Origin: Elusimicrobia bacterium GWA2_51_34
GTDB lineage: Bacteria; Elusimicrobiota; Elusimicrobia; Elusimicrobiales; UBA9959
DNA length: 64,000 nucleotides
Reading direction: 5' to 3'
NCBI GenBank assembly: GCA_001799565.1
Contig: MGTS01000014.1
Span: 1 to 64,000, forward strand
A program made the translations under genes and the position numbers. The notes under the pieces were generated by a model that saw only the letters and a list, made by a program, of their open reading frames with translations, was not told the origin of the DNA and ran no database searches. Positions 1 to 64,000 of this stretch are shown here, piece after piece; the first letter of the stretch is position 1; each line of letters opens with the position of its first letter.

Positions 1-158
1 CCAACCCAACCGGGGAAAATCACCAATTTAAAGTCTAAAAGTTGTACTTGGAGGTAATTCCTACTGCGTATTCACCTTAGCGGAGGATTTGGGAAGGGAA
101 CGGGGCCCCCCTGTCCTTTTGGTAAGAGTCTCCTTGGAGAATTGAGGGCCGGGTTTTT

Positions 159-1031
159 TCAGGCGGAGGAAAGCTGTTTTTTTGTGGCGGAGGAGATGAA
201 CATGCATATGGAAGTGTAGAGAACTACGCCGCACACCACCCACTTCATCACCGTCAGAGGCAGGGACTTCACCACGAAGGCGGCCAGAAAAACGCCCGCC
301 AGTCCGCCGACAGTCTGGGCGAGCGCGGCTTTGCGGTCGTAAGCGTTCTCTTTCACGAAGCGGGTGCTGCCGGCGGCCATCAGCATGGCTGTGGCCGTCA
401 TCATTATGGGAAAAGCCGTGCGCGGGTGCATGCCCAGCGAATAAACCAGGGCCATGCAGGGGGCGTAGAAACCTATGCCGATAGTTTGCAGCGCTCCGAA
501 AATAAAACTCATCAGGGTGATGAAAACAAGCTTGCCGCCCTTAAGTCCCAATGCCTCGCCGCCTGGCGGCATAATGCCCGTCAGTCCCGCCAGGATGGTA
601 AGCGCTACCACCAGCAGGCCTATACCCATGCCGAGTTGTATGCGGCGGCGCGGCATTTTTGCCACCACGCCCGCGCCAAGCACGGCCCCCAGCGGCGCGG
701 CAACTGACATCGAAACCAGAGTGAGGGGGTCAACCTTTATGGAGGACATGAATATGAACGCCTGGGCCACGGTGTTCGTGGTGTTGCCGGCGTTCATGGT
801 TCCCGGTATAAGCCGGTCATCCACCAGCCGGAAGAATTTAAAAAGGGCGGTCTGCTGTGCGAAGCTGCCTATGCCCAGCGTGTCTAGGAAATTTGTTATG
901 AAGCCTATGGCTGTAAGCCCGGGGCCGGATTTATCTGAAAATGATCTGCGGTTCCGGAAAAGGTCCGTGAAGTAAACCCAGCCGAAGGAAACTGTCGCTA
1001 GGCCCAGTATGGTTTTAAGGATGATACTCAT
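159..1031 (-). CDS. TauE/SafE-like membrane permease
   Basis: 290-aa ORF, many hydrophobic segments, TauE/SafE-like overall pattern. Confidence 0.7.
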   Translation of the reverse strand: MSIILKTILGLATVSFGWVYFTDLFRNRRSFSDKSGPGLTAIGFITNFLDTLGIGSFAQQTALFKFFRLVDDRLIPGTMNAGNTTNTVAQAFIFMSSIKVDPLTLVSMSVAAPLGAVLGAGVVAKMPRRRIQLGMGIGLLVVALTILAGLTGIMPPGGEALGLKGGKLVFITLMSFIFGALQTIGIGFYAPCMALVYSLGMHPRTAFPIMMTATAMLMAAGSTRFVKENAYDRKAALAQTVGGLAGVFLAAFVVKSLPLTVMKWVVCGVVLYTSICMFISSATKKQLSSA

Positions 1032-1214
1032 TTCTTATTAACCGCTTTAAAAACCGGTTTGATGTGGGATACCTTTGCAAAACTTTTTAAAACCAACCCT
1101 GCTTTCGACATTATATTATATCAGCGATAGGGGCGTTTTCCGCGAATTTTTCAGGTATTCGGAAGCTTCAAGTGGTGGTAACTAACGATAACCTGTTTTT
1201 ATGTCTACCACAAA

Positions 1215-1251
1215 TCAAAAGAGCCGGGGTTCCTCTCCCCGGCTCTTTTGA
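1215..1251. terminator. Bidirectional stem-loop terminator
   Basis: tcaaaagagccggggttcctctccccggctcttttga, GC-rich stem with flanking A/T runs. Confidence 0.8.
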
Positions 1252-1282
1252 TCTTGCTGATGTGCGGCGATAAAAGCCCGCT

Positions 1283-2152
1283 TTATTTTTTCTCAATGGA
1301 AATAAAAGGCACGCCCGCGCCTACGTAGCCTGGCAGGACGCCGTTCCATTTTTCTATGGCCTTAAGCTGGGCATCCACTTTTCGGAGTTCTATAAGGGCG
1401 GGGGTAACCTGCTCACGCTGCATGCGCAGAGCTTCAGCTTCGCCGCGGGACTTGGCGATCTGCTGTTCGGCGTCGCGCTTGGCTTTCTCTACGAGTTTCC
1501 CGGCCATCTGGGCCTGCTGATCAGCCACCTGTTTGTCTTCCACGGCCTTAAGGAACTGCTCGGTGAAATCCAGGTCCACTACGGAGATGTCCGTGACGAT
1601 TATTTCCTGTTTCATCAACTTCTCCTTGGCGCTCATGTTTATCTCCTGCACCAGGATGTTCCTGTCGGCGATGATCCTTTCGGCGGAGAATTTAGCCGCT
1701 ATGGATTTAAAGATTTCCTGTACGGTGGGATCTACAATGGTTTCCACGTAACGGGGACCGAGGTTCCTGTAAATGCTGACCACGGTGCCATTCTGTATGC
1801 GGTGATTGACCACCAGGTGTGAGTTCATGGTTTGCAGGTCCTTGGAAAAAGCCTGGGTTTTAATGTCGGCGCGCTGTATCTGTATGGAAAACTTTATAAT
1901 AGACTCCACCAGCGGTATTTTAAAGTGCATTCCTTCTTCGTAAGAGTCCACGATCTTTCCCAGGCGGGTCTTTATGGCCACTTCACCGGGTGAAACTATA
2001 AAAAACGAGCCCAGCAGCACGATCGCGGCCGCGCCGGCTATAGCTATCGTTATTATCTTACCGATGAAATCTTTTTCCATGCGAAAGCCTCCGGAATATT
2101 TATTTTTCAGATTTTTAAGTAAGGCGTCAATGTCTACGTTATCCTCGTCCAT
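1283..2152 (-). CDS. SPFH/prohibitin-family membrane protein
   Basis: N-terminal TM helix followed by prohibitin-like SPFH sequence (GEVAIKTRLGK, AEALRMQ). Confidence 0.85.
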   Translation of the reverse strand: MDEDNVDIDALLKNLKNKYSGGFRMEKDFIGKIITIAIAGAAAIVLLGSFFIVSPGEVAIKTRLGKIVDSYEEGMHFKIPLVESIIKFSIQIQRADIKTQAFSKDLQTMNSHLVVNHRIQNGTVVSIYRNLGPRYVETIVDPTVQEIFKSIAAKFSAERIIADRNILVQEINMSAKEKLMKQEIIVTDISVVDLDFTEQFLKAVEDKQVADQQAQMAGKLVEKAKRDAEQQIAKSRGEAEALRMQREQVTPALIELRKVDAQLKAIEKWNGVLPGYVGAGVPFISIEKK

Positions 2153-2257
2153 TGCACAGCGATTATATCATAAATTTTGTATCATATATTCGCAAGGCTA
2201 AGGCCTTTCCCGCCAAACAGCTTCGGCGGGTCCGGCAGGAATGTGTGGCGGAAATTT

Positions 2258-2944
2258 ATGAGCAAACGACGGCTCGCCAGAGAAAACTGCCTGCAGTCCC
2301 TGTATGTAACCGACATCGGCGCCTACGGCTCTGACAGCGTGCTGGCCAGTTTCCAGATGACTGACTTCGCTCTGGAGGGAAAAACCTTTGATTTTTATAA
2401 AGAGCTTTTTTTCGCCGCGGTTTCCAACCTTGAAAAAATAGATTCCATCATCCGTTCCACCAGCACCAATTGGGACATGGGCAGAATGTCCGCCACGGAC
2501 CGCGCCATATTGCGCATGGCGGTTTGTGAAATGATGATCCTTCGCGACGCTCCTGCGGCGGTAATTATAGATGAGGCCATAGAACTGGCCAAAAAATACT
2601 CCACCGAGAATTCCGGGAAATTCGTTAACGGCGTGCTGGACAGCGTGGCTAAAAATAATAACCTGATGAAAGGTCCTTCCGGGATTTTTCCGCAATATCC
2701 GCTTTCGGCGGGTATTGGGGGTGAAGACTTAACCGCGCGCGCAGGCCCCGCCCTTTTGCCAACTGAGCTGAAAATCATTGGGCAAAAGGGCGGGGCAGGC
2801 GGCGCGAAGGCGCGTGCGGTGAAAACCGCGCATCGGCGCCGGAGCGCGGCCGATCCGGTTGCCGGCAAAGCACGCCGCAAAAGCCGTCCGCCCGTCGGTC
2901 CCAAAGCGGATCCCAAAAAATCAGATAAAACTGATTTTTTATGA
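2258..2944 (+). CDS. nusB: Transcription antitermination factor NusB with low-complexity C-terminal extension
   Basis: RLARENCLQSLY..., DRAILRMAVCEMM, IDEAIELAKKYSTENSGKFVNGVLD are NusB-like; the extension after NGVLDSVAKNN includes a hairpin repeat. Confidence 0.85.
   Translation: MSKRRLARENCLQSLYVTDIGAYGSDSVLASFQMTDFALEGKTFDFYKELFFAAVSNLEKIDSIIRSTSTNWDMGRMSATDRAILRMAVCEMMILRDAPAAVIIDEAIELAKKYSTENSGKFVNGVLDSVAKNNNLMKGPSGIFPQYPLSAGIGGEDLTARAGPALLPTELKIIGQKGGAGGAKARAVKTAHRRRSAADPVAGKARRKSRPPVGPKADPKKSDKTDFL
2745..2796. repeat. Inverted repeat gccccgcccttttgcc...gggcaaaagggcggggc inside the nusB ORF
   Basis: Perfect 16-bp arms; second copy with related loop at 16929-16978. Confidence 0.9.
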
Positions 2945-3044
2945 CGTTGGCAATAACCCCGGCACCTGCCGCAGGTAGTTGGGTGAATTTGCCGGCGGGG
3001 GGTTTCAGTATCCGGCGGAAAATGGAGCTTCACCAAATGGGTGA

Positions 3045-5129
<2,085 letters not shown>

Positions 5130-5131
5130 AC

Positions 5132-5262
5132 GCTATAAGCCGTAAGCCATAGGCCATAGGCTTTATAAGGAAGTTCCTTTACGGTTTAAGATAAAAGGTT
5201 TCTGCGTATGGCCGATGGCTTATGGCAATAGCCGTATCTAAAGCTTACGGCTTATGGCATAG
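5132..5262. repeat. Heptamer-arm hairpin, word family ccgtaag/ccatagg
   Basis: ctataagccgtaagccataggccataggctttata versus downstream complementary tatggccgatggcttatggc...gcttacggcttatggcatag. Confidence 0.85.
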
Positions 5263-5277
5263 ATTTACCGGCTTTTT

Positions 5278-6777
5278 ATGGACAAAACCGCATACCTTAG
5301 CGTTTATGACAAAACAGGCCTGGCCGAATTCGCGGCAGGGCTTGAGGCGCTTGGCTTTGATGTTTACGCTTCAGGCTCAACCCATAAATTTTTAAAACAG
5401 GAGGGCATTGACGTAGAAGAGGCGCGTTTTTCGCCTCCGCTGCCTTTTGCCGTGCTTAAAGCGTTATTTTCCGGCGCCTGCGTCCTGGCTGAAAACGGCG
5501 TGGAAGTGCCGCCGCCTTCGCTTGTGGTCTGCGATCTTTACCCCCTTGCGCGCCTGACCGAGCAGGAAGACCTTGGCGCTGAAGAAATGTCTCTCTATCT
5601 TGACACGGCTAATTCCGCCGTTTTAAGGGCCGCTGCCAGAGAATTTGAAACAGTAACCGTTCTTTGCGACTCAGGCGATTATTCCCCCGTACTTGAAATT
5701 TTAAAACAAAACGGCGAACCCGCCCCGGAGCGGAAAAAAGAGCTGGCGGCCAAAGCCTATGCCTATTGCGCCTATTACGACGGAACGCTGGCGCGCTATC
5801 TCTCCGGCAAAACGGATTTCCTGCGCGCTGAAACAGTGCTTAGCCTTAAAAAGGTGAAAGACCTCTCCTATGGCGAGAACCGCCACCAGAAGGCGGCTTT
5901 CTACGCCCTAAGCGGCGCGAGGCCAAGCGGCCTCAATTCCGCTAAAATACTTCAGGGCGGAGATTTAAACCTGAACCATTACCTGGACATTGAAACCGCT
6001 TTTGAGATGGTTTCCTATTTTGAGGAGCCGGCCTGCGTGGTGGCCAAGCACGCGAATCCCTGCGGAGCGGCGGCGGGGCTGAAATTGTCGGAGTGTTTCG
6101 CGGCCGCTCTTGAGGCCGACCGCCTGGGAGCTTTTGGCGGCACGGCGGCTTTCAACCGGGAAGTTGACGCGGCTACCGCTGAAGCGCTTTCAGAGAGTTT
6201 TATTGAAACCGTGATCGCCACCGGCTATTGCGGCGAAGCGCTCAAAATTCTGCGCGCTAAAGAAGGCCTGAAAACTGTCCAGCTTCCATATCCGCTGGCG
6301 GCGCCGGGTGAAATGGAACTTTTCTCCCTTTCCGGCGGTCTCCTGATAGAAGAAAAGGACAATTTGTCGCCGGCTGCGGATTTTAAAATAGTTTCAAAGC
6401 GCGTCCCTTCCCCCGGCCAGACCCGCGCCCTTCGCCTGGCCTGGCGCGCGGCTGTTTTCGCCAAAAGCTACGCCGTGGCGCTGGCCACGGACTCAGCCAC
6501 CGTAGCTATAGGCGCCGGCCAAAGCTCTACCTACGATGCCGCCCGTCTGGCCGCTATGAAAGCGGGCCAAAGGCATCCCATACTTAAAGCCGGGGCGATC
6601 ATGGCCGCCGCCTCCGATGCCGCCCTGCCGGTTAAAACGCTTGAGGAAATACTCAGTCGGGGGGTGAGCGCGGTAATAGAGCCCGGCGGAGTGCCCGAAG
6701 ACGAGGCTTGTATTAAACTATGCGATCAGAAAAACGCCGTACTGGCCTTAACCGGCATTCGCCACCTGAAACATTAA
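5278..6777 (+). CDS. purH: Divergent PurH-like (AICAR transformylase/IMP cyclohydrolase)
   Basis: YGENRHQKAAFY, VVAKHANPCGAA, AFGGTAAFNRE, GAGQSSTYDAARLAA, IEPGG, LTGIRHLKH; several canonical motifs absent. Confidence 0.85.
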   Translation: MDKTAYLSVYDKTGLAEFAAGLEALGFDVYASGSTHKFLKQEGIDVEEARFSPPLPFAVLKALFSGACVLAENGVEVPPPSLVVCDLYPLARLTEQEDLGAEEMSLYLDTANSAVLRAAAREFETVTVLCDSGDYSPVLEILKQNGEPAPERKKELAAKAYAYCAYYDGTLARYLSGKTDFLRAETVLSLKKVKDLSYGENRHQKAAFYALSGARPSGLNSAKILQGGDLNLNHYLDIETAFEMVSYFEEPACVVAKHANPCGAAAGLKLSECFAAALEADRLGAFGGTAAFNREVDAATAEALSESFIETVIATGYCGEALKILRAKEGLKTVQLPYPLAAPGEMELFSLSGGLLIEEKDNLSPAADFKIVSKRVPSPGQTRALRLAWRAAVFAKSYAVALATDSATVAIGAGQSSTYDAARLAAMKAGQRHPILKAGAIMAAASDAALPVKTLEEILSRGVSAVIEPGGVPEDEACIKLCDQKNAVLALTGIRHLKH

Positions 6778-6897
6778 GGGTAGGGTACAGGGCAAAGAGT
6801 TTCTCCCGAAAAATCCGGTAACTTTTTAAAACCGGATTTTTTGATTGTCTGTTTGTCTTGTCAGCCCTTTGCGAATAGTGTATTATTGAACCGTAAT

Positions 6898-7272
6898 ATG
6901 ATCCTCGGAATAGGAATTGACACCATAGAGGTTGCAAGAGTTGCCAGGGAAATCGTTAAGTCCGGCGGTTTCAAGGAAAGATATTTCTCGGCCGGGGAGA
7001 TAAAGTACTGCGAGCCTAAACGCGGCAGGGCCCTTAATTATGCGGCCAGGTTCGCCGCTAAAGAGGCTTTTTTTAAGGCCCTGGGAACAGGGTATCGCGG
7101 CGGTCTGGCTTTTAAAGAGGTTGAGGTTATAAATGACCAACTGGGCAAGCCCGGTATCTCCCTGCGGGGCAGGGCGCGGGGGCTTTGCCGGAAGCGCGGT
7201 ATCCGCTCAATTCATATATCACTGACGCATATTAAAAATTACGCAAGCGCCGTAGTAATTATGGAGGGATAA
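6898..7272 (+). CDS. acpS: Holo-[acyl-carrier-protein] synthase
   Basis: MILGIGIDTIEVAR, FAAKEAFFKALGTG, ISLTHIKNYASAVVI. Confidence 0.95.
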   Translation: MILGIGIDTIEVARVAREIVKSGGFKERYFSAGEIKYCEPKRGRALNYAARFAAKEAFFKALGTGYRGGLAFKEVEVINDQLGKPGISLRGRARGLCRKRGIRSIHISLTHIKNYASAVVIMEG

Positions 7273-7278
7273 GTCCTG

Positions 7279-8997
7279 ATGAAGACAATAACCAAACCAA
7301 ATATCGGATCGTACGAGGAGCGCGTGAAGGGGCTCAACTGGGCTATTGCCGAAGAGGAACTCGGTTATAAACCGGGAGACGATATCAATATCGGCTGGTA
7401 CTGCTCGGACCGGATATGCAAAATGGGTAAAGCCGGCAAGACAGCTTTTATCTGGGAGGGGATGGGCGGAGTAGAGAAGCGTTACACTTTCAATGACATC
7501 CGCCTGGCGTCAAACACTATTGCGGCTTTCCTTAAGGGGCTGGGGATTCAAAGGGAGGATCGGGTCTGCCTGTTCCTGGACCGGATACCCGAGCTGTACC
7601 TTGGCTTTCTCGGTATCCTGAAAACGGGCGCTATCGCGCAACCCCTGTTCTCGGCCTTCGGCGATGAATCACTCCTTGTAAGGCTTGAGAACGCGCAGAC
7701 GACGGCCATTATCACCCAGCGCAAGCATGTCGGCAAGGTGCGCAAGCTCCGTGAGAAGCTGCCCTGCCTGAAACATATCGTAGTGGTGGACGATGACGGC
7801 AAAAAGCCCCTTCAGGAGCGCGAGGTAGCTTTCTCGCTGGAACACGCAAGGCCCGTTGAAGATTTTCAATCCGCGGCAACCAAGGCGGAGTCGCCCTCGG
7901 TGCTCCATTACACCTCCGGCACCACGGGGATGCCCAAGGGCGCCCGCCACGTCCATTATTCGCTTATCTCCCAGTACCTTACCACCAAATGGGTCCTTGA
8001 CCTGCGCGACGACGACATATATTGGTGTACGGCTGATCCGGGCTGGGTCACGGGAACATCCTACGGCATAATCGGCCCGTGGAGCCTGGGTGTGACGCAG
8101 TGCGTGCTGGACGTGGGGTTTACGGCGGAGAGCTGGTACCAGTTCATACAGAAACACCACATTACCGTCTGGTACTCTGCGCCTACCGCGATCCGGGCGC
8201 TGATGAAGGCCGGAAATGAGGTGGTAAAAAAACACGATCTTACAAGCCTGAGACATCTGGCCAGCGTAGGCGAGCCTTTGAACGCTGAGGCCGTAGTGTG
8301 GTCCGAACGCGTGTTAGGCCTGCCGTTTCATGACAGCTACTGGCAGACTGAAACAGGTTCTATTATGATTTCAAACTACCCCGGGGTGAAGATCAAGCCG
8401 GGATCCATGTGCAAGCCCTTCCCCGGCATAACGGCGACGCTGCTTGACATGCAGACCTTTGAGCCGTTCACAGAGACCGGGAAAATAGGCCTGATCGCCA
8501 TCAAGCCCGGCTGGCCGGCGATGCTGCGCGGATATTGGAACAACGAGGAATCCTATAAGAAGAAGTTCAGGAACGGGTGGTATCTTACCGGCGACCGCGC
8601 TACCCGCGACATGGATGGTTACTACTGGTTCGTAGGGCGTGACGATGATATAATAAACACGGCCGGGCACCTGGTCAGCCCGTTTGAGGTGGAATCGGCG
8701 CTGCTGGAGCATCCGGCGGTGGCGGAGTCCGCCGTGGTTTCCAAGCCGGACGAGATCAATATGGAAGTGGTTAAAGCCTTTGTGACGCTCAAACCGGGTT
8801 TCACCGGCGGCGACGATCTTGTCCTTGAAATCATGAATTTCATCCGCAAAAAACTCTCGCCGTTGGCTATGCCGCAGGAAATAGAGTTTACGCCTCTGCT
8901 CCCCAAAACGCGCAGCGGCAAGATAATGCGGCGGGTACTTAAGGCCAAAGAGTGGGGACAGGAAATAGGAGACACCTCAACGCTTGAGAACGACTAA
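7279..8997 (+). CDS. acsA: Acetyl-CoA synthetase-like acyl-CoA ligase (AMP-forming)
   Basis: YTSGTTGMPKGARH, TADPGWVTGTSYG, SYWQTETGS, LTGDRATRDMDGYYWFVGRDDDII, KTRSGKIMRR. Confidence 0.92.
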   Translation: MKTITKPNIGSYEERVKGLNWAIAEEELGYKPGDDINIGWYCSDRICKMGKAGKTAFIWEGMGGVEKRYTFNDIRLASNTIAAFLKGLGIQREDRVCLFLDRIPELYLGFLGILKTGAIAQPLFSAFGDESLLVRLENAQTTAIITQRKHVGKVRKLREKLPCLKHIVVVDDDGKKPLQEREVAFSLEHARPVEDFQSAATKAESPSVLHYTSGTTGMPKGARHVHYSLISQYLTTKWVLDLRDDDIYWCTADPGWVTGTSYGIIGPWSLGVTQCVLDVGFTAESWYQFIQKHHITVWYSAPTAIRALMKAGNEVVKKHDLTSLRHLASVGEPLNAEAVVWSERVLGLPFHDSYWQTETGSIMISNYPGVKIKPGSMCKPFPGITATLLDMQTFEPFTETGKIGLIAIKPGWPAMLRGYWNNEESYKKKFRNGWYLTGDRATRDMDGYYWFVGRDDDIINTAGHLVSPFEVESALLEHPAVAESAVVSKPDEINMEVVKAFVTLKPGFTGGDDLVLEIMNFIRKKLSPLAMPQEIEFTPLLPKTRSGKIMRRVLKAKEWGQEIGDTSTLEND

Positions 8998-9001
8998 GGT
9001 G

Positions 9002-9074
9002 GATAGGCTGTAGGCAGTTAGGCTGTAGGTAAGAAGTATGAATTCAGGCTAATAGCCTACAGTCTACAGGCTAA
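9002..9074. repeat. Heptamer-arm hairpin, taggctg family
   Basis: ggataggctgtaggcagttaggctgtaggt / agcctacagtctacaggcta; loop aagaagtatgaattcaggc recurs at 58541-58603. Confidence 0.88.
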
Positions 9075-9103
9075 ATGAAGTATCTACAATTAAGGAGATT
9101 GCA

Positions 9104-9367
9104 ATGGAAACTACCGAAGAGATCCGCGGCGCGGTTCTGAAGTACGTGAAAGCTGAATACCTTGAGGACGATGATCAGGAGATTGGCTGCGATACGCCGC
9201 TTATCTCCGGAGGGATAGTGGATTCCTTCTCCATGGTTTCTTTGAAGCGCTTTCTGGAGAATAAATACAAAATCCAGATCCCCGACAATAAAGCTACGCC
9301 GGAGGCGTTTGACAGCGTTAACCGGATCACCACGCTAGTAGAAACATTCGTGGGCGGGAAGGTCTGA
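9104..9367 (+). CDS. Acyl carrier protein
   Basis: Small acidic protein with GIVDSFSMVSL phosphopantetheine site. Confidence 0.9.
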   Translation: METTEEIRGAVLKYVKAEYLEDDDQEIGCDTPLISGGIVDSFSMVSLKRFLENKYKIQIPDNKATPEAFDSVNRITTLVETFVGGKV

Positions 9368-9368
9368 T

Positions 9369-10616
9369 ATGGCTTTCACTACCGCTGTCCGCGAACACTA
9401 TCAGAAGGATCTTGATGGGCTCCGCAGCGCCGGCATTTTCAAGGTGGAGCGCTTTATTCATTCCGCGCAGGCCGCGGACATAGAGGTGGAGTTTCCGGCG
9501 GGTTCGTCTCCGAAAAAAGTAATTAACATGTGCGCCAACAACTACCTGGGGCTTTCCAGCCACCCGGACGTGGTAAAGGCCGCGCACACGGGCCTGGATA
9601 CGCGCGGTTACGGGATGTCGTCGGTGCGGTTTATCTGCGGGACGCAGGACATCCATAAACAGCTTGAGCGGCGCATGACGGAGTTCCTGGGCACCGAAGA
9701 TACAATTCTCTTCCCGTCCTGCATGGACGCTAACGCCGGGGTTTTTGAGGCTATTTTAGACGACTCGGATGTGATGATCTCCGATCGTCTGGTCCACGCC
9801 TCCATCGTTGACGGCATCAGGCTGTGTAAAGCCCAGCGGGACACTTTTAAACACTCCAACATGGAGCACTTGGAGGATAAACTCAAGCTTCACTCCGACA
9901 AGCGTCTTATGGTCGTTATTACGGATGGTGTTTTTTCAATGGACGGCGATACGGCCCCGCTTGATAAGATGGCCGCTTTGTGTGAGAAATACGGCGCTAT
10001 GTTATTTGTAGACGACTCCCATTCCACCGGTTTCATAGGGAAGACAGGCCGGGGCACACATGAGAAATACGGGGTTGTGGGCAAGATGGATATTATCACC
10101 ACCACCTTCGGTAAGGCGCTGGGCGGCGCCTCAGGAGGCTGCGTCTCGGGGAGGAAGGAAATTGTGGAAATGTGCCGGCAGAAGGCCCGCCCCTACCTGT
10201 TTTCAAATACGATCGCGCCTGTAGTGGTCGCGGGTGTGCTTCAGGTACTGGATATTCTCTCCCAGAGCACGGAACTTCGGGATAAGCTGGAGAAAAATGC
10301 CGCCTACTGGCGCAAAGGGTTAACCGAGGCCGGCTTCATTCTCAAGGACGGAGATACTCCGATAGTGCCGGTAATGCTGTTTAACGCGAAGCTTGCCCAG
10401 GACTTTTCCAGGGATCTCTTTGACGAGGGAATATACGCGATTGGTTTCTTTTTCCCGGTTGTCCCTAAAGGCCAGTCCCGCATCCGCACACAGCTCTCAG
10501 CCGCGCATGAAACGCGCCATCTGGACAAAGCTCTTGCTGCCTTCATAAAGGTGGGTAAGAAGTATGAGATATTGGGCAGGACAAAAGAGGAAATTGCCGC
10601 CAAGTACGGATTGTAG
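9369..10616 (+). CDS. kbl: Alpha-oxoamine synthase, Kbl-like (glycine C-acetyltransferase family)
   Basis: INMCANNYLGLSSHPDV, SVRFICGTQDIHKQLE, VDDSHSTGFIGKTGRGTHE, TTTFGKALGGASGG PLP-Lys region. Confidence 0.92.
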   Translation: MAFTTAVREHYQKDLDGLRSAGIFKVERFIHSAQAADIEVEFPAGSSPKKVINMCANNYLGLSSHPDVVKAAHTGLDTRGYGMSSVRFICGTQDIHKQLERRMTEFLGTEDTILFPSCMDANAGVFEAILDDSDVMISDRLVHASIVDGIRLCKAQRDTFKHSNMEHLEDKLKLHSDKRLMVVITDGVFSMDGDTAPLDKMAALCEKYGAMLFVDDSHSTGFIGKTGRGTHEKYGVVGKMDIITTTFGKALGGASGGCVSGRKEIVEMCRQKARPYLFSNTIAPVVVAGVLQVLDILSQSTELRDKLEKNAAYWRKGLTEAGFILKDGDTPIVPVMLFNAKLAQDFSRDLFDEGIYAIGFFFPVVPKGQSRIRTQLSAAHETRHLDKALAAFIKVGKKYEILGRTKEEIAAKYGL

Positions 10617-10633
10617 GTCTCCCGCGGAGTTTT

Positions 10634-10670
10634 AAAAAAGATGCCCGCCTTAGGCGAGCATCTTTTTTTT
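10634..10670 (+). terminator. Rho-independent terminator after the kbl-like gene
   Basis: aaaaaagatgcccgccttaggcgagcatctttttttt. Confidence 0.88.
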
Positions 10671-10954
10671 CGTGCTTATATCTGTTTTAGCCTGAATCCT
10701 GCAGTTCAACATGGTTTCCATTAGAAAATCAGGTGAACAAAATTATGCAGGATTCCCCGCAGCAGCGGGTCTAAAAACAAGCGCTATGCGCGCAGGGTTT
10801 TCGAGGGCGTATGCCGCGCGAAGCGCACCCGAGCTCCGCGAGGGGAAAAATGCAACTGCATTTTTCAGGTTGGTTATGTCACTTTCTCGACGGTATAAAA
10901 GTTATTTAAAAAAAACATTTTAATCCGCGGTATTTTTTTTGTAGATTATAGGCT

Positions 10955-11377
10955 ATGGAAGAGTTGACCACCGGTGTGATGCAGCATGGGCAGGAAAATT
11001 TAAAAGCCATAGAAAAGGACAGGCTTCTAATGCTTGCCAGAAACCCGGCTTCCGTTTTTATTTTCTGGCAGTTCTGTTCCAATAAGGCCGGGGCCTTCCG
11101 GCAGGGAGTATATGGTACTGAAATAAGAGTGCGCCTTTTTTACAGCGAAGACAAAACTCCGGCCGGTGATGCAGCTTTCTCCTGGGACGCTTTTAAGGCC
11201 TATCTGAAGCCGCCGCTTGAAGGCAAGGCGTACTTTGCCGCGCTATACGCCGCAAAGCCCGGGGGAGATTATGAAAAACTGCTTGAGTCAAATTCCATAA
11301 CCATGCCTGTTTCTTCGCCGCTGTCCGCCGGTTCAACCTACGCCAGCGCCGAGTTTATGAAGAAGGCCTTGCCATGA
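10955..11377 (+). CDS. DUF4912-like protein
   Basis: RLLMLARNPASVFIFWQF-like start; adjacent to GH57 gene. Confidence 0.6.
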   Translation: MEELTTGVMQHGQENLKAIEKDRLLMLARNPASVFIFWQFCSNKAGAFRQGVYGTEIRVRLFYSEDKTPAGDAAFSWDAFKAYLKPPLEGKAYFAALYAAKPGGDYEKLLESNSITMPVSSPLSAGSTYASAEFMKKALP

Positions 11378-11387
11378 GTAGACGATC

Positions 11388-11488
11388 AGTGGCGAGTGGA
11401 GAGTGGCGAGTGGTTAGTGTAAGAGGTGTTTTGTTTCTGCATCATTTTTGCAATACTCTGACCCCTGGCGCCTATACGCTCGCCGCTG
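11388..11488. repeat. Heptamer-arm repeat, agtggcg family (weak right arm)
   Basis: cagtggcgagtggagagtggcgagtggttagtg. Confidence 0.6.
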
Positions 11489-11498
11489 AGGTAATAGT

Positions 11499-13100
11499 AT
11501 GAGCTCCAAAGGCTCAATGATGCTGGTGCTGCACGCGCACATGCCGTATATCAACCACCCGCGAAGCAGCCAATATCTTGAGGAAAACTGGTTTTTTGAG
11601 GCCGTGGCCGAAACTTATATCCCGCTGATTTCAGTTTTTGAGCGCCTGGTGGCTGACGGCATACGTCCGGGAGTTACGCTTTCAATCTCGCCCACGCTTG
11701 GGGCTATGCTTGAAAACGAGGCTCTTGAAAAAAAACTGGGGGAATATCTTGAGGCCAGGCTTGAGCTGCTTGAGCGTGAACTGGAGCGCACGGCTCACGA
11801 GCCGGCTTTCCATAAGACGGTCAAGCTTTACCAGAAACTATATTCCGACGCCGCCGACGTGCTGCATAAATACAGCGGCGACCTCATCACTCCGCTTAAA
11901 GTGCTTCAACACGCGGGCCAGATAGAAATAATAACCTGTTCCGCCACGCACGCTATTTTGCCGCTTCTGGCGCACCCTGAAGCCGTGCGCGCCCAGGTGG
12001 CGGTTGCCGCCGACGATTATTTTGACCGCTTTAACCGGAAACCCTCCGGTTTCTGGCTGCCCGAATGCGCGTATAACACGGGCCTGAACCCATACCTGAA
12101 ACTTTCCGGTTTTAAATACTTTTTTACCGAAGCGCACGCGGTGGAATTCGCCGGTTCTCCCAAAAACGGGGTGTATAACGCCTACCGCACGCCCAACGGG
12201 ATTTCGCTTTTTTCCCGCGACGCTCAGTCTTCAAGGGAGGTCTGGAGTTCCAAGTTCGGCTACCCGGGAGCTTCGGAGTACAGGGAATTTTACCGCGACC
12301 TGGGTTACGATGCCGACGAGCAATACCTGAAACCCTGCCTTGGCGGCGGGGGCCGCAGGCCTATAGGGCTGAAGTACTATAAAATAACCGGCCCAAATGT
12401 TCCCTTAAACCAGAAGCTCCCATACGACCCCGATGAGGCCATGGCCACGGTGGAGCGGCACGCCGGGGATTTTCTTGGTAAGCGCATGGCGCAGATAGAC
12501 GGACTTTACGCTTCAAAAGGAATCAGGCCTGTTATTGTAGGCTGTTACGATGCCGAGTTGTTCGGCCACTGGTGGTTTGAAGGGCCGGCTTTTCTTGAAA
12601 GTATGCTGCGCCGCATCCGTCAGGACAGGCTGCCTTTCCAGTTTGTTACTCCAAGCGAGTATCTCAGTTCCTGCCCGGAGCCGCTTGAGCTTACTCCCCA
12701 GATCTCCTCCTGGGGGGAAAACGGGTACTTTGACCCCTGGCTGAACGAGACCAACGATTTTATTTACCCGCTTACGGCTGCCATAACCGAAAGGATGATA
12801 GATACCGCCAACCGCTTCCGCAGCCAGGATCTGGCGCGCCTGGTGGAGCGCGCGCTTAATCAGGCGGCCAGGGAAGTTCTGCTCGCGCAGTCTTCGGACT
12901 GGGCATTCCTGCTTTATATAGGCTCCCATGGCGCTTACGCCAAGGGCCGGCTTGATTCCCACGCGGCTAACGCCCAGCGCCTGCTCAGCGAGGTTATAGA
13001 AAAAAGAGTGGATGAGGCGAACCTGCGCGAGCTGGAGACCCAGAATAATGTTTTTGCCAGGCTTGATTTCAGGGTGTTTTCTTCCGTGTCAAAATTTTAA
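11499..13100 (+). CDS. GH57-family 1,4-alpha-glucan branching enzyme-like
   Basis: MLVLHAHMPYINHP, WLPECAYNTGLNPYL, YDAELFGHWWFEGP. Confidence 0.92.
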   Translation: MSSKGSMMLVLHAHMPYINHPRSSQYLEENWFFEAVAETYIPLISVFERLVADGIRPGVTLSISPTLGAMLENEALEKKLGEYLEARLELLERELERTAHEPAFHKTVKLYQKLYSDAADVLHKYSGDLITPLKVLQHAGQIEIITCSATHAILPLLAHPEAVRAQVAVAADDYFDRFNRKPSGFWLPECAYNTGLNPYLKLSGFKYFFTEAHAVEFAGSPKNGVYNAYRTPNGISLFSRDAQSSREVWSSKFGYPGASEYREFYRDLGYDADEQYLKPCLGGGGRRPIGLKYYKITGPNVPLNQKLPYDPDEAMATVERHAGDFLGKRMAQIDGLYASKGIRPVIVGCYDAELFGHWWFEGPAFLESMLRRIRQDRLPFQFVTPSEYLSSCPEPLELTPQISSWGENGYFDPWLNETNDFIYPLTAAITERMIDTANRFRSQDLARLVERALNQAAREVLLAQSSDWAFLLYIGSHGAYAKGRLDSHAANAQRLLSEVIEKRVDEANLRELETQNNVFARLDFRVFSSVSKF

Positions 13101-13106
13101 CCGATA

Positions 13107-13159
13107 TTAAGGTGACACACAACTTAATTAAATGGGAATTAAGTTGTGTGTCACCTTAA
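13107..13159. repeat. Perfect 23-bp-arm inverted repeat, copy 1
   Basis: ttaaggtgacacacaacttaatt-(7 nt)-aattaagttgtgtgtcaccttaa. Confidence 0.97.
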
Positions 13160-13163
13160 TCAT

Positions 13164-14045
13164 TTATGCTTTTTTTACGAACGATGTAATGTCCTGGAAC
13201 AGCGCAGCTGCGCCGAGGCACTGCCCGTCCTTGCGCGTCAGCGGCACGGTGGAATAACCCAATACCGATGACTTGCCGTTCAGTGTTATGCTCAACTCTT
13301 TGCGCGCAACAGGTACGCTGCAGGATGTGACTACCTGTTCAAGGACCTTGAGGAGGGAGCCGTGATCTGACAACACATCCGACATGTGTAGAGGGTTATC
13401 CTCGTCGCACTCGCAGTTGAGTCCGAGTATGCGTCTTGCGCTGGGGTTCATTGCCAGTATCCTGCCTTTCAGGTCCAGCACCAAAAGCCCCGCCGAGAGG
13501 CTGGAAACAATGGCTTCCCTGAAAGCCCTGCTGGTTTCAAGGTTCTTTATCAGCTTCACATTCTCAAAGGCAATTCCAATTTCCCTGCCTACAATGGAAA
13601 GCAGCTCAAGGTCTGGTATAGCGAAAAGGCCACCTTTCTTATTCAGAAACTCTATGACTCCGACCGGTACCCCTTTTGCTATTATCGGGGCTGCCAGTAT
13701 GCACCTGGTCTTGAACCCAGTGTGGGTATCTACCGTTCCCATAAACCGCGGGTCCTTAAGGGGATTTTCAACCTTGATCGGCTGGCCGTACTGGGCCACC
13801 CAACCGACCACGCCTTTCCCGGTCTTGAAACCGATCTTCTTAAGTGATTCCAGCGGCGCGCCATAAGCTGCGAGTGGCTCTATGTTGCCGTCAGGGTGTA
13901 TTTTGAATATGCTTCCGGCTTCGGTATTCAGCGCTTCCGACACTTTTGAAAGTATGGTTGAGGCGAGTTCGGACTCATCGTAGATGTAGTGTATCTTCTC
14001 TAGCACATCCGTGAGCACCTGATAGTGAAAGAGCCCTAAAGGCAT
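13164..14045 (-). CDS. GAF + PAS domain signalling protein
   Basis: GAF-like VLEKIHYIYDESELAS...KGVVGWVAQYGQPIKVENPLKDPRF, then PAS-like GLLVLDLKGRILAMNPSARRILGL. Confidence 0.85.
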   Translation of the reverse strand: MPLGLFHYQVLTDVLEKIHYIYDESELASTILSKVSEALNTEAGSIFKIHPDGNIEPLAAYGAPLESLKKIGFKTGKGVVGWVAQYGQPIKVENPLKDPRFMGTVDTHTGFKTRCILAAPIIAKGVPVGVIEFLNKKGGLFAIPDLELLSIVGREIGIAFENVKLIKNLETSRAFREAIVSSLSAGLLVLDLKGRILAMNPSARRILGLNCECDEDNPLHMSDVLSDHGSLLKVLEQVVTSCSVPVARKELSITLNGKSSVLGYSTVPLTRKDGQCLGAAALFQDITSFVKKA

Positions 14046-14112
14046 AAATTACCTCCGCCAGCTCTCTGCTGGGGAACAATTCAATGTACAATATATGCGT
14101 TCCGCAACGCAG

Positions 14113-14165
14113 TTAAGGTGACACACAACTTAATTAAACTGGAATTAAGTTGTGTGTCACCTTAA
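14113..14165. repeat. Perfect 23-bp-arm inverted repeat, copy 2 (identical arms)
   Basis: Same arms as 13107-13159, different 7-nt loop. Confidence 0.97.
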
Positions 14166-14813
14166 CTATTTACCTGTGCCGCGTCCCTTCCTCTTTTCTC
14201 CCCGGTTCTGCATGCGCCCACCCTGTTTCTGCATCCTTTCGCCCTTGTTTTCAACGCGCTCGCCCCGGTTTTTCCGCATTTCTCCCCGGTTTTGCATGCG
14301 CTCACCCTGTTTCTGCATCCTTTCGCCCTTGTTCTCAACACGCTTGCCCCGGTTTTCCAGTCGCTCGGCGTTGCGTTCAAGTTTGTCGGCGGCCTTATCA
14401 TTGCCCTTTGCGCGCTGTTTTTCGGCCTGTGTTTCCATCTTTTCAGCCCGGTCCTGCATGTGTTCGCCCCTGTTTTCAACGCGCTCGCCACGCTCTTCAC
14501 GTTGCTCGCCGCGGTTCTCCAGACGCTCGCCCTGATTCTGCATCCTTTCGCCTTTCTCTTCAACCTTCTCTCCGCGTTCCTCCCGGATCTCCCCGCGTTT
14601 TTCAAGCTGCCCGGGTTTTTCACCGCCGCGGAATTTTCTCCAGCGCGCCCGAAGCTTCTCACCCATCCCCTCCGGTTTAACTTCCGTCTCGGGCTTTACG
14701 GTGGGCTCACCGGCCTGCTGTGTTGCCGGCTGCTCCGGGGCGGCATCCTGCGCGTAAGCGCTGAAACTCAGACTGAACAGAAACACTACAACCACAAGAA
14801 CTCTCTTTGTCAT
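14166..14813 (-). CDS. Secreted 7-residue-repeat protein (GER[MVL][QE]N[RQK])
   Basis: Signal peptide MTKRVLVVVVFLFSLSFSAYAQ; tandem 7-aa (21-bp) repeats rich in Arg/Glu/Gly/Asn. Confidence 0.75.
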   Translation of the reverse strand: MTKRVLVVVVFLFSLSFSAYAQDAAPEQPATQQAGEPTVKPETEVKPEGMGEKLRARWRKFRGGEKPGQLEKRGEIREERGEKVEEKGERMQNQGERLENRGEQREERGERVENRGEHMQDRAEKMETQAEKQRAKGNDKAADKLERNAERLENRGKRVENKGERMQKQGERMQNRGEMRKNRGERVENKGERMQKQGGRMQNRGEKRKGRGTGK

Positions 14814-14939
14814 TTCATTTCTCCTTATGCAGGGATCGGGAACGCTGATGATCAAACAGTTAGGAGCTTCACCCCGGTCCGGATTTGAATATTTTAGCAA
14901 ATGGGCAAGAGATACTATCGGGGCGCCTGAGTAACGTTT

Positions 14940-15851
14940 TTATTCCCCAGCTTTCACTTCTTCCCATGTCTTTTTAAATTCCGGAGGCATGGGGGCCGAG
15001 ATGGTTTTGCGTTTGCCTGTGTCAGGGTGAGAAAATGTTATTTTAGCGGAATGCAACAGCATTCTGGCCGCGCTTTCCCCGCCGTAGAGCTTGTCGCCTA
15101 TTACAGGGTGTCCGATATAAGCCAGATGTATCCTTATCTGATTGGTGCGGCCTGTTTGCGGGCGGATGTCAAGTAAGGCGTGTTTTTTTGTTTTTTCCTT
15201 TACAATAAATTCCGTAACGGCGTCCCGGCCGTATTCCCATACTTTTATTTTTTTAAAGCCCGAAGCGCGGCCTATGGGCGCGTCAATTATTCCAGTATCT
15301 TTGGCGGGCCGGCCGCTGACCGCCGCAAGGTAGAGTTTTTTTGCCAGGCGGTCCCTGAATTGCTCCATCAAGGCCATGCGGGCCGTTTCGGTTTTTGCCA
15401 CCAGCATTACTCCGCTGGTGTCGCGGTCAAGCCGGTGCACAAGCCCAAGGCGCGCCATAGCGGCCAGTTCCGGCCGCGCGCTGAACAGAAGAGATACCAG
15501 TGTTTCCTCACCCAGAAGCGAGGCCCGCGGAGTGCGTTCCCAGTTGGAATCAGTCGGGTGTACGCATAAACCCGCGGGTTTCGCTATGGCAAGCAGGCTT
15601 GAGTCTTCATACATAACCAGCTTCTCAAATTCCAACGGCCCGGCCGCGCGCTCAGGCAGATGAAGCGTCACCTGATCACCTTCTTTTAAGAGGTGGGAAG
15701 GTTTTCGTTTTTTTCCGTTAACCAGCGCCAGTCCGTCGGCTATAAGCTTTTTTGAAAATTCCCTTGAAAACTCTTCATGCCGGCTTGAAATAAAAGCGTC
15801 CAGGCGTTTTATCTGGCCGGTGAACATTAATTTATAAGCGGTTTTTGCCAT
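14940..15851 (-). CDS. RluA-family pseudouridine synthase
   Basis: LVHRLDRDTSGVMLVAKT, RPQTGRTNQIRIHLAYIGHPVIGDKLYGG. Confidence 0.95.
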   Translation of the reverse strand: MAKTAYKLMFTGQIKRLDAFISSRHEEFSREFSKKLIADGLALVNGKKRKPSHLLKEGDQVTLHLPERAAGPLEFEKLVMYEDSSLLAIAKPAGLCVHPTDSNWERTPRASLLGEETLVSLLFSARPELAAMARLGLVHRLDRDTSGVMLVAKTETARMALMEQFRDRLAKKLYLAAVSGRPAKDTGIIDAPIGRASGFKKIKVWEYGRDAVTEFIVKEKTKKHALLDIRPQTGRTNQIRIHLAYIGHPVIGDKLYGGESAARMLLHSAKITFSHPDTGKRKTISAPMPPEFKKTWEEVKAGE

Positions 15852-15864
15852 ATAACCTCTCCTA

Positions 15865-15890
15865 CTGAACGCATTCGTTAATGCGTTCAG
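15865..15890. repeat. 10-bp-arm inverted repeat upstream of the RluA-family gene
   Basis: ctgaacgcat-tcgtta-atgcgttcag. Confidence 0.8.
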
Positions 15891-16080
15891 TGTCACAAGT
15901 TTCAAGTATCAAGTCACAAGGTGCAGGTCACGGGTTGCATGCCACATGCCACAAGCAAGAAAATATGAAGAGTCAAGATTACTGAGCCTTGGGACTGGTA
16001 GTTAATAACTAGTTTCTAGCTGCCACCGTCTTTTAGTCTCTCCACTTGTGACCTGTGACTTGTGACTTGTGACTTGTGAA
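15891..16080. repeat. Heptamer-arm hairpin, gtcacaa family; right arm is the 3' end of lgt
   Basis: tcaagtcacaaggtgcaggtcac / cttgtgacctgtgacttgtgacttgtgacttgtgaa. Confidence 0.9.
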
Positions 16081-16887
16081 AAGCGAATAGAGAACAACGG
16101 AAATTAAAACTAACAGTGAAATAACCTGCGCGGGGGAGAGCCCAAGTATAAACCCGCCCCGGTCGTCTCCCCGTAAAAATTCCACCAGAAAACGGAGCAG
16201 GGCGTAGAGGGCCGCGTATGCGGCCAGAACCCTGCCGCCTGCCGCCGCGAACTGTCCGCCTAAGGCGGCCCGGGCAGGAGTTTCTTTTGACAGCAGGTAA
16301 TTTAAAACAAAAAAAATCAGCAGGTTCCCTGCAGCCTCGTAAAGCTGTGAGGGGTGTATTGTAACTCCGAGGTACTCCGGGTTAACTTCACAACGCGGGT
16401 CAGAGAAAACCACTCCGAAAATTGAGCCGGTGGGACGGCCGTGACAACAACCGGCAAAAAAACAGCCAAGCCGCCCGAACGCGTGTCCAAGCGCGAGCGC
16501 CGGGGCGCATAAATCGGCTGTTTTTAAGAAATCCAGACCATTTTTTCGCGTTTTTACATAAAAAGCGGTCGCGCCGAAGATAAGCCCGCCGTAAAAAACA
16601 AAACCGTACTGAAAAGTCCTGAAAAGATAAACCGTTCTTTCCAGAAAATTACTTCCGAAAGAATCCCAGTATGTCGCGGCGTAGAAAAACTTCGCGCCCG
16701 CCATGCCGGCTATTACGGTCCAGAAAACAAGGTCCTGCAGTTTTTCTTTGCAGATTGAAAAGGTTTTGGCCCGGAAGTTTAAATAAAGCAAAGCAGCCAG
16801 GTAACCCGCGGCCACCATAAGCCCGTAAGCCGGCAAATGGAACCGTCCCGCTTCAAATATAAAAGGGTGCATAGTTAAATGATACAA
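16033..16887 (-). CDS. lgt: Prolipoprotein diacylglyceryl transferase
   Basis: HAFGRLGCFFAGCCHGRPT, HPSQLYEAAGNL, FLVEFLRGDDRG; C-term TSHKSQVTGHKWRD is repeat-derived. Confidence 0.95.
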   Translation of the reverse strand: MYHLTMHPFIFEAGRFHLPAYGLMVAAGYLAALLYLNFRAKTFSICKEKLQDLVFWTVIAGMAGAKFFYAATYWDSFGSNFLERTVYLFRTFQYGFVFYGGLIFGATAFYVKTRKNGLDFLKTADLCAPALALGHAFGRLGCFFAGCCHGRPTGSIFGVVFSDPRCEVNPEYLGVTIHPSQLYEAAGNLLIFFVLNYLLSKETPARAALGGQFAAAGGRVLAAYAALYALLRFLVEFLRGDDRGGFILGLSPAQVISLLVLISVVLYSLFTSHKSQVTGHKWRD

Positions 16888-16928
16888 AAAGCGTGGTCTG
16901 GGAAAATATCAGGAAGGCTTAAGGTTTC

Positions 16929-16978
16929 CCCCGCCCTTTTGCCAACAGAGTTAAACAGCATCGGGCAAAAGGGCGGGG
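16929..16978. repeat. Inverted repeat ccccgcccttttgcc/gggcaaaagggcgggg
   Basis: Second copy of the element inside nusB, related loop. Confidence 0.9.
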
Positions 16979-17016
16979 TTTACAAGAAAATTTTCTGAAC
17001 TTAAGCCTTTCTTCAT

Positions 17017-17646
17017 TCACCTTACCGCCTTCAGGAAGCCGGCCTTGCTTTTTGATGCAAGCTGGAGATAAAGGTTGTAGTCTTTCTGGACGCCTATTGT
17101 GGAAGTATTGCCGTTGTATGAGTGCCCCGGATATATTACGGTTTCAGGGGGGAGCTCTGCCAGCGCGCGCAGACTTTCGTAAAGGGCTTCAGCGCTTGAA
17201 CCCGGCAGATCCACCCGTCCGCATTCGCCTACAAAAAGCGTGTCACCGGTAAAAACAGCCGTTTCCGCCAGGTAGCACACAGAGCCCGAAGTGTGGCCGG
17301 GAGTGTGGATCGTTTTTATTTTCAGATGTCCGGTTTCTATTACGGCGCCGTCTTGCGCTTTCTTTAAATTTTCAGGCTTTCTCTCAAGCAGGAAAAGATC
17401 CGCCTCATGCAGGTAGACCGGCAGGCCCGGGTATTTTGTTTCAAAGTATTGGAGGGCGTTTACATGGTCCGGGTGGGCGTGGGTAAGCAACGCCATTTTC
17501 AGCTTGAGTCCCTTTTCCGAAATTGCGGTCTCAATCTTTTCGCTCTCCCAGGCCGGGTCTATAACGGCGGCTTCGTTAGAAGCTTCATCCCATAAAAGGT
17601 ATGAAAAATTGTCCATCGGGCCGACTTTCAGCTGTTCTATGTCCAT
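17017..17646 (-). CDS. Metallo-beta-lactamase-fold hydrolase (GloB-like)
   Basis: LTHAHPDHVNAL, TPGHTSGSVCYL, FTGDTLFVGECGRVD, YPGHSY. Confidence 0.93.
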   Translation of the reverse strand: MDIEQLKVGPMDNFSYLLWDEASNEAAVIDPAWESEKIETAISEKGLKLKMALLTHAHPDHVNALQYFETKYPGLPVYLHEADLFLLERKPENLKKAQDGAVIETGHLKIKTIHTPGHTSGSVCYLAETAVFTGDTLFVGECGRVDLPGSSAEALYESLRALAELPPETVIYPGHSYNGNTSTIGVQKDYNLYLQLASKSKAGFLKAVR

Positions 17647-17694
17647 ATTGCCTGGTTTCTACCCTGCCCCTCGTCCTCTAACCTCTGCCTTGAG

Positions 17695-17985
17695 TCATTT
17701 ATCCTCATCTTTGGGCGGGGTAAAACGGTATTCAAGTTCTCCAACCCGGGCCAACCCGAGCTCTTTTCTTGCCGTTTGCTCAATATAGGCTCCGTCCTTT
17801 GCGTTTTTCAGGTTTTTCACAAGCTTTATACGTTCCAATTTAAGCTCGCTCTGGCGGTGTTCAAGACGCCGGTATTCCAGATAATTTTTTACCAGGCTTC
17901 GGAGTCCGCGGCTGCTGAGCACGATCAGGATAATTACCGCGATGATAAGGTAGTTGAGTTTCTTTTTTAATAGATTGGTTTTCAT
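17695..17985 (-). CDS. Septum formation initiator (FtsB/DivIC) family protein
   Basis: Short TM protein with coiled coil and YIEQTARKELGLARVGELEYRF. Confidence 0.75.
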   Translation of the reverse strand: MKTNLLKKKLNYLIIAVIILIVLSSRGLRSLVKNYLEYRRLEHRQSELKLERIKLVKNLKNAKDGAYIEQTARKELGLARVGELEYRFTPPKDEDK

Positions 17986-18020
17986 CGGCTTTGCGGGTCT
18001 GCTGAAAAAGTAAGCAGCCC

Positions 18021-18145
18021 CGTGATTACAGTGATGGCGGAACGATTACGGAGATAAAGAGGAAATTACTATGATAACGAACGATTACAGGGATAATGCT
18101 CCAAATAAAATCGTTGGAATCTCTCTTTAATCGCTGTAATCGGCT
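18021..18145. repeat. Gattacag-family intergenic repeat
   Basis: gtgattacagtgatgg...gattacggagat...gattacagggat versus aatcgctgtaatcgg. Confidence 0.65.
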
Positions 18146-18162
18146 AACCGCCAGCGGTTAGC

Positions 18163-19446
18163 CTATTTAAACCTGAATATCATGTCTTTGGCGTATTTTG
18201 CTTTTTTACCCAGTTCTTCCTCTATGCGAATAAGCTGGTTATATTTGCAATTGCGTTCCGAGCGGCAAGGGGCGCCTGTTTTAATGGCTCCCGCGTTAGT
18301 GGCTACCGCCAGGTCCGCTATAAAAGGGTCTTCAGTCTCACCCGAGCGGTGTGAAATTACCGTGGCGTAACCCGCTTTATGGGCCTGCTCAATAACGTGC
18401 ATGGTTTCGGTAAGCGAGCCTATCTGGTTTAATTTTATCAATATGGAGTTAGCAATGCTGTCTTCTATGCCTTTCTTCAGGCGCTCCGGGTTGGTGACAA
18501 AAATATCGTCGCCGATAATAAGCGTTTTTTTTGCCAGCAATTTTGAGAGGTATTCCCAGCCTTCCCAATCATCTTCGGCCAGCGGGTCCTCGTAGGAGAT
18601 AATTGGAAAGTTCTTTCTCCACTCCGTGTATTTAGCGGTCATCTCCTGATGGTTAAGGTTGGAGCCTTCAAAAACATAGCTGCTGTTCTGATAGAATTCA
18701 CTGGCGGCGGAATCAATGCCTATCTGCACTTCTTTGGTGGTGTGCCCCGCGCCCTTTATGGCTTCCACTATTGTTTCAAGCACCGACTCATGGGTGAATA
18801 TCCTGGGGGCAAAACCGCCTTCGTCTCCTACGGCCACGGTGTAGCCGCCCTTTGCAAGCAGAGCTTTAAGAGTGTGATAGATTTCCGAGGCCATCATTAT
18901 AGCTTGCGTGAAGCTCGCGGCGCCGGTAGGCACTATCATAAATTCCTGTACGCTGATGCCCGAGTCGGAGTGTTTCCCTCCGTTTATTATGTTAAGCATG
19001 GGTGTGGGCAGGATAAAGTTTTTTTCTTTCAGGCCGTAGGCTTTTCTTATATAAGCGTAAAGCGGGAGCTTCGCCGAGTCGGCGGCCGCGCGCGCGAGCG
19101 CCATGGAAACCGCGAGTATCGCGTTCGCCCCAAGTTTGGTTTTAGCCTGTGTATTATCAAGTTCAAGCATAAGGCCGTCTATTCTTTGCGGTTCGGCTTT
19201 TATGCCGGTTATATCGGGCGCTATCAGCTTATTTATGTTTTCCACCGCTTTTACCACGCCCTTTCCCATATAGCGTTTTCCGCCGTCGCGCATTTCAAGC
19301 GCTTCGTGGGAGCCGGTTGAGGCCCCGCTTGGCACCGCCGCCCGGCCAAAAGCGCCGTTTGAAAGATAAATATCAGCTTCCACCGTGGGGAAACCTCTTG
19401 AGTCAAGTATTTCCCTGGCTATGACCTTTTTTATTTTAGCGTCCAT
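18163..19446 (-). CDS. eno: Enolase
   Basis: AREILDSRGFPTVEADI, GDEGGFAP, LIKLNQIGSLTET, SHRSGETED. Confidence 0.99.
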   Translation of the reverse strand: MDAKIKKVIAREILDSRGFPTVEADIYLSNGAFGRAAVPSGASTGSHEALEMRDGGKRYMGKGVVKAVENINKLIAPDITGIKAEPQRIDGLMLELDNTQAKTKLGANAILAVSMALARAAADSAKLPLYAYIRKAYGLKEKNFILPTPMLNIINGGKHSDSGISVQEFMIVPTGAASFTQAIMMASEIYHTLKALLAKGGYTVAVGDEGGFAPRIFTHESVLETIVEAIKGAGHTTKEVQIGIDSAASEFYQNSSYVFEGSNLNHQEMTAKYTEWRKNFPIISYEDPLAEDDWEGWEYLSKLLAKKTLIIGDDIFVTNPERLKKGIEDSIANSILIKLNQIGSLTETMHVIEQAHKAGYATVISHRSGETEDPFIADLAVATNAGAIKTGAPCRSERNCKYNQLIRIEEELGKKAKYAKDMIFRFK

Positions 19447-19469
19447 TAACTGTTCTCCTCGTTAACATA

Positions 19470-19602
19470 AGTCTCAGAGTCTTAGGGTCTTGAGAGTCTT
19501 TTTCTGCCGACTCCCGACTCAGTCGCGGACAGTCCGCCTAATGCGGGGCAGGCCAGCGTCACTAAAACTCCTGACTCCCGGACTCTCCGACTTTCAACTT
19601 TC
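19470..19602. repeat. Heptamer-arm hairpin, gactccc/gagtctt family
   Basis: gtctcagagtcttagggtcttgagagtctt / gactcccggactctccgact. Confidence 0.75.
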
Positions 19603-21097
19603 AAAATTTCCCGCTTATTATTTTTCTACCGGCTTCAAGCAGGGTCTCCATTTTCATTTTGGTAGGGGCCTCTGCGTAAACACGCACAAGTGGCTCCGTG
19701 CCGGACGGCCGAAGCCCCAGCCAGCTGCCATCCTTTAAAATGAACTTGAAGCCGTCGGTGTGGTCTATGCGCCAGACCGAGCCGCCGGCAAGCGAGAGCG
19801 GCGGGTTGGCTTTAAGTTTTTCCAGCAGGCTTTCCATATGAAATCCCGCGCCCAGGCGCAGGTTCACTCTGGAGTTAACTAAAGGCCCCATCTTCTTGTT
19901 CAGGTCGGCCAGAATGCGCTTTATGGATTTGCCTTCCCAAGCCACCATTTCCGCTATAAGCAGGCAGGCAAGCAGGCCGTCTTTTTCCGGCACATGGTTC
20001 ATTATTGAAAGCCCGCCGGATTCCTCTCCGCCTATCAGATACTGGCCGGTGCGAAGAAGATTGCCTATGTATTTGAAGCCTACGGCTGTTTCCCGGACCT
20101 CCAGGTTATAATATTTGGCAATGGAGTCCACGAAATGAGAGGTCATTACCGAACGGGCCACTTTGCCTTTAAGGCCGCGGTTTTTTACCAGATGTTCAAG
20201 GGCGAGGCCCAGCACAAGGTTCGGTGATATCCAGGTGCCGTCGGAGTCAATAATACCGAAGCGGTCGGCGTCGCCGTCGCAGGCAAGGCCCAGGTGGCAT
20301 TTGTTCTTTACCACGGAGGCGCTTAAGGCGGAAAGATTTCCAGCTTCAGTGTCGGGAGAATGCCCGCCAAAAAACACATCGCGCTCCTCCCTGAGCCCGA
20401 TAGTTTTAGCGCCCAGCTTTTCAAGCGCCGGGCGAAGGTAGGTCCTGGCGGCGCCGTTAACGGAATCCACTGCCACTTTCAGGCCAGCTTTTTTTATAGC
20501 CTTGTCGTCTAAAAGAGAGTAAAGCTGTTTGAAATAAGCGGCGTGGAAGTCTTCCTGTTTTATTATGCCGGCGGTAAGTCCCCGTTCAAAGGGCATGTGC
20601 TTTTCCACTTCCGTCAGTGTCAGGGAGCTTATTCTGGCTTCCAGGTCATTGGTTACTTCAGGGGTGGCCGGTCCGCCCCAGTAGGGAGTCCACTTAAAAC
20701 CGTTGTAATACGCGGGATTGTGGCTCGCGGTTATCATCACACCGCCCACGGCCTTCGTTTTAATCACAAGCCAGGCTACCGCCGGGGTGGGGGCGTCTAT
20801 GTCGGAAATTATCGCGCTTATGTTTTCAGCGGCGAAAACTTCCGCCGTAATTTTAGCGAAATCCTCGGAGAGATACCTGGTGTCGTACCCAATAATTATA
20901 TGCGGGGTTTTCGGTTCCGGTCCCGCGGATCTTTTGAGGTTCAGCAGGTATTCTTCGCCCCTGAAACCATATTCCATATTTTCTTTGATGTGCCCTGCCA
21001 CGGAGTGGGCGACCCTGCGTAAATTCTGTACATTGAATTCATCGGCGATAATGGCCCTCCAGCCTGAAGTGCCGAATTTGATATTTGTGTTTGCCAT
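19601..21097 (-). CDS. Phosphoglucomutase/phosphomannomutase family
   Basis: FGTSGWRAIIADEF, MITASHNPAYYNGFK, CDGDADRFGIID, GGEESGGLS, RPSGTEPLVRVYAEA. Confidence 0.95.
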   Translation of the reverse strand: MANTNIKFGTSGWRAIIADEFNVQNLRRVAHSVAGHIKENMEYGFRGEEYLLNLKRSAGPEPKTPHIIIGYDTRYLSEDFAKITAEVFAAENISAIISDIDAPTPAVAWLVIKTKAVGGVMITASHNPAYYNGFKWTPYWGGPATPEVTNDLEARISSLTLTEVEKHMPFERGLTAGIIKQEDFHAAYFKQLYSLLDDKAIKKAGLKVAVDSVNGAARTYLRPALEKLGAKTIGLREERDVFFGGHSPDTEAGNLSALSASVVKNKCHLGLACDGDADRFGIIDSDGTWISPNLVLGLALEHLVKNRGLKGKVARSVMTSHFVDSIAKYYNLEVRETAVGFKYIGNLLRTGQYLIGGEESGGLSIMNHVPEKDGLLACLLIAEMVAWEGKSIKRILADLNKKMGPLVNSRVNLRLGAGFHMESLLEKLKANPPLSLAGGSVWRIDHTDGFKFILKDGSWLGLRPSGTEPLVRVYAEAPTKMKMETLLEAGRKIISGKF

Positions 21098-21266
21098 AGC
21101 ATGAAATATAGCAAAAAAGGCCTCTCAAAGCAAAAAAGTCGCAAACAAGCCCTGCGGCCGCGTTATTTTGTAAAATAAAATATTGTAAAGCAGGAGAGAC
21201 CGCGGCACTTTTACTTTTTGCGGTTATCGGCCCTCCGGCGGCGTTTCAACTTGCCGAAGCAGGCAT

Positions 21267-21713
21267 ATGCGGGAAGGAAAAACAGTGAAAAAGATTTCTT
21301 CAAAACCTACGGTCTATCTTATAGACGGCTCAAACTTTTCGCGGAGTTTATGGTCCGGAGCGAAAGGTCAAAGATCGGACGCGATTGAAACCGAATTCCT
21401 TCAATGGCTTGGTGAAGCCGCGCGCACCCAGGCCTTGGTAACATCCAGTTTCAGAGTGGTTTTTGACGGTGGATTCAGGCCCGTGGGTATCTATGCGGGG
21501 CTGTCTACTACTGTTTATTTTTCAGACGATGAAAAAGCGGACGATATCCTGCTTGAGCGGGCCTGTTTCATGAGCAGTGAGGGCACAAGAGCCGTTATTG
21601 TAACCTCTGACAGTGGCATCAGGGAGAAAGCGGCCGCGGATGGCATCAAAAGCCTGCCCTGCGGCGCTTTTTTCCGTTTCTGCGAAGATGAATTAAAGAA
21701 GGACGCCCGGTAA
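21267..21713 (+). CDS. NYN/YacP-like nuclease domain protein
   Basis: YLIDGSNFSR, FSDDEKADDILLERA, VTSDSGIREKAAADG. Confidence 0.7.
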   Translation: MREGKTVKKISSKPTVYLIDGSNFSRSLWSGAKGQRSDAIETEFLQWLGEAARTQALVTSSFRVVFDGGFRPVGIYAGLSTTVYFSDDEKADDILLERACFMSSEGTRAVIVTSDSGIREKAAADGIKSLPCGAFFRFCEDELKKDAR

Positions 21714-21724
21714 ACGCAAAAAGA

Positions 21725-21790
21725 AGAGTAGAGGGGAGAGGGTAGGGGGTGCAGAAATAAGGAACTCTTTCCCCCAAACCCTCTACCCTG
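21725..21790. repeat. Heptamer-arm hairpin, gtagagg family
   Basis: agtagaggggagagggtaggggg / cccccaaaccctctaccct; loop gcagaaataa shared with 23765-23826. Confidence 0.85.
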
Positions 21791-21922
21791 TTTTTAGCGT
21801 CCGTAAAGCAGGCTGGAAAAATGGTAAAATTGGTTTTGTTTTTCAGCCCATCTCTGCGTATTTTGTGTCCGAACTGCCATAGCCTAAAGCCTACGCACAG
21901 AGGGCGCAACAGCGGAAAAAAA

Positions 21923-22007
21923 GCCCGGGTGCTGTAACTGGTAGCCAGAGCTGACTTAAAATCAGCTGGAGGTCTCCTCCGTGCGGGTTCGAGTCCCGCC
22001 CCGGGCA
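21923..22007 (+). tRNA. tRNA-Leu (anticodon UAA)
   Basis: 85 nt; acceptor gcccggg/cccgggc; anticodon arm gctga-cttaaaa-tcagc; long variable arm; ggttcgagtcc T-arm. Confidence 0.95.
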
Positions 22008-22203
22008 CATTTTGATGTTGTAAAGAGGGGCGGGTGAGCCCCCGCCTTCTGTAAGGGTTCGGGCCGACTGAGCATTCAAAGGTTTGCTACGGAGGCAATT
22101 CAACGCTGTTAACAGGTCCCGCCCCGGGCATAAAGTTTCTAAGGAGATTTTAGAAGAAAATGCGAAGTGTAAAGTGAAAAATGCAAAATTAGGAGAAAGT
22201 GAT

Positions 22204-22830
22204 ATGGGATTTTCACCTGAAGGCGTCAAATTGATAATAACCGGCATAGTCTTGGCGGCAGCCGGGGGAGTGGTTTCAGCCTGGTTTAAGTGGGTAGGCG
22301 TGCCGGTCCTCTTGTTAGGGGTTGTTTTTTCGGCCTTCTCCGCTTATTTTTTCCGGGACCCGGAGCGCAACAGGGTTTTCGCGCCGGGGGAAATAGCCTG
22401 TCCGGCTGACGGCACTGTAATGAGCGTGGGCGCGGAAGAAAACCCGGAGATAACGGTGGTGCGTATTTTCCTTTCCATCTTTAATGTGCATATACAACGC
22501 GCTCCCGCGGACGCCAAAGTGGAAAACGTGAAATATTCAAAGGGAAGTTTTGCCATCGCCTATAAACCTGAAGCCGCTAAAAATGAACGCAACCTTATCT
22601 CGTTTGCCGACGCCTCAGGCCGTAAATTCGCCGTGGAGCAATTAACCGGTTCCATAGCCCGCAGAATAGCCTGTTACGTAAGCCCGGGACAGGACGTTAA
22701 AACTTCGCAGAAAATAGGCATGATTTATTTCGGGTCCCAGGTTGCCGTTTATCTTCCGGGCAGTGCCCGTGTAATTGTTAAACCCGGAGATAAAGTTGCC
22801 GGCGGCGAAACTATACTTGGGCGCTGGTAA
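22204..22830 (+). CDS. psd: Phosphatidylserine decarboxylase-like
   Basis: FFRDPERNRVFAPGEIACPADGTV, FLSIFNVHIQRAP, GMIYFGSQVAVYLP; followed by pssA. Confidence 0.9.
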   Translation: MGFSPEGVKLIITGIVLAAAGGVVSAWFKWVGVPVLLLGVVFSAFSAYFFRDPERNRVFAPGEIACPADGTVMSVGAEENPEITVVRIFLSIFNVHIQRAPADAKVENVKYSKGSFAIAYKPEAAKNERNLISFADASGRKFAVEQLTGSIARRIACYVSPGQDVKTSQKIGMIYFGSQVAVYLPGSARVIVKPGDKVAGGETILGRW

Positions 22831-22863
22831 GGTTCCTGCTAAAAAGCAGGAACCATGATTCCC

Positions 22864-22929
22864 CTGATTAAAGAGGATTGCACGGATTAGTGACAATCGG
22901 TGTAATCCATACCTAATCGGTGTAATCAA
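22864..22929. repeat. Gattacag-family intergenic repeat
   Basis: ctgattaaagaggattgcacggatta / aatcggtgtaatccatacctaatcggtgtaatc. Confidence 0.65.
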
Positions 22930-22955
22930 TAAACCTTGGTAATTAGGACTTTAAT

Positions 22956-23774
22956 ATGGAAGAAAATAACGGAATTCATAACCCGCTTGGAACAAGCGGC
23001 CTGGCAAGAATAAAAAAAACAGGGGCTGTGGTTTTGCCGTCACTATTTACTATTGCCAACATGGCCGCCGGTTTCTTTTCAATAATAGCGGCCTCGAACG
23101 GCAATTATGTATTGGCGGCCTGGCTTATAATATTTTCCTATTTTATGGATATGCTGGATGGGCGCATCGCGCGTCTTGTGCATGGTGAAAGCTCATTTGG
23201 AGTGGAGATAGATTCCCTTTCCGACTGGATTTCATTCGGCATCGCTCCGGCGTATCTTATTTACAATTTTGTGTTGAAAGATTACGGGGTCTGGGCGTAT
23301 CCGGTGGCGTTTTTATATGTGCTTTGCGGGGCTTTGCGGCTTGCCCGTTATAATATCAAATCGCATTTTGGCGGCAGTTCGAAACAGTATTTCCAGGGTC
23401 TGCCCATACCGGCGGCCGCGGGGATATTGGTTTCTTTCGTGCTTGCCTACAGCATGCTTGAGGCCGGAGGCGGGGTGCGCAGTATAAAGCTGGTTATGAA
23501 CCAGATGCCGTTCATTTACGGGGTGATCCCTTTTATTATGATCGCGCTAGCGCTTTTGATGATTTCATCAGTGCCTTACGCGGCTTTCAAGCAGGGTAAT
23601 TTGTTCAGGCCTAACTCCGTAAAGGGGATGCTTTCAATACTGGCCGTGCTTGCGCTTATTGCGGTTTACCCGCAAGACGCGTTGTTCATGTTTTTCTCCA
23701 TTTACGCGCTTTCAGGCATGATAGCGGGCATTTACAGGGCTTTCAAACCCGGGGAAGGGGGAAAAGCAGGGTAG
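22956..23774 (+). CDS. pssA: CDP-diacylglycerol--serine O-phosphatidyltransferase
   Basis: DMLDGRIARLVHGESSFGVEIDSLSDWISFGIAPA CDP-alcohol motif. Confidence 0.96.
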   Translation: MEENNGIHNPLGTSGLARIKKTGAVVLPSLFTIANMAAGFFSIIAASNGNYVLAAWLIIFSYFMDMLDGRIARLVHGESSFGVEIDSLSDWISFGIAPAYLIYNFVLKDYGVWAYPVAFLYVLCGALRLARYNIKSHFGGSSKQYFQGLPIPAAAGILVSFVLAYSMLEAGGGVRSIKLVMNQMPFIYGVIPFIMIALALLMISSVPYAAFKQGNLFRPNSVKGMLSILAVLALIAVYPQDALFMFFSIYALSGMIAGIYRAFKPGEGGKAG

Positions 23775-23826
23775 AGGGTAGAGTTGCAGAAATAATAAAC
23801 TCCTTCTAAAAACCCTATACCCTGCT
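23765..23826. repeat. Heptamer-arm hairpin, gtagagg family
   Basis: agcagggtagagggtagag / aaccctataccctgct; loop gcagaaataa. Confidence 0.85.
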
Positions 23827-23830
23827 GTTT

Positions 23831-24481
23831 TCAGCGGAGTGAAATTAAAAACGCCTCATCCGCCTTATGCGGCCGGGCGTTTTTAATTTTTTGTTTTTTT
23901 ATTTTCGCGCCTTTTATGCCTGTGTTAAGCGTGTCTTGCGCCCCTGCGCCGTAAACGGCCGCGGCCCAGAACGGCGTGCCGTCCTGGCCGTGAAAGGGGA
24001 GACGCCATAAATAAATTTCAAATTTATTTCCCGTAGCGCCGCAAAAAGAGATGTCCTGCGATTTTTTGGCAAGCAGCCAGCTTTTGGCCGGGAAAAAACG
24101 CGAAGGATTTTGACCCGAATAAATATTTTTAAGGGCCTGTCCCGCGGATTTAACCAGGCTTGTTTCGCATTCAGCCCAACCGCTGCGAGCGGCAAAAGAG
24201 CGCGCGGCGGAAAGCCGGGCGGAAAAAAACAAGTTCACCGGTATTTTTTCTTTGGCGGAGGTGGAAAAGGCGAATTCGGGCGCTGAATCCGCAATCTCAC
24301 TGGCGGAGGAAATAACTTTTTCGCCGGTTAGAGAGGCGATCTCTTTTGGCGCTTCCCACAGGAGCCAGCCGGCTTCCACCTGCGTGAGGGTAAAGATTCC
24401 GGTAATCAGCACACAACAACCGGTAAACAGTAATCGGTGACCAGTAACCAGTAACGGTTTTGTTAAAACTTTTAAAAACAT
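23831..24481 (-). CDS. Hypothetical exported protein with repeat-derived N-terminus
   Basis: Hydrophobic N-term LLVTGHRLLFTGCCVLITG encoded by the ggtaacc repeat; no family recognised. Confidence 0.55.
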   Translation of the reverse strand: MFLKVLTKPLLVTGHRLLFTGCCVLITGIFTLTQVEAGWLLWEAPKEIASLTGEKVISSASEIADSAPEFAFSTSAKEKIPVNLFFSARLSAARSFAARSGWAECETSLVKSAGQALKNIYSGQNPSRFFPAKSWLLAKKSQDISFCGATGNKFEIYLWRLPFHGQDGTPFWAAAVYGAGAQDTLNTGIKGAKIKKQKIKNARPHKADEAFLISLR

Positions 24482-24540
24482 TAATAAATCTCTTTTTTAT
24501 TTACTGACTTACCGGTTACCGATTACTGGTTACTGTTTTC
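24412..24540. repeat. Heptamer-arm hairpin, ggtaacc family
   Basis: ccggtaaacagtaatcggtgaccagtaaccagtaacgg / ccggttaccgattactggttactg. Confidence 0.9.
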
Positions 24541-26014
24541 TAGGGAACAGTGCCGGTATTTTCTGCGGTTCCTCTCCTGCGGTGTTCTCAAGGCCCGCGG
24601 CCAGCTGCATCTGCATTTTAGCGGAGGTATCCGGCATAAAAGGGTAAACCCAGCCGGCTATAAGGCGCAGGCTCCATACCAGGTCGTGAAGGAGCGGCTT
24701 TAAGGCCTGCGGATTTTTCTTTGCCATCTCCCAGGGCTTTTCCATGTCAATTTTTTTGTTTAATACTGAAACCGCCTGCCAGATAATATCCAGGGCTTCG
24801 CCAAACTGCAATTGTTCCAGTTTCTTGTCTATCTCCGCTGTGCGGGTAGAAAATTCTGTGAAAAGCGCCCCGTCTTCCGGTTTGCCGGGAAGGCGGCACT
24901 CCAGGTATTTATTCACCATATTCAGCGCCCGTGAAAAAAGATTTCCGAAGTCGTTGGCGAGATCCGCGTTATAGCGCCGCTTAAAAGAGTCATGAGAAAA
25001 ATCTCCGTCAGCCCCGAAGGGCACTTCCCTGAAAATAAAATAGCGGAAGGCGTCCAGACCGTATTCCCGCACGATGTCTTCCGGGTTTATAAAGTTGCCC
25101 TTTGACTTTGACATCTTTTCGCCGTTCACAGTCCACCAGCCGTGGGCATAAACCTTTTTGGGCAGTTCAAGGCCGAGAGCCATAAGCATGGCGGGCCAGA
25201 TCACGGCGTGAAAGCGGAAAATTTCCTTGCCCACCAGGTGCACATCCGCCGGCCACTTTTCCGTGAAAACGGGGTCGGGGCTTTGGGGGTGATACCCGGC
25301 GCCGGTGGCGTAGTTCAAAAGGGCGTCAAACCACACATAAACCGTGTGTTTGGGGTTTGAGAGTACTTTCACTCCCCAGGTTACCCTGGTCCGTGAAACC
25401 GAAATGTCTTTCAGCCCCGAGTTAGCGAAATTTATTATTTCCAGCGCTCTGTGTTTTGGGGCCAGAAAATCCGGGTTTTTGGCGTAATGTTCAAGCAGCG
25501 GGTTCTGGTATTTTGAAAGTTTGAAAAAATAAGTATCTTCGCTTATCCGCTCCGGCGGTTTGCCGTGCACGGGGCAATTGCCGCCCTCAAGTTCGCTCTC
25601 GTCAATAAAATTTTCGCAGGAGCGGCAGTAAAGTCCGCTGTAAGTGCCGGGGTAGATGTCGCCCGTTTCAAGCAGGCGCTCAAAAGCGGCCTGCACTCTG
25701 CGCTCGTGGTCCTGGTCCGTGGTGCGGATAAAATAATCGTAGCTGATGTTAAGGGTTTTCCAGAGGTTCCTGAAATCGGCTGAAATCTCTCGGCACCAGG
25801 TTTTAGGTTCAATATTTTTCTCATGGGCTAATTTCTCAATATTGGAGCCGTGCTCGTCGGTGCCTGTCTGAAAATAAACATCTCTTCCCGCGGCGCGCAA
25901 ATGCCGGGCCAGCACGTCGGCCGCAAGCGTGGTGTAAGCATGGCCCACATGCGGTTTGTCGTTTGCATAGTAAATCGGGGTCGTTATATAAAAATATTTC
26001 TTGCTCATGATCAA
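24530..26014 (-). CDS. metG: Methionyl-tRNA synthetase
   Basis: TPIYYANDKPHVGHAYTTLAADVLAR, KMSKSKGNFINPEDIVREYGLDAFRYF. Confidence 0.98.
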   Translation of the reverse strand: MIMSKKYFYITTPIYYANDKPHVGHAYTTLAADVLARHLRAAGRDVYFQTGTDEHGSNIEKLAHEKNIEPKTWCREISADFRNLWKTLNISYDYFIRTTDQDHERRVQAAFERLLETGDIYPGTYSGLYCRSCENFIDESELEGGNCPVHGKPPERISEDTYFFKLSKYQNPLLEHYAKNPDFLAPKHRALEIINFANSGLKDISVSRTRVTWGVKVLSNPKHTVYVWFDALLNYATGAGYHPQSPDPVFTEKWPADVHLVGKEIFRFHAVIWPAMLMALGLELPKKVYAHGWWTVNGEKMSKSKGNFINPEDIVREYGLDAFRYFIFREVPFGADGDFSHDSFKRRYNADLANDFGNLFSRALNMVNKYLECRLPGKPEDGALFTEFSTRTAEIDKKLEQLQFGEALDIIWQAVSVLNKKIDMEKPWEMAKKNPQALKPLLHDLVWSLRLIAGWVYPFMPDTSAKMQMQLAAGLENTAGEEPQKIPALFPRKQ

Positions 26015-26031
26015 ACCTCCGGCTCTTATTT

Positions 26032-26140
26032 GCTAGTAGGCTGGTAAGCTAGTATGCTTGTATGCGGGGAGACAGATGGACAGCTTGGCTGCCAGGAGGA
26101 TATAGCCTACCAGCCTACTGGCCTACCAGCCTACTAGCCT
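26032..26140. repeat. Octamer-arm hairpin, gctagtag family; enters the 3' end of holB
   Basis: gctagtaggctggtaagctagtatgcttgtatgc / agcctaccagcctactggcctaccagcctactagc. Confidence 0.92.
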
Positions 26141-27176
26141 TTATGACGTTCTCAGGCAGAATGCCCAGTTTTTCACTCTCAAGCAAAGCTGTTTCAAGTA
26201 TGAGGTTGTAAGACACATTTTGGGCCGTCATGCGCCGCAAAGCAAGCAGCGTTGTCACCAAAGCGGAAAGCGGTTTTTTCGCGCAGCCGGCCGCCCCGGC
26301 CCAGCGGTCTCTCGTTCCGGCCAGCAGCAGGTCAAGCAGAGTTACCACCTCATGCCTTGCGCGGTGCGAATCTTTAGGGAGCGACGCGGCCATTTTAAAC
26401 GCGCCCATTCTGTCAAACCGAGCCCCGCCTTTAAGGCGCTCGGAAAGCCTGCGCAAATCCCCGGCCGTTTTAAGCGAGCCCTGTGACACCGAACTTAAAG
26501 CGGCGGCATCGTCCAGCGTCTGGCCCTGGGCTTCAAGCAGCCTTTCAAGCGCCGCGCGCGGCAGCGCGGTGAAATCTATGGCGTAACAGCGTGATATTAT
26601 AGTGGCCAGTAAAGCGTTTTTTCTTGAAACGGTGAGTATCAGTACGGTGCCGGGCGGCGGTTCCTCAAGAGTTTTTAGAATGGCGTTCTGGGCCTGCTGC
26701 ACCATGGCCCCGGCGTCGCGTATTATAAAAACCTTGCGGGAGGAAAGGATGGAAGTCTGATTTGCGTAGCGGCAAACCTCGCGTATGGTGTCCACCTTCA
26801 GATTGCGGCTTTCATCCTCGTCAAGAAGTGCCGCCTGGAAAGCGGTGTCTATAATTCTGACGTCCGGGTGGGCTCCGCTGTCTATCTGCAGGCAGGAGGC
26901 GCAAACGCCGCAGGCGTCATCAGAGTTGTGAGTGGCGAGTGGCGAGTGGTGAGTGGCGGGTTCGGAGGGGGAGTCAAAAAGGCTTTTTTCGGGGGCCGGT
27001 TCTTCCGGAGGTTTATGCAGGCAGGTAAGAGCCCGCGCGAATTCTTTGGCGGCCAAAAATTTCCCTACTCCCTCCGGCCCCGTGAATAACAGCGCCGGCG
27101 GTACGCGTTGGGAGACCAACAGAGACTTCAGGCGCGCCATTGTTTTATCATGGCCGATAATCTGGGAAAGCGCCAT
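26115..27176 (-). CDS. holB: DNA polymerase III delta'-like subunit (clamp loader ATPase)
   Basis: GHDKTMARLKSLL, LLFTGPEGVGK, zinc-site Cys cluster CGVCASCLQID, NAILKTLEEPPPGTVLILT. Confidence 0.93.
   Translation of the reverse strand: MALSQIIGHDKTMARLKSLLVSQRVPPALLFTGPEGVGKFLAAKEFARALTCLHKPPEEPAPEKSLFDSPSEPATHHSPLATHNSDDACGVCASCLQIDSGAHPDVRIIDTAFQAALLDEDESRNLKVDTIREVCRYANQTSILSSRKVFIIRDAGAMVQQAQNAILKTLEEPPPGTVLILTVSRKNALLATIISRCYAIDFTALPRAALERLLEAQGQTLDDAAALSSVSQGSLKTAGDLRRLSERLKGGARFDRMGAFKMAASLPKDSHRARHEVVTLLDLLLAGTRDRWAGAAGCAKKPLSALVTTLLALRRMTAQNVSYNLILETALLESEKLGILPENVIKASRLVGQ
26927..26965. repeat. agtggcg heptamer array inside holB coding sequence
   Basis: tgtgagtggcgagtggcgagtggtgagtggcggg encodes SEPATHHSPLATHNS insertion. 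Confidence 0.85.
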
Positions 27177-27994
27177 CAGAGTTTCCCCAATCTTGTGCTC
27201 TTGCGCTTTTGTGTCTTGCTTGCGCTGTTACTTGTGACTTGTGTCCTGTGACTTGTGACTGCCGCATTGTGCCTTGTGACCTGGCCGTTTGTGGGCCAGA
27301 GGCCATTAGAGACGGCACCTCCAGAGGATTGTGCCTTGTGACCTGTGCCTTGCACAAGCCGCCTGACGCGGCTGATAATTTCTTTTTGAATGTCCGCTAC
27401 CGGGAGCGCTCCATTTACGCGGTCTACGCCGGGTTTTTGCGCCATAATTTTATAGGCCCTGTTCACCCTTTTCCTGAAAGCCGCCGACTCCCGCTCTATG
27501 CGGTCGGGCCCCGTAAGCTTTTGCGCCAGCCTTTCTCTTTCGGCGAATATTCTGTCGGGGATGTCAAAAACAAAAATAAGATCCGGCTTCAGGCCGCAGG
27601 TGGCTATGTGGTTAAGAGTGTTTACGGTTTTTAAGGGCAGGCCTCTGCCGTAGCCCTGGTAGGCAGAGGTGGACATGGTGAAACGGTCGGAAATAACCAC
27701 CTTGCCGGATTTAAGAGCCGGCAGTATTATTTCAAGCGTGTGCTGTGCCCTGGAAGATTCGTAAAGAAAAAGTTCGGTAAGGCGCTCGATGTTGTTATTC
27801 GGGTCTAAAAGTATTTTACGCACCTGCTCTGAAACCTTGGTGCCTCCCGGTTCGCGCGTGAGAACGACGCAATAACCTTTGCGTTCAAACCAGGTTTTCA
27901 AAAGCCAGGCCTGGGTGGATTTACCTGAGCGGTCCGGGCCTTCCAGAACAATGAAAAAGCCTCTCTTCATAACTATATGATAGCAAAGGGTCAA
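27176..27994 (-). CDS. tmk: Thymidylate kinase with repeat-derived C-terminal tail
   Basis: FIVLEGPDRSGKSTQAWLL, TREPGGTKVSEQVR, DRFTMSTSAYQGYGRGL; tail GHKAQSSGG...VTSHRTQVTS. Confidence 0.95.
   Translation of the reverse strand: MTLCYHIVMKRGFFIVLEGPDRSGKSTQAWLLKTWFERKGYCVVLTREPGGTKVSEQVRKILLDPNNNIERLTELFLYESSRAQHTLEIILPALKSGKVVISDRFTMSTSAYQGYGRGLPLKTVNTLNHIATCGLKPDLIFVFDIPDRIFAERERLAQKLTGPDRIERESAAFRKRVNRAYKIMAQKPGVDRVNGALPVADIQKEIISRVRRLVQGTGHKAQSSGGAVSNGLWPTNGQVTRHNAAVTSHRTQVTSNSASKTQKRKSTRLGKL
27210..27356. repeat. gtcacaa-family repeat inside the tmk 3' coding region
   Basis: ttacttgtgacttgtgtcctgtgacttgtgactg... and gtgccttgtgacctgtgccttgcac. Confidence 0.85.
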
Positions 27995-28016
27995 GGGCAG
28001 GGGAAAGTGTATTAGG

Positions 28017-28263
28017 AAAGAGCCGGCGGGTTTCCCGCACGCTCCAAGACCGGGTTTTATTGTGAAGAAGACCGGGGTCTTACGCCGGCTGCGGAACGCG
28101 CTGTCCCGGCACAGCGGTCCGGCTTGAACGGTCCTCGCCGTCCCTTAATTACAGGGATACGCTCCAGACCCCCGATCCAAGGCTTTCCGCCGAAGGCGGA
28201 CCCGCCGGGTTGTTTGGCGGGAAAACCTTCAAGGGAGCGCGCGGGAAATCCGCCGGCTCTTCC
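28017..28263. repeat. Large branched inverted-repeat element between nrdJ and tmk
   Basis: Outer arms aaagagccggcgggtttcccgcacgctcc / ggagcgcgcgggaaatccgccggctctt enclose several smaller hairpins. Confidence 0.85.
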
Positions 28264-28347
28264 TTGAATTCATGTTTTAAGTTTAAATATGGCCCCGCCC
28301 TTTTTTGATACTTCCTATTGACCCGCCCGGAGGTAAAAAAACAGGAA

Positions 28348-28370
28348 AACCCCGCGGTTGAGGCGGGGTT
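28348..28370 (-). terminator. Rho-independent terminator of nrdJ
   Basis: aaccccgcggttgaggcggggtt preceded by aaaaaaa (U-tract on the minus strand). Confidence 0.85.
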
Positions 28371-28401
28371 CCTTAATTCGCTTTCTTGCTATTCGCTGCT
28401 G

Positions 28402-30909
28402 TTAGGAACATTCCGAATAGCCGCAATCGTGGCAGGTGGGGCCGGAACAGCCGGATTCATACGACACATTGGAGGAGTAGCATTTCGGGCAGTACTGGGT
28501 GCGCGTAACTTCCCAGAGTTCCAGTTTTTCCTGGCCGTTAACGTCCTGTTCTGAGGTCAGCATTCCGGTCCGTTTCAAGTGGCTGCGCAACGCCACGGCT
28601 ATGCCATGCGCTATGGAATTAATGCGGTTCTCGCCCAGGCCCATCGGTCTGTCGCCCTTTACCGAGTTAAGGTGCTTTAATACCTTGACCGGGTCGCCGC
28701 CTTCAGTGAGATATTTTGAAAGAAGAATGCCTATAAGGGCTGTAAGGCCGCTTATCTCGGTGCCGAGCGGCGGGATGTTAGTGAACACCTGATAGGGGCC
28801 GTGTTCGTTATAGTTTATATGTATGTGCAGGGGACCGTAGCCTGTCTTAATCTGGAAATATTCGGATGATACGCCGAAAGACTGATACGGTATTTTTTTC
28901 TTTTTACTCTTTGCCTGCGCCGTAGTGGAGCCGATATTTAAAACCTGCTGCGATTTGCAGCCGTCACGGTAAATTGTCAGGCCCTTGCAGCCCAGCTTGT
29001 GAGCGAGCAGATAGCAGCTGCGTACATCCTCAACGGAGGCCTTGGCCGGCAGATTAATGGTTTTTGACACGGCGTTGTCCGTGTGTTTCTGGAAAGCCGC
29101 CTGGATTTTCACGTGATACTCGGCTGACACATCGTGGGCGGTGGGAAACAGGTCCTGTATGGCTTTTGGGATTTCAGGTATCCCGCGCACGGCTTTATGG
29201 TTGGAATCAATTTTATTCCAGAGAATTTTTTCCTCCAAGCCGAAATAGCCGTTTTTTTCGGCTATTTTCTTAAAAAGCGTGTTCACTTCAAAAAAAGTGT
29301 CTTTGGCATCGGCGTCTTTTCCGTTCTTTATGGATTCAAGGGCTTTGGCGTTGTAGCGGGTATAAGCCACGGCAAAGAACGGCTCAATGCCCGATCCCTG
29401 CAGGCCGGCAGCTATGGCTATGGTGCCGGTGGGCGCTATGGTGGTGCGTGAGGCGTTTCTGGGTTTTGCGGCCACGCCTTTGAAGTACTTGCTTTCCGCG
29501 TCGTAAATGGACCCTTTCCAGTTTTGGAACACGCCGCGTTCTTTGGCCAGTTCCTCGGAAGCTTCCAGGGACTTGTCGTTTATAAACTTCATCACCTCTT
29601 CCGCTTTTTTAAGGCCTTCCGGGCTGTCGTAGGAAACGCCGAGTTTTACGGCGGTTTCTGCCCAGCCCATAACGCCAAGGCCTATTTTGCGGTTGCTTCT
29701 GGCTATTTTCTCTATTTCCGGCAGGGGGTAGTTGTTTATCTCTATGACATTGTCCAAAAACCGTATAGCCTTTGAAACCACGGCGCCCAGACGCTCAAAA
29801 TCAAGCTGGCCGCGTGCTGTTTCTCCGGTAACGAAGTTGGCCAGGTTTATGGAACCCAGGTTGCAGGATTCCCACGGCAGCAGCGGTTGTTCCCCGCAGG
29901 GATTTGTGCTTTCTATCTGGCCCAGCGCGGGGGTGGGGTTTGAGTTGGTTTCATTTATCTTGTCTATAAAAACTATGCCCGGGTCGCCGCTTGTCCAGGC
30001 GGATTCAACCAGCGTATTAAACACCGAACGCGCCGACAGCCTGCCCGTAGTCTCCCTGGTGTGGGGGTTGATCAGATCGTAAGAGGAATTGTTTTCCACC
30101 GCTTTCATGAATTTGTCGTCAAGCGCGACGGAAATATTAAAATTTTCCATTATGCCCGCCTGCGATTTAAGCGCTATGAAATCCTTTATTTCAGGATGCC
30201 AGTAGGGCAGTATCCCCATGTTGGCGCCTCTTCTGGTGCCGCCCTGTTTTACCACGTCGGTCATTTTGTCAAACAGTTTCATGAACGAGATGGCGCCGGA
30301 AGCCACGCCGTTCGTCTTTTTTACAATGTCGCCTTTGGGACGAACGCGGCAGAAAGAGAACCCCGTGCCTCCGCCGGATTTTTGTATCAGGCTTTGCGCG
30401 GTAAGGGCTTTGGCTATGCCTTCTATGGAATCCGGCACCGGCAGCACATAGCAGGCCGACAACTGCTGCAATTCCCTGCCCGCGTTCATAAGGGTGGGGG
30501 AATTAGGCAGAAAATCAAAGTCCGCCATCATGTTGTAAAATTCGGTCTGCCAGCGGAGAGCCGCCTCTCCGGCGGGCGGGATGCTTTGGTGAATTTTTTC
30601 AAGATTTGAAATAAATTTAAGGAAGTTCTCCTCTCTTTCGGAACATTCCGCCAGTCCGTCGTGAAAAAGAATGGTGCGGGCGGGGTTTCCGTCCGTATCG
30701 GTTTTTATTACGCGGCAGCGCACTCCTTCAAAGGCGCCCCATTTTTCCGCGTCAGGATTGAAAATTATTTCCGAAAGCGAGATATTATGGGAAACGCGTG
30801 TAAATAGCTCCTCTATGGTGCTTTCGTCGCGCAGATACTTGTCTTTTATCACCTTGGCCTGATTTTCACTAAGCGCTATTTTTCTTTTTTCCATTATCGT
30901 TGTTTTCAT
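28402..30909 (-). CDS. nrdJ: Adenosylcobalamin-dependent ribonucleoside-diphosphate reductase
   Basis: NSPTLMNAGRELQQLSACYVLPV, NLGSINLANF, CGEQPLLPWESCNLGS, C-terminal CPKCYSSNVSYESGCSGPTCHDCGYSECS. Confidence 0.95.
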   Translation of the reverse strand: MKTTIMEKRKIALSENQAKVIKDKYLRDESTIEELFTRVSHNISLSEIIFNPDAEKWGAFEGVRCRVIKTDTDGNPARTILFHDGLAECSEREENFLKFISNLEKIHQSIPPAGEAALRWQTEFYNMMADFDFLPNSPTLMNAGRELQQLSACYVLPVPDSIEGIAKALTAQSLIQKSGGGTGFSFCRVRPKGDIVKKTNGVASGAISFMKLFDKMTDVVKQGGTRRGANMGILPYWHPEIKDFIALKSQAGIMENFNISVALDDKFMKAVENNSSYDLINPHTRETTGRLSARSVFNTLVESAWTSGDPGIVFIDKINETNSNPTPALGQIESTNPCGEQPLLPWESCNLGSINLANFVTGETARGQLDFERLGAVVSKAIRFLDNVIEINNYPLPEIEKIARSNRKIGLGVMGWAETAVKLGVSYDSPEGLKKAEEVMKFINDKSLEASEELAKERGVFQNWKGSIYDAESKYFKGVAAKPRNASRTTIAPTGTIAIAAGLQGSGIEPFFAVAYTRYNAKALESIKNGKDADAKDTFFEVNTLFKKIAEKNGYFGLEEKILWNKIDSNHKAVRGIPEIPKAIQDLFPTAHDVSAEYHVKIQAAFQKHTDNAVSKTINLPAKASVEDVRSCYLLAHKLGCKGLTIYRDGCKSQQVLNIGSTTAQAKSKKKKIPYQSFGVSSEYFQIKTGYGPLHIHINYNEHGPYQVFTNIPPLGTEISGLTALIGILLSKYLTEGGDPVKVLKHLNSVKGDRPMGLGENRINSIAHGIAVALRSHLKRTGMLTSEQDVNGQEKLELWEVTRTQYCPKCYSSNVSYESGCSGPTCHDCGYSECS

Positions 30910-31397
30910 GTGGCTGCCGCTCCCCCATTTTGTATTTATCCCCGTCTTTTTAGGAAAGTCTTAAAGGGTGTTGCGCCCGGTCCCGAACTAAAAAGTTATT
31001 GGAATTAACTCTAATCTATCAATCATTCAACCCATTGTCAAATTTTCAGACGACAGGGGCTGAAAAACCGGCAATTGCGGTTATTTGAGGTTGTTTGGGC
31101 CGCCAGCCAAAGGGCACGGCGGGTCGGTTTGGGCAGTTGCGAACTTGGTATAATTACCCCGTTATCCGTCCGCCTTAGGCGGATGGAGGGGGCCAAAACC
31201 TTCGGGGTATTGCGTGAAACAAATATTTAACTGAATATCAACATTAAATTAGCGGCAGATACCTATAATACCTTATAAGTGCGGAGAGCAATGCGGGCAA
31301 ATAGCCGGTAGCGGTAACCGCAAAAAACTTTGTCATTAACTTCTTCGTTGCTTGCTGTTCGCCATCTTACTGTTAGCTGACATTAAACGGGAGTTCT

Positions 31398-34352
31398 ATG
31401 AATGAAAAATTTGACGAAAATTCTCTTAACGAAAAGGCTATAAACGATGTGGAAACCGCGCGCCTCGCTTTGCGCTGGTCGCTTGACAAGATCAGGGGCC
31501 TTCAGGAAGAGGCCTTGAAAACCCGTCAGGATCTGCAGGAGCGTTCAAGCCAGGTGGCTTTCCTGGAAAACCAGCTTAAATCCAAAAATTCGGAGATTGA
31601 AAAAATCCTGCGCAGCCACGACGATGAAATGAAATCTAAGCAGGATTCGCTGGAATACCAGTTCCACTCAAAGCTTGAACGTTTGAACGAGCGTGAAAAA
31701 GAGCTTGAAGGCAAGCTTTCCAGGCAGGAAGAGATTTTAAAGCAGAAAGAAAACAAGCTGCTTGACGATTATCAGAAAAAATCCGAGGAGCTTCGCGCCC
31801 GCTGGTCGCAGGTTGAGGCAGAGCTTTGGCAACTGCGTCAAAAACAGCTGGCCAAGCAGCAGGACTTTGAAAAACTCTACTCGGACAGGCTTGAGGACGA
31901 ACGGAAAAAAATCAGCGGGGAGGCCGAGCTGATCAAAGCCTCGCAGGAAAAAGCTTACCACACCAGGCTGGAAGAGCTTGACAAACGCGAGGCCGCCGCG
32001 GCCGAAGAACTGAAAAAACAGGAGGCTGTTTTCAGGTGGGGCAGGGACAGCTGGCAGAAAGAAGTGGACGATCGTGAGAAAGCGCTTAAGCAGAAAGACC
32101 TTGAGATAGACAAAAGGCTGCTTGAAAAAAACCAGGAGATGGAGGATTACAAGGCCAAGCTCAGCCTTATGGAGAAGCAGCTGGCGGAGTTTCCTGAAAA
32201 TCTGCGCAGGCGCGACCAGGACCTTAACCGTTACAAAGACGCGCTCGCAAGCCTTGAGGGCGTCATAAAAACTATTGAAACAGAGAAGAAAAACCAGTTT
32301 TCCCAGCTAAGCGCGGCGCTTGAAGCCGAGAAGAGCCGTTGCGGCGATCTGGAAGCGGAAATACCCAAGCGTCTTAAAATCGCAGTTGAGCACGAGCGCA
32401 ACCGGTTCGGGGAAAAGCTGGCCGCGATTGAAAGCAGTTACAAACAGGACCTTAAAAAGGGCCAGGAAGAGATAGAGTATCTGTCACGCAACCTGAGAAC
32501 TTTTGAAGAAACCATGAAAACTATGCAGACGGACCGCGACGCTTTATCGCAGAAGGCGGACCGCCTGCAAACCCAGCTTAACATAAAGGCGGAAGAGATC
32601 TCTTTCCGCGAAAAACAGCTTCAGTCCGAATACGAGGTGAGGCTTAAAGTTGAGCTGGAAAAACATACCACCGCCCTTAAAACAGAAATGGAAACCGGCG
32701 GGCGCATTTACGAAGACAGTTTGCGCATGAAAGTGGAGGAAATAGCGCATTTAAGGAAAGATCTGGAGGAATCTTCGCGTGATAAAGGCGGCCTGCAGAA
32801 TCTTGCGGCTACCCTGCGCCGTGAACTTGCCGCCCTTGGCGAAAAGCGCGAACGGGACCTGCAGGCGCTTAAAATTCAGCTTAAGGCCGCCCATGAGGCG
32901 GAACTTGCCCAGGTTTTTGACGGCGAAGCGCGCCGCCACGGCGAGGAAAAACAAAAAATGCTGGCGGCTTTTGATGAAGCCGCCGCCGGCGAAAAGCTTT
33001 TTGCCGCCAGAAAAGAGGAAGAACTTCAAAACCTGAAAATGGCTCTTGCAAAGGAGCAGGAAAACAGGAAATTGGCGCTTGCGGGTGCGTCTGCCGAAAA
33101 AAAAGAGGCGCTTGAAGCCCAGGCCGCGCGTTACGGAGAAGAAAGAGGATTTGACGCGGAAAAAATAGTACAGCTGAGTAAAGCCCTTGAAGCCGCGAAA
33201 ATAGAGCGTGAAGAGCTGGTGCTGATGGAGCGCGAGCGCCTGGCGCGCCTCTACACTGAAAAGGAAAAAGATTTTGACGAACAGCTGCTCCAAAAAGACA
33301 GGGAAACGGCCAGGCTTAAAGACGAGCTTAAGCGCCTTGGCGCGGAAAAAGACGCCCGGTTGCTGGAGACGGAGGGGGAAAAATCCGGCCTTCAGGACAA
33401 AAACAGGGCGCTTTTACAGCGGGTGCTCAGCTTCCAGGCCGAGGCCCGCCTGGAAGTTGAAGCCGCGGTCCGGAAAGAAAATGAAAAGGCCGCCGAGCAG
33501 CTTGCCCGCAAAAACCAGGAAATAGAGGCGGTAAAGCAGCTGCGCGAAACACAGGAGGACGCTTACCGGCGCACGCTTGAGGATTTCCGCTCAAAGCTTT
33601 CGGAAACTGTGGCGAAAACAGAGGGGTTTAAGAAGCTTGCCGACGAAAGACAGGCGCGGCTGAACGCGCTGGAGACGGAGCTTTCATACGGGCGTAAACG
33701 CTGGGAAGACCAGCTGGCGGCCCTGGCTCTTAAGCTGGAAAACCGGGAGAAAGAATTTACGGCGCTTAAATCCGACTCCGAAGACTTTAAGTCCGCATTT
33801 GAGGAAGAAGTACGCGAGTCGCAAAAAAAGGTTAACGACGCTCTTCTTAAGTTCCGTTCGTCCGAGGAGCAGCGGACGGCAAAGGAAAAGCAGGCGGAGC
33901 AGTTTAAGCGCGAGGGCGAATTCTGGAAGGCTGAGGCGCTCCGCAAAGAGGAAGAGCTGGGCGCCGCCAAAAACTCCAGCGCCCTGGCGCAGGAGACCCA
34001 GGCGCGGGAAATACGGGCCTCGCGGGAGCGCGACGCGGCCGCCTTCACCGAAAGGGAAAAACTTTTAAACCGGGAAGTTGCCGCGCTCAGGGAAGTTCTC
34101 GGAGAAAAAGAGGCCCTGGCGGAACAGCTTAAAGCCGCCGAGGAAGAATATAAAAAAATGAACGCGCGGCTGAAAGCCATGCTGGAGGAAGAGCGTAAAA
34201 AACGCGCGGACGCGGAAATAAACGCCGACGGCGTCGGTCTCGGCCTGGCCCAGAAAGACGAAGAATTGCGGGTTCTGGCGGGTGAGCTTGAAGCCGCGCG
34301 CCGTGAGCTTAAAACATTTAAGGAAAAACTTAAGACGCGTAAGAGCCGGTAA
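31398..34352 (+). CDS. Giant coiled-coil protein (984 aa)
   Basis: Uninterrupted ORF, heptad-rich Glu/Lys/Leu/Gln composition, no signal peptide or TM helix. Confidence 0.85.
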   Translation: MNEKFDENSLNEKAINDVETARLALRWSLDKIRGLQEEALKTRQDLQERSSQVAFLENQLKSKNSEIEKILRSHDDEMKSKQDSLEYQFHSKLERLNEREKELEGKLSRQEEILKQKENKLLDDYQKKSEELRARWSQVEAELWQLRQKQLAKQQDFEKLYSDRLEDERKKISGEAELIKASQEKAYHTRLEELDKREAAAAEELKKQEAVFRWGRDSWQKEVDDREKALKQKDLEIDKRLLEKNQEMEDYKAKLSLMEKQLAEFPENLRRRDQDLNRYKDALASLEGVIKTIETEKKNQFSQLSAALEAEKSRCGDLEAEIPKRLKIAVEHERNRFGEKLAAIESSYKQDLKKGQEEIEYLSRNLRTFEETMKTMQTDRDALSQKADRLQTQLNIKAEEISFREKQLQSEYEVRLKVELEKHTTALKTEMETGGRIYEDSLRMKVEEIAHLRKDLEESSRDKGGLQNLAATLRRELAALGEKRERDLQALKIQLKAAHEAELAQVFDGEARRHGEEKQKMLAAFDEAAAGEKLFAARKEEELQNLKMALAKEQENRKLALAGASAEKKEALEAQAARYGEERGFDAEKIVQLSKALEAAKIEREELVLMERERLARLYTEKEKDFDEQLLQKDRETARLKDELKRLGAEKDARLLETEGEKSGLQDKNRALLQRVLSFQAEARLEVEAAVRKENEKAAEQLARKNQEIEAVKQLRETQEDAYRRTLEDFRSKLSETVAKTEGFKKLADERQARLNALETELSYGRKRWEDQLAALALKLENREKEFTALKSDSEDFKSAFEEEVRESQKKVNDALLKFRSSEEQRTAKEKQAEQFKREGEFWKAEALRKEEELGAAKNSSALAQETQAREIRASRERDAAAFTEREKLLNREVAALREVLGEKEALAEQLKAAEEEYKKMNARLKAMLEEERKKRADAEINADGVGLGLAQKDEELRVLAGELEAARRELKTFKEKLKTRKSR

Positions 34353-34368
34353 AATAGCGTCTAACACG

Positions 34369-34410
34369 AAACATCCCCCCGTCCGTTTCAGGCGGACGGG
34401 GGGATGTTTT
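34369..34410. terminator. Bidirectional terminator
   Basis: aaacatccccccgtccgtttcaggcggacggggggatgtttt. Confidence 0.9.
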
Positions 34411-34443
34411 ACTGTCGCGAAAGGATCTGAGCTTCGCGCTGTT

Positions 34444-34896
34444 TTAATCCATAAGTTCGCTGGTATTCGAGCCGCCTGTAACGGTTACACGATTGCCCGG
34501 CACAGTGTAGACGAGGGAGTAGGCGCCGTACCGCTTAGGCAACGTTCCGCCCTCTTTCGCGGTCCTCGTGGCGGTGATGGTATATCCGGTATCGCCGTCC
34601 AAGGCGAGAGTATAGAGAAAATCCCCCATTGTGCATGTTGCGCCCGAGCAGACGCCGGAGGTGCCGGTATAAGTCTGGTCCAGTTTGGAGAAGTCCGCTG
34701 TGTAGCCGCCCATCCTTACCTGATAGCTCTCCTCGGCCGAGGCGACGCCGCCGAATACGCTGTTCGGCCCGGAAATCCTAGATCTTTCCACCACTCTGAA
34801 ATACTGCGGTATGGCTACGGAAGCCAGAATACCGATGATGAGCACGACTACCAGAAGTTCTATTAATGTAAAACCTGCCTTGTTTTTGCTTTTCAT
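34444..34896 (-). CDS. Type IV pilin/pseudopilin-like protein
   Basis: KAGFTLIELLVVVLIIGILASVAIPQYFR class III signal. Confidence 0.93.
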   Translation of the reverse strand: MKSKNKAGFTLIELLVVVLIIGILASVAIPQYFRVVERSRISGPNSVFGGVASAEESYQVRMGGYTADFSKLDQTYTGTSGVCSGATCTMGDFLYTLALDGDTGYTITATRTAKEGGTLPKRYGAYSLVYTVPGNRVTVTGGSNTSELMD

Positions 34897-35030
34897 AACC
34901 CCTCCGTTTAACCCAACTCGAACAGTCCGCTTAAAGCGGAACTGTGGACTAACTGCGACTTATATGACAGTATAGCATAAAATAAAAAAGGCGCTCTTGG
35001 TGCGTGTATTTAGGCGGGCGCAAAGCACCC

Positions 35031-35185
35031 GTCGCAAGTCACCAGTCTAGTCAGTTGCAAGTCTCAAGTCACAGGTCACAAGTGGAGAAACTAAGAATTA
35101 ATAATTTTGACTCTTCACACTTTGTTGCTTGTGACATGCAACATGTGACCTGAAACTTGAAACTAAGCTGGCTTGTAACTTGCCC
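35031..35185. repeat. Heptamer-arm hairpin, gtcacaa family
   Basis: caagtcaccagtc...caagtctcaagtcacaggtcacaagtgg / cttgtgacatgcaacatgtgacctgaaacttg; loop related to 15891-16080. Confidence 0.88.
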
Positions 35186-35226
35186 GCCAGACGGCCGGCG
35201 GGTCAGCCTCTGGCGGAAAATTTATT

Positions 35227-35298
35227 TGCGCCCGGCGCGATTCGAACGCGCGGCCACTCGCTTAAAAGGCGAATGCTCTACCCCTGAGCTACGGGCGC
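35227..35298 (-). tRNA. tRNA-Lys (anticodon UUU)
   Basis: Reverse complement gcgcccgtagctcaggggtagagcattcgccttttaagcgagtggccgcgcgttcgaatcgcgccgggcgca. Confidence 0.93.
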
Positions 35299-35397
35299 AT
35301 AGAAAAACCTGCAACACAACCACTCAGCTTATCTGCCTGAGCAGCGGCTAAATTATACAAAAATAAATAAGCGCCGGAAATAAAATATAATGTAACC

Positions 35398-36201
35398 ATG
35401 CCGGCAAACAGGCGCTATAGGGTGCGTGTAAGAGTTAAAGTCCGTAAGCGGCTTTTTAAGCGCTCAGGGTTTATTTTCGGACTCGCGCTGGCGGCCGGGC
35501 TTGCGGCCTACGCCGGTTTCCTGTCATTCGGGGCTGTAGGGAGGTTGTCCCCGGTCCCGTTTTTTTCGTTCCGCCTGAAAGAGCTTAAACTCAACTGTCC
35601 CGCGCCGGCCGTAACCGAAGAGATTCGGGCTCTTTTTTTGGCCCGCAGTGGCCGGACGCTTTCATCTTCGGATTGTTCGGCCCTGGCCCGTGAGATAAAA
35701 AAACGTCACACGGCCGTGCGCGAGGTTTCGGTCAGGCGTAACTTTTTAAACGGCGGAGCCTCGGTTACAGTACGTCTGGAACCCGTGCTGACGCCGGTGT
35801 TCCTTGAGGGCGAAACTACAGCGTACCTTTCCAGGAGCGGGAAACTTATATCCGAAAGTTTTTCTCCGCCGCTTCAAAATAGTTTGAGGGCTGAAATTTA
35901 TGGTTCGGAGAAAAGTTTCAGTATGCCCGCTTTAGCCGGGTTTATAAGCGATATGGGCATTTTGAAAAAAAGTTTTTTAAGCCCGCCCGAGCGTTTGGAA
36001 TACCGGCCGCGCGAAAAAATCTGCCGGATTTTTCTTAGTAACGGCTGTGAGGTGTTGTGGGGGGAATTTGAATTCACGCGCTTAAAAGTATTAAGATTGA
36101 ACGAAGTTCTGAATGATGTTTCCTCAAAGTTAAGGCTGCCTGTAAAGGTAGACCTGAGATCTTTCAGGGAAGGACGGATTTTTGTTTCCGCCGGGGCGTG
36201 A
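35398..36201 (+). CDS. ftsQ: FtsQ-like cell division protein
   Basis: N-terminal TM, POTRA-like region, directly upstream of ftsA-ftsZ. Confidence 0.7.
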   Translation: MPANRRYRVRVRVKVRKRLFKRSGFIFGLALAAGLAAYAGFLSFGAVGRLSPVPFFSFRLKELKLNCPAPAVTEEIRALFLARSGRTLSSSDCSALAREIKKRHTAVREVSVRRNFLNGGASVTVRLEPVLTPVFLEGETTAYLSRSGKLISESFSPPLQNSLRAEIYGSEKSFSMPALAGFISDMGILKKSFLSPPERLEYRPREKICRIFLSNGCEVLWGEFEFTRLKVLRLNEVLNDVSSKLRLPVKVDLRSFREGRIFVSAGA

Positions 36202-36341
36202 GAGGCGTAAAATACAGAATAAGCTGAAATTAAGTATAATTTTATTTCCTGAAGTTTATTTTCATTAAATCGGTCTGTTGCCGCTCAGCCCAAACAACCT
36301 AAGCGGTCACTCTTTAATAAAGCGTGCCTCTGGAGCTTAAT

Positions 36342-37571
36342 ATGGGAAAACCGGAAATTATAGCCGGGCTAGACATGGGTTCAAGCCGGGTTACCTGCGT
36401 TATTGCCGCGCGAGACCCGGATGAAGACAAAATAAGGGTGCTTTCCGGCGCTTCGGTGGCCTGCAAGGGTTTGAAAGGCGGGGTAGTGGTCAACATCTCT
36501 GAAACCGCCAGGGCGGTGGCGAGTGTTATGGAGGAAGCGGAAGAAAAAGCCAAGGAAATGGTGGGGGAGGTCTACCTTGGTGTGAGAGGGGCTCACATAC
36601 AGTCTTTTAACAACCGCGGCGCGTATAACATCGCGCGCACTGATCGTGAAATAACGGCTGAAGACGTGTCAAACGTGATAGAAACAGCCAAGGCCGTTCC
36701 AATTTCTTCCGACAGGGAAATACTTCATGTGATCCCGCAGGGTTTCTCTCTTGACCGCCAGCGCGGCGTGCCGAACCCTGTCGGCATGGAAGGCTCGCTT
36801 TTGGAAGTAGGAGTGCATATAGTTACGGCGTCAAGTTCTCACATAAACAACCTGATGAAGTCGGTGTCGCAGGCTGGTTTCCGCGTGGTGGATACCATAT
36901 ACACCCTGCTCGCGGTGGGCGAGCTTGTGGTTTCAAGCGAGGAAAAGGACCTGGGGTGCCTGCTTATTGATATGGGAGGGCAAACCACCTCCGCCGGCAT
37001 TTATTACGAGGGCAGTATACATTTTTCAAAAGAAATAGCCTCCGGCGGCGACTATATTACCCGCGACATCGCCTATGGTTTTGGCACCACCATGCCCATA
37101 GCCCAGGAAATAAAGGAGAAATACGGCGCGGTAATATCAAACCTTATAGAAGAGGATAAAACCATAAGCATTACCGGCATGGACGGCGTAACTAAAAAAG
37201 AAGTGAAACCGCGTGACCTGCTTGATTTTATCCAGCCGAGGGCTGAGGAAATTTACGACAGGGTGAATGCCGCGGTGCAGAATTCAAATTATTCCGATCT
37301 CCCGGGAGGGGCCATTCTTACCGGCGGCGCCGCGCTTTTAAAGGGCATGAGTTCGGCGGCGGAACAGCTGCTGGACCTTAAACAGTCGCGGCTTGGCGCT
37401 CCGGTGCAGGCAATACTTGAGTGTCCGCCTCAATACTCCACTCAGCCCTATATGGGCGCTTTGGGACTTGTGTGCTATCCAAACCTGAAAACCTGGAATG
37501 CAGATACCCCCGGTGTGGCCGGAGTGTCGCTTGAAAAAAGAGCCTGGCGCTGGCTCAAGGATTTGTTTTGA
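36342..37571 (+). CDS. ftsA: Cell division protein FtsA
   Basis: IIAGLDMGSSRVTCVIA, GCLLIDMGGQTTSAGIYYEGS, GGAILTGGAALLKG. Confidence 0.97.
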   Translation: MGKPEIIAGLDMGSSRVTCVIAARDPDEDKIRVLSGASVACKGLKGGVVVNISETARAVASVMEEAEEKAKEMVGEVYLGVRGAHIQSFNNRGAYNIARTDREITAEDVSNVIETAKAVPISSDREILHVIPQGFSLDRQRGVPNPVGMEGSLLEVGVHIVTASSSHINNLMKSVSQAGFRVVDTIYTLLAVGELVVSSEEKDLGCLLIDMGGQTTSAGIYYEGSIHFSKEIASGGDYITRDIAYGFGTTMPIAQEIKEKYGAVISNLIEEDKTISITGMDGVTKKEVKPRDLLDFIQPRAEEIYDRVNAAVQNSNYSDLPGGAILTGGAALLKGMSSAAEQLLDLKQSRLGAPVQAILECPPQYSTQPYMGALGLVCYPNLKTWNADTPGVAGVSLEKRAWRWLKDLF

Positions 37572-37574
37572 AAG

Positions 37575-37652
37575 ATAGGCTGAAGGCTGTAGGCTATTAG
37601 GCTGTTAGCCAAATCCGATTCTCACCTAATAGTCTAACAGCCTACAGCCTAA
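37575..37652. repeat. Heptamer-arm hairpin, taggctg family
   Basis: ataggctgaaggctgtaggctattaggctgttagcc / ctaatagtctaacagcctacagcct. Confidence 0.9.
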
Positions 37653-37676
37653 ACAACCTGACGGTTATATTTTATT

Positions 37677-38819
37677 ATGACTGAAACGAATATACAGTAC
37701 AGCGGCGACTTCAACGAAAGAGAAGCCCGCATAAAGGTTGTAGGTGTGGGCGGCGGAGGCGGTAATGCGGTGAACCGCATGGTGGAGGCTGATGTGCGCC
37801 GGGTGGAGTTTGTGGCGCTTAACACCGACGCTCAGGATTTGCGGCGCAGTAAAGCCTCAAACCGCATACAGATAGGCGAAAACCTTACCAAGGGTCTTGG
37901 CGTGGGCGGGGACCCCGCTCTGGGCCGCCTGGCCGCCCAGGAATCCGTGGATATAATAAAAGAAACCGTGGCCGACACCGAGCTGCTTTTTATAACTGCC
38001 GGCATGGGCGGAGGCACCGGCACCGGAGCCGCGCCTGTGGTGGCGCAGGTGGCCAAAGAAAACACCGGGGCGCTGGTTATAGGCGTGGTTACCAGGCCTT
38101 TTGAATTTGAGGGCGCGGCGCGGTCCGCCCAGGCGCAGGAAGGCATCCACGAACTGCGCAAGCACGTGGACTGTCTGCTTGTAATACCGAACGACAGGAT
38201 GCTTGAAGTGGTGGACCGCAACACCCCGGCGAGCGAGGCCTACCGCATTGCCGACGACGTTCTGCGCCAGGCTATACAGGGTATTTCAGACGTTATCACC
38301 AAGGCCGGGGATATAAATGTGGATTTTAAGGATGTGAGAAGAATAATGACCAGATCCGGCGAAGCCCTTATAGGCATAGGGCGGGCCTCCGGCCCTGAGC
38401 GTCACCTTGAGGCAGCGAAAAATGCCATAACTTCGCCCATGCTTGAAAGCGCGGTTATTGACGGCGCCAAAGGACTGCTGGTTAATTTCACCAGTTCAAG
38501 GAATGTGCGCCTGGTGGAAATCAGCGAGGCGATGGATTACATCATGAAATCGGCAAACACGGACGTATTTATGAAATACGGGCAGGCCTACGACGAAACA
38601 ATGGGCGAAGAATTAAAAATAACCGTTATAGCCACCGGTTTCCCCGCCAAAAAAAATGATTTAATATCGGATCTTTCCAGGCGTCCGCGCGGTAAAACCA
38701 GGGACTACGGCTATGATGATTTTTTTGCCGTTCCAGCCCAGGCGCCGGTTCAGGCCGAAGAAGACACGGAAAAACCGGCCTATTTAAGGCGCAAGGCCGG
38801 CTCAAGAAGACTGAAGTAG
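37677..38819 (+). CDS. ftsZ: Cell division protein FtsZ
   Basis: VGVGGGGGNAVNRM, FITAGMGGGTGTGAAPVVA, NTDAQDLRRS. Confidence 0.99.
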   Translation: MTETNIQYSGDFNEREARIKVVGVGGGGGNAVNRMVEADVRRVEFVALNTDAQDLRRSKASNRIQIGENLTKGLGVGGDPALGRLAAQESVDIIKETVADTELLFITAGMGGGTGTGAAPVVAQVAKENTGALVIGVVTRPFEFEGAARSAQAQEGIHELRKHVDCLLVIPNDRMLEVVDRNTPASEAYRIADDVLRQAIQGISDVITKAGDINVDFKDVRRIMTRSGEALIGIGRASGPERHLEAAKNAITSPMLESAVIDGAKGLLVNFTSSRNVRLVEISEAMDYIMKSANTDVFMKYGQAYDETMGEELKITVIATGFPAKKNDLISDLSRRPRGKTRDYGYDDFFAVPAQAPVQAEEDTEKPAYLRRKAGSRRLK

Positions 38820-38851
38820 GGGCCGGAAGTAAATTCGCACCGCAAATTTAC

Positions 38852-38926
38852 GCTGGTAGGCTGGTAAGCTTGTAGGCCTATTAAGAGACTTCTCACAAAG
38901 CCTACTAGCCTACTGGCATACCAGCA
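38852..38926. repeat. Octamer-arm hairpin, gctggtag family
   Basis: gctggtaggctggtaagcttgtaggc / gcctactagcctactggcataccagc. Confidence 0.9.
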
Positions 38927-38945
38927 GTAAAAGGAATTTCTGACT

Positions 38946-40037
38946 ATGGCAATAACTTTGGACCTGCTTTTGAAAGTGATGGTGCAAAATAAGGCGAGCG
39001 ATACGCACATTCGCAGCGATTCACCGGTTTTCGTGCGTATTAACGGCGTTATCACTTCAATAAATTCCTCCACCTTGAACGGCAAGGAAGTTGAAGATAT
39101 GGTTTTCCCGCTTATGAGCCAGCGGCAAAAAAACATCTTTAATGAAAAACGTGAGGCGGATTTTTCTTTTGACGGCGGGGAGATCGGGCGTTTCCGTTTT
39201 AATGTTTTCATGCAGAAAGGAAAGCTCTGCGTGGCAATACGTCATATCCCGCTTAAAATCCCCTCTTTTGAAGAGCTGCATATGCCGGTTGAGTCCCTGC
39301 AGAAACTGCTTACCAGCGAACGGGGGCTTATTCTGGTTACCGGAATAACCGGCTCCGGCAAAAGTTCAACGCTCGCCGCAATGATAGAGTATTTAAACCA
39401 GAAATGGGAAGGCCACATAATAACCATCGAAGATCCCATGGAATTCGTGTTTACCGAAAAAAAGTGCATTATCAGCCAGCGGGAAATAGGCGCGGATACC
39501 ATTTCTTTTGTAGAGGCGCTGCGGGCGGCGCTTCGACAGGACCCTGATGTGATACTGGTGGGTGAAATGCGCGATTTGGAAACCACCCAGGCCGCCATTA
39601 CGGCGGCTGAAACAGGGCACCTGGTGTTTGCCACTCTTCACACCATAAATACCGTGCAGACGCTTTCAAGGATAGTTGATATGTTCCCGCCGCACCAGCA
39701 GCAGCAGGTGCGCCTGCAGCTGGCTGAAACGCTTAAGGGGGTTGTTTCGCAGCGCTTATTGCCCTGCTCAAGTGGCGGGCGCATTCCGGCTGTGGAGATA
39801 ATGGCAGCCACTCCCCACATAAAAAAGATGCTGGCTGAAAACAATATGGATGGCATCAGCCAGGCTATACCGAAGGGCGCGTATTACGGCATGCAGAGTT
39901 TCAACCAGTCGCTGGTCAAACTGCACAAAGCGGGCCTAGCAAAGCTTGAAGACATAGTGCAGGCGGCTTCAAATCCAGACGATGTGCTGCTTGCCATAAA
40001 AGGCATAGAGCACGAGATGGAAAGCAGGGGAAAATAG
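38946..40037 (+). CDS. pilT: Twitching motility ATPase PilT
   Basis: NKASDTHIRSDSPVFVRING, LVTGITGSGKSSTLAAMI, ALRQDPDVILVGEMRDLETTQAAITAAETGHLVFATLHT. Confidence 0.98.
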   Translation: MAITLDLLLKVMVQNKASDTHIRSDSPVFVRINGVITSINSSTLNGKEVEDMVFPLMSQRQKNIFNEKREADFSFDGGEIGRFRFNVFMQKGKLCVAIRHIPLKIPSFEELHMPVESLQKLLTSERGLILVTGITGSGKSSTLAAMIEYLNQKWEGHIITIEDPMEFVFTEKKCIISQREIGADTISFVEALRAALRQDPDVILVGEMRDLETTQAAITAAETGHLVFATLHTINTVQTLSRIVDMFPPHQQQQVRLQLAETLKGVVSQRLLPCSSGGRIPAVEIMAATPHIKKMLAENNMDGISQAIPKGAYYGMQSFNQSLVKLHKAGLAKLEDIVQAASNPDDVLLAIKGIEHEMESRGK

Positions 40038-40051
40038 TTAAAAAAATTTTA

Positions 40052-40131
40052 AGTGTAGAGTGTGGAGCGCGGGGCAAACAGCGGGAAAGTGAACGCGGTT
40101 TCCCTGAACTCTCAACTCTCGACTCTACACT
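40052..40131. repeat. Heptamer-arm hairpin, gtagagt family
   Basis: gtgtagagtgtggag / ctcaactctcgactctacac. Confidence 0.8.
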
Positions 40132-40145
40132 AACACGGAGCGACT

Positions 40146-40865
40146 ATGTTTGCTGAAGGATACATCGGCATAGCTGGAATTATCGGAGTGGGCAAGTCAA
40201 CGTTGACAATGGAGCTTGCCAAAGCGCTTAACTTTGAGCCGGTGCTTGAAGAGGTGGGCGGCAATCCTTACCTTCAGAAATTCTACGGAGACATGAAGCA
40301 GTACGGCACCATTATGCAGATATGGCTTTTAAACCACCGGTTTCGCCAGCACAGGGAATTTGTAGCCCGCATAAGCCTTGGAAAAATACGCGGGGTGGTG
40401 CAGGACAGGACCATATGGGAAGATACTATTTTTGCCCGCATGCTTAACCAGCATCCTGATAAAATAATAACCGACATGGACTACAACACCTATCTTGACC
40501 TTTTTGACAACATGGTTCTGCGCGAGCTGGTGTTCCCGCAGCTTATGATTTTTCTTGACTGCCGGGTGGAAACGTCCATAGCGCGCATAAAGTCCCGCGG
40601 CCGTGAAATGGAGCGCGGCATAACGCCGGAATACCTGCGGAGCCTGCAGGACAATTATTACCAGTTTGTGGAGGAAATGGAAGACGCCGGCGTACGCATA
40701 CTCAGGCTTAACTGGGAGTCCTATCAGCCCATAAGCGAAGTAGCGCGCCTGGTGCATGAATATTCGCTCAAGCCCTCAAATTTTACCAAGTGGGTGCGTC
40801 CGCTGCGCAAGCTCGGCATGGAAAACAAGTCAAACCTCCCCAATAAAGTTGCGCTGGTAAAATAA
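40146..40865 (+). CDS. Deoxynucleoside kinase family protein
   Basis: IGIAGIIGVGKSTLTMELAKAL, EEVGGNPYLQKFY, QDRTIWEDTIFARML, FLDCRVETSIARIKSRGREME. Confidence 0.93.
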   Translation: MFAEGYIGIAGIIGVGKSTLTMELAKALNFEPVLEEVGGNPYLQKFYGDMKQYGTIMQIWLLNHRFRQHREFVARISLGKIRGVVQDRTIWEDTIFARMLNQHPDKIITDMDYNTYLDLFDNMVLRELVFPQLMIFLDCRVETSIARIKSRGREMERGITPEYLRSLQDNYYQFVEEMEDAGVRILRLNWESYQPISEVARLVHEYSLKPSNFTKWVRPLRKLGMENKSNLPNKVALVK

Positions 40866-40869
40866 AAGC

Positions 40870-40945
40870 AGGGGATAGCGGCTAGTGGCGAGGGGTTAGG
40901 GGCGGAGTTTCCTTACCCTCATCGCTATCCCCTATTCGCTATACG
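40870..40945. repeat. Hairpin, ggatagcggctagtggcg family
   Basis: ggggatagcggctagtggcgaggggttaggg / accctcatcgctatcccctattcgctat. Confidence 0.75.
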
Positions 40946-40958
40946 ATGAAGTTATGAT

Positions 40959-41669
40959 ATGTCACCAATCCTGAAACGTAAAAACGGTATTATTGTGGCC
41001 ATAGACGGTCCCGCCGGAGCGGGAAAGTCCACCGTGGGCAGAATGGCGGCGGAACGCCTGAATTATGGTTTTTTAAGCACCGGCATAATGTATCGGGCCC
41101 TCGCCTGGAAAGCGCTTGAGCTCGGTCTTGATATGGCTGACGAAGACGCTTTAATGAAACTCGCTGAAAAAATAAAATGGAGTTTCGCGCGGAGCGCGGG
41201 GCCTGAGCTGCGTGTTGCCATTGACGGGTGCGCTCTGACGCGTGAAATAACCACTGAGAGAGTGGGTAAAGCGAGCAGCGCGCTGGCTCTGCTCGCCCGG
41301 GTGCGCGTTTTTATGTGCGGTATGCAGCGCGCGGCCGGAATTGAGGGCGGGCTTGTTATGGAAGGCCGCGACATCGGCACCAATGTGTTCCCCGACGCGG
41401 AAATTAAAATTTATCTTGACGCCTCACCCGAGACCAGGGCGCTTCGGCGCTGCGCTCAGCTGCGGGAGCAGGGGCTTGCGGCCGATTATCCTCAAATACT
41501 TGACTTCATAATTAAGCGGGACGCTCAGGACAGCCGGCGGAAAAATAACCCGCTTAAAAAATCTGAAGACGGCTTTTATCTTGATTCCACTTCTATCACG
41601 TCTGAGCAGGCGGTGGATGAAATATTAAAGCTTTGCCGCGGGGTCATGGAAAAAGCGGGTAACCAGTAA
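40959..41669 (+). CDS. cmk: Cytidylate kinase
   Basis: VAIDGPAGAGKSTVGRMAAERLNYGFLSTGIMYRA, VMEGRDIGTNVFPDAEIKIYLDAS. Confidence 0.97.
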   Translation: MSPILKRKNGIIVAIDGPAGAGKSTVGRMAAERLNYGFLSTGIMYRALAWKALELGLDMADEDALMKLAEKIKWSFARSAGPELRVAIDGCALTREITTERVGKASSALALLARVRVFMCGMQRAAGIEGGLVMEGRDIGTNVFPDAEIKIYLDASPETRALRRCAQLREQGLAADYPQILDFIIKRDAQDSRRKNNPLKKSEDGFYLDSTSITSEQAVDEILKLCRGVMEKAGNQ

Positions 41670-41754
41670 TCGGTAACCAGTAAGCAGTAACTGATAATCA
41701 GTGCAAAAGACCTCTCTTGCAACTGATTACCGAATACCGGTTACTGATTACTGC
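41657..41754. repeat. Heptamer-arm hairpin, ggtaacc family
   Basis: ggtaaccagtaatcggtaaccagtaagcagtaactgat / aactgattaccgaataccggttactgattactgc. Confidence 0.92.
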
Positions 41755-41775
41755 TTTAAAGCAGGATCAAACCAA

Positions 41776-42438
41776 GTGGGTATAAACATCATTTTTTTTC
41801 TGATAAGGCTCTATTTCAGGGTTTTCAATTCCATAAAAATATCAGGTCTTGAAAAAATACCCGCCCATGGCCCGCTTATAATAGTGGCTAACCATGTTTC
41901 AGTCTCCGACCCTCCCGCTCTTGCCGCGTATGCGGCGCTTGTCAGAAAAATAAGCATGCTCGCGAAAAAAGAGCTTTTTGCGGTTCCACCGTTTGGCGCC
42001 ATGTTCAGGAGCTGGGGAGCCATACCCGTTGACCGGCGCCGCGGCGGAGGAGACCTTGGCGCTTTCAGAGCCGGCTTGAAGGTTCTGCGCGGCGGCGGCT
42101 GTCTTATACTTTTCCCAGAGGGCACGCGCGCCAAGCCCGGCAGGCCTCTTAAACCAAAGCCCGGCGCGGCCATGTTCGCCGCCAAAAGCGGGGCTCCCGT
42201 GCTGTGCGCGAGAACTTTTAATACCGAAAATTTCCTGAAATTAAGTAAAATAACTATTAAGTTCGGGAATATGAGGTATTTCGGAAACGCGGCGCAGGCT
42301 GCCCGGCCGCCTGACCATCCTCCGGCGGCGCTATCCGTATCCGGCGGGCAGTCAGGCGGCGGAGTCACCCCAAGAGAATCTTACGAGGAATTTTCAAACC
42401 TGCTCATGTCGGATATCTTTTCTATAACGGAGGAGTAG
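41776..42438 (+). CDS. plsC: 1-acyl-sn-glycerol-3-phosphate acyltransferase-like
   Basis: IIVANHVSVSDPPALAA, FPEGTRAKPGRPLKPKPGAAMFA; GTG start proposed because the ORF upstream of 41776 is repeat. Confidence 0.88.
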   Translation: MGINIIFFLIRLYFRVFNSIKISGLEKIPAHGPLIIVANHVSVSDPPALAAYAALVRKISMLAKKELFAVPPFGAMFRSWGAIPVDRRRGGGDLGAFRAGLKVLRGGGCLILFPEGTRAKPGRPLKPKPGAAMFAAKSGAPVLCARTFNTENFLKLSKITIKFGNMRYFGNAAQAARPPDHPPAALSVSGGQSGGGVTPRESYEEFSNLLMSDIFSITEE

Positions 42439-42445
42439 TATTGCC

Positions 42446-43645
42446 ATGGAAACAAACGAAATTCAGAAACCTTTAAATGAAGACGAAAATCCGGTAAAAA
42501 AGGAGGTTGACTCCCAGGGAGAAGAAGAGATGTCCATGGAGGATCTCCTGAAGGCTGAAGCCGCGGTGACCTCAAAAATTTATTCCAGGGACATTGTTAA
42601 AGTAAAAGTAGTTCAGCTTACCCCGGAAAATGTTCTTGTGGATGTAGGCGAGAAAAAAGAGGCCGTTATTCCTGTGACGGATTTTGAAGGCGAAAACCCG
42701 CTTCCTAAAGTGGGTGATGAAATAATGGCGGTATTGGAAAAAAAAGGCGGTGAAGGGCGCCATACCATTCTTTCCCACAAAAAAGCCAGGGAAAGAATGG
42801 CCTGGGAATGGGCAAAAAAGATGTTCAAGGCCAGGGAAAGGCTGAAGGGCTGCGTAACTGAAATTAAAAAGGGAGGCTACGCGGTGGATTTGTCGGGTTT
42901 ACGGGTTTTTATGCCGCTTTCACTCTCCGAGATGGGCGGCGCGCACAAGCATTACCTGCCGTTAAACGCCAGGATAAAGTTTTACATAGTGGATCTATCA
43001 GAAAGAGACCGCAGCGTAGTGGTTTCAAGGCGCCAGGTGCTTGAAGAGGACGAAAAGGCCCGCCGCGCCGAAGTGCTGGGCGGAATTTCCACGGGCGGCA
43101 TTGTGCGCGTAGTTGTCGCCAGGATCACCGCGGAGGGGCTATCAGTCAGGTTTCAGGGAATAGAGGGATGTGTGCGGCTTTCCGACGCGGCCTGGAAAAA
43201 TCCGGCTGAAGCCATTAAAACATACAGTCGCGGCCAGCGCATAAAATGCAAGGTGCTCTCGGTTGACATTGAAAAGGAAAGACTTTTTTTCGGCATAAAG
43301 CAGCTCACGCCTAATCCCGTGGACATGCTCAAAAAGAAATTCGGCTATAAATCTACCCTGCGCTTCAAGGTTCTTTCTGTGGCTCCCGAAGGCGCGAAAG
43401 CTAAAATTTCCGAGCAGGTAGACGCATTCATCCCCGCCGAGAATTACGGCTCGGAAGGCGCGCCCAAAGAGGGACAGGAAATGAAGGCTCTTGTGGTGGG
43501 GGTAAACTCCACAACATATGAGCTTACTCTCTCAGTGCGCGCCCAGGAGGAGTTTGATGACCGCAAGAGAATGAGCCAGTATCTTAAGGGCTCCCCGATG
43601 CTGACATTGGGGCAGATTCTGCTGGACAATTCGGAGGATGAGTGA
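42446..43645 (+). CDS. rpsA: 30S ribosomal protein S1-like (multiple S1 domains)
   Basis: Repeated S1-type units: VLVDVGEKKEAVIPVTDF, GGYAVDLSGLRVFMPLS, GLSVRFQGIEGCVRLSD. Confidence 0.92.
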   Translation: METNEIQKPLNEDENPVKKEVDSQGEEEMSMEDLLKAEAAVTSKIYSRDIVKVKVVQLTPENVLVDVGEKKEAVIPVTDFEGENPLPKVGDEIMAVLEKKGGEGRHTILSHKKARERMAWEWAKKMFKARERLKGCVTEIKKGGYAVDLSGLRVFMPLSLSEMGGAHKHYLPLNARIKFYIVDLSERDRSVVVSRRQVLEEDEKARRAEVLGGISTGGIVRVVVARITAEGLSVRFQGIEGCVRLSDAAWKNPAEAIKTYSRGQRIKCKVLSVDIEKERLFFGIKQLTPNPVDMLKKKFGYKSTLRFKVLSVAPEGAKAKISEQVDAFIPAENYGSEGAPKEGQEMKALVVGVNSTTYELTLSVRAQEEFDDRKRMSQYLKGSPMLTLGQILLDNSEDE

Positions 43646-44586
43646 GGGCGGCCGATAAATTGTCGCGCGTGGTAAATAAAATACCACAGCACTATAGGGT
43701 TCCGCTCGCACTTTTGGCGGTTTTTGCGGTGGCGCTGATTGTGGTTATTTCCGGCCTCTCCGCCAGGCGGGGCGTTCTTGAAAGGGAAGTTATTGCAAAG
43801 CCCGGGGAAACCGGTCCCGCATCGGGCGGGCAGCTGGATAAAAAAATAGCGGGCGTTGAAGAAGCTTTAAAAACCAACCCGGAAGACCTGAAGGCGCTTT
43901 TTGAGGCCGGCCTGCTTAAATTCCGTAAAGGCCCCGCTTTTTACCCCGACGCCATAGCTGACCTTGAGAAAGCCCGCCAGTTCGGACTTGCCGACGAACG
44001 GTTGTTTTATTACCTCGGAGTGATGTATCAGGGCGTCGGCCTTTACGATTTTGCCTGCGAAGAATACCGTAAGTTCCTGCGCAACCGCCCCGGAGATTTC
44101 GAAGTTTCCATGCGTCTCGCGAAGCTGTATTATACAGCGCTTCGCTTCGCCGAGGCCGTGCGCGACTATGAGATCCTGCAGCTTGAATACCCCAAAAATC
44201 CCGTGGTGCTTGAAAACCTTACCCTTGCCCGCTGGAAGAATAAACAGGATTACTCAAAAACTCTGCTGGAGCTGAAGGGCCTTGGTTCCGAGGCGGCTTT
44301 CCGCGCGGAGTATACCGAGGGGATTATAGCCTACGAGCTTAAAGACTATTCCAGTGCCGGGCGCCTGCTTAAGTCAGCTTTATCAAACGCCGAATATTCC
44401 GCGCTTATTGACCGTGCCAGGGCTTATTGGCTTCTTGGCGATTCGGCCATGAAGCTGAAGGATAACGACGGGGCTTTTGCCGCCTTTACAGAGCTTTTAA
44501 AATTAAACCCCTCCCATGAAGAAGCGAAATCGCTCCTGGCCCGGCTGGAGAGATCCCGCAAGGCGGCCGCGAAAAAAAAGAAGTAA
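43642..44586 (+). CDS. TPR-repeat membrane-anchored protein
   Basis: N-term TM, tandem TPR motifs; overlaps the rpsA stop by 4 bp. Confidence 0.85.
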   Translation: MRAADKLSRVVNKIPQHYRVPLALLAVFAVALIVVISGLSARRGVLEREVIAKPGETGPASGGQLDKKIAGVEEALKTNPEDLKALFEAGLLKFRKGPAFYPDAIADLEKARQFGLADERLFYYLGVMYQGVGLYDFACEEYRKFLRNRPGDFEVSMRLAKLYYTALRFAEAVRDYEILQLEYPKNPVVLENLTLARWKNKQDYSKTLLELKGLGSEAAFRAEYTEGIIAYELKDYSSAGRLLKSALSNAEYSALIDRARAYWLLGDSAMKLKDNDGAFAAFTELLKLNPSHEEAKSLLARLERSRKAAAKKKK

Positions 44587-44599
44587 GGCGGGAAGCTGG

Positions 44600-44644
44600 C
44601 GGTAACCGGTAACCGGCAACCGGTAACCGGCAAGTGGTAACCGG
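44600..44644. repeat. ggtaacc heptamer tandem array
   Basis: ggtaaccggtaaccggcaaccggtaaccggcaagtggtaacc. Confidence 0.85.
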
Positions 44645-44648
44645 AAAA

Positions 44649-47627
44649 ATGCAAAAATACGGAATTGGCTCTTCAAAACCTCTCAGTTCGGCGGTTTTTT
44701 TTATTTTACAGATTTTTATTGCATATGTTATTCCCGCGCGCGCGCAGGAAGAAAATAAGGTGATAATCAGGGACTTTGACTGGCGCGTTTACTCCACCGA
44801 ACATTTTGACATCCATTATTACGGCGATTCAAAGCCCTGGCTTGATTACTCGGCCGCCGTGCTTGAAGCCGCATACAAGCGCGAGGCCGCGGATCTTAAC
44901 CCCGCGCTTGCAAAGCGCCTTCCTTTTTTTCTTTATGCCACGATAAACGACATGCAGCAGACCGGCATCGCCGATGTTTCCGACGGCGTGGGCGGACTTA
45001 CCGAGCCGTATAAAGACCGCTTTATGGTCTGGTCCGACGGTTCAAAGGGCTGGCTTAAAAATGTGATGGAGCATGAGCTGGCTCACGAGGTCCAGTTTTC
45101 CGTGCTTATAGACGGTTTCTGGAAATCAGCCCGGATCCTTAAAACCTTTGTCTATCCCCTGTGGATGATAGAGGGAATGGCTGAGTATGAAACAGGCGAC
45201 GCCGATATTGCCATTGAAGAAATGTACGCGCGCGACGCCGCGCTTTCGGGCTCGCTTATCCCCTTGTGGCGTCTTAATCAGTTCGGCCATTTAAAACCGC
45301 ACCAGATGACGCTCGCTTATAAGACCGGCGCGCAGGCCGTGCGTTTTCTCGCTTCTCAATACGGTTCGGAAAAGCCGCGTAAAATGCTTGAGCTTTTTAA
45401 AACCCGCTACGAGGCGACCTCGGTGCTTAAGCCGCTTATAGGAACTGATATTTTCGCATTTGACAAAAAATTCAGGGAGTACACGGAGCTGAAATACCTT
45501 GCCCAGGCCAAAAAAGAAAAACTGCAGGAACCCTCTTTTTATGGCGGGCGTCTTACGGGTCCGCAGGGAGAGATACCGGAATTTAACCTTAGCCCCGCCC
45601 CAAGCCCGGACGGTAAAAAAATGGCCTACCTCTCCACGCGTTACGGCCATCCCCCGAGCGTGATAATAAAAGACCTTGCGAGCGCGAAAGAGAAGCGCCT
45701 TAGCCCCTACAAGGCGGGCGCGGAAAATATCCCCTATGGGCGTTTTACCAAGCCCGCCAGGAACCTGGTCTGGTCTCCGGGCGGAGAATGGCTGGCTTTT
45801 TCCGGTCAGAAAAATCACCGCGAATATATTTATTTCTACCGGCTCGCGGGGGGGAAAACTACGCAATTCGGCGTGAGGGGCCTTACGGAAATACGACAAC
45901 CGTCTTTTTCCCCTGACGGCGGGAAAATAGTTTTTGTGGGCATGCGCGGCGGCTTTAACGACCTTTATCAGGTAAAAATGGAATTAGCCCAGAAAGGCGG
46001 GATGATGGAATTTAATGACCTTGAAAGGCTTACCGACAACACCCAGGATGAGGCCTCTCCCGCGTACGCCCCCGATGGTTCAGGAGTGGTTTATTCATGC
46101 GAGGTTGACGCCGCCCCTGGCCACGGGGGAGGGGTTAAAAGGGATCTTTGTTTTATCCAGGCATCCGGCGGGAAACCTCTGGACCTGCTTTCCATTTCAG
46201 GGAATATTTACGACCCAGTGTTCTCAGCGGACGGCGGGGAAATTTATTTTGTTTCCGACGCGGACCGCCGTTTTGATCTCTACAGCTACGGGCGCGCCTC
46301 CGGTAAATTGTTCCGGCTAACGCGCTCTATGGGCGGAAGCTTCAATCCGGTTCCCGGCCCGGACGGCGCTGTTTATTTCTCCTCTTTCAGGAATTCCGGC
46401 ATGAATATTTACTCTGGCCCCGCGCGCAATTTTCTTTATGAGCCGCTAGAGGCTGAAACACCAGGCAGAAGTAAAGGGGAGAAGACAGAAGACAGAAGTC
46501 AGAAGTCAGATGGCTTTCTGACCTCTGACCTCCTACCTCTGACTTCTGAATTGCCTCAACCGCTGCCTGTAGTTGGGGAACAGGCCGGTGTTTTGGGCTC
46601 CAGCGGAACTTTTAAGCCTTACAAATTCAGCGCTTCAACCGATCTGTTCTTTCCGGCTTTTCTTTTTTCTTCCCCGGGCGGACTGTTCTGGATGAACTAC
46701 TGGCAGGCTTCGGATATGCTGGGGCGGCATAACCTCAGTCTTTTTGCCAATTATAATTCCGGCGCGGATTTTTTAAGTTACCAGGCCGCCTACACGTTCG
46801 TCCGCTGGCGCATGCCGCTAAGCCTGCAAAGTTCAGGCATGACATCCAAGCACAACCTGAACGCGGACGGGTTCAGATATAATGAGCGCTTCTCCAGCCA
46901 GGCCCTGGGTACGGCGTGGCCCTTTGACCGCTATAACCGCCTGGAATTCTTCGCCCTAAGCAAAAATAAAACCGTAGATTACACCGAGCTTGACCTTCAG
47001 GAGCGTCAGCGTACCCGCGCTGTCCAGGCCGCGTATGTGCGTGACACGGTGAGCGGCCTCTATCTTACCGCGGTAAGAGGTTCGCGCTTTGAAGCTTCTT
47101 ACGCAAAGGCCGCGGACAGGTTTGGAGGAAACCTTAAATACGACGCCTACACCCTGCAGTATCTTAAGTACTTTCCGCTTTCAAAGCGGTCCGCTTTTGT
47201 TAACCGCACGGTGGGGTCGGCAAGCTATGGCCGTGATAAACGTAAGTTTGATTTTGGCGGTCTGGGCGGGGTGCGCGGATTCTCCGGCTCTTCGGCCGAA
47301 AATGAGAAGTCGGGAGTTTTAATAAATAACGCGGAATTGCGCGTACCGCTTGCCGGTAACATTGACTACTATATGTGGTATATGTTTCCCGATTTTTACT
47401 TTAAGGCCATTTACGCGAAGGTGTTTATAGATTCTGCCTACGGTTGGGACAGGGCCTCGCAGTTCCGCCGGATTGATGCTGAAGAAGTAAGAAATTCCGT
47501 GGGTGTGGGAGTGGATATACACACTTTTATTCTTCAGGCCTTCCGTCTTGTGCTAAGTTTTGATTACGCCAGACGCACCTCTGACGGCGGCGAGATCTTT
47601 TATTTTTACCTGGGGCCGATGTTCTAG
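44649..47627 (+). CDS. Fusion: MA-like metalloprotease (HELAH) + TolB/PD40 propeller + Omp85/D15 barrel
   Basis: VMEHELAHEVQF; repeated SPAPSPDGKKMAYLSTRYG/FSPDGGKIVFVG blades; C-term GGLGGVRGFSG and VFIDSAYGWD like D15. Confidence 0.8.
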   Translation: MQKYGIGSSKPLSSAVFFILQIFIAYVIPARAQEENKVIIRDFDWRVYSTEHFDIHYYGDSKPWLDYSAAVLEAAYKREAADLNPALAKRLPFFLYATINDMQQTGIADVSDGVGGLTEPYKDRFMVWSDGSKGWLKNVMEHELAHEVQFSVLIDGFWKSARILKTFVYPLWMIEGMAEYETGDADIAIEEMYARDAALSGSLIPLWRLNQFGHLKPHQMTLAYKTGAQAVRFLASQYGSEKPRKMLELFKTRYEATSVLKPLIGTDIFAFDKKFREYTELKYLAQAKKEKLQEPSFYGGRLTGPQGEIPEFNLSPAPSPDGKKMAYLSTRYGHPPSVIIKDLASAKEKRLSPYKAGAENIPYGRFTKPARNLVWSPGGEWLAFSGQKNHREYIYFYRLAGGKTTQFGVRGLTEIRQPSFSPDGGKIVFVGMRGGFNDLYQVKMELAQKGGMMEFNDLERLTDNTQDEASPAYAPDGSGVVYSCEVDAAPGHGGGVKRDLCFIQASGGKPLDLLSISGNIYDPVFSADGGEIYFVSDADRRFDLYSYGRASGKLFRLTRSMGGSFNPVPGPDGAVYFSSFRNSGMNIYSGPARNFLYEPLEAETPGRSKGEKTEDRSQKSDGFLTSDLLPLTSELPQPLPVVGEQAGVLGSSGTFKPYKFSASTDLFFPAFLFSSPGGLFWMNYWQASDMLGRHNLSLFANYNSGADFLSYQAAYTFVRWRMPLSLQSSGMTSKHNLNADGFRYNERFSSQALGTAWPFDRYNRLEFFALSKNKTVDYTELDLQERQRTRAVQAAYVRDTVSGLYLTAVRGSRFEASYAKAADRFGGNLKYDAYTLQYLKYFPLSKRSAFVNRTVGSASYGRDKRKFDFGGLGGVRGFSGSSAENEKSGVLINNAELRVPLAGNIDYYMWYMFPDFYFKAIYAKVFIDSAYGWDRASQFRRIDAEEVRNSVGVGVDIHTFILQAFRLVLSFDYARRTSDGGEIFYFYLGPMF
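46480..46550. repeat. Heptamer-arm hairpin, cagaagt family, inside coding sequence
   Basis: gaagacagaagacagaagtcagaagtcaga / tctgacctctgacctcctacctctgacttctg. Confidence 0.92.
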
Positions 47628-47657
47628 GTAGAGGTTAAAGCTAAAAGATCGGGAACT

Positions 47658-47757
47658 ATTCAGATTGTCAGGTTCCACGGTTCAAGGGTTCACGGTTATC
47701 TTTTTTACAATATTCATGCTTTTCAAACCGTTGAACCGCTGAACCATGAACCTGAGC
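47658..47757. repeat. Hairpin, ggttcagg family
   Basis: attcagattgtcaggttccacggttcaagggttcacggtt / aaaccgttgaaccgctgaaccatgaacctgagc; relative at 54911-55000. Confidence 0.85.
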
Positions 47758-47784
47758 GGTCAAAAAGGAAGAACAATTATTTTT

Positions 47785-48108
47785 ATGTCCCGAAAGAATA
47801 AAAAAAGCAACGGCACTATGCCGGGAAAAGGAGGCAAAGCGTTTCCGGAAAAGATTATTGCCTCTTCCGGGGGGGGGATTAGCAAAAAAGGCGGCTATGT
47901 GCTGGTTTTGGCGGCTATTGTTATAGTTGCCGGCTATATTTTCCTTTCCAAGGCCGCCCCCGACGGTCGGGATGCCTGGTCAAATCTGGCCGCTGTACTG
48001 TTAATTCTGGGTTATCTGCTTATCCCGGTTGGTATAATGGTCCGGGGGGCTCCCGCACAGGCAGCGGACAAGGCCGGTGCCGCCCCTAAATCTTCTACTC
48101 AGCCTTAA
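47785..48108 (+). CDS. Small two-TM hypothetical protein
   Basis: MSRKNKKSNG... with two hydrophobic segments; upstream ORF extension is repeat. Confidence 0.6.
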   Translation: MSRKNKKSNGTMPGKGGKAFPEKIIASSGGGISKKGGYVLVLAAIVIVAGYIFLSKAAPDGRDAWSNLAAVLLILGYLLIPVGIMVRGAPAQAADKAGAAPKSSTQP

Positions 48109-48206
48109 CCGCCAGCCAACAGACGGCACTGCTCCCTAAATACAAGGATTTAGATTAACCTTTCCAGGTATGCCCGGATATTGCGCCTGAACAGCCGCTT
48201 TTTCCG

Positions 48207-48743
48207 CTTTAAATGGTTTTTTGCTTTCCTTATATATACCATCCAAAAACTAGTCCGCAACCGGCCGGCTTAAATATCCGCTTTCCTGGTGTTTTTTGTT
48301 TCGGGGTAAATTGCTTTTCCGGCTCCGCGGTCAGGCCCGGGAGTTCTGGAATAGAGCATGCAGCTCTTTGTGGTGTTTTTATAAAAGTTGTTTTTGCCAT
48401 TGTTTCATGTTCTTTCCCTCCCCTGCCTTTCATGGTATTTTTGAAAACGGCTCTAACCGCCAGGTCCCGGCATCCGGTTTAGGTGGATTTTGCGTCTTCC
48501 TACCCCCCTGCTTTTGATGGTGTTTTCAGAAACCGGCTGTTTTGGCCGTTTTTTCAGGCTCGCGGATCGGGGGGGAGGAGCCAGTGGATAGTGGTCAGTG
48601 GCGAGTGGCCAGGCCGGATAGGTGTTTGAACTTAGCGTTTCACGGTGTTTTAGCCTGGCGGTGGTAAAGTGTGAAAGTTGTCTGTTCCCCGGATTTTAGT
48701 GCGGGGGTCCCTTCCTGGCCTTTCATGGTGTTTTTAAAAATAG
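48207..48743. repeat. Degenerate dispersed array of tttcaTGGTGttttt (about 7 copies)
   Basis: Core motif near 48213, 48287, 48371, 48433, 48518, 48643 and 48726. Confidence 0.65.
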
Positions 48744-48981
48744 ATTTTTGCGTATTTAAACCGCCTCCGGCAACCCTGAATTTTACAAATTCTGGCCAAA
48801 AAATAATTTTCCAAAAAATAAAAATTCGAATTCAGCCAAAATCGGCGCTTATCGCGACTGCTAATAATAAAAAACTAAAAATAGTATTAGATTTTTTTAA
48901 ATAATCATTGAAATATATAGCTTACCTCAAAAATACTGTTGGTATTTATAGGTAAGTGGCGGGGAAACCTCTAGTGCCACA

Positions 48982-49009
48982 AGTTAACATAATATATCTT
49001 ATCGTAAGT
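48982..49009 (-). other. dif: Putative dif site (XerC/XerD recombination site)
   Basis: Minus strand ACTTACGATAA-GATATA-TTATGTTAACT: 11+6+11 layout; 23/28 to recalled B. subtilis dif, 19/28 to E. coli dif; at the convergent gene-orientation switch. Confidence 0.82.
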
Positions 49010-49224
49010 TGTATCAATAAAGCGGGAGCGTTGGCTTATCAAAGGCTTTTGGGTTATTCTCGCTGTGGTTTGCCGGCGAGCGCCGGGTTGACGGCCTGGT
49101 TTTTGGTTGTCTGCGTAAGATTGCCGGATTTTTTGTATGGTTTGGGTGAGTCGCACTGTAATATCGCCGCTTATGCCGTGGTCTCTTCACTATTCACTGT
49201 CCACTCGCCATCGTCCGCTGGCCG

Positions 49225-49731
49225 CTACTGATTGCCAGCCAATCTTCTGGCTGTGAACCAGGCCGCTTCAATGCCGGAGTCTGTAATGGCATAGGCGCAG
49301 TTTCTTTTGGCCCCGGAAGCGTTTATCCTGCCGGCTTTAACCTCTGCGGCCAGCAGCCGGTCAAGGCGCGCCGGGGCGTAGCCGGAGGCTTTTACGGCTT
49401 TTGACAGCGTTATCGCGCTGATCTCCTGCCTTCCTTCCCGGATTTTTGAGGCCGCCAGGAGCACTAACGCGGCTTCACGCGCGGTCATTCCCGGCGATTT
49501 GATCTTAAGGATAGTCAGATCATTCTTTTTCACTATTACCCTGTCCCAGAAAACAGCGCTTTGTTCCGCTTCGCTTTTTGGCGTGTTTGTGACGGCGCCC
49601 GGTGTGTCTTTTCTGCCGGGTTCAAATGCTTTTAGAAAGCTGGTTTTTTCGGTCAATATGAATTCCGCCGGCCCTTCGGCCTCAAATTCGGCTCCCGACG
49701 GGTGTTTCAGCCTGAGTTTAAAGTTAGTCAT
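49225..49731 (-). CDS. Hypothetical protein, possible C-terminal winged-helix domain
   Basis: 168-aa ORF; ASGYAPARLDRLLAAEVKAGRINASGAKRNCAYAITDSG resembles wHTH. Confidence 0.6.
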   Translation of the reverse strand: MTNFKLRLKHPSGAEFEAEGPAEFILTEKTSFLKAFEPGRKDTPGAVTNTPKSEAEQSAVFWDRVIVKKNDLTILKIKSPGMTAREAALVLLAASKIREGRQEISAITLSKAVKASGYAPARLDRLLAAEVKAGRINASGAKRNCAYAITDSGIEAAWFTARRLAGNQ

Positions 49732-49798
49732 ATGTCCATATTTTAGCTTATAGCTATTTATATGTCAATATATGGCAAGCATATGCCAGCCATATGTC
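49729..49798. promoter_or_regulatory. Array of ATATG/CATATG sites upstream of the 49225-49731 gene
   Basis: ATATG at 49730, 49760, 49770, 49781 and 49792; the last four are spaced 10-11 bp. Confidence 0.55.
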
Positions 49799-49805
49799 AT
49801 CAAGC

Positions 49806-49826
49806 TGTGGGTAAAACTGTGGATAA
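49806..49826 (-). promoter_or_regulatory. Two DnaA-box-like sequences
   Basis: TGTGGGTAA (49806-49814) and TGTGGATAA = TTATCCACA (49818-49826). Confidence 0.5.
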
Positions 49827-49827
49827 T

Positions 49828-49852
49828 CCGGTTTTTGCGGCGCAAAAACCGG
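49828..49852. repeat. Perfect 12-bp-arm palindrome
   Basis: ccggtttttgcg-g-cgcaaaaaccgg. Confidence 0.9.
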
Positions 49853-49857
49853 GGTCA

Positions 49858-50142
49858 CAGGTCATAAAAAGTCACAAGACACAGGTAGCAACAAGTTACA
49901 GGTCACAGGTCACAAGTCACAAGCCACAAGCTGGAAAACAGAGTTGTGCCGTATACGGGCACCTGGTTTCCCTTGGTGGCCCCCCCTTCTCGCACAGCAG
50001 CACAGAAAGTCATCGGGGACAAGTAGCATCTTATCCTCCCCTGTAGAACGTAAGGGTGTTTTATTGGATTTTAAAAGGGTGTGAAAACGCTGGATAGCCT
50101 GCTACCTTTTGCAGGCTTGTGACTTGTGACTTGCAACTTGTT
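49858..50142. repeat. gtcacaa-family repeat with long (about 180 bp) interior
   Basis: aagtcacaagacacaggtagcaacaagttacaggtcacaggtcacaagtcacaag / cttgtgacttgtgacttgcaacttg. Confidence 0.82.
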
Positions 50143-51489
50143 TTAAAACCGTGCGGAAACGGTCGTAGAAACGAGGGTTATGGGGGTGGTCTGGGTATAG
50201 AGGCTTAATGGGGTAAAAACGGCGTAAATGGCGTTTAACTGCAGGTCTTCGCCCAGCTTGTAAACGGCTTTAAGGTCTGTTTCGCTGCCAATTTGCAGGG
50301 AGCCGCCTGAAATATTCTGGGAGGCCTTGAAGCGGTAAAAATCAGCGGAAATCATAAGTTTTTTGTATGGCAGATCCACGCCCAGGCTTATCACATTAAG
50401 GCCGGAAACGCCGTAGGGCAGGCCGTTTGGGGTGGAAGAGGTTTTTATTGTGTCGTAGAGCGTGGCTCCGGCTATAGCGCCAAAACCCGATCGCTCTATT
50501 CCGTCGTATTTCCTGCCGAAGGTCGGAAAAAAGGCTTTATCGGTGCCGGCGGGGGCGTTTGAGTTGCCTGATGCCCGGCCATAGGCCAGCCGCGCGCGGG
50601 AGCGTCCGAAAAAACTTATGTTCTGGTTCCAGGCGCCTTTTATCAGGAAGGCGTACGCGGCGTAATCTATCGTTTCCCCCGCCGTTTTTGCCTGTCCCCG
50701 CTGCAGGACAAGTTCCCCGTCAAAGTCCAGCGCGTTATAGTTCAGGAAATACCTGAGGCCCGTGAATTTTTTGGTTTTTGAGATGGTATCGTAAAGCAGC
50801 GTATTGGCGGGGTCAACCACATCCGGGGCATCCTCGTTCTCCCAGAAGTGGTAAATATGCCAAAGGCCTTCGTTGGATGGATAATAAGCGCTTACACCGT
50901 AGACCTTATAATATTTCAGGTCCTTGAACGGCCTGAAAAAGAACATCTCCGTTTTCACGCGTTTAAAGAACAGGTCCTGCGCCTCTAATTTTGCGCCCGG
51001 CATTCCAAGGCCGTCGTCCGAGAGCGTCATGCCCTGGCCAAGGGTGAAGGCCTGCCGGCCCAGTGTAGCGGTAATAGTCGGGCGTATGAAGCGGTAGATC
51101 TTCACATAAGCTTCTTTCACAAAAGGCGTGCCGTTGGTATTCGGAAGGCGGTTAATGCCGTCCTGTAACTGAGGGGCTTTTACCGTGTCGGAGGCGGAGC
51201 CCACTCCGGCGCTTTTTAGCACCACTCCCACGTCCATTTTTGAGTCCCGGGTTTTTTCAAGGCGGATGTCTTTTATAACAAAGCCCAGCGTCGCGTTTTC
51301 GCTGTATAACGCCTGCGATCCGCGGTCCGAGCCGTAGATCATGTGCTGATAATTTGAGGCTTTAATATTTATCTCGGAGGAGAGGTCAAGCTTGGTGGCT
51401 GAAGCGGCCGCCGGGAACAAAAGAGCGACCGCGCCATAGGCCGTAAGCCATAGGCCATAGGCCTTTATATTGTTAGCGGACTTTACCAT
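50143..51489 (-). CDS. Outer-membrane beta-barrel/porin-like protein
   Basis: Signal peptide, amphipathic strands, terminal aromatic residue VSARF. Confidence 0.7.
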   Translation of the reverse strand: MVKSANNIKAYGLWLTAYGAVALLFPAAASATKLDLSSEINIKASNYQHMIYGSDRGSQALYSENATLGFVIKDIRLEKTRDSKMDVGVVLKSAGVGSASDTVKAPQLQDGINRLPNTNGTPFVKEAYVKIYRFIRPTITATLGRQAFTLGQGMTLSDDGLGMPGAKLEAQDLFFKRVKTEMFFFRPFKDLKYYKVYGVSAYYPSNEGLWHIYHFWENEDAPDVVDPANTLLYDTISKTKKFTGLRYFLNYNALDFDGELVLQRGQAKTAGETIDYAAYAFLIKGAWNQNISFFGRSRARLAYGRASGNSNAPAGTDKAFFPTFGRKYDGIERSGFGAIAGATLYDTIKTSSTPNGLPYGVSGLNVISLGVDLPYKKLMISADFYRFKASQNISGGSLQIGSETDLKAVYKLGEDLQLNAIYAVFTPLSLYTQTTPITLVSTTVSARF

Positions 51490-51575
51490 TGAGATTATAA
51501 TTATAACAAAAAGACGGGCGGCAGTAGGCAGAATTGGGTTTTCTTGCTGCGTATGGCTTATGGCCTACGGCGTCT
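51428..51575. repeat. ccgtaag/ccatagg hairpin overlapping the start of the 50143-51489 gene
   Basis: gccgtaagccataggccataggcc / gcgtatggcttatggcctacggc. Confidence 0.88.
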
Positions 51576-51592
51576 GTAGCGGTTTTTTTGGC

Positions 51593-51634
51593 AAAAAAAA
51601 CCCCGGGGTTTTAAGGCCCCGGGGCTTCTTTTTA
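51593..51634 (-). terminator. Rho-independent terminator of the porin gene
   Basis: aaaaaaaaccccggggttttaaggccccggggcttcttttta. Confidence 0.85.
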
Positions 51635-51651
51635 TAATTAACCCGTGTTAA

Positions 51652-52965
51652 TTAGAACTTCACATTCATCGCGATGCCCAGCAGGGATACCGCGTCTTTT
51701 TTCGCGCCGACGCCGTTCATGGTTTCAACGAATTTCTTGTTGAAGGCCAGAGTGGCGTAGTAGGCTTTAAGGCCCACGCTTTCGCTGTGCTTCCAGTTGG
51801 CGCACAGGTCGAACTCGGTGCCGTAAGTCGTGTAGCCCAGTTTCACGCCGTCCACTTTGGTTTCGGTCGGTGAGTAGCTGTAGTACTTGGCCTCAATATT
51901 CAGCTTCTCAGCCATGGAAGGGGTCCAGTTGGCGCCCAGGTTCCAGGTGGTGAGGTCGTTGAGGTCGGTGACGGTCAGGACGACCGCGCCATTGTTGACG
52001 CCTATACCGCCGGCAATGAGGCCGGGGCGATAGTTGGCGGCAATGTCCTGGAAGGACTTGTCGGTTTTGTCGGTGGTTTTCTTGTCGCCGGAACCCATGG
52101 CGAATTCGCCGGTGAATCCGAGTTTGCCCGCCATCTCAAGACCGCCATAAGCGGCGTTGACTTTCAGGGCGGAACCTTTATAGTCCATGTTTGTGGTCGG
52201 TGTCAGGTTCTGGTTGGTGCCCATGTTCATGGCGTATTCCAGGCCGTATTCCAAGCCGGAATATTTGCCGTTAGCTTTCAGGCCGAAAACCTCTAAGTTG
52301 TTCGGCTTGCTGGCAACCGTGTTATCCCGGTACTGGTAGAAGTAGGCGGCCGGCTTTACTACGTCGGAATAGTCGTAGCTGGCGGTAAGACCGTAGAGGT
52401 CTTTGTCGTCATTTAGCGCGCCCACAGTGCCGATGGCAGGGGCGGCGGTTTCTGAGACTTTCGCGGTAAGGCCGTTGACCGTTAACTTGTTCTTATTCCA
52501 GGTGGCAGTCCAGGCGTCAAGGGTGCTTACGCCAAGTCCGCGGGTATACCAGTTGGCGGGACCGTAGTACAGCACGATGTCGCCATCGTTGCCGTAAAAC
52601 TGGCGGCCTACTTTGTGATTCAGGCCTATTACATTTTTGAGGTTCAGGTAAGCCTGCTCGAAAGTGAACGAGTCGGCGGTGCCGCCAGCCACAGTCTGGC
52701 TGGGCTGACCGTAGCTCCTGTCGCATTTCACGGCAGTCACAACGGCATTCACGTCTTCGTTCAGGTCGAAAGTCGCGTTAACTATAACGCGGTTCTTCAC
52801 ATCACCGAACTTGTCGGCTGCTTTCTTATCGAAGTCAGCCCTGTTCTGCACAACCACGCCGACGGCTTCAACACTGCCGTCCGCTTTGAAGTTCTTGAGC
52901 AGTTCAGCGCTTGCCATTGAAGAGGCGAACGCGACTACCGCAAGCATTCCTATTACTTTGTTCAT
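51652..52965 (-). CDS. Putative porin / outer-membrane barrel
   Basis: Signal peptide MNKVIGMLAVVAFASSMASA, alternating strands, C-term MNVKF. Confidence 0.75.
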   Translation of the reverse strand: MNKVIGMLAVVAFASSMASAELLKNFKADGSVEAVGVVVQNRADFDKKAADKFGDVKNRVIVNATFDLNEDVNAVVTAVKCDRSYGQPSQTVAGGTADSFTFEQAYLNLKNVIGLNHKVGRQFYGNDGDIVLYYGPANWYTRGLGVSTLDAWTATWNKNKLTVNGLTAKVSETAAPAIGTVGALNDDKDLYGLTASYDYSDVVKPAAYFYQYRDNTVASKPNNLEVFGLKANGKYSGLEYGLEYAMNMGTNQNLTPTTNMDYKGSALKVNAAYGGLEMAGKLGFTGEFAMGSGDKKTTDKTDKSFQDIAANYRPGLIAGGIGVNNGAVVLTVTDLNDLTTWNLGANWTPSMAEKLNIEAKYYSYSPTETKVDGVKLGYTTYGTEFDLCANWKHSESVGLKAYYATLAFNKKFVETMNGVGAKKDAVSLLGIAMNVKF

Positions 52966-53345
52966 TTATTGTACTCCTCCTTGCTTTGTCGTAAGCCCCC
53001 GTTTCCGGAGCTTTCGCTCTTCCTTCAGCCGGGGTTTCCCCCCGCTTTCGGTTTGCCTTGCGCCCCTTTTGGGGGCCTACGGCCTTTCAGGAGAAGCGCC
53101 TTTTAAATCGGCGCTCCGCGCCCCCCCTAAGGGTTTTGCGGACCCTCACGGCTTTTGGGCCTTTGAGGGCTCCTTTACAGAGCACTGTAATGTTACAAAA
53201 GTGTTAAAACCATGTCAAGCGTTTTACGGCCCCCAATTATATGCCGGATTATAAGGCACAGGCAGGACATAAAAAACGTCGTACTATATATATTTGTATT
53301 TTTCTTGCCGCTACAAATCGGCTTTTCAGAGTTTTTTACGGCAAG

Positions 53346-54014
53346 TTATTTCTTTACGGGCGCCGCGGGCGGCGTGGTCAATTTTACCTTGGCTTGCGCT
53401 GCCCAGGAGGTGTCGGGGTAAAGCAGCGCTATTTTTTCATAGGTGGCCCTGGAGAGGTCTTTGGCCCCGGAAAGCTCCTGCGCCACGGCAAGGGAATAAT
53501 GCGCCTCGGGAGAAATGAAATGTTCCGGGTATTTAGAGAGCAGCTCCGTGTATTGTGCCTGCGCTCCCGTCAGGTCCCCTTCGGCTGCTTTGCATTTGCC
53601 CAGAGCGTAAATGGCGATCGGCGCCAGGTCCTGCGGGGCGGCGGTCAGTTTGGCGTACTCCGTTGCGGCTTCCTTGAATTTGCCCTGGGTAAAAAGCATG
53701 TCTCCTTTCGTGAGCGTCGCGTAATACGCGGCGGGTGTGTTCCCGTGGGTTTTTTCAATGTCGGCCAGCAGTTCCTGCGCCTGGGCTATATTGCCGCCGT
53801 AGCCCGTCTGCTGGGCTATGAAAAGGTTTTTCCAGGCCGTGTCGCGCAGAGCCAGGTAGTGCGCGAAGAAATATGCCGCAAAAATAATGGCGGCCAGTAT
53901 CGTTATTGAGCCGCCGATAAAAGTTTCACGGTTGTTCTTTATCCACCCGAGGCCCTTGTCCATCATTTTCGGGGCTTCTGTTTTACCGCTGTCTATCCAG
54001 CTTGAATCGGGCAT
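53346..54014 (-). CDS. TPR-containing membrane protein (YfgM-like)
   Basis: Single N-terminal TM followed by TPR motifs. Confidence 0.7.
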   Translation of the reverse strand: MPDSSWIDSGKTEAPKMMDKGLGWIKNNRETFIGGSITILAAIIFAAYFFAHYLALRDTAWKNLFIAQQTGYGGNIAQAQELLADIEKTHGNTPAAYYATLTKGDMLFTQGKFKEAATEYAKLTAAPQDLAPIAIYALGKCKAAEGDLTGAQAQYTELLSKYPEHFISPEAHYSLAVAQELSGAKDLSRATYEKIALLYPDTSWAAQAKVKLTTPPAAPVKK

Positions 54015-54029
54015 AATAGGGAACTCCTT

Positions 54030-54172
54030 TGGTTAGTGGTTAGTGAATACGACAGTGGCGAGTGATCAGTGACAAGTGGCTAGTGAACAGCAGAATAAAT
54101 TGTCAATCTCTAATCACCAGCCACTGTTCACTAACCATTTTCTTTTCTGCTCTCTCACCACTCGCCACTTTC
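54030..54172. repeat. Heptamer-arm hairpin, agtggcg family
   Basis: agtggttagtgaat...agtggcgagtgatcagtgacaagtggctagtgaacag / ctaatcaccagccactgttcactaacca...ctcgccact. Confidence 0.9.
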
Positions 54173-54180
54173 TTTAAACG

Positions 54181-54252
54181 TGCCCCCGAGAGGAATCGAA
54201 CCTCTATTTGGAGTTTAGGAAACTCTCGTCCTATCCGTTGAACGACGGGGGC
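54181..54252 (-). tRNA. tRNA-Arg (anticodon CCU)
   Basis: Reverse complement gcccccgtcgttcaacggataggacgagagtttcctaaactccaaatagaggttcgattcctctcgggggca. Confidence 0.92.
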
Positions 54253-54256
54253 GGGA

Positions 54257-54340
54257 TAAGTGGTCAGTGGGTAGTGTGGTTAGTGATCAGTTTAATATTG
54301 CTCTTTCACTGACCACTGTTCACTAACCACTGATCACTTG
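54257..54340. repeat. Heptamer-arm hairpin, agtggtc family
   Basis: aagtggtcagtgggtagtgtggttagtgatcag / ctgaccactgttcactaaccactgatcactt. Confidence 0.9.
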
Positions 54341-54342
54341 CC

Positions 54343-54885
54343 TTAATATTTTATCAAAGAGTTGATTTCCCGGCCGGCAAGTTTGGCGCGGCCTTTAAGA
54401 AATTCCAGTTCTATCAGCATGGCTATTGCCGCCACCTTGCCGCCCAGTTTTTCAACCAGCTCGCACACCGCGCTCGCGGTGCCGCCGGTGGCAAGCACAT
54501 CGTCCACAATCAGCACTTTTTCGTCCTTTGTCACGGCGTCTTCGTGTATCTGCAGAGTGTCGCGTCCGTATTCAAGGGCGTAGGAGGCTGAAACCGTCTT
54601 GTAAGGAAGTTTACCGGTTTTTCGCACCGGCACCAGCCCCGCCTTTAATTCCATGGCTATGGGGGCAGCCAGTAAAAACCCCCTGGCCTCTATTCCAAGC
54701 ACCTTCGTGATACCGCGGTTGCGGTATGGTTCGGCCATAAGCTTTATCATTTTACCGAACATGGCGTGGTCGGCTAAAAGGGGCGTTATATCTTTAAAGA
54801 TAATCCCTTTTTTGGGGAAATCAGGCACATCCCTTATTATTTTTTTTATGCTTTCAGTTATTTCGGTCAACCCTGTTTCACTCAT
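54343..54885 (-). CDS. apt: Adenine phosphoribosyltransferase
   Basis: DVPDFPKKGIIFKDITPLL, EARGFLLAAPIA, VLIVDDVLATGGTASA. Confidence 0.97.
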   Translation of the reverse strand: MSETGLTEITESIKKIIRDVPDFPKKGIIFKDITPLLADHAMFGKMIKLMAEPYRNRGITKVLGIEARGFLLAAPIAMELKAGLVPVRKTGKLPYKTVSASYALEYGRDTLQIHEDAVTKDEKVLIVDDVLATGGTASAVCELVEKLGGKVAAIAMLIELEFLKGRAKLAGREINSLIKY

Positions 54886-54910
54886 AAAATTTCCTTTATG
54901 TTTTTAACGT

Positions 54911-55000
54911 AACTGTTCAGGTTGTCAGGTTCAGGGTTATTTTTCCCCACGATCTTTTTGTGTTCCCTGATTCCCAACCGTTGAACCGCTGAACTTGAGC
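54911..55000. repeat. Hairpin, ggttcagg family
   Basis: gttcaggttgtcaggttcagggtt / aaccgttgaaccgctgaac. Confidence 0.8.
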
Positions 55001-55041
55001 AGCAACGTTTTAGCCGTTAAACCGGCTCGCCGCCGCCTGCC

Positions 55042-56097
55042 TTATTTGCGCGCCTTTTTTACGGAGTTTCTAGGCACATAGGGTTTTGTCGGAATGGCGT
55101 CGCCAAGTATGTCGGTTTTTAATTTCGGCTGGTTCCACCCGGGCTGAATGTTTGTGTGGTCGGGGCGTCTGCCCAGTTCAATAAGGCCCATCCGTGAGGC
55201 CACGCGCCGAAGGCGCAGAAGAGCCCGCTCCTCTATCTGACGCACGCGCTCGCGCGAGAGATCCAGCTTTTTGCCGATGTCGTTTAAGGTCATCGGCGTC
55301 CGGCCGGAAAGGCCGTAGCGGTATTCCACTATCATGCGTTCGCGTTCGCCTATCTCCACCAGCGCGGTTTTAAGTTCGTCATGCAGGCGCAATATTGATA
55401 TCAGGTTTTCAGGCCTCTCGGCATCGGAGTCTTTCATGGTATCGCCCATGGTGTCCTCGTTTTCGCTGGTAAGAGGGGCGTCCATGGACGACATGCCTGT
55501 AACCACCTCCGAGGCGTTTATGGCGGTGCGCACCTGGTTGGCGTTCCAATGCATCTGGCGGGCCATTTCCGTCATCGTCGGATCGCGGCCAAGCTTGCCG
55601 TGCATGTTGTCCCACTGCTTGAGCCATTTCCGGAGCGCCGTCCAGGCATGCGGCGGTATTCTTATGGATTTGGAATTTTCTTCCACCGAGCGCCTCACGC
55701 ATTGCTCTATCCAGTAACAGGCGTAGGTTGAAAACCGAAATCCCCTGCTGGGGTCAAATTTGTCTATGGCGTGAAGGAGGCCTAAATTACCCTCCTCCAC
55801 CAGGTCCATCAAATCCGCACCCGGGTAAAGGAAGCGCTTCGCTATGGGGATAACCAGCTTCAGGTTCAATTCCAGAATGCGCTGCTTGGCGCGCCTGTCG
55901 CCGCGTTTTACGCGCTTCCAAAGCTCGTGCGATTCTTCCCTTGAAATCTTATGATCTATCGTGCTTATTTTCCGGATGTATTGGTTTGTGGAGTCAATAT
56001 TGATGTCGCTCAGTTTACCGCCTTTTAACGCGGTTTTGTCGGTTTTCTCAGTTTTTTCTTCCTCATTTACCGTTTGTTCTTCTTTTTCTTCCGCCAT
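55042..56097 (-). CDS. Sigma-70 family RNA polymerase sigma factor
   Basis: LIPIAKRFLYPGADLMDLVEEGNLGLLHAIDKFDPSRGFRFSTYACYWI; TLNDIGKKLDLSRERVRQIEERALLRLR. Confidence 0.97.
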   Translation of the reverse strand: MAEEKEEQTVNEEEKTEKTDKTALKGGKLSDINIDSTNQYIRKISTIDHKISREESHELWKRVKRGDRRAKQRILELNLKLVIPIAKRFLYPGADLMDLVEEGNLGLLHAIDKFDPSRGFRFSTYACYWIEQCVRRSVEENSKSIRIPPHAWTALRKWLKQWDNMHGKLGRDPTMTEMARQMHWNANQVRTAINASEVVTGMSSMDAPLTSENEDTMGDTMKDSDAERPENLISILRLHDELKTALVEIGERERMIVEYRYGLSGRTPMTLNDIGKKLDLSRERVRQIEERALLRLRRVASRMGLIELGRRPDHTNIQPGWNQPKLKTDILGDAIPTKPYVPRNSVKKARK

Positions 56098-56108
56098 GTT
56101 TTTTCCCC

Positions 56109-56387
56109 TCAGACCGAAGCTTTTATGTAAAATTTTTTTTCTTCCGCTTCAGAGTTCATTAGCTCCTGGGTTTCCATTTTATCCACTCCGGCGCCGGCGT
56201 GGCCGGTTTTTAAATACTTCAGGAAGCCGTCCAATTCCGGCACGGGCCCCTGCGCCTCTCCTTCAACCGAACCATCCGTTACATTGCGTACCCAGCCGCT
56301 TAAATGATGAATGGCCGCCGTTTCTTTAACAAACCATCGGTAGCCTACACCCTGCACCTGTCCGGTTACTCTGAAACTTATCCTCAT
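56109..56387 (-). CDS. acyP: Acylphosphatase
   Basis: RVTGQVQGVGYRWFVKETA, LSGWVRNVTDGSVEGEAQG. Confidence 0.95.
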   Translation of the reverse strand: MRISFRVTGQVQGVGYRWFVKETAAIHHLSGWVRNVTDGSVEGEAQGPVPELDGFLKYLKTGHAGAGVDKMETQELMNSEAEEKKFYIKASV

Positions 56388-56454
56388 CCGTTTAAAATGA
56401 TACCAAAAAGATAAAAAGCAGGCAAGGAATATTGACAGCGCAAGGGGACGAAGA

Positions 56455-56577
56455 AAGTGGCGAGTGACTAGTAAATATAAGGGAGTGGCTAGTGGCTGAG
56501 AAGAAAGTGATTAGTGACTAACGGCGAGTGGTGAGTTCGCCTGTTCATAAGCGCTCGTCACTAGCCACTCGCCACTG
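56455..56577. repeat. Heptamer-arm hairpin, agtggcg family
   Basis: aagtggcgagtgactagta... / gtcactagccactcgccact. Confidence 0.88.
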
Positions 56578-56586
56578 TAGAAAAAA

Positions 56587-56659
56587 TCGGGGCGGTGGGA
56601 TTTGAACCCACGATCTCTCGCACCCGAAGCGAGCGCTCTACCAGCTGAGCCACGCCCCG
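56587..56659 (-). tRNA. tRNA-Pro (anticodon CGG)
   Basis: Reverse complement cggggcgtggctcagctggtagagcgctcgcttcgggtgcgagagatcgtgggttcaaatcccaccgccccga. Confidence 0.95.
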
Positions 56660-56686
56660 ATTAGTCATATTTTAGCAAACAATGTG

Positions 56687-56777
56687 ACCACTTAGGAAGA
56701 CAGAATTTATAATTCAGTAGTCAGAAGGATTCCGCCATTCTGTATTCTGGCTTCTGAATTCTGTCTTCCTAAGTGGT
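56687..56777. repeat. Inverted repeat with perfect 21-bp outer arms, cagaagt family
   Basis: accacttaggaagacagaatt / aattctgtcttcctaagtggt. Confidence 0.92.
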
Positions 56778-56782
56778 TATCC

Positions 56783-57943
56783 TTAGTTCGTTATTATCTT
56801 TTCAAGTATCGCGGCTACAATATCCCGTGCGGCGCAGGGCTTGGCGAAGGAGGATAAAACCCTGGCCTGCCGTTCTGTCGGGCGCTGGCCGGCGTCAAGT
56901 TCGTCTTTTGCCTGGCTTCGGAGGTCAAGCCTGTGTTTAACCAGTGCCTGAAGCTGTTTGCCGTTTTTAGCCAGTTCCGCCAGGTGGTTTTTGATCAAAA
57001 AGGCGGCGTTAAGCTCTTCCTGTCCGGGCAGCGGAGAAAAAATTATGAGCGGCTTGCCAAGCGAGAGCGTTTCCGCCACGGTAACCCCTCCGGGTTTCGC
57101 TATTATCAGGTCCGCCGCGGCGTAATAGGCGCTTGGAGTGTCCGTGTAATCAATGATTTTAAGGTATTTTTTTCGCGTCTGCATCCGTGAAAGCCGGCGT
57201 GACAGGGCTTTGTTCTCTCCGCACAGCGCCATTATCTGCAATCTGCCGAAAAACGGAGACAATGCCTCAATAGCTGAAAACATTTCCCCCATGCCGCGGC
57301 TGCCGCCGGTTATAAGTATTGTAAAAAGGTGCGGGGAGAGGCCCAAGGTTTTTCTTTCAGAGCGCGTGTCGCGCGGCGTAAGAAATTCCTTCCGCACCGG
57401 TATTCCGGCCGCGAATATTTTTGCGGGGTCGGCGCCGTTCCTGATCAGGCTCTGGGCGGAGATCTTTGACGGCACAAAATAACCGGCCACATTTTCCGAA
57501 GGCCAGTAAGAGTGGGCGAGGAAGTCCGTCACTACGGCAAAAAGGGGTGTGTTTTTTAAAGCCGGGCATTTGGCTATCAGCATGGCGGAAAGAGCCTGGG
57601 TTGAAATTACCGCCTTTATATTTTTTGCGGCCAGCAGAGTTGAAAGCTTCTGGGAATAAAAAGACAGGACTGTGTTCTTTAACGCGCCGGCCGCGAAGGC
57701 CACAAAATCGTTATCGTAAACATAGTTCCACAGGAACGGTGTTTTCTTTAAAACCTCAAGATAGGTTTTTGCCACGAAGGGCCCAAGGTTCGGATAGACT
57801 TCGGAAAGGTTTATGAATACCGGCTCAATTATCGCGGCCGGGAAAAAATCCGCCAAAGCCATGGCCGCGCTATAATGGCCGGAGGGCGCGCAGCCGTAAA
57901 TAAGGCCTACCTTTATGGGATATCGGGCGGACTGGGTCACCAT
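56783..57943 (-). CDS. MurG/MGDG-synthase-like glycosyltransferase
   Basis: GLIYGCAPSGHYSAAMAL, ITGGSRGMGEM, IIAKPGGVTVAETLSLGKPLIIFSPLPGQEELNA. Confidence 0.88.
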   Translation of the reverse strand: MVTQSARYPIKVGLIYGCAPSGHYSAAMALADFFPAAIIEPVFINLSEVYPNLGPFVAKTYLEVLKKTPFLWNYVYDNDFVAFAAGALKNTVLSFYSQKLSTLLAAKNIKAVISTQALSAMLIAKCPALKNTPLFAVVTDFLAHSYWPSENVAGYFVPSKISAQSLIRNGADPAKIFAAGIPVRKEFLTPRDTRSERKTLGLSPHLFTILITGGSRGMGEMFSAIEALSPFFGRLQIMALCGENKALSRRLSRMQTRKKYLKIIDYTDTPSAYYAAADLIIAKPGGVTVAETLSLGKPLIIFSPLPGQEELNAAFLIKNHLAELAKNGKQLQALVKHRLDLRSQAKDELDAGQRPTERQARVLSSFAKPCAARDIVAAILEKIITN

Positions 57944-57945
57944 AT

Positions 57946-58093
57946 AGGCTGAAGGCTGAATGGGAAGGCTGTAGGCTATTAGTCTGTTAGCCGTTTAGAT
58001 GCGTAGCAATTTAGCAATTCAGAGGCGTAGTCTGCATTTACAACTTCTTGCCTACAGCCTGCTCTTACTACAGTCTAATAGCCTTTCTTAATT
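57946..58093. repeat. Nested hairpin: taggctg arms with gatgcgtagcaattt words inside
   Basis: ataggctgaaggctg...ggctgtaggctattagtctgttagcc-gtttagatgcgtagcaatttag... / cctacagcctgctcttactacagtctaatagcc. Confidence 0.8.
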
Positions 58094-58136
58094 CAGCAAT
58101 CCACCTGAGCAGTTATTGCGGTTCTTTATTTTATCA

Positions 58137-58208
58137 TCGGGGCGGCGGGAATCGGACCCGCAGTCTCTCGCACCCCAAGCGAGCGCTCTACCATTGAGCC
58201 ACGCCCCG
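58137..58208 (-). tRNA. tRNA-Pro (anticodon GGG)
   Basis: Reverse complement cggggcgtggctcaatggtagagcgctcgcttggggtgcgagagactgcgggtccgattcccgccgccccga. Confidence 0.93.
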
Positions 58209-58540
58209 ATATGTAATTGCGGGTTGAAAAAATCCACCCGCCGCCTGAATCATTATTCTAGCATTCTTTGTAACTGTTCAGGTAGACCAGGCGTGCCCTA
58301 AAAGCCCACGTAACACGCATACCCTCGTCTGAACATTTTTCATCGTTCCGGTGAAAGTTTTTTTAGAGCGTGGAGAAAGCAGGTGTCCATAAATCCTTAT
58401 GTCATTGCCGCGATCTACCGGCGGCAATCCATGGAAGCTGATTGGATTCCTGCCAACAGACCGCAGGAATGACGGAAAAATTACGTGAGCTTTTGGGCTG
58501 TCCGCCAAACAACCGGCGGCGGGTACGCCCCAGGCGGATA

Positions 58541-58603
58541 AGCTGCAGGTAAGAAGTATGAATGCAGGCTAACAGACTAATAGTCTACAGCCTTCAGCCT
58601 AAA
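58541..58603. repeat. Heptamer-arm hairpin, taggctg family (short left arm)
   Basis: agctgcaggtaagaagtatgaatgcaggctaacagactaatagtctacagccttcagcct; loop as at 9002-9074. Confidence 0.75.
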
Positions 58604-58615
58604 CTACTTAAACAG

Positions 58616-58945
58616 TCACAACTCTTTTATAAGCTGGTTTAATTCCTTTCTTATTTCTTCCAGCAGGTCGCTTTTGGCGGCGTTTACAGTTTGCACCGCG
58701 CGCGCTCCGGATTTTTTTCCTGAACGTAGAAATTTCCTGGCTCCGGCCAGGGTATAGCCTTTTAAAAGTACAAGGTCTTTAAGGTTGTTTATCTTTTCAA
58801 GGTCGGCCTTGGTGTAGCGCCGGTGGCCGCTTGCCAAGCGCAGCGGGCGGAGTAAAGCGCGGGCTTCCCAGTAGCGGATAGTATAAAGCGGCAGTTTCGT
58901 TCTAAGCGCGATCTCGCTGATGGTGAAGTATGTTTTCTCGGTCAT
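58616..58945 (-). CDS. MerR-family transcriptional regulator
   Basis: YFTISEIALRTKLPLYTIRYWEARALLRPLRLASGHRRYTKADLEKI. Confidence 0.93.
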   Translation of the reverse strand: MTEKTYFTISEIALRTKLPLYTIRYWEARALLRPLRLASGHRRYTKADLEKINNLKDLVLLKGYTLAGARKFLRSGKKSGARAVQTVNAAKSDLLEEIRKELNQLIKEL

Positions 58946-58950
58946 ATAAA

Positions 58951-59050
58951 TAAGTGGCGAGTGATTAGTGACGAGTGGTTAGTGAACAGCCGAAAACAAG
59001 GAACTATCCACTTGTCACTAGACACTCTTCACTAGCCACTCGCCACTTGC
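58951..59050. repeat. Heptamer-arm hairpin, agtggcg family
   Basis: aagtggcgagtgattagtgacgagtggttagtgaac / cacttgtcactagacactcttcactagccactcgccactt. Confidence 0.92.
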
Positions 59051-59051
59051 C

Positions 59052-59318
59052 TTACATTCCTATTGTAAGTTTTTTTGAGGGCTTGAAACGGATGCTTCGC
59101 CGCGTTCCCACCATCACCCGCTGGTTGGTTTTCGGGTTGCGCATCTGGCGCGGCAGGCGTTCTTTTACTTTGAAAGTTCCGAAGTTGGAAATTACCACTT
59201 TCTGATTGCCGCGCAGGGCTTCCACTATAATTTCAAAGGTTTTCCCCACCGCGATCCTGGCGTCTTTTTCCGTGGTGAGATGTTTGGCTATTTCCTTTAT
59301 CAGATCAAGCTTGTTCAT
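59052..59318 (-). CDS. HU/IHF-family DNA-binding protein
   Basis: MNKLDLIKEIAKHL, VISNFGTFKVKERLPRQMRNPKTNQRV. Confidence 0.96.
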   Translation of the reverse strand: MNKLDLIKEIAKHLTTEKDARIAVGKTFEIIVEALRGNQKVVISNFGTFKVKERLPRQMRNPKTNQRVMVGTRRSIRFKPSKKLTIGM

Positions 59319-59892
59319 CTTCTTCGTCCTCCCCCGGTCCGTCTTTATCGCCGCGCCTCCGGGTTTTCTTGTCCGGCGGCTTTTTAAGCAGCTGGTTTAT
59401 GATATCCGTCGGTTTTAAATTTTTAAGCTCCTGTTTAAATTTAACTACTTCATCTTCGGTTATCGGCTTGTTGAGGATCTGGGTTTTGGAGAATACGGCC
59501 TCATTTATATAAATTGGGCAGCCGAAACGAACCGCTACCGCCACGGAGTCGGAGGGGCGTGCGTCAATAAATATGGGGCTTTGCCCTTCCGGCCCTGTTA
59601 CGCGGATGCTGGAATAATAGGTGTTGTCAACAATATCGGTTATGGTCACTTTTTCCACTTTAAGTTTCAGTGTTTTGAGCATTGAGAAAATAAGGTCGTG
59701 CGTCATAGGCCTTGGGGAAGGATATCCGGAAAGGCGTATGGCTATGGCCTGCGCTTCCATAGGGCCTATCCAGATGGGAAGTATCCGCGTGCCGCCGGTT
59801 TCGTCAAGAAAAATTATAGACTCGGTGAGGCTGGTAGCTATGGAATAAATTTTTACTTCCACCTCACGGCTGTCTCCGGTTTCTTTAGTCAT
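59305..59892 (-). CDS. Bifunctional nuclease (DUF151) family protein
   Basis: RILPIWIGPMEAQAIAIRLSG, RPMTHDLI, DARPSDSVAVAVRFGCPIY. Confidence 0.93.
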   Translation of the reverse strand: MTKETGDSREVEVKIYSIATSLTESIIFLDETGGTRILPIWIGPMEAQAIAIRLSGYPSPRPMTHDLIFSMLKTLKLKVEKVTITDIVDNTYYSSIRVTGPEGQSPIFIDARPSDSVAVAVRFGCPIYINEAVFSKTQILNKPITEDEVVKFKQELKNLKPTDIINQLLKKPPDKKTRRRGDKDGPGEDEEDEQA

Positions 59893-60559
59893 TTTTGCCT
59901 TCTTCTTTCCCTGCGGCCGAGGGCGCGTGTTCCTTATGTTCAAAAGAAAGTTCCTTCCCCCGCAGTATTCTGCGGATATTGGGGATGTGCGTATAGAAAA
60001 TAAGCGCGCATACCGCGCATGCCATTATGGTCAGTGGTTTCCTTTCCGGAGGATTAAGGAAGACGCAGAGGACCGGCAGCGCCACCGAGGCCGCCATGGA
60101 GCCCGCTGAAATATGCCGGGTTATGGCCACTACCAGGCCAAAAACCGCGAAAGCTCCGGCCGTGGGCCAGGGCAGAAGGGCCGTGAAAACGCCGGCTGAG
60201 GTGGCAACTCCCTTACCGCCTTTGAAACCAAGGAAAGGGGTCCAGATGTGGCCCGCTATGGCAAGTCCGCCCGCGGTTACCGGTATCCACCAGTGGCCCA
60301 GGCTGTGCCAGGTTGCGCCTTCGCAGTAGAAGTAGTGTATGGCGATAAAAGAGGGCGCGAAACCTTTCAGGAAATCCGCCGCAAAGGTGATAATGCCCGG
60401 CAGCGCGCCCATAGTCCGGTAAACATTGGCCGTACCGGGGTTACCCGAGCCGTGCTGGCGTATGTCTATGCCTTTCAATCGGCCTATAAGATAACCTGTG
60501 GGGATGCCGCCCAGGAAATAACTGGTGGATAAAAGCAGGGCTACTTCTATTTTGTTCAT
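59885..60559 (-). CDS. plsY: Glycerol-3-phosphate acyltransferase PlsY
   Basis: YFLGGIPTGYLIGRLKGIDIRQHGSGNPGTANVYR, FKGGKGVATSAGV. Confidence 0.97.
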   Translation of the reverse strand: MNKIEVALLLSTSYFLGGIPTGYLIGRLKGIDIRQHGSGNPGTANVYRTMGALPGIITFAADFLKGFAPSFIAIHYFYCEGATWHSLGHWWIPVTAGGLAIAGHIWTPFLGFKGGKGVATSAGVFTALLPWPTAGAFAVFGLVVAITRHISAGSMAASVALPVLCVFLNPPERKPLTIMACAVCALIFYTHIPNIRRILRGKELSFEHKEHAPSAAGKEEGKND

Positions 60560-60596
60560 CTCTGGAATTATATAAAAAATAAAGCGCCGGCAAGGG

Positions 60597-60741
60597 CAGA
60601 TGCACAGCAGTCTGGATGCGTGGCAAGCTGGATGCGTAGCAATGTGGATGCGTAGCAATGTGGATGCGTGGCAATTTAGAGGAAGCAGTTCAGTAATTTA
60701 CGCCTCTACGCCTCTTTGCGTCTTTGCATCTTTGCATCTAT
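60597..60741. repeat. Hairpin, 16-bp word gatgcgtagcaatgtg family
   Basis: gatgcgtggcaagctggatgcgtagcaatgtggatgcgtagcaatgtggatgcgtggcaattta / acgcctctacgcctctttgcgtctttgcatctttgcatc. Confidence 0.88.
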
Positions 60742-60742
60742 C

Positions 60743-61993
60743 CTATCCTACCCTTTTCTTCAGCCTTTCGTAGTTTTCGGGTGTTGCCTTGAAGGACACT
60801 TTTGTTATATCGCCTTCGTAAACAATTTCTTTCACGGCGCCGGCCCTATATATTTCTCCAAGCAGGTCGCTTCGCCGCGCGCTCAGTTCAAGCGAGTAAT
60901 CCTTCCATTTCCGCGAGAGCGATTTTTCGGCAAGCTCTAAAAGCTCTTTTACGCCAGCGCCGGTAAGCGCCGAAACAAATACCGGTTTAAGCCGCGCCGG
61001 CGCCCACATGGAAAGCGCCGGCTCTTTGGCAAGGTCGGCTTTGTTGAATACATTTATTACGGGTATGCCCTCAAGGTTCAGGGTTTTCAGGGTTTCCGTC
61101 ACGGCCTCGTGCTGGGTTTTAAGGTAAGTGGAAATTCCATCGTGCACGTGTATTATCAGGTCGGAGTAACTTATTTCCTCAAGAGTGGAGCGGAAAGCCG
61201 CTATAAGCTCGTGTGGCAGATTTTGTATAAAACCCACTGTGTCGGTAAAAAGGGCGCAGCCGCCGCCGGAAAGCTTAACGCGCTTGGTGGCCGGGTCAAG
61301 GGTGGCGAAAAGTTTGTCGTCGGTGTAAATGGCGTGCCGACCGCCGGTAAGACGGTTGAGTAAGGTGGATTTGCCCGCGTTCGTGTATCCAACCAGCGAT
61401 ACCTGGGCCATGGGAAGCGCGCCGCGGGTTTTGCGCTGGTTGCGGCGTTCGTTCCGTATTGTTTCAATTCCGGCTTTAAGTTCGGTTATTTTATCGCGGA
61501 GCGCCCTGCGTTCGTACTCTATTTTCCGCTCGCCGGGGCCTCTGGTGCCTATCATTCCGTGCTGCTGTTCAAGGCCCTCGCCATGGCCGGTAAGCCGAGA
61601 CGCGGCGTAAGAAAACCGGGCGAGTTTCACCTGCAGGCGGCCTTCCCTGGTGCGCGCCCGCTGGGAGAAAATTTCAAGAATAAGGAAGGTGCGCTCTATT
61701 ACTGGAACGCCAAGCGCGCGTTCAAGGTTCCTTTGCTGGGCGCTTGAGAGCGCCCTGTCAAAAATTACAAGCCCGGAGCCGGTTTCCTTGATCAGGCATT
61801 TTATTTCTTCAATTTTCCCCGCGCCGATAAGCGTTGAGGCGTGATAGGCCGAAAGGCGGACAGTTAGTTTTTTTACCGGTTCAAGAGAAGCGGTCTGAGC
61901 CAGGCGCCAGAGTTCTTCAAGCGAGGTGCCGCAGTGAGAATCGGTTCCCGCCCTGCTTTTAAGTTGAACAGAAAGAAGGATCGCTTTTATCAT
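60743..61993 (-). CDS. hflX: GTPase HflX
   Basis: GMIGTRGPGERKIEYERR, VSLVGYTNAGKSTLLNRLTG, DTVGFIQNLPHELIAAFRSTLEE. Confidence 0.97.
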   Translation of the reverse strand: MIKAILLSVQLKSRAGTDSHCGTSLEELWRLAQTASLEPVKKLTVRLSAYHASTLIGAGKIEEIKCLIKETGSGLVIFDRALSSAQQRNLERALGVPVIERTFLILEIFSQRARTREGRLQVKLARFSYAASRLTGHGEGLEQQHGMIGTRGPGERKIEYERRALRDKITELKAGIETIRNERRNQRKTRGALPMAQVSLVGYTNAGKSTLLNRLTGGRHAIYTDDKLFATLDPATKRVKLSGGGCALFTDTVGFIQNLPHELIAAFRSTLEEISYSDLIIHVHDGISTYLKTQHEAVTETLKTLNLEGIPVINVFNKADLAKEPALSMWAPARLKPVFVSALTGAGVKELLELAEKSLSRKWKDYSLELSARRSDLLGEIYRAGAVKEIVYEGDITKVSFKATPENYERLKKRVG

Positions 61994-61995
61994 TT

Positions 61996-62077
61996 TAGAT
62001 GTGCAGCAATTTAGATGCTTGGCAATTCAAAGCTCTAGAATCCATGCCTCTATGCCTCCACGCATCTACGCCTCTAT
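61996..62077. repeat. Hairpin, gatgcgtagcaattt family
   Basis: agatgtgcagcaatttagatgcttggcaatt / atgcctctatgcctccacgcatctacgcctct. Confidence 0.78.
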
Positions 62078-63052
62078 TCCATTCCCCCCCAGCCCTTCAA
62101 GAATGATCGCCGCTATCTTCTCCGGTTCGTAGTCCGCGAAACTTTCAAGGTCAATGCGCCGCGCGTTTTTATACCTGGAAAACCAGGTGTTCTGGCGTTT
62201 CGCGTAAGACATAGAGAGCGTGGTAATAGAGTGTATGGCCTCGGCGCGCGTAATTCGTCCCGCGCGGAAATCCAGAACCTGCGGATAACCGAGCGACTTA
62301 AGCCCCGGAGAGTCTTCGGGGTAGCCGCGTTCAAGCAGGTCCCCGGTTTCCCGAAGCCACTCGTCAAAGCGGGTAATGGTCCGCTGTTTTATGCGTTCGT
62401 TTAAAAGCTCTTTTTTCCAATGGAAAAAAATAAATGTTCCCAGATGCACCGGCAGGGCGTTAAAAAAACGCCCGGACCAGAGTTCGGAAACAGGGCGGCC
62501 GGAGAGTTTGGTTATTTCTATGGCGCGCATAACGCGCTGAATGTTGCCTGCGGGAATAACGCCCGCCGCTTTCGGGTCAAGTTCCTGTAAGCGCGCGTGC
62601 AGGGCTTCCTTGCCTTTCTCCCCGGCCTCGCGCGTGAGTTCCGCGCGCAACGCGGGGTTGGAAGCGGGCATTGGGTCCAGGCCGTTCCAAAGGGCTTGTA
62701 TGTACATGCCGGTGCCGCCGGCAATTACGGGGGTTTTACCCCTGGCTTTTATTTCTTCAATTTTTTGGCGCGCCTGATTTGTAAAAGCGGCGGCGTCAAA
62801 GCAGGAGCGCGGATCAATAATGTCCACCAGGTGGTAGGGTATGCCGTTGACCAGGTAAACGCTTTGGCCCCGCAACTCTTTCCAGACGCCGTGCGGTTTG
62901 GCGGTGCCGGCTGAAAGGTGTTTATAAACCTGCTTTGAATCCGCCGAGATGATCTCCCCGTTTACGCTCGCGGCCAGAGCCAGCGCCACCTCGGTTTTAC
63001 CCGAGGCGTTGGCCCCCATCAGAGTTATAGGTTTAATGGATTGAAGGGACAT
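62066..63052 (-). CDS. miaA: tRNA dimethylallyltransferase
   Basis: LMGANASGKTEVALALA, EIISADSKQVYKHLSAGTAKP, AGGTGMYIQAL, YAKRQNTWF. Confidence 0.97.
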   Translation of the reverse strand: MSLQSIKPITLMGANASGKTEVALALAASVNGEIISADSKQVYKHLSAGTAKPHGVWKELRGQSVYLVNGIPYHLVDIIDPRSCFDAAAFTNQARQKIEEIKARGKTPVIAGGTGMYIQALWNGLDPMPASNPALRAELTREAGEKGKEALHARLQELDPKAAGVIPAGNIQRVMRAIEITKLSGRPVSELWSGRFFNALPVHLGTFIFFHWKKELLNERIKQRTITRFDEWLRETGDLLERGYPEDSPGLKSLGYPQVLDFRAGRITRAEAIHSITTLSMSYAKRQNTWFSRYKNARRIDLESFADYEPEKIAAIILEGLGGNGIEA

Positions 63053-63057
63053 GTTTT

Positions 63058-63196
63058 GCTGGTATGCTAGTAGGCTAGTAAGCTAGTAGGCTGGTAAGCT
63101 TGTAAGCTGGTATGCTTTTTAGGAGTTCCTTATAATGCCTACAAGCCTACTCGCATACCAGCCTACCAGCGAAGTAAATTCGCCGCGCGAATTTAC
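63058..63196. repeat. Octamer-arm hairpin, gctagtag family, plus adjoining gaagtaaattcgc palindrome
   Basis: gctggtatgctagtaggctagtaagctagtaggctggtaagcttgtaagc / cctacaagcctactcgcataccagcctaccagc; then gaagtaaattcgccgcgcgaatttacttc. Confidence 0.92.
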
Positions 63197-63669
63197 TTCT
63201 TCTTGAAAAGCGATTCGTCTTTCTGCGGTTTGTTGCACAGGCCGTGGGCCCCGCAGGTTTCCACGCATACCTCGGGAAGCTTTAAAGCTAAGCGGGTGTC
63301 GCAGTCGGTGTAATTCTCGGCCATTTCGTTTATCCGTTTGCGGTCATCGGCGCTGATGCTTGAAAAAGAAATGCCGTTCATGAAAACTCCGCCCTTTTCT
63401 TTTACCCATGAAATTTTTCCGATTACCGGGATTTCTTTAATTCCCGCCAGTTTAAGAATTATGTTCAGTTCATTTGAGTGCGGGGGTTCAAGGAAGGTTA
63501 TAAGACGCATGCCGCCCGCGGAAAGATCGGAAAGGATGGCTGGCTGGGCCCTGTTTTTCCCACTTTCCGTTTTGGTTATAAATTCAACTTCCACCGGTTC
63601 AAGGATGCCGTGCAGCATAGGCAGCCGTACATGTTTGCGTCTTTCATCTGAAACTTTATTCTTTTTCAT
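63193..63669 (-). CDS. PilZ-domain-like protein
   Basis: RRKHVRLPMLHGILEPVEVEF, LSDLSAGGMRLI, NGISFSSISADDRKRI. Confidence 0.8.
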   Translation of the reverse strand: MKKNKVSDERRKHVRLPMLHGILEPVEVEFITKTESGKNRAQPAILSDLSAGGMRLITFLEPPHSNELNIILKLAGIKEIPVIGKISWVKEKGGVFMNGISFSSISADDRKRINEMAENYTDCDTRLALKLPEVCVETCGAHGLCNKPQKDESLFKKK

Positions 63670-63995
63670 CTTATCACCTTTCCGTTCAGGATGTTTTTGT
63701 CAGCGCCTGTTATTTTAACTTTTAGTATTTCTCCGGGTGAACCGGCCCTGTCAGTAAAACAGGTAAAATTGCTGGAAGTCCGGCCGGTTGTTGCTGTCTC
63801 AAGCAGCACTTCCTCCATTTTACCAATTCTTTCCCTTAAAATGTCACGCGAATTGTTCTTAACCGCGCAAAGCAGGCGTTCAAGGCGGGCTTTCATAAGG
63901 GGCACGCTTATTTGCGTTTTCATTTCCGGCCCGTCCTCCTTCGCCAAGGCTTCGGAGGGACGCGGTCCTGCGAAGCTATTGTTCCCGCCAAACAA
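63666..63995 (-). CDS. C-terminal part of a MiaB-like radical-SAM methylthiotransferase (TRAM region); continues past the window
   Basis: EVLLETATTGRTSSNFTCFTDRAGSPGEILKVKITGADKNILNGKVI; directly upstream of pilZ-like and miaA. Confidence 0.6.
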   Translation of the reverse strand: MFGGNNSFAGPRPSEALAKEDGPEMKTQISVPLMKARLERLLCAVKNNSRDILRERIGKMEEVLLETATTGRTSSNFTCFTDRAGSPGEILKVKITGADKNILNGKVIR

Positions 63996-64000
63996 CCCGG

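What the first reader, a model, noticed from the sequence alone, without database searches (positions are those of the whole stretch)
48982..49009. Probable dif site: chromosome dimer resolution/terminus locus
On the minus strand ACTTACGATAA-GATATA-TTATGTTAACT has the 11-6-11 XerC/XerD layout. By my alignment it matches the recalled B. subtilis dif (ACTTCCTAGAATATATATTATGTAAACT) at 23/28 and E. coli dif at 19/28, including the whole TTATGTTAA XerD core. The arms are mutually inverted (8/11). It lies in a non-coding gap, and all genes from 35.4-48.1 kb point toward it from the left and all from 49.2-64 kb point toward it from the right, as expected at a terminus.
Basis: partly seen in the sequence, partly recalled or inferred. 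Interest (0 to 1): 0.85.

Follow-up and report, generated by a model that had tools for sequence, protein, structure and literature searches.

The report
Dif site with conserved accessory array
The 28 bases are the bacterium's single dif site, where its XerC/XerD enzymes can separate fused chromosomes, and in this phylum the site turns out to sit inside a larger conserved control region, next to a small DNA-binding-protein gene, that I found no description of.

Summary
The site (48982-49009, minus) matches B. subtilis dif at 23/28, is unique in the 2.63-Mb Elusimicrobiales genome, and recurs once per genome in most relatives at near-identical sequence while the bases around it diverge. The genome encodes two XerC/XerD-type recombinases and FtsK. 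GC skew does not switch here; purine/AT skew and gene direction do. Elusimicrobial dif sites were already predicted in 2011.

What looks new lies around it. (1) On the XerD side a ~120-bp module, usually AT-rich, ends in T[AG]GCA[CG]TC at a fixed distance (118-123 bp) across families. (2) Beyond it lies an array of same-strand boxes AAAA[TC]ACCAT[GC]AAA, spaced by whole helical turns (10.4 bp; 7 boxes here), starting ~276 bp from dif. (3) On the XerC side a single-copy gene for an unnamed winged-helix protein reads toward dif in 74 of 75 genomes compared. The linkage was predictive: in families where dif patterns found nothing, DNA beside this gene held a dif variant in 17 of 19 loci. E. coli dif lacks module and boxes. 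Best reading: a dif site with an accessory nucleoprotein complex. Its function is inferred; the box-binding protein is unknown.

The parts
48982..49009 (-). dif core site: XerC arm 48999-49009, centre 48993-48998, XerD arm 48982-48992
48857..48981 (-). XerD-side module (conserved block 48857-48951), at a fixed distance from dif
48856..48864 (-). module end motif TTAGCAGTC (T[AG]GCA[CG]TC, about 119 nt after the XerD arm)
48721..48734 (-). array box 1 AAAACACCATGAAA
48638..48651 (-). array box 2 AAAACACCGTGAAA
48513..48526 (-). array box 3 AAAACACCATCAAA
48428..48441 (-). array box 4 AAAATACCATGAAA
48366..48379 (-). array box 5 AAAACACCACAAAG
48282..48295 (-). array box 6 AAAACACCAGGAAA
48209..48222 (-). 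array box 7 (weak) AAAAAACCATTTAA
49225..49731 (-). dif-linked gene, 168 aa: conserved N-terminal KLRxKHPSGAEFEAEGPAEFI segment plus C-terminal winged helix; reads toward dif

Best explanation
The site is the chromosomal dif of an Elusimicrobiales bacterium, cut and rejoined by XerC (arm 48999-49009) and XerD (arm 48982-48992) to split chromosome dimers at division (near-certain by anatomy and conservation, not tested biochemically). It is part of a composite locus: winged-helix gene - dif - ~120-bp module - helically phased, same-strand box array (shown here by comparison across families). I infer that a sequence-specific protein occupies the boxes on one face of the DNA and, with whatever binds the module, folds the XerD flank of dif into an ordered nucleoprotein complex. 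That complex would control when or between which copies XerCD recombines (a topological or cell-cycle filter in the manner of plasmid cer/psi accessory sequences), or hold the two sister dif sites at the division site. The linked winged-helix protein probably acts here; whether it binds the boxes is unknown. The confidence given is for dif plus some accessory complex; for dif alone it is about 0.97, for an accessory role in Xer recombination specifically about 0.45.
For: dif; recombinases and FtsK. Module: cross-family identity above shuffled sequence only at +58..+152 on the XerD side (+0.04 to +0.11), about 0 on the XerC side beyond 50 bp; end motif RGCA at 118-123 in 39/41 f1 and 25/36 f2 loci and in further families at 119-122, or 131-132 in f13/f15. 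Boxes: nearly all on the dif strand at +250..750 (88 and 87 forward versus 1 and 3 reverse in the two main bins); 92 distinct gaps phased at 10.4 bp, R=0.67, null maximum 0.32 of 5000; replicated in f7/f8, R=0.57 at 10.5; own array R=0.91, 7 boxes versus 0.27 expected. Linkage: 74/75 genomes on one contig, all on the XerC side reading to dif, 64 within 1 kb. Predictive test: dif beside the gene in 17/19 loci, nearly all from families where patterns failed. No RNA structure in the module. E. coli dif lacks module and boxes.
Against: No binding, recombination or in vivo data exist. The winged-helix gene and the boxes do not co-vary: f2 gut genomes keep gene and module but lack boxes, and f13, f14 and f18 have boxes without a detectable gene, so the box-binding protein is not identified. 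E. coli-type dif needs no accessory DNA (general knowledge). Box positions in related genomes share ancestry, so gap counts are not fully independent. The FtsK gamma domain is only weakly recognisable (E=0.097; 0/9 genomes), so the activation step is uncertain.
Confidence: 0.8

Rival explanations
1. The module and array are a terminus organising or anchoring centre (a terminus centromere): a protein bound to the phased boxes tethers the terminus to the divisome or a filament, and dif merely lies inside it.
For: Same-strand phased repeats beside a winged-helix gene resemble TubR-tubC or ParR-parC style partition sites in layout; Foldseek lists TubR among many weak winged-helix matches. The locus is single-copy and terminal.
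Against: The match to TubR is no better than to MarR or PadR proteins. No filament gene was looked for. Winged-helix gene and boxes do not co-vary.
Confidence: 0.3
2. The array is a replication fork trap (Ter-like sites) next to dif.
For: Non-palindromic, polar sites at the terminus.
Against: All boxes face one way on both sides of dif, whereas a trap needs opposite orientations; helical phasing is not needed for fork arrest.
Confidence: 0.06
3. The boxes are KOPS-like FtsK guide sequences.
For: Directional motifs near dif; FtsK is encoded.
Against: KOPS point toward dif from both sides over the whole arm; these boxes cluster within about 800 bp, keep the same strand on both sides and are not spread along the contig.
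Confidence: 0.05
4. The conserved flank is a transcribed element (small RNA, promoter or terminator region) that happens to adjoin dif.
For: It lies in a 1.1-kb convergent intergenic gap; ends like TATAATTAGCA resemble a -10 box in some genomes.
Against: No Rfam family and no consensus RNA structure; conservation is tied in spacing to dif and boxes are phased at the DNA helical repeat.
Confidence: 0.06
5. The 28-mer is not the chromosomal dif but an Xer-using mobile element's attachment site or a chance match.
For: Some relatives carry extra dif-like pairs.
Against: One copy per genome, conserved across the order with a fixed neighbour gene; no mobile-element genes identified among the tested neighbours; chance excluded.
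Confidence: 0.02

Closest known systems
Chromosomal dif of B. subtilis / E. coli (XerCD-FtsK dimer resolution)
   Same: 11-6-11 core, 23/28 and 19/28 identity, one copy, near the terminus, XerC/XerD and FtsK encoded
   Different: Here the site is embedded in a conserved module, a phased box array and a linked winged-helix gene; E. coli dif has neither module nor boxes
Elusimicrobia dif predicted by Kono et al. 2011 (PMC3025954)
   Same: The dif of this phylum had already been predicted with Firmicutes and Chlamydiae profiles
   Different: The passages read treat only the 28 bp; no flanking module, array or linked gene is mentioned
Plasmid cer/psi Xer sites with about 180-bp accessory sequences (PepA, ArgR/ArcA)
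   Same: Core site plus conserved neighbouring DNA that would build a nucleoprotein complex (description in PMC5357621)
   Different: Chromosomal; conserved DNA mainly on the XerD side (cer accessory DNA is on the XerC side, from memory); different motifs; binding proteins unknown
XerS/difSL and XerH/difH
   Same: A terminus site linked to a gene of the system
   Different: There the linked gene is the recombinase; here it is a winged-helix protein while the Xer genes lie elsewhere
TubR-tubC / ParR-parC partition sites
   Same: Direct repeats in one orientation; a winged-helix gene nearby
   Different: No filament gene identified; boxes spaced 5-20 turns apart; chromosomal and single-copy

Membership tests
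chromosomal dif (XerCD type) | 28-bp 11-6-11 core resembling known dif | tested here: met
   23/28 to B. subtilis, random maximum 20
chromosomal dif (XerCD type) | single copy per chromosome | tested here: met
   1 in 2.63 Mb, 97.8% complete
chromosomal dif (XerCD type) | conserved in relatives | tested here: met
   100/121 genomes of the order; other families
chromosomal dif (XerCD type) | XerC and XerD encoded | tested here: met
   two full-length Xer proteins at 289 and 306 bits, below the strict equivalog cut-offs of 330 and 335
chromosomal dif (XerCD type) | FtsK with gamma domain | tested here: inconclusive
   FtsK alpha and motor domains found; gamma domain only E=0.097, none in 9 genomes
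chromosomal dif (XerCD type) | terminus position / skew switch | tested here: inconclusive
   purine skew and gene direction switch within 3 kb; GC skew does not. Relative G045: dif at 55.8% from dnaA, sampled GC skew changes sign roughly 100-160 kb earlier
chromosomal dif (XerCD type) | binding and recombination by XerCD | not testable with these tools
   needs purified proteins
cer/psi-type accessory Xer site | conserved accessory DNA beside the core | tested here: met
cer/psi-type accessory Xer site | accessory DNA on the XerC side | tested here: not met
   module and array lie on the XerD side
cer/psi-type accessory Xer site | PepA plus ArgR or ArcA binding | not tested
   -
KOPS | pointing to dif from both sides, spread along the arms | tested here: not met
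   boxes keep the same strand on both sides and are local
MatP/matS | palindromic sites dispersed over a large terminus domain | tested here: not met
   non-palindromic, clustered within about 520 bp
replication fork trap | oppositely oriented blocks around the terminus | tested here: not met
   single orientation

The most novel reading that the evidence does not exclude
Elusimicrobiota use a composite dif: a dedicated, phylum-wide nucleoprotein complex built on a fixed-length XerD-side module and a helically phased box array, with a dif-linked winged-helix protein, controls chromosome dimer resolution or holds the terminus, supplementing or partly replacing the FtsK-gamma control known from E. 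coli.
Probability: 0.5. Interest if true: 0.85.

Novelty: new variant of a known kind. Interest (0 to 1): 0.72.

Why it matters
Chromosomal dif is thought of as a bare 28-bp site controlled by FtsK. A phylum in which dif comes with fixed-length accessory DNA, boxes placed in whole helical turns and a linked DNA-binding gene suggests another way of controlling dimer resolution or positioning the terminus. It names the exact DNA and a candidate protein to test. The linkage also gives a practical way to find dif, and so the terminus, in genomes where the core sequence has drifted.

Tried and rejected
GC-skew switch at the site: not found. RNA element: no Rfam match, no consensus structure. Named family for the linked protein: none in Pfam or PHROGs, no significant PDB sequence or fold match, no plasmid or viral relative. 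Simple '10-bp phased A-tracts' idea for the module: periodic in f2 only, not in f1. Winged-helix protein as the box binder: considered, but the two do not co-vary across families. KOPS, matS and fork-trap readings: rejected on orientation and distribution. Literature searches for accessory DNA at chromosomal dif gave nothing similar in open-access text.

Full report
1. The observation. The 28-mer ACTTACGATAAGATATATTATGTTAACT is present on the minus strand at 48982-49009, with the stated identities to B. subtilis and E. coli dif and 8/11 inverted arms. Sixty Markov-random windows of 64 kb reach at most 20/28 against B. subtilis dif; the E. coli match alone (19/28) would be chance. The site is intergenic. 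Within 15 kb, 12/12 ORFs on the left and 12/13 on the right point toward it. The expected GC-skew switch is absent (+0.04 left, +0.02 right). AT skew does switch, and the cumulative purine excess of the 173-kb contig peaks 2.8 kb away. Four relatives of the family show the purine peak 0.8-5.1 kb from their sites. Because genes converge here, this skew may simply reflect gene direction.

2. It is dif. The window lies in contig C14 of a 2.63-Mb, 43-contig genome (97.8% complete) and the site occurs once. Named records with the same or a one-base variant of the site are nearly all Elusimicrobia MAGs. In the order, 100 of 121 genomes carry a match, mostly a single one, and the family sequence differs by 0-3 bases while the XerC-side flank does not align. 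The genome encodes two full-length Xer recombinases: best model XerD at 289 bits in one case, XerC at 306 bits in the other, both below the strict equivalog cut-offs. They lie beside genes I read as recA and topA respectively (reading only). It also encodes one FtsK. The FtsK gamma domain is weak (E=0.097) and undetected by the Pfam model in 9 genomes of the family. A single-contig relative (G045, 1,643,562 bp; probably E. minutum by its length, from memory) has dnaA at 0.9 kb and its dif at 917 kb, 55.8% of the circle. Its sampled GC skew is positive up to 758 kb and mostly negative from 817 kb on. Kono et al. (PMC3025954) already predicted dif in Elusimicrobia, so the core site is not new.

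3. A fixed-length module on the XerD side. Flanks of 41 f1 and 36 f2 sites show identity above shuffled sequence between the two families at +58..+152 on the XerD side (+0.04 to +0.11), about zero on the XerC side beyond 50 bp and past +152. GC falls to about 0.20 in f1 and 0.09 in f2 inside the module. The module ends in T[AG]GCA[CG]TC: RGCA begins 118-123 nt after the XerD arm in 39/41 f1 and 25/36 f2 loci, against roughly 3% and 1% expected. In more distant families the motif, where present, lies at 119-122; in f13 and f15 it lies at 131-132, about one helical turn further; it was not seen in f19 and a few other loci. In f7/f8 genomes the end motif is at 118-120 in 16 of 17 loci by pattern, and the seventeenth reads TTAGCAATC at the same place, even where the module is not AT-rich. 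No RNA structure and no Rfam match were found. In the window the end motif is 48856-48864.

4. A helically phased array. Boxes AAAA[TC]ACCAT[GC]AAA follow, all on the dif strand, the first usually at +275..+288. Across f1 loci, 186 boxes lie at +200..900, and reverse-strand hits are nearly absent. Collapsing near-identical pairs leaves 92 distinct gaps, clustered near 52, 63, 73, 84, 94, 104, 136, 146 and 157 bp. Rayleigh R=0.67 at 10.40 bp, against a maximum of 0.32 in 5000 jittered controls. The f7/f8 set, not used to build the motif, peaks at 10.5 bp with R=0.57. Many f1 genomes have extra boxes 40-65 bp before the XerC arm. The window holds seven boxes between 48209 and 48734, with gaps of 83, 125, 85, 62, 84 and 73 bp = 7.9, 12.0, 8.1, 5.9, 8.0 and 7.0 turns (R=0.91); 0.27 boxes are expected. 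In the whole genome 3 of 6 exact hits, and 5 of the 16 hits with at most one mismatch, lie in this array. Boxes are also seen in f3, f5, f9, f13, f14, f18 and one f2 genus, and are absent from most f2 gut genomes and f12. E. coli dif has neither module nor boxes.

5. A linked gene. On the XerC side a gene reads toward dif (window 49225-49731, 168 aa). Its relatives have a strongly conserved N-terminal segment (KLRxKHPSGAEFEAEGPAEFI) and a C-terminal winged helix. AlphaFold2 gives mean pLDDT 82 and above 90 over most of the C-terminal part. Foldseek returns many winged-helix proteins, none significant. No Pfam, PHROG, PDB-sequence, plasmid or viral relative was found. It is found in 118 of 250 genomes of the phylum, as a single gene in the listed genomes (f2 rows show two stretches of one gene). 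In 75 genomes where both are placed, 74 have gene and dif on one contig. All 74 genes lie on the XerC side and read toward dif, 64 within 1 kb.

6. A predictive test. In f7/f8 genomes a relaxed dif pattern had found nothing. Fetching the DNA after the winged-helix gene gave a dif variant (for example ACTATTGATAATAAATATTATGTTACAT) in 17 of 19 loci, mostly f7/f8, 16 or 17 of them with the end motif, and nearly all with forward boxes. The linkage is therefore real and useful.

7. Mechanism. Shown: conserved spacing, single strand, helical phasing, linkage. Inferred: a protein array on one DNA face that, together with the module, folds the XerD flank into an ordered complex controlling Xer recombination or holding the terminus. 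The linked winged-helix protein is a candidate partner, but gene and boxes do not co-vary, so the box binder is unknown. Limits: no experiment, anonymous draft genomes, shared ancestry among box positions, open-access literature only, other phyla not surveyed apart from E. coli.

Noticed in passing
L189 (G100:C90:26576-27096) and L188 (G108:C2:2617-3145): Pairs of dif-like sites in inverted orientation about 490 bp apart in f2 gut genomes; the L189 pair encloses an ORF that reads as an XRE-type helix-turn-helix protein. This resembles Xer-flanked modules.
   Followed up: partly
f2 loci, about 20-26 bp before the XerC arm (e.g. L086, L088): A conserved GGGGG..TATTTGTC motif before the XerC arm in f2; f1 instead has CCCC about 7 or 15-18 nt after the XerD arm, two positions roughly one helical turn apart.
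   Followed up: partly
window 48579-48617 and 49186-49215: GTGGATAGTGGTCAGTGGCGAGTGGCC-type sequence on one side of dif and its near reverse complement (CACTATTCACTGTCCACTCGCC) on the other side.
   Followed up: no
FtsK, L152:343-2649: FtsK with a C-terminal end that only weakly matches the gamma domain (E=0.097) and no Pfam hit in 9 genomes of the family; the XerD-activating domain may be diverged here.
   Followed up: partly
f1 loci about +190..+250 after dif (e.g. L016, L017, L026): Recurring AAAAGTTGCCAACTTTT-like inverted repeat between the module and the first box in several genera.
   Followed up: no
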